Assembly (NCBI GenBank): GCA_002796135.1 | Contig: PCWB01000042.1 | Location: forward strand, 1-41,295 | DNA from: Candidatus Omnitrophica bacterium CG11_big_fil_rev_8_21_14_0_20_41_12 | Lineage (GTDB): Bacteria > Omnitrophota > Gorgyraeia > Gygaellales > Profunditerraquicolaceae | Direction of reading: 5' to 3' | DNA length: 41,295 bases | Shown: positions 1 through 41,295 of the stretch, in pieces | How the letters are laid out: every line of letters begins with the position of its first letter | Position numbering within the stretch: the first letter of the stretch is position 1 | Translations under genes and position numbers: made by a program | The notes under the pieces: model-generated | Told to the model about the DNA's origin: nothing | The model's input: the letters and a program-made list of their open reading frames with translations, nothing else | Databases searched by the model: none

Positions 1-1
1 A

Positions 2-75
2 TCGGGGCGACAGGACTTGAACCTGTGACCTCTTGAACCCCATTCAAGCGCTCTACCAAACTGAGCCACGCCCCG
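2..75 (-). tRNA. tRNA-Pro (anticodon GGG)
   Basis: Reverse complement folds as a cloverleaf: CGGGGCG acceptor, D-loop AGTTTGGTA, anticodon loop ATGGGGT, T-loop TTCAAGT; CCA not encoded. Confidence 0.95.
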
Positions 76-93
76 TTACAAACGGTATTTTTT

Positions 94-1089
94 TTATTCC
101 TCTTTACTTTTCCTCGTCATCAAATCTTTAACTGCCTGACGAGGAGATTTATTTTTATAGAGCAGCCGATATACCTCTCTAGTAATAGGCATCTCTATTT
201 TATATTTTATACTTAAAGCATATGCGGATTTTGTCGTCGGTACCCCTTCGGCAACCATCTGCATATGCCGGCAGATTTCTTTTAAGCTTTTACCGCGTCC
301 GATTAATTCCCCAACCATCCGATTGCGGCTTTGATTACTGATACAAGTAGTGACTAGATCACCTAATCCGCTGATTCCGCTGAATGTCTCAGGTTTTGCT
401 CCCATAACTTTGCCAAGTCTGGATATCTCAGTAAGCCCGCGGGTTAATATTGCCGCTTTAGTATTCGTACCGAAACCTAATCCATCGGAGACTCCGCAAG
501 CAATCGCAATAACATTCTTTAAGCTTCCTCCGAGCTCAACCCCGATTATATCAGAGTTTGTATAAACACGGAAACTTTCTGTATTAAATACTGATTGTAT
601 AGTTTTTCTAATTTTTTTACTGCTAGAAGCCACTACTGCGGTAGTAGGAATCCCTTTGGCAACTTCCTGAGCAATAGTCGGACCGCTTAAAACCGCCAGC
701 TTCACCGGACCAAGTTCAGAATGTATCACTTCCGAGATCCTTTTAGAAGAACTTATCTCAATGCCTTTACTAACACTTAAAAAAATAGTATTTTTAGAAA
801 AGCCATGCTTTATTTTTTTTAATATCGATCGGGTATATTGCGAAGGAATCGCCAGCACAATGATCTCTTTATCGGTAATCGCCGATTTAATATCGGAGGT
901 TATTTCAATTCCTGCGGGTATCTTAATCCCCGGTAAAAATTTCGGATTTCGGCGGCTTTGCGAAATTTGTTTAGTGTATTTATTAAAGGCTCCCCAGAGG
1001 CTCACCCGGTATCCTTTTTTAGAAAGCAGGATAGCTAATGTTGTCCCCCATCCTCCGTCGCCTAATACTCCGATACGCATTTTATCCAT
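94..1089 (-). CDS. gpsA: NAD(P)H-dependent glycerol-3-phosphate dehydrogenase
   Basis: N-terminal GDGGWGTTLA Rossmann motif, LSGPTIAQEVAKGIPT, GGSLKNVIAIACGVSDGLGFGTNTKAA. Confidence 0.96.
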   Translation of the reverse strand: MDKMRIGVLGDGGWGTTLAILLSKKGYRVSLWGAFNKYTKQISQSRRNPKFLPGIKIPAGIEITSDIKSAITDKEIIVLAIPSQYTRSILKKIKHGFSKNTIFLSVSKGIEISSSKRISEVIHSELGPVKLAVLSGPTIAQEVAKGIPTTAVVASSSKKIRKTIQSVFNTESFRVYTNSDIIGVELGGSLKNVIAIACGVSDGLGFGTNTKAAILTRGLTEISRLGKVMGAKPETFSGISGLGDLVTTCISNQSRNRMVGELIGRGKSLKEICRHMQMVAEGVPTTKSAYALSIKYKIEMPITREVYRLLYKNKSPRQAVKDLMTRKSKEE

Positions 1090-1092
1090 GGT

Positions 1093-1839
1093 TTATTTTA
1101 AATCCTTAACTTTATTTGTTCTGAGCTTGGCTAAATCCCAAACATAATCGTAAAGATGTAGCCCCTTACTTACAGCGATAATTTCTCCGTCTTCTACGCC
1201 TATTTCTTCAGCCATATATTGTTTTACCAGCTGTAAGCCTCCGAGATTAGAAGGAAATCCGCCCCAAAGATCCCAGGAACGGAAATAAAGTATGAAGTGT
1301 AGTTTACCATAACGGACTCTTGTATCGATTAACCTTAGACAAGGAGGATCAATTAACTTTATATCCGAAGGCATGCCAATCTCCATTATCGCCTGATTTG
1401 TACCCGGGCCCTTTTCTTTGTACATCTTAATTACTTCTTCGATCTGATTAACATTTAACGCCAAATCACAAAGTAACTCTTTCCCATTTTCATTTTTTTT
1501 AATTTTAACCTTCGGGTCAACTAATCTTTCTCCGTAGGTATAATCTTCAGTTTCGGTTTTTGCACCGGTAAGCAGGTAACTTAGATACCCCCGAATATAA
1601 TCCATATCTGTCGGCGCAGGTATATTCATGCCTTCAGGGATAATCGGGATTATCTGATGCGCAGGCTTACGCACTCTTATTGAGACAAAGTCGAATTCCA
1701 AACGTTTCTGGCCCTCGTAGCTTCCGCGGGTAATTGTATAGACATGGCCTTTGTCTAATATTGCCGATAAGGCCTGAAACCAGGCATCATCTAAGTCAAA
1801 AGCATCGATAAAAACCGGTTTTAAGAATTCTTCGCTCAC
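1093..1839 (-). CDS. Thymidylate synthase-like protein (divergent ThyA family)
   Basis: PPCLRLID (catalytic Cys context), YFRSWDLWGGFPSNLGGLQLV, SKGLHLYDYVWD correspond to ThyA PCH, YQRSxDxxLGxPFN and DAHIY motifs. Confidence 0.8.
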   Translation of the reverse strand: MSEEFLKPVFIDAFDLDDAWFQALSAILDKGHVYTITRGSYEGQKRLEFDFVSIRVRKPAHQIIPIIPEGMNIPAPTDMDYIRGYLSYLLTGAKTETEDYTYGERLVDPKVKIKKNENGKELLCDLALNVNQIEEVIKMYKEKGPGTNQAIMEIGMPSDIKLIDPPCLRLIDTRVRYGKLHFILYFRSWDLWGGFPSNLGGLQLVKQYMAEEIGVEDGEIIAVSKGLHLYDYVWDLAKLRTNKVKDLK

Positions 1840-2225
1840 GGGGTTTTGCTCTTTTCCATTGCTTTTTTTACAAATTGTTTAAAGGTAGTGATGATCTGGG
1901 CCACAGGCATATTTTTACCGATATATCCAGAACAACCGAATTGCTTGGTTTTAGCGATTAAATCTTCATCGAATCCAAAACCGGTGATCATTACGACAGG
2001 TAGATTTTTATCGAATTCTCTGATGTTCTTTAATACCTCTAGCCCGCTCATTCCGGGAAGCTTAATATCTAACAATACGACATCAAAGGGTTCCTTTTTA
2101 AGGATCTTTAGAGCCTCTTCTCCAGTGGCACAAGACACCGGCTCACAATCTTCTTTTCTAAACAATTCATCGAACAGGTCTCTTACTGGAGCCTCATCAT
2201 CTACAACTAAAATTTTATAAAGCAT
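1836..2225 (-). CDS. Response regulator receiver-domain protein (CheY-like, no output domain)
   Basis: ILVVDDEAPVRDLF, DVVLLDIKLPGMSGLEVL, PVVMITGFG; single REC domain. Confidence 0.93.
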   Translation of the reverse strand: MLYKILVVDDEAPVRDLFDELFRKEDCEPVSCATGEEALKILKKEPFDVVLLDIKLPGMSGLEVLKNIREFDKNLPVVMITGFGFDEDLIAKTKQFGCSGYIGKNMPVAQIITTFKQFVKKAMEKSKTP

Positions 2226-2238
2226 AATTGTTCCTCCT

Positions 2239-3672
2239 CTAAATAAAAGGTAATTTTATAGTAAAAGTAGTTCCCTGATTAACTTGACTAACTAAATCAA
2301 TAGAACCGTTATGATTTTTAATAATATTATGGCAGATCGATAGTCCTAGGCCTATTCCGTCATTTTTTGTCGAGAAAAAAGGCATGAAGATATTCTTAAG
2401 GTGATGCTCAGGAATACCGACGCCAGAATCAATTATCTGGATCTGCACGCAAGAATCCTGAAAATTACTGGTAATTATTTTAATTACTCCTCCCTCGGGC
2501 ATAGATTGATAAGCGTTGGTAAGAATATTAAGGAAAACCTCCTGTAATTGATGCAGATCACCCTTTATTTTCGGTAAATTATTTGCGCGAATTTGTTTTA
2601 TCTCGATTCTGGAGCTAGGTAATTTATTATAACGAATCAACGACAGGACCGCTTCAATAGCCTTATTAACATCAATCATTTCCTGCGCCGGGGTTGATTT
2701 ACGGGAAAATTTTAAAATTCGATCCACCAGCTCACGAATACGATCCGTTTGATTGGCAATTAAAGCAAGATTGTCTTTGACCTTTTGATTGAAGCTCTCG
2801 TCTTTGAGCATCTCTAATCTTCCGGAAATGACAAACAGCGGATTATTGATTTCATGGGCCATACCGGCTGAAAGCTGGCCCAAAGCCGCTAATTTTTCAG
2901 ATTGAAAAATCTGGTATTCCAATTTCCTTCTTTCCGTTATGTCCTTAGCCATAAATATGTAACCGGTAAGTTTGCCCTCCCCATCTAAAAATTGATTTAC
3001 GGTTAATATAACCGGAAGGACTTCTTTAGTTTTAGTAATCAGCTCTGCTTCTGTTTCATACCTTCCGAATAAATGTACTTGTTTAAGGATAAATTCCAGA
3101 TCAGGGTATTCAGCAGAAGCATTATGCAGTATGCCGGCATTTTTAAAAATTAGGTCCTTTTTGTTCCAGCCGAGCATGATCTCCAAACCCATCCCCAGAT
3201 AAGTTATATTGCCCTCTAAATTAATTACGTATAGTGCGTACTCCTTTATACTTGAGAAGATATCTTTTAAAGAGGTGTCAATATTCTTTATCGATGATTC
3301 ACGCTCGTTGATCTCCGTAATATCCTGGCCAAAAAGCGCGACCGCTTCAACCTGATTATTTTTATCTAACACCGGATTAATCGTCCACGAAATTAACCGC
3401 TGGTTAATCAGGCAGGCAAAATTCTTCTCTCTTTTATAGGTCATCGCCTCATCGACAACCGCCTTAAACATATTTTTATTTATAATCTTATTCATATTTC
3501 CAAACAATACCCCCATCCAATGTTTTCCGATAACCTCAGATTGATTAAGTCCTAGCACGCTTTCGGATTTCTTATTACACAAAAGAATATTACCGAAATG
3601 GTTTAAATAAAGCACCATTACTGCGGCGTTCTCAATTAACTTTGATAAGATGTCATTTTTTTCGGTAGCCAT
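2239..3672 (-). CDS. PAS-domain sensor histidine kinase
   Basis: PAS repeats; H-box AALGQLSAGMAHEINNPL; HATPase DSGVGIPEHHLKNIFMPFFSTK...GIGLGLSIC. Confidence 0.95.
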   Translation of the reverse strand: MATEKNDILSKLIENAAVMVLYLNHFGNILLCNKKSESVLGLNQSEVIGKHWMGVLFGNMNKIINKNMFKAVVDEAMTYKREKNFACLINQRLISWTINPVLDKNNQVEAVALFGQDITEINERESSIKNIDTSLKDIFSSIKEYALYVINLEGNITYLGMGLEIMLGWNKKDLIFKNAGILHNASAEYPDLEFILKQVHLFGRYETEAELITKTKEVLPVILTVNQFLDGEGKLTGYIFMAKDITERRKLEYQIFQSEKLAALGQLSAGMAHEINNPLFVISGRLEMLKDESFNQKVKDNLALIANQTDRIRELVDRILKFSRKSTPAQEMIDVNKAIEAVLSLIRYNKLPSSRIEIKQIRANNLPKIKGDLHQLQEVFLNILTNAYQSMPEGGVIKIITSNFQDSCVQIQIIDSGVGIPEHHLKNIFMPFFSTKNDGIGLGLSICHNIIKNHNGSIDLVSQVNQGTTFTIKLPFI

Positions 3673-3695
3673 ATTCTTAATTTAAATTCAATTTA

Positions 3696-3766
3696 AGCGG
3701 GAGAGGGGAATCGAACCCCCATATATAGCTTGGAAGGCTATTGTTCTACCACTGAACTACTCCCGC
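3696..3766 (-). tRNA. tRNA-Gly (anticodon UCC)
   Basis: Reverse complement GCGGGAG...ATAGC CTTCCAA GCTAT...TTCGATT...CTCCCGC; canonical cloverleaf. Confidence 0.95.
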
Positions 3767-3775
3767 GTACGCACG

Positions 3776-3838
3776 CACACCCGAGCAATTAGCGCTACAG
3801 GCGCATACCTATCGGAGAATTTTGCGGGAGTATCCCGC
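3776..3838. repeat. Copy A of the structured repeat, between tRNA-Tyr and tRNA-Gly
   Basis: CACACCCGAGCAATTAGCGC...GGCGCATACCTAT followed by hairpin GCGGGA-GTA-TCCCGC. Confidence 0.6.
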
Positions 3839-3863
3839 GCGAACTCTCAATCGTACAATTTAA

Positions 3864-4145
3864 TGGGCAGGAGAGGATTCGAACCTCTGAAGCACAGGTG
3901 CAGCAGATTTCAAGGGCCTCCGAGTTACCTCGAAGCTTGGACTATCTCATCACCATAGTTTTCACTTTAGGTGGTAGGCGCTTAGTCTCTGCACCTTCCC
4001 GCAAAAATCATTTAGCGGGCTTGGCTCAGGATTCCCCTAAGGGCTACTTAGGGCTCCCCTGAATTCACCTACTTTTCCATCTCGCCTTTCGACAAGACGC
4101 TGCGTTTACACAGTCTGCCCCCTTTGGCCACTTGGGTACCTGCCC
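3864..4145 (-). tRNA. tRNA-Tyr (anticodon GUA), interrupted by a group I intron; exons 4145..4110 and 3910..3864
   Basis: Joined exons give a class II tRNA: GGGCAGG acceptor / CCTGCCC-A, anticodon arm GCAGA CTGTAAA TCTGC, long variable arm GCAC-CT-GTGC, T-loop TTCGAAT. Confidence 0.94.
3911..4109 (-). ncRNA. Group I self-splicing intron (IC3-like, ~199 nt, no internal ORF) in the tRNA-Tyr anticodon
   Basis: Minus strand contains P-like AATTCAGGGGAGCCC, Q-like AATCCTGAGCCAAGCC, R-like GGTGCAGAGACTA, S-like GATGAGATAGTCC; 5' exon ends in U, which can form U.G with an internal guide (CUGU/GCAG); intron ends in G; P9-like CTTCGAG-GTAA-CTCGGAG hairpin. Confidence 0.95.
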
Positions 4146-4200
4146 ATATCAAAATGTTAAAATGTAAATTATTATAATTCAATTTAAAATCCTTTAAATT

Positions 4201-4272
4201 AGCTGGCGAAAGGAATCGAACCTTCAACCCATGGTTTACAAAACCATTGCGCTACCATTGCGCCACGCCAGC
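4201..4272 (-). tRNA. tRNA-Thr (anticodon UGU)
   Basis: Reverse complement GCTGGCG...ATGGT TTTGTAA ACCAT...TTCGATT...CGCCAGC; canonical cloverleaf. Confidence 0.95.
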
Positions 4273-4276
4273 AGAT

Positions 4277-4693
4277 TTACTTCTCAAGTAAGTCAAATCT
4301 TGATTCATATTTGGCTGCTTCAGTTACAAACTTGATTTGTTTATTCTTAGCTGGCTTTAACCGTAAATTACATGTACTTTTATTCCTAATCAGGCTGAAA
4401 GGAACAAAATATACCTTATGCTGCTCGGAAGAATATACAGCAATAATATCTATATTTTTCGGTGAGTAATGTATGATACTGTGATTATTGCAGCTTCTTG
4501 CTCTCACCTCTACTATGCCATCTTTCGGCGTTGCATATTTAACTTGAACACGCTTAAATACTCCATTTTTCTCTGTAACAAGATCGTATCGGTTATCTTC
4601 TCCCCACGGGATAAGAACATTAAAACCATTTTGTTTAAGTAGATAAGTAACAAATGCTTCAGCAATATCACCTTTTTGTTTTGTAATAGCCAT
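4277..4693 (-). CDS. Free-standing PD-(D/E)XK endonuclease, group I intron-associated homing endonuclease type (I-Ssp6803I-like)
   Basis: KGDIAEAFVTYLLKQNGFNVLIPWGEDNRYDLVTEKNGVFKRVQVKYATP shows E...RYDLV...QVK spacing typical of PD-(D/E)XK nucleases with Q-x-K; located next to the intron-bearing tRNA cluster. Confidence 0.78.
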   Translation of the reverse strand: MAITKQKGDIAEAFVTYLLKQNGFNVLIPWGEDNRYDLVTEKNGVFKRVQVKYATPKDGIVEVRARSCNNHSIIHYSPKNIDIIAVYSSEQHKVYFVPFSLIRNKSTCNLRLKPAKNKQIKFVTEAAKYESRFDLLEK

Positions 4694-5548
4694 TTAGGTA
4701 CTCTTTTTTATTGCCGCAGGAATTTCATCAATAATATCCGAAGCAATTAATCCCATCTGTGTTTTATCGCCTGCTGCAATATCACCGGCTAAGCCATGAA
4801 TATATGTCGCATATTTTGCCGCAGGAAAAATATCCAACCCCTGAGCTAGGAATGCTCCGGCAATACCGCTTAAGACATCGCCGCTTCCTGCGGTTGCCAT
4901 CCCCGGATTACCGGTTTTATTTATATAACACTGACTATTGCCGTCAGTTACAACAGTATGATGTCCTTTAAGTATAATCGTACTATTATAATATTTTGCG
5001 TACTTTTTAGCAACCAATTTCCTGTTTTTCTTTATAAGATTAAGATCAACTTTAAAAAGCTTAGACATCTCCATTTGATGCGGAGTCAGAATAAGTCGGC
5101 CTTTATGGTTTCTAAGTATCTCTAAGTGATTACTGAGCGCGTTTAAAGCATCGGCGTCGATCACAGCAGGTAAATTAATCTTTTTAATAATTTTCCTTAC
5201 CAATGCACTCGTCGTTTTATCTGTGCCCAGGCCCGGGCCGATTATTAAAACATCAACCTTCTTAAGAAAAACGCCGATTCTGCTAAAAGCTCTGAGGCTT
5301 AATGACCCTTCTTTTGTTTCCGGTAAGGGCAAGCTCATTACCTCCTTAGGCTTATTTTTGATTACCGCCAGATTAATACTTTTAGGGATACCCAAAGTTA
5401 TCAACCCTGCTCCTGCACGTAAGGCAGCTTCAGCACAAAGTAAAGCGGCTCCGGAAAATCTGCTTGAGCCGGCTAATATTAAGATATGCCCGTAATCCCC
5501 TTTATGAGAATTAGCTTTTCTTCGTAATAATTGCGTTGGCAACTGCAT
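4694..5548 (-). CDS. nnrD: ADP/ATP-dependent (S)-NAD(P)H-hydrate dehydratase
   Basis: KGDYGHILILAGSSRFSGAALL, IGPGLGTDK, PAVIDADALNAL, LTPHQMEMSKL, GNPGMATAGSGDVLSGI. Track ORF extends to 5602; start placed at MQLPTQLLRRKANSHKGDYGH. Confidence 0.94.
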   Translation of the reverse strand: MQLPTQLLRRKANSHKGDYGHILILAGSSRFSGAALLCAEAALRAGAGLITLGIPKSINLAVIKNKPKEVMSLPLPETKEGSLSLRAFSRIGVFLKKVDVLIIGPGLGTDKTTSALVRKIIKKINLPAVIDADALNALSNHLEILRNHKGRLILTPHQMEMSKLFKVDLNLIKKNRKLVAKKYAKYYNSTIILKGHHTVVTDGNSQCYINKTGNPGMATAGSGDVLSGIAGAFLAQGLDIFPAAKYATYIHGLAGDIAAGDKTQMGLIASDIIDEIPAAIKKST

Positions 5549-5867
5549 AGGTTTTAACATGTGAGATTGAAATATGCACGCAGATATTTTTTCCTTTACC
5601 ATTCAGAAATAAACAGATCGGTTTGCCTTCGGCATCATTATGTATTTGAAGATCCTGCCAAGAAATATTCTTATCCCCGGCTGCCTTAAACACTGCCTCT
5701 TTTGCGGCAAATCTTCCGGCTAAGTGCTGGTAAAAAGAGGTCTTGGTTTTAGCATTTTTTATTTCGTTTTTTGTAAAAACTCTCTGCAGAAAATCTTCGC
5801 CCCATTTTTCATGCGCCTGCTTGATCCTGCGCACCTCGGTGATATCCATCCCTGTGCCGATGATCAT
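5511..5867 (-). CDS. acpS: Holo-[acyl-carrier-protein] synthase
   Basis: MIIGTGMDITEVRRI, HLAGRFAAKEAVFKA, HISISHVKTYAVA; start refined from the 5930 ORF start. Confidence 0.94.
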   Translation of the reverse strand: MIIGTGMDITEVRRIKQAHEKWGEDFLQRVFTKNEIKNAKTKTSFYQHLAGRFAAKEAVFKAAGDKNISWQDLQIHNDAEGKPICLFLNGKGKNICVHISISHVKTYAVANAIITKKS

Positions 5868-6580
5868 TATCTTATTAACTCCTTCATCTCCTTGACTGCT
5901 TTGAATAAGCCTACATAAAGAGATTTGCAAATAATAGAATATCCGATATTAAGTTCTTCTATTCCTCCAATTGCCGCAACATCTTTAGCATTAGCATAAT
6001 CAATACCGTGTCCGGCATTAACCGTAAGCTTCCCGCTTCTTGCGTAACTAACCGCAGATTCTATCTGCTTAAGAAACTTATTTTTTTCTTGATTATTTTT
6101 TGCCTCGGCGTAGCGGCCAGTATGTAGTTCAATAATTTTAGCTCCGGCTTTTCTGGAAGCGTCAATCTGTTTTTTTTCGGGGTCAATAAACAAACTTACG
6201 CGAATGCCCTTTTTTTCTAATTTTTTTATAACCGCAGCAACCTTTTTTAAATTGGCGGCAACATCTAAACCGCCTTCTGTCGTTAACTCTTTTCTTTTTT
6301 CAGGAACAAGTGTTGCCTGATACGGCTTAATCCTACAGGCAATTTTTACGATCTCCAAAGCAATGGACATCTCCAGGTTGAGCTTAGTCTTAATATTCTT
6401 ACGCAGCAGCAGGATGTCTTGATCCTGAATATGACGGCGATCCTCCCTTAAATGAGCTACGATGCTATCAGCGCCTGCTTTTTCGCATAGATATGCAGCA
6501 TAAACAGGATCAGGAAGAACTCCTTTGCGGGCCTGCCGTAAAGTTGCTACATGGTCGATATTTACTCCTAATTTAGGCAT
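5867..6580 (-). CDS. pdxJ: Pyridoxine 5'-phosphate synthase
   Basis: LGVNIDHVATLRQAR, GADSIVAHLREDRRHI, LTVNAGHGIDYANA, ELNIGYSII. Confidence 0.97.
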   Translation of the reverse strand: MPKLGVNIDHVATLRQARKGVLPDPVYAAYLCEKAGADSIVAHLREDRRHIQDQDILLLRKNIKTKLNLEMSIALEIVKIACRIKPYQATLVPEKRKELTTEGGLDVAANLKKVAAVIKKLEKKGIRVSLFIDPEKKQIDASRKAGAKIIELHTGRYAEAKNNQEKNKFLKQIESAVSYARSGKLTVNAGHGIDYANAKDVAAIGGIEELNIGYSIICKSLYVGLFKAVKEMKELIR

Positions 6581-6587
6581 AGCTAGA

Positions 6588-7796
6588 TTAAAGCTTATTT
6601 TTCCTTATTGCATTGACTATTTTTAAGGCTTGACTGGTTTCTTTAACGTCGTGTACGCGTAGTATATTAGCACCGTTTTTCGCTGCAATTACGCAGGTAG
6701 CCAGAGAGCCGCTAGAGCGGTTTCCAACATCAGCTCCTAAAATCTTACCGATAAATGATTTCCGGGATGTGCCGATAAGAATGGGCTTACCTAAAATCTT
6801 AAAATCTGCCAGTCTATTTATAATTTCAAGGTTATGCTCGACATTTTTACCAAACCCGATTCCGGGATCAACGATAATTTTATCCGGGTTAATTCCACCA
6901 CCTTCAGCAGAATTAATTGCTTTTTTTAGATAAAGAGCGATCTCATCGATTAAATAACGGTAGGTAACTATTTTCTGCATGCTTAGAGGCACGCCTTGCA
7001 TATGCATGATTACGACAGCGGCTTTATAACGGACAGCAACCTTAATCATGTTCTTATGCCTTAAACCTGAGATATCGTTGATTATTTGCGCGCCTGAATC
7101 AAGACAGGCTTGAGCTACTATCGGTTTATCGGTATCAATAGAAAGCGGCGTTTTTATTTTTTTTGCTAATAATTTTACCACAGGCAGAATACGGGTAAGT
7201 TCTTCTTTGGCGCTGACAGGTTTTGCCCCCGGCCGGCTGGATTGGCCTCCAAGATCAATGATGCTTGCGCCATCGCTAACCATTTTTTTAGCTTTCTTTA
7301 ATGCTAAATCAAGATAATTTGCCGCGCAATTTTTATATAAGCCGTCACCGCTGAATGAATCAGGGGTTAGGTTAATAATGCCCATAATCCGGGCCTGATT
7401 ACTCAAATTTAAAAAAGAACTTCTTAAAGATAAAGTAAAATTATGCTTAGTATAATTTTTAATATTTTTATCTAGTTCTTGGCTGAGGTTATTAAGCCCG
7501 AAAGGCTGGAGCCTGATTTTTTGCAAAAGCCTCCTATATTGGCTAAGCGAGGCAATCATCAAAACATCGGTTTTTTTGCTTTTTCCGGTTAGGGCTCCCC
7601 GGGTAATTGCCGACTCCGCACCTATAGCAAGCATTTCCTGTTTGAGTATATTAGCGGTAATACTATTTACGGTATTTAGGAGGATTAAAAAAGTCTGGGC
7701 CTTCGGCAGCATGATCTTGACCCCGCAGGGGTCAACCCCGATATCATGCATCATTTTCTCAACTTCAATTCTAGAGCTAAAAGGGAAGATACGCAT
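6588..7796 (-). CDS. folP: Dihydropteroate synthase with N-terminal extension
   Basis: IMGIINLTPDSFSGDG, IIDLGGQSSRPGA, VDPGIGFGK, SRKSFIG; ~135-aa N-terminal extension. Confidence 0.95.
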   Translation of the reverse strand: MRIFPFSSRIEVEKMMHDIGVDPCGVKIMLPKAQTFLILLNTVNSITANILKQEMLAIGAESAITRGALTGKSKKTDVLMIASLSQYRRLLQKIRLQPFGLNNLSQELDKNIKNYTKHNFTLSLRSSFLNLSNQARIMGIINLTPDSFSGDGLYKNCAANYLDLALKKAKKMVSDGASIIDLGGQSSRPGAKPVSAKEELTRILPVVKLLAKKIKTPLSIDTDKPIVAQACLDSGAQIINDISGLRHKNMIKVAVRYKAAVVIMHMQGVPLSMQKIVTYRYLIDEIALYLKKAINSAEGGGINPDKIIVDPGIGFGKNVEHNLEIINRLADFKILGKPILIGTSRKSFIGKILGADVGNRSSGSLATCVIAAKNGANILRVHDVKETSQALKIVNAIRKNKL

Positions 7797-7798
7797 CT

Positions 7799-9655
7799 CT
7801 ATACCAGGTCACTTTTTTCAATACCCAGTATTTTCTTAACCTCTTCACCGCTTAAAACTTCTTTTTCCAGCAATGAGCTTGAAAGAAGCTTGAGCTTCTC
7901 CAGGTTATTTTTTAAAAGCTCTATTGCTCTGGCGTACGCATTATCTATTATTTTTTTAATTTCCTCATCAATAATATGTGCAGTTTGATCGCTATAATTT
8001 TTTTCATCCATAATATCGCGGCCCAAAAATACTAATCCTTCCCTTCTTCCTAAAGTTAAATTTCCTAACCGCTCAGACATCCCAAAATGAGTAACCATGC
8101 GCCTGGCCATATTTGAAGCTACTTCTAAATCATTCTGAGCTCCTGTGGTAACTTCGCTTAAATTTAGCTCTTCCGAAGCCCGGCCTCCAAGCATCATTGT
8201 AATTTCAGCAATTAATTCTGTTTTAGTCCAGTAGTGCCTATCCTCTAATGGAGGGGTAAAAGTATACCCACCGGCAAGTCCTCTAGGGATAATTGAAACT
8301 TTCTTTAACGGGTTAACTTCAGGCAACAATAAAGAAAGTAGAGCGTGCCCTGACTCATGTAAAGAGGTAATCTCCTTTTCTTTTTTCGACATGATATGGC
8401 TCTTTTTTTCCGGCCCCATCAATACTCTTTCCACTGATTTATCCAGATCGATCTCTTCCACTGCTTCTTTGCTATTACGTGCCGCCATTAATGCAGCTTC
8501 ATTACAGAGATTGGCTAAATCCGCTCCGGAAAAACCCGGAGTCTGGCTGGCTACGGATTTTAAATTAACCGATGGTGCAAGTTTAATTTTACGGGTATGC
8601 ACCCTTAAGATCTCTTCACGACCTTTAATATCCGGAAGGTTGACAATAATTGTACGGTCAAATCTTCCTGGGCGCATAAGCGCCGGATCTAAAGTATCGG
8701 GCCGGTTTGTAGCGGCAATCAGGATTAACCCCTGTTGGGTGTCGAACCCATCCATTTCAACAAGTAATTGATTTAAAGTCTGTTCGCGCTCATCATTGCC
8801 TCCGCCGATGCCCGAGAAACGCAATCGGCCTACAGCATCAATTTCATCAATAAAAATTATCGCTCCCTTTCCGGAAACAACACCGGCTTTACGTCCCTGG
8901 TCAAATAGGTCTCTTACCCGGCTGGCGCCCACTCCGACGAACATCTCCACAAAACCAGATCCTGATATACTAAAAAAAGGTACACCTGCTTCTCCAGCAA
9001 CCGCCCGAGCAATTAAAGTTTTGCCGCATCCCGGGGGGCCGACTAGAAGCACGCCTTTAGGAATTTTACCGCCGAGCTTTTGGAATTTTTTAGGGTCTTT
9101 AAGAAATTCAATTACTTCTTTTAATTCTTCTTTTGCTTCATCCACTCCGGCAACATCTTCAAAAGTGGCCTTTTCATTATTGCTCTGGATCTTTGATTTT
9201 ACTTTTCCGAAAGTCATAATTTTACTACCTAATTGTTCCCCGCGGGAATTCATCCACCATAGGAAAAAGATAAATAAAAGTATTGGGCCTAAATTAAAGA
9301 GTAGTGTAACCCAGAATGTGCGCGCGGGTTTTACATCAAAACTTTTTAAATTCTGACGCATAAGGTTAAGCATTTCCGGATCATTTTCGGGCATATTCAA
9401 AAAAAACTTTGAACCGTCCGAATATTCACCATGTAAAATAGATTCCGTTTTAGTAACCTGTTTTATGCGATCAGGGCTAGTTTTTAAATTCTGGTAAAAT
9501 TGACTGTAGGAGATTTCTTTGGGAGCTCCGGTAACAGGAACATTACTGGAGGCAATTATCAAATAAACAACCATGAAACTAAATATCAGCCAACCCAGAG
9601 GAAAACGTTTTAATTTGTTATTTTTGTTAAGATTATTTTTCTTGCGATAGGTCAT
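7799..9655 (-). CDS. ftsH: ATP-dependent zinc metalloprotease
   Basis: AAA+ [25 protein letters not shown] region, zinc motif HESGH; two N-terminal TM segments. Confidence 0.98.
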
Positions 9656-9692
9656 TTTATTTCTCCAAAGTTAAATTGTTTTTAAGGGGTTT

Positions 9693-9721
9693 ATTATACT
9701 TGCTTATAGACGTAAAATCAA
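9693..9721 (-). promoter_or_regulatory. Sigma70-type promoter for ftsH
   Basis: Minus strand TTGATT-N17-TATAAT upstream of ftsH, followed by GGAG before the ATG. Confidence 0.7.
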
Positions 9722-9742
9722 GTGAATTATAGATTTATAGAT

Positions 9743-10702
9743 TTAGCGCTTAAAAAATCGCAGGCAACTACGGGTTTTCTGAAGCGAAATTCCTTTAGGC
9801 AGGTCAACAATTGAGCCTATCGGCCGGTTAAAAATTAAGTCCTCAATTTCTTTAATATGCACAAAGCTTATTCTACGCGTGTCTCCTTGAATGCGTCCGA
9901 TTGCCTGCCTAATTCTAAGGCGTAAAATTGCCGGATGCAGCTTCATTAACTTGTCTATCTTAAACTTCAGACTATTCCCTCTCAAGCTTTTCTTGGCGGC
10001 TAAATCCAGATATTCATAGTCATAAGATGTGCTTTCGGCCAGATTAGCCAATACCTCCATAATGTTTGGGTTATATTCACTTTCCAACAGCGGAATCAGC
10101 TTATGCCGAATTCTATTGCGAAAGAATATTTCATTTTTATTAGACAAGTCAATACACGGTTTGATTTTATTTCTTTTTAAGAATTTATTGATTTCATCGC
10201 GCTTAGTCTCTAAAAGAGGCCGGATAAAAGTAACTCCTCCGATTTTACGTTTCAAAGATATCCCGGATAATCCCGATAAACCCGTTCCGCGCAATAAGCG
10301 CATTAACACGGTTTCTGCCTGATCGTCGAGATTATGCCCTAAAGCCACCTTATCGGCTTTAATGGATTGAGCAGTTTTAATAAGAAAATCTTGTCTAGAC
10401 TGGCGCCACAATTCTTCAAGAGATCCTTTAATTTTAGTAAGTTTAGGATTTAAGCGCTTTATGCTTAGGGGCAGGTCAAGTTTTTTAGCCCAGTTTTTTA
10501 CAAAAAGCGCATCCGAACCGGAACTTTCCCGTAAACCATGGTCTATGTGAGCAATATGGAGGGATAATTTTAATTCTGGCTTTAATCTGAAAAGCTCTAA
10601 CAACAAGGTCAAAGAATCCGGACCCCCGGAAACTCCAACCAGAATTTTATCGCCCTTGCTAACCAGATTATGTTTTTTAATTGTTTCCCTAAATTTATTC
10701 AT
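9743..10702 (-). CDS. tilS: tRNA(Ile)-lysidine synthetase
   Basis: VGVSGGPDSLTLLLEL PP-loop, HIDHGLRESS, ALGHNLDDQAETVLMRLLRGTGLSGLSGI. Confidence 0.96.
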   Translation of the reverse strand: MNKFRETIKKHNLVSKGDKILVGVSGGPDSLTLLLELFRLKPELKLSLHIAHIDHGLRESSGSDALFVKNWAKKLDLPLSIKRLNPKLTKIKGSLEELWRQSRQDFLIKTAQSIKADKVALGHNLDDQAETVLMRLLRGTGLSGLSGISLKRKIGGVTFIRPLLETKRDEINKFLKRNKIKPCIDLSNKNEIFFRNRIRHKLIPLLESEYNPNIMEVLANLAESTSYDYEYLDLAAKKSLRGNSLKFKIDKLMKLHPAILRLRIRQAIGRIQGDTRRISFVHIKEIEDLIFNRPIGSIVDLPKGISLQKTRSCLRFFKR

Positions 10703-10708
10703 CGTATT

Positions 10709-10717
10709 ATTTTACCA
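10709..10717 (-). promoter_or_regulatory. Extended -10 promoter element of tilS, immediately upstream of ATG
   Basis: Minus strand TGG-TAAAAT, 6 nt before the tilS ATG. Confidence 0.45.
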
Positions 10718-10747
10718 TAAAAATGCTGAAAAACCTCTTTTAAATTG

Positions 10748-10776
10748 TTGACTTTGTGATTTTAAAAGTGTAAATT
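10748..10776 (+). promoter_or_regulatory. Sigma70-type promoter of the flippase gene
   Basis: TTGACT-N17-TAAATT with the -10 ending 7 nt before ATG 10784. Confidence 0.6.
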
Positions 10777-10783
10777 ATGAATA

Positions 10784-12085
10784 ATGAAACATAAAAGAAT
10801 CATCACCCATAAAGAACATAAGATTGTACTTGGTAATTTCCTTTCCCTTACCACTCTTCAGGGCATTAGCTATGTTCTCCCCTTAGTTGTTATTCCTTAT
10901 CTTATCCGAGTAATCGGGATGGACAAATTCGGCTTAATCGCCTTTGCCCAAAGTTTTGTGCAATATTTCATGATTTTAACGGATTATGGCTTTAGTTTAT
11001 CGGCGACAAAAAGAATCTCCCTTATCGGAGAACATAAAGAAAAAACCAGCGCGTTTTTCTCTTCCGTGATGACAGTGAAGTTTATGTTTGCCGGAATAAG
11101 CTTCTTAATCCTTTGCACTATCGTATATCTTGTACCTAAATTCAGTAACGATTGGCTGGTTTATATTTTAAGCTTTGGTACAGTAATCGGCAGCACTTTA
11201 TTCCCCATATGGTTTTTCCAGGGAAAAGAAAAGATGGCCTATATTACATCAGTCAATGTAGCTAGCGGCATAGCTTATACGATCTCTATTTTTGTGTTTA
11301 TTAAATCTCCGGCGGATTATCTTTTTGTGCCTTTATTAAATTCACTCTTCTCTATAATCAGCGGCATACTTGGGCTCTATATTGCTTTTAAAAAATTCCG
11401 CATATCATTTATTGTCCAAAAATACGTTACAATAAAACAGGAGCTAAAAACAGGTTGGGATATTTTTATCTCCATTCTTTCCATTAACACCTATACTGCC
11501 AGCCGAATTTTTGCCGTCGGCCTCTTAACCAATAACGTAATTACCGGTTATTACTCTATTGCCGAACGCATCGCCAATGTAATACAAACATTTCCCATGG
11601 ATTCATTTACCCGGGCGGTCTTTCCCAGGATCAGCAATGTTTTTGCCAAAAATAAGCAACGGGCTGTGGCGATAATGTTTAGAATTCAGGATGGCATAAC
11701 CCTGGGTTTTGTAATTAGCCTGCCGATTGCCTATCTACTTGCTCCCCTGATTATTCGAATTACCTGTGGAGCAGTCTACCAAGAAGTGGTACTTACTTTA
11801 AGATTGCTGCTTGGTGCGGTATTTTTTGTAGGAGCCAATAATTTTAAGGTGCAGTTTTTACTTGTCTGTGGAAAGCAGGACTTATACGCAAAAATCCACG
11901 TTACTGCCGCACTTGTCGGCTTGCCGCTTATATTCATCTTTATCAGTAGGTTCTCTTACCTGGGAGCAGCATTTGCAACGGTGCTGACTGAGGCAGGAGT
12001 ATTCATCATCACATCTCTGATCATCGATAAATTAGCCAAAAGAATTTCCGGAAGGTATGACTGCCGGGAGGAAGAAAATATTTAG
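10784..12085 (+). CDS. Polysaccharide flippase (Wzx/RfbX, MATE-like MVF superfamily)
   Basis: Multi-TM; NFLSLTTLQGISYVLPLVVIPYLIRVIGMDKFGLIAFAQSFVQYFMILTDYGFSLSATKRIS typical of RfbX flippases. Confidence 0.92.
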   Translation: MKHKRIITHKEHKIVLGNFLSLTTLQGISYVLPLVVIPYLIRVIGMDKFGLIAFAQSFVQYFMILTDYGFSLSATKRISLIGEHKEKTSAFFSSVMTVKFMFAGISFLILCTIVYLVPKFSNDWLVYILSFGTVIGSTLFPIWFFQGKEKMAYITSVNVASGIAYTISIFVFIKSPADYLFVPLLNSLFSIISGILGLYIAFKKFRISFIVQKYVTIKQELKTGWDIFISILSINTYTASRIFAVGLLTNNVITGYYSIAERIANVIQTFPMDSFTRAVFPRISNVFAKNKQRAVAIMFRIQDGITLGFVISLPIAYLLAPLIIRITCGAVYQEVVLTLRLLLGAVFFVGANNFKVQFLLVCGKQDLYAKIHVTAALVGLPLIFIFISRFSYLGAAFATVLTEAGVFIITSLIIDKLAKRISGRYDCREEENI

Positions 12086-12236
12086 AGAGTATACCCATAC
12101 CCCCCTTAGATAGATCAAACGCCTTGGCTTTAAATACGTCACCGACCGATAAAGTAAAAAGTTGTTTTAATTTCCTATCAACCTCACTGATAACTTCCAA
12201 ATCAACAGGTATTCTCAGATCTCTTCTAGTTTCCAT
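12021..12236 (-). pseudogene. Truncated PilZ-domain protein
   Basis: METRRDLRIPVDLEVI...AFDLSKGGMGILSKYFLPPG matches the PilZ N-terminal half (RRxxR, DxSxGGxG); remaining codons are antisense to the flippase 3' end. Confidence 0.65.
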
Positions 12237-12267
12237 GATTTTACAAGGCTAAGTAAACTACCTCTCC

Positions 12268-12284
12268 ATATTAACGGTTAATAT
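12268..12284. promoter_or_regulatory. Perfect 8-bp-arm palindrome (candidate operator) upstream of the PilZ ORF
   Basis: ATATTAAC-G-GTTAATAT. Confidence 0.4.
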
Positions 12285-12390
12285 GTTAATCTAAGAATCA
12301 AGGAACTGCTTACGCATCCTCTGGGTACGATACCACTTCTTTATCGCTTCGCAGGACTATCTAGTACGACGCCACTTCTTAACAGATAGA

Positions 12391-12467
12391 TGGTGGCGGA
12401 GAGTGGATTTAAACCACCGACCAAGCGGGTATGAGCCGCGTGCTCTATCAGGCTGAGCTACTCCGCC
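12391..12467 (-). tRNA. tRNA-Met-like (anticodon CAU), CCA encoded, atypical D- and T-loops
   Basis: Reverse complement GGCGGAG TA GCTC AGCCTGATA GAGC A CGCGG CTCATAC CCGCT TGGTC GGTGG TTTAAAT CCACT CTCCGCC ACCA. Confidence 0.8.
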
Positions 12468-12517
12468 GTAATTAAAGAATTTATCACAAAATTTAGTAAA
12501 ACACAAGACTTCAATCT

Positions 12518-12913
12518 TTATTTAAACAGTCTATGCACAAAAAGCACATATCCGACGGCAAGCGCATTAATTGAGGCAAGCAACACGGCTGCGGCGGAAA
12601 TATCCTTGATTATTTTTATCTTGACGCTGTACTCCTGCTTAAACATATCCATCATTATCTCGATTGCCGTATTCAAAATCTCCGCCATAAACACAAAGGT
12701 CATCGTAATAGATAGTGCAATAACCTCAATTCCCCTTAATTTGAAATATATCCCTAGAAAAAACGCTAAAATCCCCAGTAAAAAAATTATCCGCATATTG
12801 CGATGGAATACAAAAAGGTAGCCGATGCCCAGGGCGGCGATCTTAAGGCTCTCATTAAAAGGCCGTAATTTAAAAATATTCCTGAAAACTTTGTCTTTAA
12901 GCCAACGGATCAT
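12518..12913 (-). CDS. dgkA: Diacylglycerol/undecaprenol kinase family protein
   Basis: Small multi-TM protein with FVFMAEILNTAIEIMMDMF...KIIKDISAAAVLLASINALAVGYV. Confidence 0.92.
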   Translation of the reverse strand: MIRWLKDKVFRNIFKLRPFNESLKIAALGIGYLFVFHRNMRIIFLLGILAFFLGIYFKLRGIEVIALSITMTFVFMAEILNTAIEIMMDMFKQEYSVKIKIIKDISAAAVLLASINALAVGYVLFVHRLFK

Positions 12914-13698
12914 TTCTTGCGATAAGCCTCCAGATATGAATCGCAGAAAATATTTTTATTCAAGATCAGCTCAGCGGTAATCAGCGTATCCATTAATGCC
13001 TTGTCTTTAGAATTAAGTATGGCTGAATCCAAGCCGTTTGCAACTGCCATTGTCAAAAATGTACGGTTAATTAAACTGCGCACAGAAGAACCTTGAGAAA
13101 TATTACTTAAACCGATAATAGTTTTCGGGCTTGGTTGGGATATAGATTTAAATTCGAAAATGGCGCTTAAAATATCCTTCATCTGTGCCTGGGCCACATT
13201 AATCGGTAAAACTATCGGATCCAGATAAAGATCCTCAACGGGAAATTTATTTTGTTGGCAATAGGCAACAATTGTTGCCGCTAATTCTACGCGCTGATCA
13301 ATATTTTGCGGGATACCCTTTGCGTTAATAGCGATTCCGATTAGTTTAGATTTATATTGCTTTGCCAGCGCGACCAAAATATCTAATTTTTCCGGATCAG
13401 CTGTCGTAGAGTTGATAATAGTTTTATTCTGGGAAGCTTTTAGGCCCTCTTCAATTACTTTGGGATTACTAGAATCCAGGCAGAGCGGCTTTTCCGTTAC
13501 CTCCTGGACAGTCTCAACCAGCCAGGCCATATCAACCAATGGTTTAGGTGAAGCCGGGCCGCAGTTTAAATCAAGTGCATCTGCACCACAGCTAACCTGA
13601 TCAAGCGCATATTTTTGGATTATTTTTTTATCACGCTGGCTAATGGCCGAAGCAATTTTTAATGACATGCCATTAATACATTCGCCAATAATAAACAT
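12910..13698 (-). CDS. acsE: Methyltetrahydrofolate:corrinoid/iron-sulfur protein methyltransferase
   Basis: Pterin-binding fold: CGADALDLNCGPASPKP, PLCLDSSNPKVIEEGL, TIIGLSNISQGSS; adjacent to acsD. Confidence 0.9.
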   Translation of the reverse strand: MFIIGECINGMSLKIASAISQRDKKIIQKYALDQVSCGADALDLNCGPASPKPLVDMAWLVETVQEVTEKPLCLDSSNPKVIEEGLKASQNKTIINSTTADPEKLDILVALAKQYKSKLIGIAINAKGIPQNIDQRVELAATIVAYCQQNKFPVEDLYLDPIVLPINVAQAQMKDILSAIFEFKSISQPSPKTIIGLSNISQGSSVRSLINRTFLTMAVANGLDSAILNSKDKALMDTLITAELILNKNIFCDSYLEAYRKK

Positions 13699-13700
13699 GC

Positions 13701-14636
13701 CTATCCTCGGAATAAAGTTTCAATAAAATTACTTACCTTCTCAATTGCTTTAGGGTGGCGCATCACTAAAAGATCCGCTCCCGATTGAATAAAGCTTGAA
13801 GCGGTGATAGTTTCCCACATAATTCCCTGCTCAATGCTGCCTTTTGCTTCTTTGGCCCTCCATGCCTCTTGTCCCACGAAGCAGATAAACGGTGAAGCTA
13901 GAGTTTTATCTCCGGATAAAGCCGCAAGCCTGGCCCTTTCCATAATCGAGTAGGCATATTCAAGCCCATAACCCAATGCACCGATTGTTGGGTCCATAAC
14001 AATGCGCTCAAGAGGCAAACCCATATCAGAAATTAATATATTAAGCTGTTTGGCAATATTAATATCTATGGGGCTTTCGGCAATAATGCTGTGGCCGTCG
14101 GCCAATACGCTGGCAACAATGGTTTTATAATTATCTTGTACGGCGCTGCCAATTATACAACGTTCGTTCTTAGCTGCCTCTGACACTAAAGGCATAACTA
14201 AATTATCTTTAGTATTATCCCCGCTTCCGGTAATAATTAAAGGGACTTTGACTTTATCTAATAGCGTAGAAATAAATTTAGCTGAATCTTCAGGCGAACG
14301 ATCGCCAAAATCAGGATGTGCACCCTGCATCCTAACGTAAAGTATCTCAGCTTTAAATTCATTGACGCATTTTTGCGCCCAGCCAAGAGGATCATTTATC
14401 TCTTCTCCATAAGCAGATAAAAGTTCATTGTGCCAATCTTGCGGAACAATATCCCAGACCTCAAAAGCAACCCTCGGCTTATTGGGAATTGCCCCTTCTT
14501 TAAATAATAAAGGCAGGCTACTTTGCCCGCCGATAGTAACTATATTACTGCGGGATCCGCTTTCCTCTTTTTTTGCTCCGATAACTACAGTTGAGATCAC
14601 ACCCGGCCATTTATCAAGCACTAATTGCGTTTCCAT
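13701..14636 (-). CDS. acsD: CODH/ACS delta subunit (corrinoid iron-sulfur protein small subunit)
   Basis: RVAFEVWDIVPQDWHNELLSAYGEEINDPLGWAQKC, PLIITGSGDNTKDNLVMPLVSEAA, MDPTIGALGYGLEYAYSIMERARLAAL. Confidence 0.92.
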   Translation of the reverse strand: METQLVLDKWPGVISTVVIGAKKEESGSRSNIVTIGGQSSLPLLFKEGAIPNKPRVAFEVWDIVPQDWHNELLSAYGEEINDPLGWAQKCVNEFKAEILYVRMQGAHPDFGDRSPEDSAKFISTLLDKVKVPLIITGSGDNTKDNLVMPLVSEAAKNERCIIGSAVQDNYKTIVASVLADGHSIIAESPIDINIAKQLNILISDMGLPLERIVMDPTIGALGYGLEYAYSIMERARLAALSGDKTLASPFICFVGQEAWRAKEAKGSIEQGIMWETITASSFIQSGADLLVMRHPKAIEKVSNFIETLFRG

Positions 14637-15373
14637 ATTTTATCTCCTAATAAATTAAGCGCTAAAAATAACTGCGCATTTGAATCTAATTTAAAAATCG
14701 AGCTGCCTGCTGAACTTAGCGCTTCAATCTGCGGGTCAGCCGGTAAATGACCCAGATAATCTAAACCCGTTTCTTTAATTTTTTGATTATCGATATTTTT
14801 ATTAAGTCGATTGACTAAAAGTAGGCTCTTTTTTACTTCGAATTTTAAATCTTTTGCCAGAGCGATAATCCTGCTGGCTGATTTTAAGCCAACGCTAGAA
14901 GCATCCGAGACAACGATAAGCCTGTCTGCAGAACGGGTAGTCCGGCGCGATAGATGCTCTAAACCGGCTTCATTATCAATTATAATATAATCATAATCTT
15001 TAATCAATTTAATCATTACCCCCCGCAAAACATTATTTACGTAGCAATAACAACCCGGGCCCTCGGGTTTGCCCATGGTTAATATATCAAAGCCTTCCTC
15101 TTCCTGAATAGCCGACTGTACTTGATGCTGAATAAAGCGTTCTTTGGGCATGCCGGCCGGAACCTTATCAGAATTAGAGCAAATATCATCAAGGATTTCG
15201 CCAATGTTACCTGCCGGCTCTACCCCGAGCACTTCAGCTAAATTACTGTTTGGGTCCGCGTCAACGGCTAAAATAGACCCCAATTTCTTCTCTTTAATCA
15301 ACCGGATAATTAAAGCGGCAAGCGTAGTCTTTCCCGTGCCCCCTTTTCCGGCCATCGCAATGATATAACCCAT
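14621..15373 (-). CDS. cooC: CooC/AcsF-type nickel-insertion ATPase
   Basis: AMAGKGGTGKTTLAALI deviant Walker A, LAVDADPNSNLAEVLG, GKPEGPGCYCYVNNVLR. Confidence 0.92.
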   Translation of the reverse strand: MGYIIAMAGKGGTGKTTLAALIIRLIKEKKLGSILAVDADPNSNLAEVLGVEPAGNIGEILDDICSNSDKVPAGMPKERFIQHQVQSAIQEEEGFDILTMGKPEGPGCYCYVNNVLRGVMIKLIKDYDYIIIDNEAGLEHLSRRTTRSADRLIVVSDASSVGLKSASRIIALAKDLKFEVKKSLLLVNRLNKNIDNQKIKETGLDYLGHLPADPQIEALSSAGSSIFKLDSNAQLFLALNLLGDKIWKRN

Positions 15374-17011
15374 TTAAAATTTCACCGTTGGAAATTTCGT
15401 CAAATCCGTATGCGGAAAAAATAAAGCCTGGCTATATTCCTCCATATATCCGGATTCAACCGATAATTCAAAATAAGTAATTTTAGAGACAAGGACGCCC
15501 GCCATCTCCGTTGCTTCTTTAGATAAGAGTATCTGGCTGGCTCCGGCCAAAGAACTGTTACCGATAAAAATAAATTTAGTTCGATCAAGATCCGGTAATA
15601 ACCCTATCCTGATTGCTTTTTCAATATCCAGATATGTGCCGAACCCTCCAGCAATATAAAATTTATCAACTTCTGAAAACTCTAATCCTAGGTGTTTTAC
15701 TAAAATCGAAGTTGCTGAATAGATTGCGCCTTTAGAGCGTTTAAGATTCTCAATGTCGGCTTCGTTAATTACAATATCTGCCCCTGCTGCAGTCTCTTCT
15801 TTAAAACAAACTATAAATTCTTTTCCGGTATCTGTTTTGCGTATTCGCTTACCTTCTGCTTTGATTCTGCCGTTTTTATCAATGATCCCGGCATCCAACA
15901 TCTCACTTAAAAGATCAATATAACCTGATCCGCAGATACCCCGCGGTTTTTTATTCTGAATTACAGAGTATTTAACTCTAAAATCTTTTTTGTCGATACG
16001 TATGTTCTGGATTGCTCCGTTAGAGGCGCGCATCCCGCTCGTTACGCCACTGCCTTCAAAAGCCGGCCCGGCAGATGCAGCACAGGCAACTAAAAATTCC
16101 TTATTGCCCAAAACAATCTCTCCGTTTGTCCCAATATCGATTAATATACAAAGCTTTTCATTTTGATATAATCCGCTAGACAAGATTCCGGCGGTAGCAT
16201 CTCCTCCGACATAGCCGGATACTCCCGGAACACAACTCAATAATCCTTTAGGTTTAATATTAATATCTGCTTTGACTGCAGGCAAAATTAGGGGAAAGTT
16301 TGCTTTTGATACATACGGCATCCGGCGGATATGCGCGGGATCCGTATTCAAAAGTAAGTGGATCATCGTTGTGTTCCCCGCACAAACAATACTATTAATA
16401 TTATTAAGAGCAACCTTATGTTCCGTTGCTAAATCGCTGATAATTTGGTTTATTGTACCAGAAATAGAGTCGTGTAATTGTTGCAGGCCACTAGGCTTAG
16501 CCGCATAAACAATACGCGTAATGACATCGCTGCCAAAAGCAGCCTGTTGATTATAAGTAGCTTTTGTGCCTAAGATTTTCTTTGAATCTAAATCAATCAG
16601 CTGGCCTGAAACCGTGGTTGTGCCAATATCAAAACAAACGCCGAAATTTTTTCCTGTTGCTTCGGCAGTCTCAATTGCCAGGCCGCTTAAACGCTCCTCT
16701 AATTCTTCAGGTGTAAGCTTGTCAAAATTAAGGCGTGAACTATCCGAGATTTTTACCTCTAAATCCCCTTGCACATGCGTAAGGCAAGCCAAGTATACGT
16801 TATTTTTACGCTCCTCAGGCGTAATCATTCCATTTGGCTGGCTACTTACCTGTCCTTTAACAATGACCTTACATTTTCCGCAAATTCCGTCGCCGCCGCA
16901 GGCAGCATTAATGTAAATTTGGGCCGATAGCGCCGCTCGAAGAATAGTGGCATCCTTCTCAACGGAAACAGTTATATTATCCGGCAAGAATGTAACTTTG
17001 AATTTGAGCAT
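15374..17011 (-). CDS. acsV: RACo-type corrinoid reductive activator (2Fe-2S ferredoxin + DUF4445/ASKHA)
   Basis: NAACGGDGICGKCKVIVKG ferredoxin motif; GVCFDIGTTTVSGQLIDL; CILIDIGTNGEIVLGN; FYIAGGFGTYLDIEKAIRIGLLPD. Confidence 0.92.
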   Translation of the reverse strand: MLKFKVTFLPDNITVSVEKDATILRAALSAQIYINAACGGDGICGKCKVIVKGQVSSQPNGMITPEERKNNVYLACLTHVQGDLEVKISDSSRLNFDKLTPEELEERLSGLAIETAEATGKNFGVCFDIGTTTVSGQLIDLDSKKILGTKATYNQQAAFGSDVITRIVYAAKPSGLQQLHDSISGTINQIISDLATEHKVALNNINSIVCAGNTTMIHLLLNTDPAHIRRMPYVSKANFPLILPAVKADINIKPKGLLSCVPGVSGYVGGDATAGILSSGLYQNEKLCILIDIGTNGEIVLGNKEFLVACAASAGPAFEGSGVTSGMRASNGAIQNIRIDKKDFRVKYSVIQNKKPRGICGSGYIDLLSEMLDAGIIDKNGRIKAEGKRIRKTDTGKEFIVCFKEETAAGADIVINEADIENLKRSKGAIYSATSILVKHLGLEFSEVDKFYIAGGFGTYLDIEKAIRIGLLPDLDRTKFIFIGNSSLAGASQILLSKEATEMAGVLVSKITYFELSVESGYMEEYSQALFFPHTDLTKFPTVKF

Positions 17012-17013
17012 AT

Positions 17014-18345
17014 TTAGTTAAGATTTTTTAAAAATGCAGGGATTCCCGCAGCCTCTTTAGGCCCGACGATTATCTCAAATCCTGATTGTTCTGCCAAATC
17101 GCCGCTGATTACCGCAACATATCCGGGAATAATTAAATTTTTATGGTTTATTGTATTTTTCACGCCATGTTCATCCAGCGATTTAGTAATACATTCAGCG
17201 TTAAATTTCTCCGCAGCCCAGGCAGTCAATACCGACATGCCTTGTGTATCTACGCTCAGGATATAGGAAGGAACTTTGCTGGCCTCAACTTCTCCTAAAA
17301 CAGTGAAATAGCTTAAAGAAAAGTTGGTTGTGATTAAAACCGGAGAGCTTTGATTAACTGATCCTATTGGATAAAGTTTGGATTCAATTTGCAAAGGCTT
17401 TTGAGGATCGGTATAAATATTCTGCCTCAAAGTCAAAATGGAAAGGATTTCCCAGGCTTGAATCCCTTTGATTAAAACAACCGCTGAATATTTAGCAATA
17501 TAAGCAGCTGCCTCCATTGCTTCTTCGTAAGGATCTTCTTTGTCTACGATCGTCAAACACGGATATCCCAATGCCCGGTTTAATTTTCTTAGCGCCTGCC
17601 TGCGTGATTGCGTTAGGTCCCAGATCTTTTCGGTTGCAGATTTAATTCCCGTATCCAAGATTAAATTGCTCACTCCAATGCTACTAAGCTCTTTAGTTAG
17701 TTTAGTCAAACTATCAAAGTCTTCCGCCTTAACAACCAATGGCAGTTGAAATTCTTTAGCAATAGCGCCAATCTGCGTAAAGTTATCCTTAGTCGCACAA
17801 TATAACAGCGGCTTACGTTCCTTGGCGATTTCTGCTGCCTGCTTTAAAGCGTCTAAATCATCGCTCATTAGTATTACCGGCAAGACCGTGCTATTTAAAA
17901 CTAACTTTACTGCTTCCAGATACCTTTTGGCATCTTTATTCTGTTTCAACGACACCAAGTTAACTTCAAGCAATTGTCCAACACGCTCAAATTTTAACTC
18001 ATTAATTTTATCAAGCCTTTCCTTTATCTGCGAATCGCTTAAGGAATCATCGATAATAAAACCGATTCCAGTGGGATTTCGAAACTTTTCTTCATGCCTG
18101 AACATTACCGTTTCATTACCAATTTCAAACTTTAAATTTTCATTGCCTAAAACAACCGGTTTAATCGGCGGCAAAGCTTGAGTTTCTAAAATCATCTTAG
18201 ATTCTGCAGAGATAAAAGGGCACTTTTCAATTGCCACTGCTTTTTTGGCCAGCTGCATGGCAAAAGCAAGGCAAGTAGCCAAGCCGCACTCACGACAATT
18301 TGTTTTTGGTAATAATTTATAGATATCTAATCCGGATAAAGCCAT
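17014..18345 (-). CDS. acsC: CODH/ACS gamma subunit (corrinoid iron-sulfur protein large subunit)
   Basis: LSGLDIYKLLPKTNCRECGLATCLAFAMQLA 4Fe-4S motif; VMFRHEEKFRNPTGIGFIIDD; IPGYVAVISGDLAEQSGFEIIVGPKEAAGIPAFLK. Confidence 0.94.
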   Translation of the reverse strand: MALSGLDIYKLLPKTNCRECGLATCLAFAMQLAKKAVAIEKCPFISAESKMILETQALPPIKPVVLGNENLKFEIGNETVMFRHEEKFRNPTGIGFIIDDSLSDSQIKERLDKINELKFERVGQLLEVNLVSLKQNKDAKRYLEAVKLVLNSTVLPVILMSDDLDALKQAAEIAKERKPLLYCATKDNFTQIGAIAKEFQLPLVVKAEDFDSLTKLTKELSSIGVSNLILDTGIKSATEKIWDLTQSRRQALRKLNRALGYPCLTIVDKEDPYEEAMEAAAYIAKYSAVVLIKGIQAWEILSILTLRQNIYTDPQKPLQIESKLYPIGSVNQSSPVLITTNFSLSYFTVLGEVEASKVPSYILSVDTQGMSVLTAWAAEKFNAECITKSLDEHGVKNTINHKNLIIPGYVAVISGDLAEQSGFEIIVGPKEAAGIPAFLKNLN

Positions 18346-18347
18346 AG

Positions 18348-19019
18348 TTATCCCCTGTTAATTAAGCTTGCAAAATACCCTGCTCCAAACCCATTATCAA
18401 TATTTACCACCGTTACTCCTGGCGAGCATCCGTTCAACATAGTTAAAAGCGCAGCTAATCCGGAAAAACTGGAACCATATCCGCAGCTAGTCGGCACCGC
18501 CACAATCGGAGCCTTAACTAATCCGCTGACTAAGCTGGGCAAGGCCCCTTCCATGCCCGCCACCACAATAATAACTTGCGCCGCCTTCAATTTCTCAATA
18601 TTACTCATCAGCCGGTGTACGCCTGCTACCCCGACATCATATAATCTTTCAACGCGGTTACCCATAACCTGCAGAGTAAGTACCGCTTCTTCAGCGATCG
18701 GTATATCGCTTGTGCCGGCAGAAACTACTAAAACTGTGCCTTTTGAAAGTTTTTTAGGTTTTGCTAAGAGATAACCGATTTTTGCAAGGGGATTATATTT
18801 TAAAGCAGGGATTGTTTTCTTTAAAAAAGAAAATGTTACTTTATCCAGTTTGGTTAACAACAGGTCTTCTCTGGCTTTAATTAATTTTTTAACGATTTCT
18901 CTTAAATGCTGACGGCCTTTCCCCGGACAAAAAATAACCTCGGCAAATCCCTTGCGCTTTTTTCTATCGATGTCAACTTTAGCAAATCCCAGATCATAAA
19001 AACCTTTCTTGACAGACAT
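18348..19019 (-). CDS. larB: LarB-like nickel-pincer cofactor biosynthesis protein (AIR carboxylase-like)
   Basis: VVSAGTSDIPIAEEAVLTLQVMGNRVERLYDVGVAGVHRL...AGMEGALPSLVSGLVKAPIVAVPTSCGYGSSFSGLAALLTMLNGCSPGVTVVNIDNGFGAG. Confidence 0.94.
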   Translation of the reverse strand: MSVKKGFYDLGFAKVDIDRKKRKGFAEVIFCPGKGRQHLREIVKKLIKAREDLLLTKLDKVTFSFLKKTIPALKYNPLAKIGYLLAKPKKLSKGTVLVVSAGTSDIPIAEEAVLTLQVMGNRVERLYDVGVAGVHRLMSNIEKLKAAQVIIVVAGMEGALPSLVSGLVKAPIVAVPTSCGYGSSFSGLAALLTMLNGCSPGVTVVNIDNGFGAGYFASLINRG

Positions 19020-19023
19020 TTAA

Positions 19024-19335
19024 TTATAAACCTCGATAGACAAGATATACCAAAAGAACAATAAGGATTGTAGAAAAAATATAAAAATCATTGAAATAAA
19101 GAAAATCCTTAAATCTGCTTTTTACTCCAACCGGTTCATCTTTGATAGTTTCAGGATGAAGATGGTGGCGTGCTTTAAAATACTGATCAACCTGTTCTTT
19201 TTTAAATCTTAGATACAAGCCGCCGATCTTATATCCGGGAATCGTTCCATTTTCCGCAAGATCCAGAACATCTTTTTCGGAAACACCCAAAATAACCGAA
19301 ACTTCCCTGACAGTAAGTAATTTTTCTTCGCTCAT
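19024..19335 (-). CDS. Excisionase-type HTH domain protein with C-terminal TM helix
   Basis: LLTVREVSVILGVSEKDVLDLAENGTIPGYKIGGLYLRFKKEQVDQYF then FYIFSTILIVLLVYLVYRGL. Confidence 0.85.
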   Translation of the reverse strand: MSEEKLLTVREVSVILGVSEKDVLDLAENGTIPGYKIGGLYLRFKKEQVDQYFKARHHLHPETIKDEPVGVKSRFKDFLYFNDFYIFSTILIVLLVYLVYRGL

Positions 19336-19342
19336 AGTTTAA

Positions 19343-19846
19343 TTATTTCCCGATTTTTCCAGATGCAACCCAGTTATCTATTGCTTTACGTTCAAATTTC
19401 CAGGCATTATCTTCTTTGCTCCCCGGCACCTTACCTGAATTAGCCCATTCCATAATCGAGCTTAATTCAACTTCCAGATATTTTGCCAGCTGTTCAGGAT
19501 TAAGAAAATCATGCAGCATTGTACAGTGTCCTTCAAAAACAGCGCCTTCGGCAACATTAAGCCTTGCCGGATAGAGATAACCTTCAACTATCGCCTGCGG
19601 CAGTAAAGTAAGGCGCTCACGGGCGGTAATTTTCCCCTTAACTTTTCCACCAATAATAATATTATCTCCGACAATGTCCGCGTTGATTACAGCAGTGGAG
19701 CCGATAGTAAGATTTCCGCGGGTATCCAGGTTGCCTTCAAATTTCCCGTTAATCCGCAAATTAACCGGATCTTTAAAACTTAAACTCCCCTGCATTGCGG
19801 CATCAACATCAAGAATCTTTTCATCCACTTTATTCTTAAACGCCAT
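19343..19846 (-). CDS. Bactofilin with C-terminal excisionase-like HTH domain
   Basis: SLSFKDPVNLRINGKFEGNLDTRGNLTIGSTAVINADIVGDNIIIGGKVKGKITARERLTLLPQAIVEGYL, then LNPEQLAKYLEVELSSIMEWANSGKVPGSKEDNAWKFERKAIDNWVAS; SD AAGGAGG before the ATG at 19846. Confidence 0.88.
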   Translation of the reverse strand: MAFKNKVDEKILDVDAAMQGSLSFKDPVNLRINGKFEGNLDTRGNLTIGSTAVINADIVGDNIIIGGKVKGKITARERLTLLPQAIVEGYLYPARLNVAEGAVFEGHCTMLHDFLNPEQLAKYLEVELSSIMEWANSGKVPGSKEDNAWKFERKAIDNWVASGKIGK

Positions 19847-20282
19847 GTTTCCCTCCTTTTGCAAGTGATCCTTCTGCGAAACGTAAAAAATGTAGAACAA
19901 TTAAAACCAGAACCGTAGTGTATACGGCTACCTTATTAAAACCGATTCCGACAGCTAATCCGATCCCGGCAACAACCCATAAACTGGCAGCGGTAGTCAA
20001 CCCTCTAACTCTCTCAGGCTCACGGATAATCGTACCGGCGCCAAGAAAACCGATACCGGTAATTACTCCGGCAGCAATTCTGGCCGGATCCAAAGAAACC
20101 CTATCTTTATATATATCAAAAACATATAAAGATGTCAACATGATAAGACAAGATCCCAGGGCGACTAATATGTGCGTACGTAAGCCGGCATCCCTGCGAT
20201 GAACCTGGCGCTCAAGGCCGATTAAACCGCTGAGAAATAAAGTTAATAATAGGCGTACAATCATTTCAAAATCTGTTGGCAT
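19836..20282 (-). CDS. MgtC/SapB family membrane protein
   Basis: LSGLIGLERQVHRRDAGLRTHILVALGSCLIML...RIAAGVITGIGFLGAGTIIRE...VRGLTTAASLWVVAGIGLAVG. Confidence 0.95.
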   Translation of the reverse strand: MPTDFEMIVRLLLTLFLSGLIGLERQVHRRDAGLRTHILVALGSCLIMLTSLYVFDIYKDRVSLDPARIAAGVITGIGFLGAGTIIREPERVRGLTTAASLWVVAGIGLAVGIGFNKVAVYTTVLVLIVLHFLRFAEGSLAKGGKHGV

Positions 20283-20294
20283 ATGAGCTCCTCC

Positions 20295-21278
20295 TTAGTT
20301 AAATTCAAGATTTAAATTAAGATTGCTTCTTGCTCCTTGTTTATAAAGATAGCCTGCCAGCCCGGCAACCATCGCCGCATTATCCATACATAACTTAATC
20401 TCGGGGAAGAAGCATTTAATTCCGTTAATTTTTGCGCTCTCGCTAAATCGTTGGCGCAAAGCAGTATTTGCGATTACCCCACCTCCGAGTAAAAGATTCT
20501 TAACACGATAACGCTTGCAAGCAGGTAAAGATTTTTTTACCAACGCCCTAATTACGCTCTCTTGAAAAGAGGCGGCTAAATCCGCTTTTAATTTAATCGT
20601 GAGTTTATTGTCCTTTAAATAATATAAAACAGCTGTTTTTATACCGCTAAAACTAAAACCAAATTCATCAGTAGTTCCGCAGCAGGCAAACTTTATTTTG
20701 TGTTTATCTGCTCCTTTGGCAAATTTTTCAATCAACGGGCCTCCGGGGTAACCCATATTCATAAGCTTGGCCACTTTATCAAATGCCTCTCCACAGGCAT
20801 CATCTTGTGTTTGGCCCAGAATTTTAATTTTAGAAAAATCTTTTATATAAAAAAGAGTAGTATGGCCTCCGGAAACAACTAAAGCCACGCAAGGCAGTTT
20901 AATATTTGTATGACAAAGCAGATTGGCATAAATATGGCTGTGAATATGGTTGATACCCAGCAGCGGTTTATCTAAACTTAATGCCAGCGCTTTGGCAAAT
21001 GATACCCCCACCAATAATGATCCCGGTAATCCCGGCCCGTTGGTTACTGAAACTAAATCGATCTGTGCAAGTTTTATCCGGGCTATTTTTATGGCCTGAG
21101 AAAAAACACCGGTTATACTTTCTAATTGCAGGCGCGAAGCGATTTCCGGGATCACTCCACCGTGCTTGCTATGCAGCTTCAGGCTGCTGGCAACCACGCA
21201 AGACAAAATCTTTCTGCCATCTTTAACTACAGCAACAGAAGTCTCATCGCAAGAGCTCTCAATGCCTAGGACAATCAT
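20295..21278 (-). CDS. tsaD: tRNA N6-adenosine threonylcarbamoyltransferase
   Basis: VLGIESSCDETSVAVV, GPGLPGSLLVGVSFAKALAL, LVVSGGHTTLFYI, CMDNAAMVAGLAGY. Confidence 0.97.
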   Translation of the reverse strand: MIVLGIESSCDETSVAVVKDGRKILSCVVASSLKLHSKHGGVIPEIASRLQLESITGVFSQAIKIARIKLAQIDLVSVTNGPGLPGSLLVGVSFAKALALSLDKPLLGINHIHSHIYANLLCHTNIKLPCVALVVSGGHTTLFYIKDFSKIKILGQTQDDACGEAFDKVAKLMNMGYPGGPLIEKFAKGADKHKIKFACCGTTDEFGFSFSGIKTAVLYYLKDNKLTIKLKADLAASFQESVIRALVKKSLPACKRYRVKNLLLGGGVIANTALRQRFSESAKINGIKCFFPEIKLCMDNAAMVAGLAGYLYKQGARSNLNLNLEFN

Positions 21279-22066
21279 TTAACCAGCTCCGAAACAAAGA
21301 CAAATTTATAACCTTCGCTTTCTAACTGCGGAAGCATTTCTTTTAATACCGTCAGGGTATTCTTACGGTCATGGCCGATAGCAATCGCGCTTCCTCGCAT
21401 GGCGGCTAAATTTTTCACTTTCTTCAGCTGCTCCTTAATATATACCAGATCATTCTGGTTATCCAGAAATATATCCCGTTTAGCAAATTTTATATTTATT
21501 TTGCCGGCAATTTGGCGGCAGATTGATTTTGCAGTTACAAAGCTATCTAAAAAATATAGCTTATGTTTTTTTGCTTCGGACATAATCACCGAGCTTATCT
21601 GGCTGTCTTCAGTAATGCGCGACCCCATGTGGTTATTTATTCCTTTGGCGAAAATAACTGCGTTCAAATCAGCATTTAAAATATTGCGGATCTGCTCCTC
21701 ATTCATGCCTGAGGTAATCGTATTTTTTTCTAAATTAATTTTTTCCTTGGGCTCCATCGGCAGGTGCAGGATTATCTCAAAACCGAGCTTATTTAATTGC
21801 CGGGCAACAGCCTTTGAATTTTTTAAGTTCGGTAAGATCGCACATGTCAGAGGCACCTTAATTTCTTTTATAATTGCCAGATTATTTAAACTATATCCCC
21901 AATCATCAATGACAATGGCAATCCTGCCCTTTACCACCGGGATTCTCTTTTTTTCAGGCGCTCGTTTATGAACCGGGGTTAAAATAAGCGCAACAAATAA
22001 AAGTAAAACTAAGATTGAAAAAATAACAATTAAAGGTTTATTTTTTGTTAAATCCCGGATTTTCAT
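21275..22066 (-). CDS. Divergent polysaccharide deacetylase family protein
   Basis: IAIVIDDWGYSLNNLAIIKEIKVPLTCAILPNL...EIILHLPMEPKE...GINNHMGSRIT. Confidence 0.92.
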   Translation of the reverse strand: MKIRDLTKNKPLIVIFSILVLLLFVALILTPVHKRAPEKKRIPVVKGRIAIVIDDWGYSLNNLAIIKEIKVPLTCAILPNLKNSKAVARQLNKLGFEIILHLPMEPKEKINLEKNTITSGMNEEQIRNILNADLNAVIFAKGINNHMGSRITEDSQISSVIMSEAKKHKLYFLDSFVTAKSICRQIAGKINIKFAKRDIFLDNQNDLVYIKEQLKKVKNLAAMRGSAIAIGHDRKNTLTVLKEMLPQLESEGYKFVFVSELVK

Positions 22067-22074
22067 AAAATTCT

Positions 22075-23346
22075 TTAACCTGGATGCTTATAGATAACTA
22101 TGGCTTTTAAAGCATCCAGCGCACGCATCAGCTGCGCATCCTCTTTATAGTTAAAATCATTTTCCGCAGGCTTGTTTACAGGTGGGTTATTTTCAAGCTT
22201 ATCAAATATCTCCTCGGCGCTTTTTTCTTTTTCCTCAACTTTAGCTACGTTCTTTTTATTTTCCTCAACCACAATATCCGGGGTAACCCCTTTACCGTGG
22301 ATGATCTTGCCGGAAGGAGTATAATAACGGCTGGTAGTCAACCGCAGCGCTGAGCCATCACCTAAAGGAATAACCGTTTGCACAGAGCCTTTTCCAAAAG
22401 ATTTAGTTCCGATGAGTATGGCGCGTTTATAGTCCTGAAGCGCTCCGGCAACGATTTCGCTTCCGGAAGCCGAACCCTCATTGATTAAAATTACCAACGG
22501 CAACTCTAAAATCCCGCCTCTAGCATCAGAAAGAAACTCAAGGTCCTCCTCTTTATGCCTGCCTTTAGTATAAGCGATCATTTTATTAGGCTGAACAAAC
22601 TTCCCGGCGATCTTAACCGCAGCATCCAATAGCCCTCCGGGATTATTACGTAAATCTATAATTAAAGCGCTTAAGCCCTGCTTAGACAAGCCGGATAAGG
22701 CACGGTTAAACTCCTGCAGAGTTTTTTCGCGAAATTCAGTAATGCGGATATAGCCGATTTTGTCTTCTAAAATACGCGCCTGTTTTATAGAGTTAATTTT
22801 TATAATATCCCGGGTAATTTTAAAATCTAAAAGTTTATTTTCAGATTCCCTGAATATCACAAGCTCAACCTTCTCGCCGGTTTTACCGCGCATCTTTTTA
22901 ACTGCATCAGACAAGGTGATCTCACGGGTTAAGACTCCGCCAATTTTCACAATCCGATCGCCGGCTTTTATTCCTGCCTTCCAAGCCGGGGTATCATCAA
23001 TAGGAGTAATTATCGTCAGCAGTCCGTCTTTAATCGTAATTTCAATACCTAAACCCCCGAACTTTCCTTCGGTATCTACCTTTAATTCGCTATAAGTATC
23101 CGGATCCATAAATTGGCTATGCGGGTCAAGCGAAGCCAGCATTCCTTTTAAAGATCCGTAAATTAAATCTTTAGGTTTTGTTTCTTCAACATACTCTTTT
23201 TGGATAATTGCCATTGTATCTGAAAACAACTCGACCTGCTTATACAGCTGGTCATTATTTTTCTCTTTATTGTCAGAAAAACTCAAACTAGTACCGATAA
23301 ACAATAGAGCTATGATCAAACAACCGGCCAATATATTTTTCCGCAT
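22075..23346 (-). CDS. ctpA: Carboxyl-terminal processing (S41) protease
   Basis: PDZ domain plus LIDLRNNPGGLLDAAV, INEGSASGSEIVAGALQDYKRAILIGTKSFGKGSVQTV. Confidence 0.96.
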   Translation of the reverse strand: MRKNILAGCLIIALLFIGTSLSFSDNKEKNNDQLYKQVELFSDTMAIIQKEYVEETKPKDLIYGSLKGMLASLDPHSQFMDPDTYSELKVDTEGKFGGLGIEITIKDGLLTIITPIDDTPAWKAGIKAGDRIVKIGGVLTREITLSDAVKKMRGKTGEKVELVIFRESENKLLDFKITRDIIKINSIKQARILEDKIGYIRITEFREKTLQEFNRALSGLSKQGLSALIIDLRNNPGGLLDAAVKIAGKFVQPNKMIAYTKGRHKEEDLEFLSDARGGILELPLVILINEGSASGSEIVAGALQDYKRAILIGTKSFGKGSVQTVIPLGDGSALRLTTSRYYTPSGKIIHGKGVTPDIVVEENKKNVAKVEEKEKSAEEIFDKLENNPPVNKPAENDFNYKEDAQLMRALDALKAIVIYKHPG

Positions 23347-24773
23347 CAGGATAGCCTCCGATTTATCAGGTCACTGACTATTTTAGGATTAGCCTTGCCG
23401 GCACTCTTTTTCATCACCTGGCCGACCAAAAACATAAGTGCATTTGTCTTGCCGGCTTTAAAGTCATCAACTGATTTGGTATTTTCAGCAATGACTGTTT
23501 CGATAATCTGCTGGAGCAAGTCAGTATTAGATATCTGAGAAAGATTCCCTTCTTTAATCAGCACCTGCACAGGTTTTTGTGTATCGATCGCTTGAGTTAA
23601 TACGCTCTTCGCCGAAAGCAAAGAAATTTCCTGTTTTTCTACAAGCCCGATTAAACTTAACAATTCATTCTTATCAAGTTTTAGTTCATGTAATTTTACT
23701 TTTCTGGAGTTGGCTTCAGATAGCAAAGGGCCGATCAGCCAGTTAACCATAATTTTTTTATCGTGGCCCTGGTACTTTTGAATACAAGCTTCTGAAAACT
23801 CAGCGTCGCCTTTAGAACTTACCAGGATTCCGGCGTCATATTCGGTTAATGAATAATCGCGTACAAAACGGCGTAACTTTTCCTGAGGCAACTCCGGTAA
23901 AGCGGATTTTATCTTGGCAATCATCGGCTGATCGATAATAAAAACAGCCAGGTCAGGATCAGGAAAATACCTGTAGTCTTTTGCCCCTTCTTTACTGCGC
24001 ATGACTATTGTCCGGCCTCCATCAGCATCCCAGAGTCGGGTTTCCTGGACCATTGCTTGATTACTCTGGAGTAGCTCAGTCTGGCGGCTAACTTCGAAAA
24101 CCAGGGCATCCTTAACGCCTTTAAATGAGTTCATATTTTTCAATTCGGTTTTTACTCCTAACTCTTTAGCTCCTTCCGGGCGCAAAGATATATTGGCATC
24201 ACAACGCAAAGATCCTTTTTCCATATCGCAATCAGATACGTCTAAATATTCAACAATACTTTTTAACCCGGTTAAATAATCAAAAGCTTCCTGGGGGCTG
24301 GATAAATCCGGCTCGCTGACTATTTCAAGCAAAGGAATTCCCGTACGGTTGAAATCTACCAGGCTTGCATCTGCTTCATGGATAAGCTTACCGGCATCCT
24401 CTTCTAAATGTATTCTGGTAATACCGATACGCTTAGGAGCATCTTTACTGGTAATCATCATGTGGCCTTGGCGCGAGAGCGGTAGATCGTATTGAGAAAT
24501 CTGATAATTCTTCGGCAGGTCAGGGTAAAAATAATTTTTACGGTCAAATTTAGTATGCTCCTGGATCTGGCAGTCAAAAGCTAGCGCTACTTTAATCGCA
24601 TAATTTAACGCTTCCTTATTATAAACAGGAAGTGTTCCGGGAAATCCTAAACATACAGGACAAACATTTGAATTGGGAGGCTGACCAAAATCAATCGCAC
24701 ATCCGCAAAAAGCTTTGGTTTTAGTTTTCAGCTGTAAGTGAACCTCTAAGCCGATAACTGTTTCGTATTTCAT
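23346..24773 (-). CDS. gatB: Asp-tRNA(Asn)/Glu-tRNA(Gln) amidotransferase subunit B
   Basis: [59 protein letters not shown]. Confidence 0.98.
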
Positions 24774-26206
24774 AATTTTGGTTTAACTTTATGCCAATCA
24801 GTACTTTGTTCAAAGGCATGCGCTACTCTAAAAAGCATCTCTTCATCAAATGGCTTAGCCATGATCTGTAAGCCTATAGGCAATCCTGCTTTAGTAAATC
24901 CACAAGGAATGGATATCGCAGGAATCCCCGCTAAATTTACCGAAATCGTGTAGATATCTGAAAGATACATTTTTAAAGGATCCTGGGTTTTTTCTCCGAT
25001 CTTAAAAGCTGCTGTCGGGCAGGTCGGAGTAACAATACAGTCAAAATCGCCGAATACCCGGTCAAAATCCTGCTTGATCAGCGTACGCACTTTCAGGGCA
25101 CGTAAATAATATGCATCATAATAACCGTGAGATAAAGCAAAGGTGCCCAGTAGAATCCTGCGTTTAGCCTCCTCACCAAATCCCTCTGCGCGGGTCTGCT
25201 TATACATATCAATTAAATTATCTGATTTAGCCCGATACCCGTATTGCACACCGTCAAACCTTGCCAGATTTGAGCTGGCTTCAGCAGTAGCAATAATATA
25301 ATAAACCGGCACGGCATACTCTGTATGCGGCAATGAAACTTGTTTCGAATCTGCGCCTAAACTTTTGAGCTTATTAATAGCCTCTTCAATAATCGATTTA
25401 ACTTCCGGATCCATGCCTTGGACAAAATATTCTTTAGGAATGCCGATTTTTAATCCTTTAATATCTCCGTTTAAGCTTTTGGTATAATCAGGTACATCCT
25501 TATTGATTGAAGTTGAATCCTTAGGATCATAACCTGAAATAATTCCGGCTAAAATTGCGGCGTCTTCGACGTCTTTGGTGATCGGGCCGATCTGATCCAG
25601 GCTGGAAGCAAAAGCAATTAATCCGAAACGCGAAACACGGCCATAAGTAGGCTTCAATCCGACTACTCCGCAAAAAGATGCCGGTTGACGGATTGATCCG
25701 CCGGTATCAGATCCTAGCGCCCAGATTGCTTCATCAGCAGCTACGGCAGCAGCTGAACCGCCAGAAGAGCCTCCGGGAACATGCCCTAAATTCCAGGGAT
25801 TAGCTGTAGCTCCGAAATATGAATTTTCCGTTGAAGAACCAAAAGCAAATTCATCCATATTCGCTTTCAAAGAAAAGATCTGAGCACCGGAGTTTTTTAA
25901 TTTTGAAATAACCGTAGCATCGTAGGGCGGGTGAAAACCTTCAAGGATTTTTGAACAACATTCAGTGCTTAACCCCTCCGTGCAAATATTATCCTTAATC
26001 GTAATCGGAACATCCTTAAGTAAACCATTTGGTTGAGATTTTAAAGGTGCCTCTTGCTGTCCTTTATTTCTCACATAAGCTTTTATTTTTGGATCAACTT
26101 TATGAATACGCGCATAAAGTGACTCACTGATCGATTCAGGAGAAATTTCTTTGGCTTTAAGTTTATTCAGTAATTCGTGGGCAGTTAGCTGATTCAGATC
26201 CATCAT
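24770..26206 (-). CDS. gatA: Asp-tRNA(Asn)/Glu-tRNA(Gln) amidotransferase subunit A
   Basis: Amidase signature [64 protein letters not shown]. Confidence 0.98.
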
Positions 26207-26493
26207 TATTCAATTATCTTCGGAACGCTGAAGAAATTTCCTTTTTTGCTCGGGGCATTCTCCAAGGCTTTTTCCGCAGGTAAAGAAACATGCGGATAAT
26301 CATCTCTGAGTACATTACTGACAGGTAGAATGTGGCTTGTAGGTGAAACTTTATCTATATCCAAACCGCTTATTTTATCAATAAAGCCTAAGATATCATG
26401 CAGCTGTAAAGATAATTTTTCTAACTCATTCGGCTGCAACTCGATACGCGCTAAATGCGCAATATGTTTTACCGTTTCCTTATCTATCGACAT
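26206..26493 (-). CDS. gatC: Asp-tRNA(Asn)/Glu-tRNA(Gln) amidotransferase subunit C
   Basis: [41 protein letters not shown]; start at ATG 26493 rather than GTG 26511. Confidence 0.95.
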
Positions 26494-26503
26494 ATGTCCA
26501 CAA

Positions 26504-26585
26504 GGACACACCCGCGCAAGTAGCGCACAAGCGCATGCCGGCGCATACCTATTGCGCCGGGCGCCACTAAGCGCGGGGTGTCTCC
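26504..26585. repeat. GC-rich imperfect palindrome in the gatCAB leader (copy B of a two-copy structured repeat)
   Basis: Outer arms GGACACACCCGCGC / GCGCGGGGTGTCTCC, inner hairpin GGCGCA-TACCTAT-TGCGCC; shares CACACCCGxGCAAxTAGCGC (18/20) and GGCGCATACCTAT (13/13) with 3776-3812. Confidence 0.7.
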
Positions 26586-26636
26586 TCCATATTTCTTAAT
26601 ATTCTAACATTCTTTTTACAAAAGTCAACTCTCAGG

Positions 26637-26664
26637 TTGACAAAACAGTAAAAGCAGGTAAAAT
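26637..26664 (+). promoter_or_regulatory. Sigma70-type promoter for the 26688..29897 gene
   Basis: TTGACA-N16-TAAAAT, 23 nt upstream of the ATG. Confidence 0.65.
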
Positions 26665-26687
26665 ACTAATAATTAACTTAATTCAAA

Positions 26688-29600
26688 ATGAAAACTAAAA
26701 GAAAACAAGTTAAAGCGAAATATTATTTGAATAAACTTGGCGAATTTGTTATAGAAAACTATAACTACTCCAAGCCTTTCGCTAATTTTTTCCCGGGGAT
26801 TGCCGGAAAATACGGCATTCCGATGTGGGTCTTCTACGTCAACCGCGGACAATGCATCGCCAGCTTCGGAATCAAAGATAAAGACCACTCAATCCTGGAA
26901 TTTTTTCCTGCAAATAAATCCTGGCAATTTGTATCCAGCCATGGCTTCCGCACTTTCATAAAAATAAACTCCGCAAAAGAACCTGTTTATTACGAACCTT
27001 TTCATAACGGCTTCGCCAATTTAAAATACGAAATACGCAATTCTATGCGCATGACTTCCGGCAGGCTTATCTTAGAAGAAGAAAACCGCACCCTCGGGCT
27101 TAAAACTTGCGTGGAATATTTTAATATTCCTAATGCTACTTATGCCGGATTAAGCCGCACAGTAAGCATTGAAAATACCTCAAATAAACCCAAATCCCTA
27201 GAGCTCATTGACGGGCTGCCTCAGATTATTCCTTTTGGTACAAATAATTTCTTTTTAAAAAAGATGAACCGGACTATTGAAGCCTGGATGAAAATTGACA
27301 ACCTGGATAAAAATGTCCCCTTTTACAGGCTTGCCGTCGACCCCCCTGATCGGCCGGAAGTCGTGCATATCGAAGAGGGAAATTTCTATCTGGGTTTTCA
27401 TTTTATCGGCACTAAAGCAAAACTTGTTCCTCCGATTGTAGATCCGCAAGCAGTTTTCGGAGAAGTAACTGATTTTTCCTACCCGGCAAATTTCTTAGCC
27501 GGCCCTAAGTTTGCTTACCCTGCCAAGCAAGCGACCAAAAGCAAAACTCCCAGCGCCTTGCTTTTATTGAGCTTAAGCCTGAAACCAAAAGAACAGAAAA
27601 AATTTTATGCGGTAATCGGCCAAGCCCATAATACAAAAACCCTTAACAGCTGCGTCAGTAAAATTACAAAATTTGGCTATATCGAGAATAAATTGGCTCA
27701 GAATGACCAGCTGCTCATGAAATTAAAGAATAATATCTTGACTCAAAGCAACAGCCCAGAATTTAATTTATATGCCGGCCAGACTTATCTGGATAATATT
27801 ATGCGCGGCGGTTACCCTGAAATTTTCAAATCAGGCGTAATTTTCTACCTCTATTCGCGTAAGCATGGCGACCTGGAAAGAGATTATAATAATTTTCAGC
27901 TACAGCCGACCTATTTCTCTCAAGGTAACGGCAACTACCGTGATATCAACCAAAACCGCCGCAACGACCTTTGGTTTAACCCGGAAATCGGGACAGAGAA
28001 CATTATCTTTTTCATGAATTTGATTCAAACCGATGGCTTTAATCCTTTAGTAGTAAAAGGCGAAAGCTTCTTGATCAATGACGGAATTAATTTGGATGAT
28101 CTTTTTATAAATACAGTTGAGAGCAACAGCATCGACAAATTAAAACATTTCTTTAAAAAAACTTTCACTCCGGGAGAGCTCATTCTTTTTATCGAAAGCA
28201 ATAACCTGAAACTTCAAAGTTCCTACGATAATCTTCTGGAAATTATTCTTTCCTCTGCGCATAAAATACAGGAAGCTGAACACGCCGAAGGTTTCTGGAC
28301 TGACCATTGGACCTATAACCTGGATCTCATCGACAGCTATCTTGGAATTTACCCGGAGAAATTTAATGAGCTTTTCTTTAACCAAAAGGTCTTCTCTTTT
28401 TATGACAACTCAGAGGTTGTCAGGCCGCGCAACGAAAAATACGTTCTTTATAACAAAGAGCCTCGTCAATTACATTCTCTTACTCTTGATTCCGCCAAGA
28501 AAGAGATGCTGCGCAAACGCCTTAGCAATCCTCACCTTTTAAGGACGCAGCATGGAAACGGTGAGATTTATTATACCACCCTTATTTCCAAGCTGTTGTG
28601 CTTGGCAGCCAATAAGCTTGCTTCACTTGATGCCTTTGGCGTGGGGATTGAGATGGAGGCTAATAAACCTAACTGGTTTGATTCGCTAAACGGACTTCCT
28701 GCCCTTTTTGGATCAAGCAGCTGTGAAACTTTTGAGTTAAAACGCCTGTTAAGATTAATCAAGAGAGTACTTGAAAGCGCGCAGGTTAATGAGATTGAAC
28801 TTGCCGAAGAAATTGCTGATTTTATTGAAAAACTTACGGAGCTGTTTTCAGAAGATGCATTCAGCTTCTGGGATAAAAGTAATACTATAAAAGAAGATTA
28901 CCGCCAAAGAGTCCGCTTGGGATTTTCCGGTAACCCGGTTAATTTACCAGTAGCTAAGCTTATTAACTTTGTAGATGCAGCTTTAGAGAAAATCGAAACA
29001 GGTTTAAATAAAGCCTTGGATAAAAAATCAGGTATTTATAATTCGTATTTTATTAATGAAGTAGTCGAATATGATCTGGTTAAAGATCACTATATAAAAC
29101 CTAAAAAATTTGTGCAAAAGCCAACGCCATTTTTCCTTGAAGGACAAATGCATGCCTTAAGACTTTGCTCAGACAATAATCAACTCTTAGCCCTCCATAA
29201 AGCAACTAAGCAAAGCGAGCTTTTTGATAAAAAACTAAAGATGTATAAAGTAACGGCTAACCTTGACTCCATGCCTGAAGAAATTGGCAGATGCCGGGTA
29301 TTTGCTCCGGGCTGGCTGGAAAATGAATCCATCTGGCTACATATGGAATATAAGTACATCCTCGAAATGCTTAAAGCCGGTTTAACCGATGAGTTTTACG
29401 CTGAATTTAAAAATGTTCTGGTCCCTTTTCAAAATCCCCAGAGATATGGCCGAAGCATATTAGAAAACTCTTCTTTTATCGTCAGCAGCGCTTTTGAGGA
29501 CAAAGAATTGCAGGGTAATGGTTTTGTTGCCCGCTTAAGCGGTTCCACCGCAGAGTTTATCCACATTTGGCTCCTGATGAATATCGGAGCCTGCCCCTTT

Positions 29601-29897
29601 TCACTGAATAAAAGCGGCGAGCTTAATCTAACCCTTAAACCGTCATTACCCGGGTGGCTGTTTCCCAAAAACGGTAGATATTCTTTTAATTTCTTAAGCC
29701 AGATTATGATAACCTATCATAATCCAAAACGAAAGAATACCTTTGGTGATTCGACGAAAAATTCGGTGAGTATCAAAAAGATCGTTCTTTTGGATAATAA
29801 TTCACCCGTAGAAATAAATTCCTCAGTGATACCATCCCCCTACGCACAAGCAATCAGGTCGCGTAAAATCAAAAAAATCGATATTTATTTAGAATAA
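26688..29897 (+). CDS. Large cellobiose phosphorylase-like glycoside phosphorylase/hydrolase family protein (substrate unknown)
   Basis: FFPGIAGKYGIPMWVFYVNRGQCIASFGIKDKDHSILEFFPANKSWQ..GFRTFIKI and FWTDHWTYNLDLIDSYLGIYPE resemble proteins annotated as cellobiose phosphorylase-like (GH94/GH161-type architecture); from memory only. Confidence 0.6.
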   Translation: MKTKRKQVKAKYYLNKLGEFVIENYNYSKPFANFFPGIAGKYGIPMWVFYVNRGQCIASFGIKDKDHSILEFFPANKSWQFVSSHGFRTFIKINSAKEPVYYEPFHNGFANLKYEIRNSMRMTSGRLILEEENRTLGLKTCVEYFNIPNATYAGLSRTVSIENTSNKPKSLELIDGLPQIIPFGTNNFFLKKMNRTIEAWMKIDNLDKNVPFYRLAVDPPDRPEVVHIEEGNFYLGFHFIGTKAKLVPPIVDPQAVFGEVTDFSYPANFLAGPKFAYPAKQATKSKTPSALLLLSLSLKPKEQKKFYAVIGQAHNTKTLNSCVSKITKFGYIENKLAQNDQLLMKLKNNILTQSNSPEFNLYAGQTYLDNIMRGGYPEIFKSGVIFYLYSRKHGDLERDYNNFQLQPTYFSQGNGNYRDINQNRRNDLWFNPEIGTENIIFFMNLIQTDGFNPLVVKGESFLINDGINLDDLFINTVESNSIDKLKHFFKKTFTPGELILFIESNNLKLQSSYDNLLEIILSSAHKIQEAEHAEGFWTDHWTYNLDLIDSYLGIYPEKFNELFFNQKVFSFYDNSEVVRPRNEKYVLYNKEPRQLHSLTLDSAKKEMLRKRLSNPHLLRTQHGNGEIYYTTLISKLLCLAANKLASLDAFGVGIEMEANKPNWFDSLNGLPALFGSSSCETFELKRLLRLIKRVLESAQVNEIELAEEIADFIEKLTELFSEDAFSFWDKSNTIKEDYRQRVRLGFSGNPVNLPVAKLINFVDAALEKIETGLNKALDKKSGIYNSYFINEVVEYDLVKDHYIKPKKFVQKPTPFFLEGQMHALRLCSDNNQLLALHKATKQSELFDKKLKMYKVTANLDSMPEEIGRCRVFAPGWLENESIWLHMEYKYILEMLKAGLTDEFYAEFKNVLVPFQNPQRYGRSILENSSFIVSSAFEDKELQGNGFVARLSGSTAEFIHIWLLMNIGACPFSLNKSGELNLTLKPSLPGWLFPKNGRYSFNFLSQIMITYHNPKRKNTFGDSTKNSVSIKKIVLLDNNSPVEINSSVIPSPYAQAIRSRKIKKIDIYLE

Positions 29898-29902
29898 AAA
29901 AT

Positions 29903-32665
29903 TTAGAATTTGCGGCGGTAATAAGCGCGGATAATGTGGGCAGTGTCGATTGTAAGTAAGCTTCCTCCGGTAGGATCATACATCCTACCGATAACGCTAG
30001 AGTTACCTTCTCCGTATTGCAGGTTAAATTCGCTATCTTTTGAGGGCAAGTATCTAAACTCAGAGAAAAAATTATGGTGACCGGTGAGTCCGGAATTCGT
30101 GACAGGATTCTTCCAGCGCGAATAAGTATATTTAAAAGAAAACCCTATTTTTTCAGTAAGCTCATAAACAAACTGCAGTCCTAAATGATTCATATTATCA
30201 GAGTTTTGCCCGGCTGACATAAAATCATTGTAAGTATAGTCTAAATAGATATTCATTTTATCCATCGGTAACAAATTTATCCCTGCCTTATAAATGTTAT
30301 AGAATGGGTAAGGTGCTTGTTCAAAAACTCCCTGACCATAAAGCCATCTGTTCCAACCAGTATAAGCCTTGCCGTTTTCATAATAAATCCTGCTGAGGCT
30401 ACCACTATTTAAAAGGCCGTTGGGAAAATTACCATAAGATAGATAATAATCGTTAGTTCTTTCCCAGGTTAAATTTGCGCTTATCCACTTCTCAAAAGCA
30501 TACTCTAACCCTAAAGAACCTGTTTTTATGCTCGGGTCTGCCCCATCAGGAACTACAGTATTAGCTATGCCATTATTAGTATCCGGATCAATGTCAAAAG
30601 GATCAATCCCTCCTACAGTATGCGGTAGATTCTGATAAAGTAACAGGCTTTTTAAAGTTAACTTTTCAATAGGCTTATAGGTTATTTCGTCTCTGGCAAC
30701 CGTTTCAACATATTTACCGCTGGATCGATGCACGTTACGCACATCAAAAAGATTGCTGAATTTATCCTCATACACAACTTCATTCCTAAAACCGATCGAG
30801 CTTCTCCCTGAATCGATACCATCACCGATACGGGTGGCATTAATCGAATATTCGTCAGCATAATTTGAGCTTAAACCTGGACTGAAATATCCAAAATTTT
30901 TGCGGAAAGATATGTGCCTACTCCAGAAAGCATCATCCCGAGTATCCCTGTATTCAGAGAGCGAAGAATCAAATCCATCATCCATGCGTGCCAGGAAAAA
31001 TCTGGACTTAACCATAAGCGGTTCATCTTTTTCTCGCCTGATTTGATTATAAGTATCGGTTAAAGAAATAATATCTTTCTGGGGATAACGGTTAATAATA
31101 GTGAAATAGTAGGCGTTTCCCCGGGCCTCTGTATTATACTGAGTATTAGTTTGATCATAATAAGATTGTGAAGTCAAAACTTCAGCCTGAGCTTTAAGTC
31201 CGGGGATAACCTCATAACTTAAATCACCGCCACCGACATAATTTCTACTGTCTGTTTTATTCTTATCATTTACATTAAGCCCTGTGCGGCTGGTAAAAGT
31301 TGCTCCGACTAATAAATTATTCAAGACCTTATGCTTGAAACGGCTGGCAGTGATATAATTATCCACCTGTTCGTAATCCTGCCATAGGTCTTTGGGAGAA
31401 GCTACTGTGGTGCTAAAAGAAGTCGCATCTGCAGAGCCTAAAACAAAAGAAAAGCCGCGTAAAGCTGTTAGATATCTTCCTGTGCTATCGCGGATAGTGG
31501 AGTAAGTATCATCCCATTTGCCTTTTCTGAAACTAATCGGTGTTGCTGTTGAATTATAGTTACCCGGTGAATATTTTCTAAGCCATGGGCTAGCTGCCCA
31601 CCAAGTATGATGGTTAGTAATCTGCAGGGGATCATCGGATAAATAAGCTTGATTTTCATAGGCAATTGGGAAAGCACGGAATTTAACTCCAGCTTCTTCG
31701 TTAAGATAATCAAACCATAGTTCCCTGACCGGCTGGAACGTACGCTGGATCTTAGTCTCAGGAATTGAGAATACATTTGTATAAGCAGAGGTGATAGTTG
31801 TGGGTAAAATCCTACCGTTGACTACCTTAATTTCAGGTAAATTAAAAGTATCTCCGTTTGCTAAGGTATAGACCGTATCATTTAAGGTGTAGCCGGTATT
31901 TGACCAGTAACGTAACTCCATTTCTGCAGAATCACCCCCTGCTCCGACAACCGTAAATTTATTGCTTTTCCCAGTAAAACTCCAAGGATCGACCGTAATG
32001 TTAGTATGAAAATTAAATCCCGTTTGATTTTCTGTATCAAGGTTTGCAGAAAAGCTATCATAAACTCTCACGTCAAAAGTATTGAATCTGTTGTTGTAGG
32101 CATCCGTAGAAAGCAGCCGCCAATTCCTCTCATTCATATCATAATTTGCGCATTTCCAAATAAACTCATTCGGAGTAACTCCAAAACTAGCTTGCATATC
32201 TCCGCTGATTCTTAGTTTCCCGATTTTCTTGCCTTCTCCGAGATCGTTTTCATCTACAGGATTATTTACGTCAATATAGGCCGCAGGCTTAATATCTTTG
32301 CTGCCCTCTAAATTACTAAGCGCAAAATTCATCGCTCCTTCTCTGGATAATTCTGGTTTTGGTGCCTGGGCGATTAAAACATTTTTTGCGGGTATTTTAG
32401 TTATGGTTGGAACAGGCTCAATCGATGAATTTTCGCTGAATATTTTATTTACATAATCCTTTGCGGTTGGGTTGGTCGGATCAAGCAGAAGCACCTTATT
32501 AAATTCATGCAGGGCATCGTCAACCTTGCCCAAAGAATAATAGCTCTTGCCAAGCTCACAAAGATAATCTACTGCTTGGCTTTGGGCAAAAGAAGGAGTA
32601 ATTAACAAAAAAAGCGCTAAAACAACTAGCGCCATCGCGTTGTATCTAATAATTAGCTTTTTCAT
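29903..32665 (-). CDS. TPR-bearing outer-membrane beta-barrel-like protein
   Basis: Signal peptide MKKLIIRYNAMALVVLALFLLITPSFAQSQA, one or two TPRs (LGKSYYSLGKVDDALHEFNKVLLLDPTNP), then long alternating aromatic strands ending ...YYRRKF (terminal Phe). Confidence 0.7.
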   Translation of the reverse strand: MKKLIIRYNAMALVVLALFLLITPSFAQSQAVDYLCELGKSYYSLGKVDDALHEFNKVLLLDPTNPTAKDYVNKIFSENSSIEPVPTITKIPAKNVLIAQAPKPELSREGAMNFALSNLEGSKDIKPAAYIDVNNPVDENDLGEGKKIGKLRISGDMQASFGVTPNEFIWKCANYDMNERNWRLLSTDAYNNRFNTFDVRVYDSFSANLDTENQTGFNFHTNITVDPWSFTGKSNKFTVVGAGGDSAEMELRYWSNTGYTLNDTVYTLANGDTFNLPEIKVVNGRILPTTITSAYTNVFSIPETKIQRTFQPVRELWFDYLNEEAGVKFRAFPIAYENQAYLSDDPLQITNHHTWWAASPWLRKYSPGNYNSTATPISFRKGKWDDTYSTIRDSTGRYLTALRGFSFVLGSADATSFSTTVASPKDLWQDYEQVDNYITASRFKHKVLNNLLVGATFTSRTGLNVNDKNKTDSRNYVGGGDLSYEVIPGLKAQAEVLTSQSYYDQTNTQYNTEARGNAYYFTIINRYPQKDIISLTDTYNQIRREKDEPLMVKSRFFLARMDDGFDSSLSEYRDTRDDAFWSRHISFRKNFGYFSPGLSSNYADEYSINATRIGDGIDSGRSSIGFRNEVVYEDKFSNLFDVRNVHRSSGKYVETVARDEITYKPIEKLTLKSLLLYQNLPHTVGGIDPFDIDPDTNNGIANTVVPDGADPSIKTGSLGLEYAFEKWISANLTWERTNDYYLSYGNFPNGLLNSGSLSRIYYENGKAYTGWNRWLYGQGVFEQAPYPFYNIYKAGINLLPMDKMNIYLDYTYNDFMSAGQNSDNMNHLGLQFVYELTEKIGFSFKYTYSRWKNPVTNSGLTGHHNFFSEFRYLPSKDSEFNLQYGEGNSSVIGRMYDPTGGSLLTIDTAHIIRAYYRRKF

Positions 32666-32674
32666 ATTGCTATT

Positions 32675-32702
32675 ATTATATACAACCTGAAAATTATGTC
32701 AA
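32675..32702 (-). promoter_or_regulatory. Fully consensus sigma70 promoter of the TPR/barrel gene
   Basis: Minus strand TTGACA-N16-TATAAT; -10 lies 9 nt before ATG 32665. Confidence 0.75.
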
Positions 32703-32708
32703 TAAAAA

Positions 32709-33047
32709 TTATCCGGTTTGTCCGCTTAGTTTGGCCGAGACGGTAAGCTCAACGTTTAAGGTGTGGGAGAATAAAATAAGCAGCAATTTTCCTCCATTTT
32801 CAGCTATCAGGCTTCCTTTAACTTTACAGAAGAAATGTTCACGATTGGCTTTGGATTTTTTTTCTTTTAAAACAAAAAGATATGGTTTAGGCCTAAGGGC
32901 ATCTTTACTCTGTATCTGCTTTACCAGGTAGGTAAAATGGCGCCGCACAACGCTATGCACCCCCTCTTTATCGGCGATCTCGGAGCTAGCGATAATCTTT
33001 CTGCCTCTTTCAGAAGAAGTTAGGTTTTTAAACAGTAAATCTCTCAT
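32709..33047 (-). CDS. Hypothetical protein, 112 aa
   Basis: Intact ORF in a gap, preceded by an AAGGG-like SD; no recognised family. Confidence 0.6.
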   Translation of the reverse strand: MRDLLFKNLTSSERGRKIIASSEIADKEGVHSVVRRHFTYLVKQIQSKDALRPKPYLFVLKEKKSKANREHFFCKVKGSLIAENGGKLLLILFSHTLNVELTVSAKLSGQTG

Positions 33048-33062
33048 TTTTCCCTTATAGTT

Positions 33063-33091
33063 AGCCGGGTTGCCTTAACGGCAACCCGGCT
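33063..33091 (-). promoter_or_regulatory. Strong 12-bp stem hairpin in the leader of the 112-aa ORF
   Basis: AGCCGGGTTGCC-N5-GGCAACCCGGCT perfect inverted repeat, 15 nt upstream of the start codon; no T-tract. Confidence 0.55.
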
Positions 33092-33138
33092 CCCCTCTCC
33101 GTGGCTGGTGGGGAATTATTACGCTTAAGTATGCAACC

Positions 33139-33170
33139 AAAAAAAAGCCAATTCAAGAGTATTTGGCTTT
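33139..33170 (-). terminator. Rho-independent terminator downstream of plsY (second of two)
   Basis: Minus strand AAAGCCAA-N11-TTGGCTTT followed by a T-run. Confidence 0.8.
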
Positions 33171-33191
33171 AAAAAGAAAGCGTTTGCTTTC
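33171..33191 (-). terminator. Rho-independent terminator downstream of plsY (first of two)
   Basis: Minus strand GAAAGC-AAAC-GCTTTC-TTTTT. Confidence 0.7.
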
Positions 33192-33207
33192 CGATAGAAT
33201 GAAGATT

Positions 33208-33849
33208 TTAACTTACGGATTTTTTAAAATACAGACGGGGTTCTTTGCCCTGGAATATCCTTTCCAGGTTTGCTTTGTGGCGGAAAATCACAAAAATACA
33301 GAGTAAAAAGCTCACTAAAACCAGGCCAAGCGGTTGTCTAAAAAAAAGGGAAAGAGTTGGCAAGGCTACAGCAGCTGAAATTGAAGCTAAAGAGACCATT
33401 CTAAAAGAAAAAAATACGATAAACCAGATCAAAATTATTAACTCGATTACGATATTTAAACCGGAAACTTTAAAAGCAAGCCCCAGCAATACCCCAAACG
33501 TAGTAGCAATTCCCTTCCCGCCCTTAAACTGTAAGAATACTGTCCAATTATGGCCGCAAATACAACATAACCCCATGAGAATAAACAAGTTTTGCGCCTG
33601 CAGCAAAGTAATTTTGTCCGCAAAATAATTTCCTAAAAATATAACCGTAATAAAACCTTTTAATATATCTAGAACCAATACAACTACACCTGGTCCCCTG
33701 CCTAAGGCGCGCATGGCATTAGTTGCCCCCACATTACCTGAGCCAACCTTACGGATGTCGATTCCTTTGAGAACCTTACCAAAAAGATAAGCGGTGGGTA
33801 TTGAGCCTAAAAAATAACTAGCCAATAGTGCGACGATTATCCAAAGCAT
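33208..33849 (-). CDS. plsY: Acyl-phosphate:glycerol-3-phosphate acyltransferase
   Basis: YFLGSIPTAYLFGKVLKGIDIRKVGSGNVGATNAMRALG, GHNWTVFLQFKGGKGIATTFGVLLG. Confidence 0.97.
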   Translation of the reverse strand: MLWIIVALLASYFLGSIPTAYLFGKVLKGIDIRKVGSGNVGATNAMRALGRGPGVVVLVLDILKGFITVIFLGNYFADKITLLQAQNLFILMGLCCICGHNWTVFLQFKGGKGIATTFGVLLGLAFKVSGLNIVIELIILIWFIVFFSFRMVSLASISAAVALPTLSLFFRQPLGLVLVSFLLCIFVIFRHKANLERIFQGKEPRLYFKKSVS

Positions 33850-34381
33850 ATAGAATTTTAAACCCCCTCTTTACGTAATCAAACCCTGAAATAACGGTAA
33901 GAATCACGGCCGGCCACCAAATAAATTTGGCAAAGTTCAATTGTAATAAAACACAAATAACCGAAAGCATCTGAAAGGTAGTGGTAAACTTGCCCCATTT
34001 TGTAGGATAGACATTAATTGTCTGCTTAACCATATAAATAACTATCGCTCCCATAATAATAATCAGATCACGTGAAATTATAATGAAGCTTACCCAAAGC
34101 GGGAAATGTAAATCCAGTTTACTCATGGGAGACAAAAATATAAAAGCGCTCATCAATAAAAGCTTATCTCCCAGAGGATCTAGAATTAATCCGGCTTTTG
34201 ATTGCATCTTGGCGCGCCTGGCGATAAAACCATCTAGCCCGTCAGAAATAACTCCTAAAATAAATATAATTAAAGCTAAGTCTTTTAAATATGCTTTTTG
34301 GGGAGAATAATATACCAAGCAGGCAATAAAAAACGGGACGCTTAAAATACGAAATGTGGAGATTTTATTTGCGATATTCAC
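33818..34381 (-). CDS. pgsA: CDP-diacylglycerol-glycerol-3-phosphate 3-phosphatidyltransferase
   Basis: NIANKISTFRILSVPFF, CDP-alcohol phosphatidyltransferase motif DGLDGFIARRAKMQSKAGLILDPLGDKLL. Confidence 0.95.
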   Translation of the reverse strand: MNIANKISTFRILSVPFFIACLVYYSPQKAYLKDLALIIFILGVISDGLDGFIARRAKMQSKAGLILDPLGDKLLLMSAFIFLSPMSKLDLHFPLWVSFIIISRDLIIIMGAIVIYMVKQTINVYPTKWGKFTTTFQMLSVICVLLQLNFAKFIWWPAVILTVISGFDYVKRGFKILYALDNRRTIG

Positions 34382-34953
34382 TTAATCACCCGTATACGTT
34401 GCGCTGGCCAATAAATAACCATCGCTTTGCCTAAGAGGTCATCCTTTGGCACAAACCCCCAATAACGGCTGTCCTTGGAAGAAGTAGAGTTATCCCCTAA
34501 GACAAAATAACTGTCTTTGGGTACAACAATCTTCTGCCCATCGGAAGCAAATTCACCTCTGTTGTAATAATAAATCTGGTTGAAAATTTGCTCCATAGCA
34601 GGCTTGTCATTCACATAAATAGAGCCGCCCTTAATTTCAATTGTTTCTCCCGGAAGGCCGACTAATCTTTTAATAAAATCCTTCTTTTTATCTTCAGGAT
34701 AAATAAAAACAACTACATCACCGCGTTTGGGCTCCCTTAACGCAGGCAAGCGCCAATTTGTAAAAGGAACTTTTGAGCCGTAAATAAATTTGTTTACCAG
34801 TATAAGGTCTCCCTCAATCAGGGTCATGCGCATTGATCCGGTAGGAATCTTAAAAGCCTGTACCACAAAAGCACGGATAACCATGGCCAATAAAAATGCA
34901 ACAACGATTGACTCCACCCAATCACGTAATACGGATTTTTTCTTAAGACTCAT
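34378..34953 (-). CDS. lepB: Signal peptidase I
   Basis: FKIPTGSMRMTLIEGDLILVNKF, RGDVVVFIYPEDKKKDFIKRLVGLPGETIE, YFVLGDNSTSSKDSRYWGFVP. Confidence 0.96.
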   Translation of the reverse strand: MSLKKKSVLRDWVESIVVAFLLAMVIRAFVVQAFKIPTGSMRMTLIEGDLILVNKFIYGSKVPFTNWRLPALREPKRGDVVVFIYPEDKKKDFIKRLVGLPGETIEIKGGSIYVNDKPAMEQIFNQIYYYNRGEFASDGQKIVVPKDSYFVLGDNSTSSKDSRYWGFVPKDDLLGKAMVIYWPAQRIRVIK

Positions 34954-36749
34954 ATTTTTAAAACCTCCAAAAACGCTTCTTGCGGTATTTCAACTTTACC
35001 GAATTGTTTTAGCCTCTTCTTACCCTTTTTTTGAGTTTCCCAAAGTTTGCGCTTACGCGTAATGTCTCCTCCGGAGCATTTACTTGTGGCATTTTTACCA
35101 ACCGAGCGCACCCTTTCAGAAGCCAAAATCTGGCTGCCTACCGCTGCCTGAATAGTTACTTCAAAGAGCTGTCGCGGAATTAATTCTCTTAATTTACTTA
35201 CTAAAAGATGCGCCCTTGAAATAGCCTTCTCTTTAAACATTAGTGAAGAGAAAGCATCGCATATCTGGCTATTTAAAAGTATATCAAGTTTTACCAATTT
35301 TGTCGGTAAATATTCTTTAACTTCATAATCCATTGAACCATAACCGCGGGTGATTGATTTTATGCGGTCATAAAAATCAACGATAATTTCAGCCAGGGGA
35401 ATAGAAAATACTACCTTCACCCGATCCTCACCAAGATATTCATTCGAAACAAATACTCCCCTGCGCGATTTAGTGAAATCGCAAACCGCCTCAATGGAAT
35501 CAACCGGCACAATCATAAGTAAAGCGGCAAATGGCTCAAGAGATTCTTCAATATCTTGGACGGGACAAAGTTTAGCCGGGGTATCTACCTCGATTAATTC
35601 ACCGGATTTTGTTTTAATGCGATAGACAACATTAGGAACCGTAAGAATAAGATTTAAATTATATTCACGCTCAAGCCTCTCTTGAACGATCTCCATATGC
35701 AAAAGTCCTAAAAAACCACAGCGGAAGCCTGTTCCGAATGACTGGGAGTTTTCCGATTCAAATACAAATGAAGCATCAGAAAGTTTTAATTTATCCATCG
35801 CATCGCGTAACTGCGGAAAATCAGCCGGATTAACCGGGTAAATACCGCAGAAAACTAAGGGTTTTACTTTACGGTAACCCGGCAAAGCAGTAGCGCAGGG
35901 ATTCTTAGGGTCAGTAATTGTATCTCCGATAATCACCTCGCGGGGATCGCGTAGATTTGCCGTAAAATAACCAACCTCTCCGCAGGTTAATGTTTCTACA
36001 GCCGAATATTTCAAATCCTTAAAAACTCCCAACTCTTCAATTTTATAGATTTTACCGGCGTTAAACATCTTCAGTTGGGTTTTAGGAGAGATCTGTCCGT
36101 CTATAACTTTGACAAAAACAACCACCCCTTTAAAAGCATCAAAACGACAATCGAAAATCAGCGCCTTAAGCGGGTCCTCAATTTTGCCTCCCGGAGCCGG
36201 TATAGTTTCTACAATCCTATCTAAAATTTCAATAATACCATTACCTTCTTTTGCCGAGGCCAGAATAATTTCCTCCTCCTTAAAACCTAAAACAGTCTCC
36301 ACCTGTGATTTCACCCGGCCTACATCTGCTGAAATTAAATCCACTTTATTAATTACCGGAATAACATGAAGATTATTCTCTAAAGCCAGATAATAATTGG
36401 CTACGGTTTGAGCTTCAATACCTTGACCGGCATCTACTACCAGCACTGCCCCTTCACAGGCAGCAAGTGATTTAGATACCTCATAAGTAAAATCAACATG
36501 CCCGGGAGTATCAATAAGATTCAAAATATACTCCTGATTAAATTTCTTGGAAAAATAATTTAATCTGACCATCGAAGCCTTAATGGTGATCCCCCGCTCC
36601 TTTTCTAATTCCATATCATCAAGCAATTGATCCCCTTTGTGGCGCATATCTACTGCTCCGGTTACCTCCAGAATGCGATCGGCCAGAGTAGATTTACCAT
36701 GGTCAATATGGGCGATAATCGAAAAATTCCTAAGTAAGGCTTTATCCAT
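34950..36749 (-). CDS. lepA: Elongation factor 4
   Basis: RNFSIIAHIDHGKSTLADRILEVTGAVD, DTPGHVDFTYEVSKSLAACEGAVLVVDA, LepA C-terminal domain GGDITRKRKLWETQKKGKKRLKQFGKVEIPQEAFL. Confidence 0.98.
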   Translation of the reverse strand: MDKALLRNFSIIAHIDHGKSTLADRILEVTGAVDMRHKGDQLLDDMELEKERGITIKASMVRLNYFSKKFNQEYILNLIDTPGHVDFTYEVSKSLAACEGAVLVVDAGQGIEAQTVANYYLALENNLHVIPVINKVDLISADVGRVKSQVETVLGFKEEEIILASAKEGNGIIEILDRIVETIPAPGGKIEDPLKALIFDCRFDAFKGVVVFVKVIDGQISPKTQLKMFNAGKIYKIEELGVFKDLKYSAVETLTCGEVGYFTANLRDPREVIIGDTITDPKNPCATALPGYRKVKPLVFCGIYPVNPADFPQLRDAMDKLKLSDASFVFESENSQSFGTGFRCGFLGLLHMEIVQERLEREYNLNLILTVPNVVYRIKTKSGELIEVDTPAKLCPVQDIEESLEPFAALLMIVPVDSIEAVCDFTKSRRGVFVSNEYLGEDRVKVVFSIPLAEIIVDFYDRIKSITRGYGSMDYEVKEYLPTKLVKLDILLNSQICDAFSSLMFKEKAISRAHLLVSKLRELIPRQLFEVTIQAAVGSQILASERVRSVGKNATSKCSGGDITRKRKLWETQKKGKKRLKQFGKVEIPQEAFLEVLKI

Positions 36750-37404
36750 TTTTTTTCACATACTCCGACATCTTCTCTACCACCTGCTCTATGGAAAGTC
36801 CGGTAGTATCAATATAAATCGCATCCGCTGCCTGGCGCAAAGGAGAAGCCTCTCGGGTAGAATCAATTTTATCCCGGTTAGATAAATCCTTGGAAACATC
36901 ATCCTCTGACACATTCTGGCCTAAGCCTTTTAACTCTTTAAAACGACGGTTTACTCTTTCTTGCGCAGAGGCGTCGATGAAAAATTTAATTTTGGCATCG
37001 GGAAAAACTACCGTTCCGATATCTCTTCCGTCTAATATACAATCCCCTCTTAGGCCAAGCTGTCTTTGGATACCAACTAAAATCCGGCGGACTTCTTTGA
37101 TTTTAGCAATATCCGAAACAAACTGGGTAATTTTCGGTTTACGGATCTCCAGAGAAACATCTTTGCCATCCAAAAAAACTGTCAGTGACCCGTCCGCATT
37201 ATTACGCAGATCTATCTTGGTTGAGCGCGCAAGCTCAGAAATTTTATTTTTATCATCGCTTGGAATATTGTTCTCCAAAGCCTTTAAAGTTAGGGCCCGA
37301 TACATCGATCCGGTATCGATATAAAGAAAAGCTAGCCTCTTAGCCAGTATTCTGGCAACCGTGCTTTTCCCTGCGCCGCTTGGGCCATCAACCGCAATAA
37401 TCAT
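36742..37404 (-). CDS. cmk: Cytidylate kinase
   Basis: IIAVDGPSGAGKSTVARILAKRLAFLYIDTGSMYRALTL, ILDGRDIGTVVFPDAKIKFFIDA. Confidence 0.97.
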   Translation of the reverse strand: MIIAVDGPSGAGKSTVARILAKRLAFLYIDTGSMYRALTLKALENNIPSDDKNKISELARSTKIDLRNNADGSLTVFLDGKDVSLEIRKPKITQFVSDIAKIKEVRRILVGIQRQLGLRGDCILDGRDIGTVVFPDAKIKFFIDASAQERVNRRFKELKGLGQNVSEDDVSKDLSNRDKIDSTREASPLRQAADAIYIDTTGLSIEQVVEKMSEYVKKNG

Positions 37405-38231
37405 CCCAGTTTCTTTCTTTTTTCCTTGGCAGCTTCAAGGATCTTCATTAAAAGTTTATTGTTTTTATTTCTTAAGACAAGCTTGAACAGATCAAGTTTT
37501 CTCTGGAAGGAGGAAATAGCACTTAAAAGGTTACCCCGGTTACTTAATAATATCTGGCTCCAAAGCTCAGGGTCTGAAGCGGCAATTCGAGTAGAATCCT
37601 TTAGCCCTCCGGAACTCAAGGCTAAAAATTTTTCTGAAATCGTATTCATTAAAGCAAAGGCTAATACATGCGGCAGATGACTGATAAATGCTAAAATTTG
37701 GTCGTGCTTTTTAGGAGTAAGTATAATTACCTGGGACCCTAATTTCTTCCAGAGCAGCTTAACCTTTCTTAACGCCTGACTATTTGTTTTAGCATTTGGG
37801 GTAATAATGCAGGTCGAACCGTTAAAGATACCGGATTCAAAATTAGTCACTCCCTTTTTCTCCGAACCTGCCAACGGATGACAACCGACGAAATTCGGAA
37901 TTACCCTGCTTAACTTAGATACTATCGCTTCTTTGCTGCTGCCAACATCAATCACCACACAATCTTTTTTAATTTTTTTTGATATTTTCAGACCGATATC
38001 AATAATTACCTCAATCGGAGTAGCCAGAATAACTAAATCCGCATCCGCGACCACATCTAAAGAAGTAGCGCTACAGTCAATAACGCCGATTTTTTTAGAA
38101 AACTCTACATTTTTCTTTCTGCGAGACAAGCCGGTGATCTTACCCACCAAATGTTTTTTTCTTAAATCTAAACCCAAAGATCCCCCGATTAATCCGGTAC
38201 CAATAATTACGATTTTATTAAATATTTTCAT
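37401..38231 (-). CDS. tyrA: Prephenate dehydrogenase
   Basis: KIVIIGTGLIGGSLGLDLRKK, GCHPLAGSEKKGVTNF, HDQILAFISHLPHVLA; start refined to MKIFNK. Confidence 0.94.
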   Translation of the reverse strand: MKIFNKIVIIGTGLIGGSLGLDLRKKHLVGKITGLSRRKKNVEFSKKIGVIDCSATSLDVVADADLVILATPIEVIIDIGLKISKKIKKDCVVIDVGSSKEAIVSKLSRVIPNFVGCHPLAGSEKKGVTNFESGIFNGSTCIITPNAKTNSQALRKVKLLWKKLGSQVIILTPKKHDQILAFISHLPHVLAFALMNTISEKFLALSSGGLKDSTRIAASDPELWSQILLSNRGNLLSAISSFQRKLDLFKLVLRNKNNKLLMKILEAAKEKRKKLG

Positions 38232-39246
38232 TAAGTTTCCTTCCCACGCTATTAGCAATGCCTTTTAGCTGGAGCATAAGCTCAGAGAATCTTTCGGGAA
38301 TAAGGGATTGAGCTCCATCAGAAACAGCCTCTTCAGGACGATTATGGACTTCAATAAGTAGGCCATCGGCACCTGCGGCAATTCCTGCTTTCGCCAAAGA
38401 AGGAACCAGCCCCCATTTACCGGCGGCATGCGAAGGATCCACAATAATCGGTAAATGCGAAAGCTGTTTTGTCACCGGAACTGCACTAATATCTAAAGTA
38501 TTGCGCGTAGAATCCTCAAAAGTCCGAATCCCCCTTTCGCAAAGAATAACCGAAAAATTTCCGCCGCTTAAAATATACTCAGCAGACATTAACATATCTT
38601 TAACCGTGGAAGCCATCCCGCGCTTTAAAAGTACCGGTTTTTTAATTGCGCCGACCTCTTTAAGTAGATTGAAATTTTGCATATTGCGGCAGCCAATCTG
38701 CAGGACATCTACATATTCGGCCACTAAATCTACATCCCGGGAATCCATAACCTCACTTATCGTCACTAATCCTAACTCATTGCCGACCTCACGCAACATC
38801 TGCAGGCCTGCCTTACCTAATCCTTGAAAACTATATGGAGATGTTCTGGGTTTAAAAGCTCCGCCGCGCAGCACAGTCGCGCCAGCCTTCTTTACTTCTC
38901 TGGCAATCTCAAAAAGATTATCGATATTTTCAATGGTACAAGGGCCTGCCATCACCACTATCTCTTTTCCTCCGATCTTAATCCCTTTACCGAGATCAAT
39001 TACAGAATCTTCTTTTCTAAATTCTCTGGAGACTAATCTAAACGGCGCAAGCACCGGTATAACATTTTCTACTCCGGGAAAAGCTTCAAGCGGGGTAACC
39101 CGCAACACATCCTCTGGGCCGATAACTCCGATTATCGTTCTCTCTGCGCCTTTTGAAACATGCGGAGTTAAGCCTAATCCCTTTACCTTATCAATGATAT
39201 GCTTTATTTGTGCCTCAGTTACTTCTGGCTTTAAAACAATAATCAT
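38218..39246 (-). CDS. aroF: 3-deoxy-7-phosphoheptulonate synthase (type I-beta with ferredoxin-like N-domain)
   Basis: IVVMAGPCTIENIDNLFEIAREVKKAGATVLRGGAFKPRTSPYSFQGLG, PIIVDPSHAAGKWGLVPSLA. Confidence 0.96.
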   Translation of the reverse strand: MIIVLKPEVTEAQIKHIIDKVKGLGLTPHVSKGAERTIIGVIGPEDVLRVTPLEAFPGVENVIPVLAPFRLVSREFRKEDSVIDLGKGIKIGGKEIVVMAGPCTIENIDNLFEIAREVKKAGATVLRGGAFKPRTSPYSFQGLGKAGLQMLREVGNELGLVTISEVMDSRDVDLVAEYVDVLQIGCRNMQNFNLLKEVGAIKKPVLLKRGMASTVKDMLMSAEYILSGGNFSVILCERGIRTFEDSTRNTLDISAVPVTKQLSHLPIIVDPSHAAGKWGLVPSLAKAGIAAGADGLLIEVHNRPEEAVSDGAQSLIPERFSELMLQLKGIANSVGRKLNENI

Positions 39247-40343
39247 CTGCTTTGGCCCCCTAAAACTTTTCTTAAAACCTGCATTGACCTTGAGTTTTCT
39301 TTGGGAGTACCAATAGTCAAGCGAATAAAATTATTTAATCCGTATTGTTTCATATCCCTGACAATCACTCCGAATTTAAGCATGGACTTAAAAACCTTTA
39401 AACTGTCTGTACCTGTATCGATCAAAATAAAGTTAGCCACTGACGGGACATAACCTAACCCCATTTTTGATAATTCTTGATAGATAAAATTTTTACCCTC
39501 TAAAGTCAGCCGGCGGGTTTTTTTAAGAAAATCAGAATCATCGATTGCCGCTAGGCCTGCGGCCTGAGCCAACGAATTAACGTTAAATGGCTGCCTTATC
39601 CTCTCCATGTAAGTTACTAATTCAGGCTGGGCGATAGCATAACCTAAACGTAGGCCGGCTAAGCCATAGGCTTTAGAAAATGTACGCAAAATAACGATTT
39701 TCTTTCTGTTTTTTAAATAACTTAAGCTATTCGGATAGTCATCAACATCAATAAAAGCATCGTAGGCTTCATCAAAAACCACAATCACCCGCTCAGGAAG
39801 AGCATTTAAAAATTTTTTAACCTCTTCTCGGGTAACGTAAGTTCCGGTAGGATTATTGGGATTAGCAATAAAGATCAGTTTAGTCTTTTTATCCACTAAT
39901 TTTAAAATTGCCTCTAGATCATATTTAAAATAACGCAATGCAGCTTTCTTAACCTTACGGGCGTTAACCTGGGCAATAATCTTATACTCCAGAAAAGTTG
40001 TATCCGCGGTCACGATATTTTCATCCGGTTCAACGAAAGTTTTAATCAATACGTCGATGAGCTCATCGGAACCATTGCCTAAAACAAAATTCTCCGCAGA
40101 CAAAGAAAAATATTTTGCCAGCTTTTTTTTCAGGTAAAATCCTTTGGAATCCGGATAGCGGTTAATACCGGCAAGACATTTTTTTATCGCGTTCACTGCT
40201 TTTGGCGAGGGGCCCAGCGGATTCTCATTTGAAGCAAGCTTAAAGATCTGCTTTAAACCAAGCTGCCTTTTAGTTTCTTCAATGGGTTTACCCGGAATAT
40301 ACGGCTTAACCGCTAAAGCACTTTTTTGAACTAATTCTTTCAC
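39243..40343 (-). CDS. hisC: Histidinol-phosphate aminotransferase
   Basis: LASNENPLGPSPKAVNAI, FIANPNNPTGTYV, VFDEAYDAF, RTFSKAYGLAGLRLGYAIA; GTG start at 40343 after GGAG. Confidence 0.94.
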   Translation of the reverse strand: MKELVQKSALAVKPYIPGKPIEETKRQLGLKQIFKLASNENPLGPSPKAVNAIKKCLAGINRYPDSKGFYLKKKLAKYFSLSAENFVLGNGSDELIDVLIKTFVEPDENIVTADTTFLEYKIIAQVNARKVKKAALRYFKYDLEAILKLVDKKTKLIFIANPNNPTGTYVTREEVKKFLNALPERVIVVFDEAYDAFIDVDDYPNSLSYLKNRKKIVILRTFSKAYGLAGLRLGYAIAQPELVTYMERIRQPFNVNSLAQAAGLAAIDDSDFLKKTRRLTLEGKNFIYQELSKMGLGYVPSVANFILIDTGTDSLKVFKSMLKFGVIVRDMKQYGLNNFIRLTIGTPKENSRSMQVLRKVLGGQSR

Positions 40344-40345
40344 TC

Positions 40346-41295
40346 TTATTCTCCGATTGGATATGAACCTAAAACTTTTAAGTAAGTACACCTGCGCTCT
40401 AAATCATTAAGCGCTTTTTTGATTTTTGCATCATCTTGATGCCCGGAAATATCCGCAAAAAAATAATATTCCCAAGCCTTCTTCTTCGAAGGGCGAGACT
40501 CGATCTTAGTAAGATTAACCCCGTATTTACGAAAAGGCAACAACATATCATACAAAGCCCCCACGCGGTCTTTGATCGAAAAAAGCAATGAGGTCTTATC
40601 ATGGCCGGTTGGGGAAGCGGTATTTTTACCGACCACCAGAAAGCGTGTAATATTATGCAAAGAATCCTGTATGCCGCTTGCTACAACCTTTAAACCGTAA
40701 ACCTTGGAAGCTAATAACGAAGCAATAGCTGCGCTATTTTTTTCTTTTTTTGCAATTTCCGCTGCATAAGTTGTGCTGGCAACATCAATTAATTGCGCAT
40801 TAGGCAAATTTTTCTGCAACCAGATACGGCATTGCCCGAATACCTGCGGATTTGAATAAATTTTACGGATTTTATTCTTCGGACAATTAGCTAATAAATT
40901 ATGTGAAACACTCAGGTTTACCTGTGAACAAATTTTTAAACTTGAATCGATTAACATATCTAAAGTATGCGTTACCGCCCCCTCAATCGAATTTTCTACA
41001 GGTACCACTCCGTAATCTGCAGCATCCATTTCTACTTCCGCAAATACCTCAGGAATACTTACACAGGCAATATACTCCATCTGCGATCCGAACCTTTTGA
41101 TAGCCGCCAGGTTGCTAAAAGACGCCTTGGGACCCAGATAAGCAATCTTCAAAACTCTTTCTAAAGCCAAAGCACCCGACATAATCTCACGGTAAATTGC
41201 TTCCAGCGCACCTTTTTTTAAAGGACCCCGGTTTTGGCTGCTAACTTTCCTTAAAACTTCCATTTCCCTCTCAGGAGCATAAATGCTCTTACCGG
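40346..41295 (-). CDS. pheA: Chorismate mutase/prephenate dehydratase (P-protein), 5' end outside window
   Basis: Frame stays open past ATG 41263 with ...GKSIYAPERE (chorismate mutase); IAYLGPKASFSNLAAIKRFG; PVENSIEGAVTHTLDML; ACT domain KIESRPSKKKAWEYYFFADISGH. Confidence 0.94.
   Translation of the reverse strand, partial: GKSIYAPEREMEVLRKVSSQNRGPLKKGALEAIYREIMSGALALERVLKIAYLGPKASFSNLAAIKRFGSQMEYIACVSIPEVFAEVEMDAADYGVVPVENSIEGAVTHTLDMLIDSSLKICSQVNLSVSHNLLANCPKNKIRKIYSNPQVFGQCRIWLQKNLPNAQLIDVASTTYAAEIAKKEKNSAAIASLLASKVYGLKVVASGIQDSLHNITRFLVVGKNTASPTGHDKTSLLFSIKDRVGALYDMLLPFRKYGVNLTKIESRPSKKKAWEYYFFADISGHQDDAKIKKALNDLERRCTYLKVLGSYPIGE

Follow-up and report, generated by a model that had tools for sequence, protein, structure and literature searches.

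A group I intron within the anticodon of the tRNA-Tyr(GUA) gene in Omnitrophota

A class II tRNA-Tyr(GUA) gene interrupted after U35 by a group I intron of 199 nt was found on the minus strand, at positions 3864-4145, of the window (the whole stretch of DNA analysed in this study, i.e. 41,295 nt of contig PCWB01000042.1 from a Candidatus Omnitrophica genome). We consider it very probable (approximately 95%) that this is an ORF-less, IC3-like group I ribozyme intron, which splices from the only tRNA-Tyr detected in the genome and belongs to a sporadic, mobile lineage of Omnitrophota. It is a genuine group I intron, and for its host tRNA and position, i.e. for a group I intron in a bacterial tRNA-Tyr, no report was found in the open literature (with most subscription papers and all preprints outside the search).

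As hosts of well-supported bacterial tRNA group I introns, the literature consulted names Leu, Ile, Arg and fMet, for the most part from Cyanobacteria and Proteobacteria (PMC8450103, PMC5733544, PMC3984707, PMC4090602, PMC4033280). One of these papers also names Gly and Lys as hosts; the inserts in question, at only 22-49 nt, are below the size of a group I intron. A survey of rRNA insertions in the CPR does not mention tRNA (PMC11270868), and in Archaea the group I introns reported are confined to rRNA genes (PMC6125680). The first-pass annotation of this DNA had called tRNA-Tyr a less familiar location, and indeed it is not among the bacterial hosts named in the literature. With the genes described here, tRNA-Tyr joins the few bacterial tRNAs known as group I intron hosts, with a new intra-anticodon position, in two candidate phyla.

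Anatomy of the split gene and fold of the intron

ARAGORN run with introns allowed reported at this locus a tRNA-Tyr(gta) with a 199-nt intron, and the same program without the intron option did not call the split tRNA-Tyr gene. Annotation performed in the latter way misses such genes, so that the genomes carrying them look devoid of tRNA-Tyr. Two congeneric genomes (L226 and L232) have an uninterrupted tRNA-Tyr with which the spliced 83-mer agrees at 83/83 positions, and because of this base-for-base match the junction is fixed between U35 and A36. After removal of the intron, the exons give a cloverleaf with a long variable arm and a GUA anticodon (ARAGORN on the intact locus and comparison with intronless orthologues). 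The predicted exon-exon junction in the spliced tRNA-Tyr reads ...CAGACTGTAAATCTG..., and the string spanning it is GGCAGACTGTAAATCTGC, the unspliced counterpart of which is CAGACTGTGTAAACG. A group I intron between U35 and A36, with exon and intron coordinates and anatomy as given in Table 1, is what the first-pass annotation had described, and its description was borne out by Rfam, ARAGORN and the exon identity.

Table 1 Features of the split tRNA-Tyr locus and its surroundings (window positions).
Feature	Position	Strand	Basis
Free-standing PD-(D/E)XK endonuclease gene (PF11645; product of 138 aa), upstream of tRNA-Thr at a distance of 4 nt	4277-4693	-	Pfam E 1.8e-29; PDB 2ost E 4.4e-7
tRNA-Thr(UGU), intronless, upstream, conserved Thr-Tyr-Gly cluster	4201-4272	-	ARAGORN, Rfam
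tRNA-Tyr(GUA) 5' exon, 36 nt, ending ...CUGU (G34 U35)	4110-4145	-	ARAGORN, comparison with intronless relatives
Group I intron, 199 nt, ORF-less, terminal G at 3911	3911-4109	-	Rfam, ARAGORN, covariation
Internal guide GCAG for exon CUGU (forms P1; U.G pair at the splice site)	4100-4103	-	Invariant in 26 homologues
P2 hairpin, GAAA loop	4080-4097	-	Two-sided changes in 7/7 pairs
P4/P5 5' strand motif AATTCAGGGGAGCCC	4051-4065	-	Rfam, covariation
P5 hairpin	4035-4053	-	Covariation
P5/P4 3' strand and P6 motif AATCCTGAGCCAAGCC	4018-4033	-	Rfam, covariation
P6a hairpin	3998-4019	-	Two-sided changes in 4/5 pairs
P6 3' / P7 5' motif GGTGCAGAGACTA	3983-3995	-	Rfam
P8 hairpin	3951-3973	-	Covariation
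P7 3' motif GATGAGATAGTCC	3939-3951	-	Rfam, covariation
P9 hairpin, GUAA loop	3918-3935	-	Two-sided changes in 6/7 pairs
tRNA-Tyr 3' exon, from A36 and A37 through the variable and T arms to the acceptor and discriminator A; no encoded CCA	3864-3910	-	ARAGORN, comparison with relatives
tRNA-Gly(UCC), intronless, downstream	3696-3766	-	ARAGORN, Rfam

The Infernal search of the locus with the Rfam Intron_gpI model (RF00028), which had been proposed in the same annotation, yielded a minus-strand match of 94.9 bits (E 2.3e-23 over the whole window; the gathering score of the family is 50); no other group I match was found in the window or in the whole genome. All four core motifs recognised in the first reading are present, and so are the P1 pairing of CUGU with GCAG, the capped P2 and P9 hairpins and the terminal G (Table 1). 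The conservation of the fold was assessed in 26 aligned Omnitrophota homologues with a P1-P9 model drawn by hand from the window sequence. In this alignment 97.5% of the cells were paired and two-sided changes occurred at 28 pairs, values matched by 0 of 500 shuffles, and sliding the partners by 1-3 columns reduced pairing to 33-48%. The covariation is concentrated mostly in P2, P5, P6a, P8 and P9, with P1, P4 and P7 almost invariant, as expected for the catalytic core. Folded alone, the strand gave an MFE z-score of -4.46. In 34 of the 35 Tyr introns extracted, the 5' exon ends with CUGU and the terminal G of the intron is followed by AAA, and the GCAG guide was likewise found in 34/35; the exception (L089) is a tRNA-Tyr with an intron of the Patescibacteria type (L274/L288), in which the 5' splice site had been misplaced during extraction.

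We infer that the intron catalyses its own excision with GTP and Mg2+ and that it is mobile. If it behaves like the group I introns characterised so far, folding of the pre-tRNA would bring exon CUGU and the guide GCAG together as P1, a bound guanosine would attack after U35, and the freed U35 would then attack after the terminal G of the intron, with ligation of the exons to give a normal tRNA-Tyr(GUA). A convincing P10 was not found in the intron by eye, and the second splicing step would therefore depend on P9.0 together with the terminal G. The 199 nt contain no endonuclease ORF.

Copy number and distribution of the two alleles

The first-pass annotation had considered that an intact second tRNA-Tyr might exist, with the split copy left unexpressed. 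Among the 40 tRNA matches in the genome, a 57-contig draft of 1.22 Mb that is 95.8% complete, no second tRNA-Tyr was detected; in this genome taken by itself, an intact copy might lie in the portion absent from the draft. Since the split gene appears to be the sole copy, splicing would be needed for the cell to read UAU and UAC. Several other tRNAs, i.e. Asn(GUU), Arg(UCU), Ala(UGC) and Ile(GAU), were also missing from these 40, and a pattern search of the genome for the 3' half of tRNA-Asn gave no match; these absences may reflect gaps in the assembly or additional split genes.

Split and intact alleles of tRNA-Tyr are both present in the genus of the window genome. Among 58 relatives, the gene is split in 13, intact in 34 and present in both forms in none. 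In the 336 Omnitrophota genomes sampled, at least 23 carry the split gene, at least 203 only the intact one and 0 both, the numbers being lower bounds because the allele patterns were exact-match ones and miss, e.g., L034, L036 and L346. A pattern scan of the whole collection returned mostly tRNA-Ser false positives, and the resulting list of split genes for the phylum is also to be read as "at least". The comparison of intron-plus and intron-minus relatives, suggested at the outset, thus revealed two mutually exclusive alleles, and the intron is not an isolated case but belongs to a lineage that is widespread but sporadic across the class.

These data bear on two alternatives to a functional intron. 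It is very improbable that the insertion is degenerate and non-splicing, residing in a dead tRNA-Tyr copy, as the affected gene is the only tRNA-Tyr detected, its exons do not deviate from those of the uninterrupted relatives and the catalytic core of the intron is intact. An assembly chimera or contamination might be suspected in a draft, metagenome-type assembly, but the Thr-Tyr-Gly neighbourhood is conserved (in intron-minus loci, tRNA-Thr lies directly upstream of tRNA-Tyr in 61/70 and tRNA-Gly downstream in 44/70), the same NAD(P)H-hydrate dehydratase gene is also located upstream in many relatives, and the same intron occurs in many independent genomes, by which this explanation is practically refuted.

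Relatives of the intron and its possible routes of spread

In its motifs and capped P2 and P9 the window intron appears IC3-like, similar to the cyanobacterial tRNA-Leu(UAA) introns sampled. The latter are also compact and ORF-less, lie in the anticodon, carry near-identical motifs (TCAGGGAAACC..., GCAATCCTGAGCCAAGCC and GGAAGGTGCAGAG) and, like the window intron, have a U before the 5' splice site and a terminal G. They differ in splitting the anticodon after U34. The Azoarcus tRNA-Ile(CAU) intron and other IC3 introns of proteobacterial pre-tRNAs are, like the window intron, about 200 nt long with GNRA-capped P2 and P9, and differ from it in host tRNA and position.

Core comparisons (L036 and L061, taken from the wrong strand, and L032 and L043 being left out of all identity figures) gave a mean identity of 0.81 between the window intron and the other Omnitrophota Tyr introns, 0.70 and 0.67 to its nearest sampled relatives outside tRNA-Tyr, which are tRNA-Asn(GUU) introns of Patescibacteria (L262) and Omnitrophota (L268), and 0.55-0.57 to the cyanobacterial tRNA-Leu introns. 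The Asn introns of both phyla follow the same exon end, CUGU, after U35, in a different host tRNA, and some of them carry HNH-type ORFs. Because they are closer to the window intron than the cyanobacterial Leu introns are, a hop, in either direction, between tRNAs sharing a CUGU 5' exon seems more likely than a transfer out of tRNA-Leu. The initial view of the intron needs to be amended accordingly in two respects: the layout and motifs are of the Leu type, as had been proposed, but the closest relatives outside tRNA-Tyr are Asn introns; and lateral spread to a new anticodon site, which the tRNA-Tyr host had been taken to imply, would more probably have occurred between CUGU-sharing tRNAs than from tRNA-Leu, and splitting of an anticodon is not unique.

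Introns at the same position of tRNA-Tyr were also found in Patescibacteria, among them Yanofskybacteria, Moraniibacteriota and Peregrinibacteria. Their cores are approximately 0.49 identical to that of the window intron and cluster with tRNA-Asp and tRNA-Asn introns of Patescibacteria. Since these cores represent a different lineage, the comparison indicates a minimum of two colonisations of the tRNA-Tyr site, with the introns of Omnitrophota and Patescibacteria unrelated to each other. In one Yanofskybacteria genome (G360), the introns of Tyr(GUA) (L274) and Asp(GUC) (L281) share 84% core identity, while its Tyr intron shares 65-71% with the Tyr introns of other genomes, which suggests a recent hop between tRNAs with the CUGU junction.

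Group I introns were detected elsewhere in the class, in LSU rRNA genes (L048, L067, L076 and similar) and in several other tRNAs, whose isotypes were assigned partly by eye: Asn (L045, L049, L059, L063, L064, L073-L075, L268, L270, L271 and L276), Lys (L042, L046 and L061), fMet (L047, L050-L053, L062, L065, L068-L071 and L269) and Arg (L057, L066, L072 and L159). ORFs overlapping these introns are of the HNH type in several Asn introns and of the PD-(D/E)XK type in fMet introns.

The genomic surroundings of tRNA genes in Omnitrophota include a family of HTH/LAGLIDADG-like ORFs (L338-L387), which encode proteins of about 200-250 aa that combine an HTH at the N terminus with a LAGLIDADG-like portion. 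In many relatives such a gene abuts or overlaps the 5' end of tRNA-Tyr, and in 28 members the stop codon lies inside a tRNA. The structure model (pLDDT 81) gave no Foldseek match below E 0.001, several of the weak matches being LAGLIDADG or intein proteins, and the Pfam search returned no family beyond HTH; a firm LAGLIDADG assignment was therefore withheld. The association of endonuclease genes with the intron was initially seen as 22/38 intron-plus versus 0/30 intron-minus loci, in which the 30 controls were close relatives, and 40 phylum-wide controls were subsequently added. An exclusive tie of the HTH/LAGLIDADG-like genes to the Tyr intron was rejected when a protein search revealed four members beside an intronless tRNA-Tyr; their association is strong, not exclusive. 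The split tRNA-Tyr of the window has no such gene, and the family member of this genome (G000:C24:38072-38317) is located on another contig, near tRNA-Ala/Leu. The family fits a putative mobile endonuclease directed at tRNA genes, which in spreading could take along an intron located 36 nt away, and these genes may help the intron to spread.

An intron lineage of this kind would move between intronless and intron-bearing alleles, and among tRNAs in which CUGU precedes the insertion site. Two routes of movement were weighed. It is quite possible, if short of probable, that the spread is RNA-borne, i.e. that the excised intron reverse-splices into tRNAs with a CUGU junction (Tyr, Asn and Asp) and is then converted into DNA again. 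The CUGU exon end and GCAG guide common to the introns of these three tRNAs, the similarity of the Tyr and Asp introns within one Patescibacteria genome and the position of Asn introns as closest non-Tyr relatives all argue for this route, but within one site endonuclease homing or gene conversion could yield the same pattern. We put forward more tentatively a collaborative homing, or hitch-hiking, in which the putative endonuclease encoded 5' of the tRNA would cleave in or close to tRNA-Tyr, and its gene would be copied together with the intron during repair, the window copy having lost, or never had, the gene. This is consistent with the presence of the gene at 12/29 intron-plus and 0/68 intron-minus Omnitrophota tRNA-Tyr loci (first sample, loci with at least 900 bp upstream), with a p value of 7e-8 computed on loci that are phylogenetically non-independent. 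It is also consistent with decayed C-terminal remnants at two more intron-plus loci, with family members beside Patescibacteria tRNA-Tyr genes that contain the unrelated intron (upstream in L104, L122 and L292, downstream in L164), and with the finding that 37 of the 46 members end no more than 100 nt from a same-strand tRNA, directly 5' of it, for many isotypes. Against it stand the weak fold matches and lack of a Pfam family beyond HTH, the intronless tRNA-Tyr beside four more distant members (L347-L350), the intronless tRNAs of other isotypes beside most members, and the lack of the gene at approximately 60% of intron-plus loci, including that of the window.

Collaborative homing of introns with free-standing endonucleases has been described for phages (PMC3984707); the present, putative case differs in concerning bacterial chromosomes and tRNA genes. 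A general scheme, according to which putative HTH/LAGLIDADG-like endonucleases encoded 5' of tRNAs drive ORF-less group I introns into these tRNAs from outside in both Omnitrophota and Patescibacteria, with two unrelated lineages having used the same Tyr site, would amount to collaborative homing on bacterial chromosomal tRNA genes, and seems to us rather unlikely at present. The occurrence of both alleles in one genus, along with the tRNA-linked endonuclease-like genes, makes the movement of tRNA introns directly testable.

Other genes in the window

The PD-(D/E)XK gene upstream of tRNA-Thr was considered as a part of the Tyr intron system and dropped, as it occurs with or without the intron (6/29 intron-plus and 5/68 intron-minus Tyr loci, p 0.08). 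Its product belongs to the same family as I-Ssp6803I (which we take to be the protein of PDB 2ost) from the tRNA-fMet intron of Synechocystis, but the window gene is free-standing and not intron-internal like the latter. The same placement, with the gene end only a few nt ahead of tRNA-Thr(UGU), was also observed for genes of this type at L298, L302, L310, L311 and L335.

Further along the window, the plus strand encodes (26688-29897) a protein of 1069 aa with no Pfam family and a partial, below-cut-off NCBIfam match to GH149 beta-1,3-glucan phosphorylase. On the minus strand, an acetyl-CoA synthase/corrinoid protein cluster (CdhD-like, gamma subunit and AcsV-like), constituting a Wood-Ljungdahl module, is located at 12910-18345.

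Follow-up and report, generated by a model that had tools for sequence, protein, structure and literature searches.

A PD-(D/E)XK homing-type endonuclease gene linked to a variant tRNA-Thr: a candidate two-gene mobile cassette in Omnitrophota

A free-standing gene for a PD-(D/E)XK endonuclease lies directly 5′ of the tRNA-Thr(UGU) gene in the window (the whole stretch of Omnitrophota DNA that was analysed, 41,295 nucleotides), and across related genomes its presence goes together with a variant allele of that tRNA. We propose, at a probability of roughly 0.6, that the homing endonuclease and the variant tRNA-Thr move as a two-gene cassette that would attack the ordinary tRNA-Thr locus of recipients. 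The proposal is built on the protein family and fold of the endonuclease, its fixed insertion point, its patchy distribution, its decay remnants and its linkage to the variant tRNA-Thr. The features of the locus, and lists of related loci, are collected in Table 1.

Table 1. Features of the tRNA locus in the window and lists of related loci
Feature	Position or loci	Strand	Remarks
tRNA-Gly(UCC), end of the nnrD-Thr-Tyr-Gly block	3696..3766	-	follows host lineage
tRNA-Tyr(GUA), intron-interrupted	3864..4145	-	likely right homology arm; not the favoured target
Group I intron in the tRNA-Tyr anticodon, between CTGT and AAA	3911..4109	-	199 nt, ORF-less; Rfam RF00028, 94.9 bits
tRNA-Thr(UGU), type 3 allele	4201..4272	-	proposed second half of mobile cassette
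Junction of ORF stop and tRNA-Thr, fixed insertion point	4273..4276	-	4 bp; 0-8 bp across ORF-bearing loci
PD-(D/E)XK endonuclease gene (PDDEXK_5, I-Ssp6803I type)	4277..4693	-	138 aa, free-standing
nnrD (NAD(P)H-hydrate dehydratase, Carb_kinase), upstream host gene	4694..5602	-	likely left homology arm
Intron-encoded PDDEXK_5 loci, first list	L008, L011-L016, L018, L024, L025, L027, L028		
Intron-encoded PDDEXK_5 loci, second list	L007, L009, L010, L017, L019-L023, L026		
HTH-'MLYWAEG' loci between tRNA-Thr and tRNA-Tyr	L092, L096, L100, L113, L122, L131, L132, L139, L148		
Further HTH-'MLYWAEG' loci	L181-L197		
Weaker HTH-'MLYWAEG' relatives	L198-L202, L205, L206, L208, L209; viral contigs L213-L217		

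The ATG of the endonuclease ORF (4691-4693) directly adjoins the nnrD stop codon (4694-4696), suggesting that its translation is coupled to that of nnrD. Its own stop lies 4 bp from tRNA-Thr(tgt) and 167 bp from the intron in tRNA-Tyr, a geometry that the initial annotation had described correctly. The sole Pfam match of the 138-aa product is PDDEXK_5 (PF11645; E = 1.8e-29, 103 bits against a cut-off of 26.1), with no GIY-YIG domain, and the protein also matches phrog_5018 (7e-22). The closest solved structure is that of I-Ssp6803I (PDB 2OST; 4.4e-7 for the single sequence, 7.4e-10 for the profile). An AlphaFold model built from a 12-sequence alignment (pLDDT 81) has the four I-Ssp6803I chains as its top four Foldseek matches in the PDB (TM 0.67-0.72; best chain E = 5e-8, TM 0.72). 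The E..RYDLV..QVKYA motif picked out from the sequence is real: the putative catalytic residues E12, D37, Q50 and K52 do not vary across the 12-sequence alignment, and we take them, partly from the alignment to 2OST, to be the counterparts of the I-Ssp6803I active site. The dN/dS of the ORF relative to its relatives is 0.05-0.13, a rough estimate because dS is near saturation, indicating that the protein is maintained. The identification as a free-standing PD-(D/E)XK homing-endonuclease-type gene of the I-Ssp6803I family is thus borne out by the PF11645 and 2OST matches, and the fold comparison agrees with it.

I-Ssp6803I is the endonuclease of the group I intron in the Synechocystis tRNA-fMet gene (PDB 2OST; PF11645), and enzymes of its type are tetramers with a long, tRNA-derived cut site. 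The window ORF sits between nnrD and tRNA-Thr and not inside a group I intron; it is a member of the PDDEXK_5 protein family, yet not an intron-encoded endonuclease. More distant relatives (~31-38% identity) are encoded within group I introns, in tRNA-fMet and in a second tRNA downstream of tRNA-Pro. PDDEXK_5 joins intron-encoded and free-standing tRNA endonucleases in one family, in whose protein tree every clade fits its tRNA context. The tRNA-fMet introns of Omnitrophota encode one PDDEXK_5 clade, with the ORF starting at the 5′ end of the intron, and the other intron-encoded clade is found in the second tRNA, which may be tRNA-Arg and mostly follows tRNA-Pro. In a more distant subclade (L037-L039) the gene lies on the 3′ side of tRNA-Thr, and no clear exchange of tRNA-Thr is seen there. 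A partial literature search found no work that deals with group I introns or homing endonucleases in the tRNA genes of Omnitrophota.

Close relatives of the ORF (50-84% identity) come almost exclusively from Omnitrophota, together with one WOR-1 bacterium. In this main clade, 0-8 bp separate the end of each complete ORF from the tRNA-Thr(tgt) that follows it, and most of the ORFs in Omnitrophota begin at the nnrD stop; the WOR-1 ORF also abuts tRNA-Thr(tgt), with a different upstream gene and without a nearby tRNA-Tyr. The nnrD-tRNA-Thr-tRNA-Tyr-tRNA-Gly block is conserved throughout the family, indicating that the ORF was inserted into it at a fixed point. The corresponding empty site is seen in many ORF-less relatives, where a few bp separate nnrD from tRNA-Thr. 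The genomes compared are mostly metagenome-assembled drafts; the main-clade ORF is present in 13 of the 384 genomes of the class, and 13 loci of the family carry the ORF or a remnant of it. ORF presence changes about 15 times on the nnrD tree, which is weakly resolved (an independent-pairs test on this tree has only 2 pairs on supported branches). Decay is visible at three loci (L006, L099 and L111), where a deletion has removed the middle of the ORF and left both of its ends. This combination of fixed insertion site, empty-site relatives and patchy distribution is that of a free-standing homing endonuclease.

The window ORF shares 84% identity with the ORF of a genome from another genus (G424), and the path between the two is 0.89 for the nnrD proteins and 0.2 for the ORF. 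The case for transfer is made by such distance arguments; gene-tree proof was set aside, the ORF DNA tree being unresolved (AU p = 0.49). We also rejected a phage origin of the close clade: viral contigs hold no close copies, and phage records match at <60% only.

The protein might instead serve the host, as a domesticated or repair nuclease (Hjc-like) or another PD-(D/E)XK protein that stands beside tRNA-Thr by chance. Strong purifying selection and a weak resemblance to archaeal Hjc, in sequence and in structure, would agree with such a role, but the ORF is much closer to I-Ssp6803I than to Hjc, and group I introns of tRNA genes encode its nearest other relatives. Its patchy occurrence, the remnants left by decay and the fixed place of insertion are in keeping with a mobile gene, and we regard a host-serving nuclease as highly improbable.

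The mobile gene is associated with variant alleles of its neighbour. The tRNA-Thr(UGU) gene is single-copy in the source genome (one tRNA-Thr(tgt) among 40 genome tRNA matches, with copy number checked locus by locus). Most ORF-less genomes carry a type 1 tRNA-Thr (GCCGGCG...GCTGTTTTGTAAACAGC...). Type 2 (GCTGGCG...CCTCACTTGTAATGAGG...) is the allele of the ORF-bearing genomes other than those with type 3, a 72-nt tRNA-Thr found in the window, where it differs from the allele of ORF-less congeners, and in G439. Within the family, all 13 loci with the ORF or a remnant have a tRNA-Thr other than type 1, compared with 10 of 65 other loci (p = 5e-9), and a within-genus permutation supports the association (p = 0.0009). 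At the level of the class, type 2 occurs in 11/13 ORF-bearing genomes and in 5/371 others (p = 6e-16). The two ORF-bearing genomes without it are that of the window, which has type 3, and G365, where the contig breaks off within the ORF; two of the five type 2 genomes without the ORF hold remnants of it. Type 2 is also found in eight family genomes without any trace of the ORF (by loss or independent origin), and type 3 in two ORF-less genomes.

The extent of the linked segment can be read from the genome G005. Its tRNA-Thr is 100% identical to that of three ORF-bearing genomes of other genera and 70-78% identical to that of its congeners, whereas its tRNA-Gly is 89-100% identical to that of congeners and 75-94% identical to that of ORF-bearing genomes of other genera; its nnrD shows no excess likeness to ORF-bearing genomes of other genera. 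This comparison indicates that the ORF and tRNA-Thr are inherited as one unit, which may also take in some of the short spacer between tRNA-Thr and tRNA-Tyr. The linkage of the tRNA-Thr allele upholds the earlier claim that flanking sequence travels with the endonuclease gene.

In a recipient with an ordinary nnrD/tRNA-Thr locus, the enzyme would cut within the tRNA-Thr gene or right at its 5′ edge. The break would then be repaired from the donor, with nnrD and tRNA-Tyr as homology arms, which would install the ORF and, in the same event, replace the resident tRNA-Thr by that of the donor. The variant tRNA-Thr probably lacks the cut site and would be immune; its anticodon is still UGU, so decoding should be unaffected. 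We infer cleavage, its exact target and this immunity from comparison of sequences. Immunity is suggested by the absence of type 1 from all ORF-bearing main-clade loci of the family, which is expected if this allele holds the target: type 1 is found in 0/13 family loci with the ORF or a remnant, whereas intact tRNA-Tyr is freely carried by ORF-bearing loci. Type 3 keeps the GTTTTGTAAAC anticodon core, which makes immunity of this allele doubtful if the anticodon arm is the target.

The same linkage could arise if the enzyme recognised the nnrD/tRNA-Thr junction, so that insertion itself destroyed the site and the variant tRNA-Thr were a mere product of co-conversion with no role in immunity. 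The ORF does sit exactly at this junction, and homing normally converts the flanking sequence as well (PMC3984707, PMC2988022). However, conservation is low on the nnrD 3′ side of the junction (60-76% at the DNA level), and the WOR-1 ORF lies 5′ of tRNA-Thr even with another upstream gene. Linkage alone also leaves unexplained why none of the 13 family loci has recombined back to type 1. Recognition of the junction is, in our judgement, unlikely.

The cassette of endonuclease and variant tRNA-Thr may, more tentatively, amount to a natural home-and-rescue gene drive, in which the single-copy tRNA-Thr(UGU) of the recipient would be destroyed and the cassette would supply an altered, cleavage-immune tRNA-Thr. 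The locus has the corresponding parts, namely a variant allele of the presumed target gene linked to the nuclease and a target gene that is single-copy and presumably essential.

The initial annotation had instead joined the ORF to the tRNA-Tyr intron as a split homing unit, in which the trans-encoded endonuclease cuts intronless tRNA-Tyr and thereby mobilizes the ORF-less intron. The two share one 830-bp segment, and collaborative homing of this kind is known from phages (PMC3984707). The boundaries of the intron were set from P1 CTGT/GCAG and the omega-G, and no second group I intron was found in the genome. Among family genomes of known intron state, the intron is present in 6/13 with the ORF or a remnant and in 15/60 without the ORF (p = 0.18); 15 of the 21 intron-bearing family genomes lack the ORF, and the introns nearest to that of the window come from ORF-less genomes. 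A within-genus permutation is weakly positive (p = 0.01, from four genomes), a value inflated by counting two genomes of unknown intron state as intronless.

The ORF is also conserved, with its catalytic residues intact, beside intronless tRNA-Tyr in many relatives, a finding that the initial annotation had itself named as one that would speak against the split unit. The uninterrupted tRNA-Tyr site CAGACTGTAAATCTG stands uncut in at least nine ORF-bearing loci, and G376 carries the identical 32-bp spliced site of the window, uncut beside its own ORF. An enzyme active on the spliced site would cut its own chromosome. In view of these intact sites and the lack of significant co-occurrence we reject pairing with the tRNA-Tyr intron as the main explanation of the ORF, and the split unit is very unlikely. 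Of the targets initially named, tRNA-Tyr is not supported, whereas tRNA-Thr, given only in brackets, is favoured by the data. There may be a weak link between ORF and intron; the intron is mostly a separate element in the same hotspot.

A further point against the split unit is that intron presence tracks another gene, which encodes a ~200-aa HTH protein between tRNA-Thr and tRNA-Tyr (9/9 versus 12/64, p = 3e-6); G062 retains a remnant of this gene. The protein, encoded 5′ of tRNA-Tyr, has an invariant MLYWAEG motif. In 9/9 aligned loci its ORF has no stop before the tRNA and runs into the tRNA-Tyr 5′ exon, and often into the intron. The intron is present at 9/9 of the family loci with this gene, and a second subclade (L191-L197) is largely intronless. 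We considered and rejected a LAGLIDADG identity for the HTH protein: there was no significant Pfam hit and no PDB profile match, and no LAGLIDADG structure was among the matches to the fold predicted for viral relatives. Weaker relatives abut or overlap other tRNA genes (Thr-ggt, Ser-tga and Lys-ctt), some of them within tRNA arrays of large viral contigs, and these proteins are possibly a family of tRNA-flanking mobile genes.

The Thr-Tyr spacer of L099 holds a GIY-YIG ORF (Pfam, 5.5e-16) and that of L124 a LAGLIDADG_3 ORF (7e-11), indicating that the locus is a hotspot for endonuclease-type genes. In L094 (G042), ~2 kb between nnrD and tRNA-Thr seemingly encode an AAA/OLD-like ATPase. ARAGORN in its default run misses the intron-bearing tRNA-Tyr of the window, so this gene may seem absent in annotations.

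If the cassette of endonuclease and variant tRNA-Thr operates as proposed, a homing endonuclease would need no intron to invade a single-copy, essential RNA gene, since it brings its own variant copy of that gene. Such a cassette would explain sudden tRNA allele replacement between lineages and would be a natural counterpart for engineered rescue drives.

The window ORF resembles I-Ssp6803I in Pfam family, fold, putative active-site residues and association with a tRNA gene. I-Ssp6803I is encoded in an intron in the tRNA-fMet anticodon loop, whereas the window ORF is free-standing, lies 5′ of tRNA-Thr and is linked to a variant copy of the tRNA. In being a free-standing gene beside tRNA genes it is comparable to SegB and the other Seg endonucleases of phage T4. 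In the account given in PMC2988022, SegB lies in a tRNA cluster and has a tRNA intergenic target, and replacement of flanking markers is described; Table 1 of that paper and the title of a reference in PMC3984707 have SegB promoting inheritance of the tRNA region. By analogy, the window element may work like the intronless homing of these T4 enzymes. SegB is a GIY-YIG protein borne by a phage; what is new here relative to SegB-like intronless homing is a PD-(D/E)XK enzyme on a bacterial chromosome, and one tied to an alternative tRNA allele. In phage collaborative (trans) homing pairs, a free-standing endonuclease and an ORF-less intron share a target; here the intron site is intact in many ORF-bearing genomes, so a shared target is unsupported. 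Synthetic Cleave-and-Rescue and home-and-rescue systems likewise pair a nuclease with an altered copy of its potential target gene. Cleave-and-Rescue is synthetic, whereas the window element is natural and its cleavage and resistance are putative.
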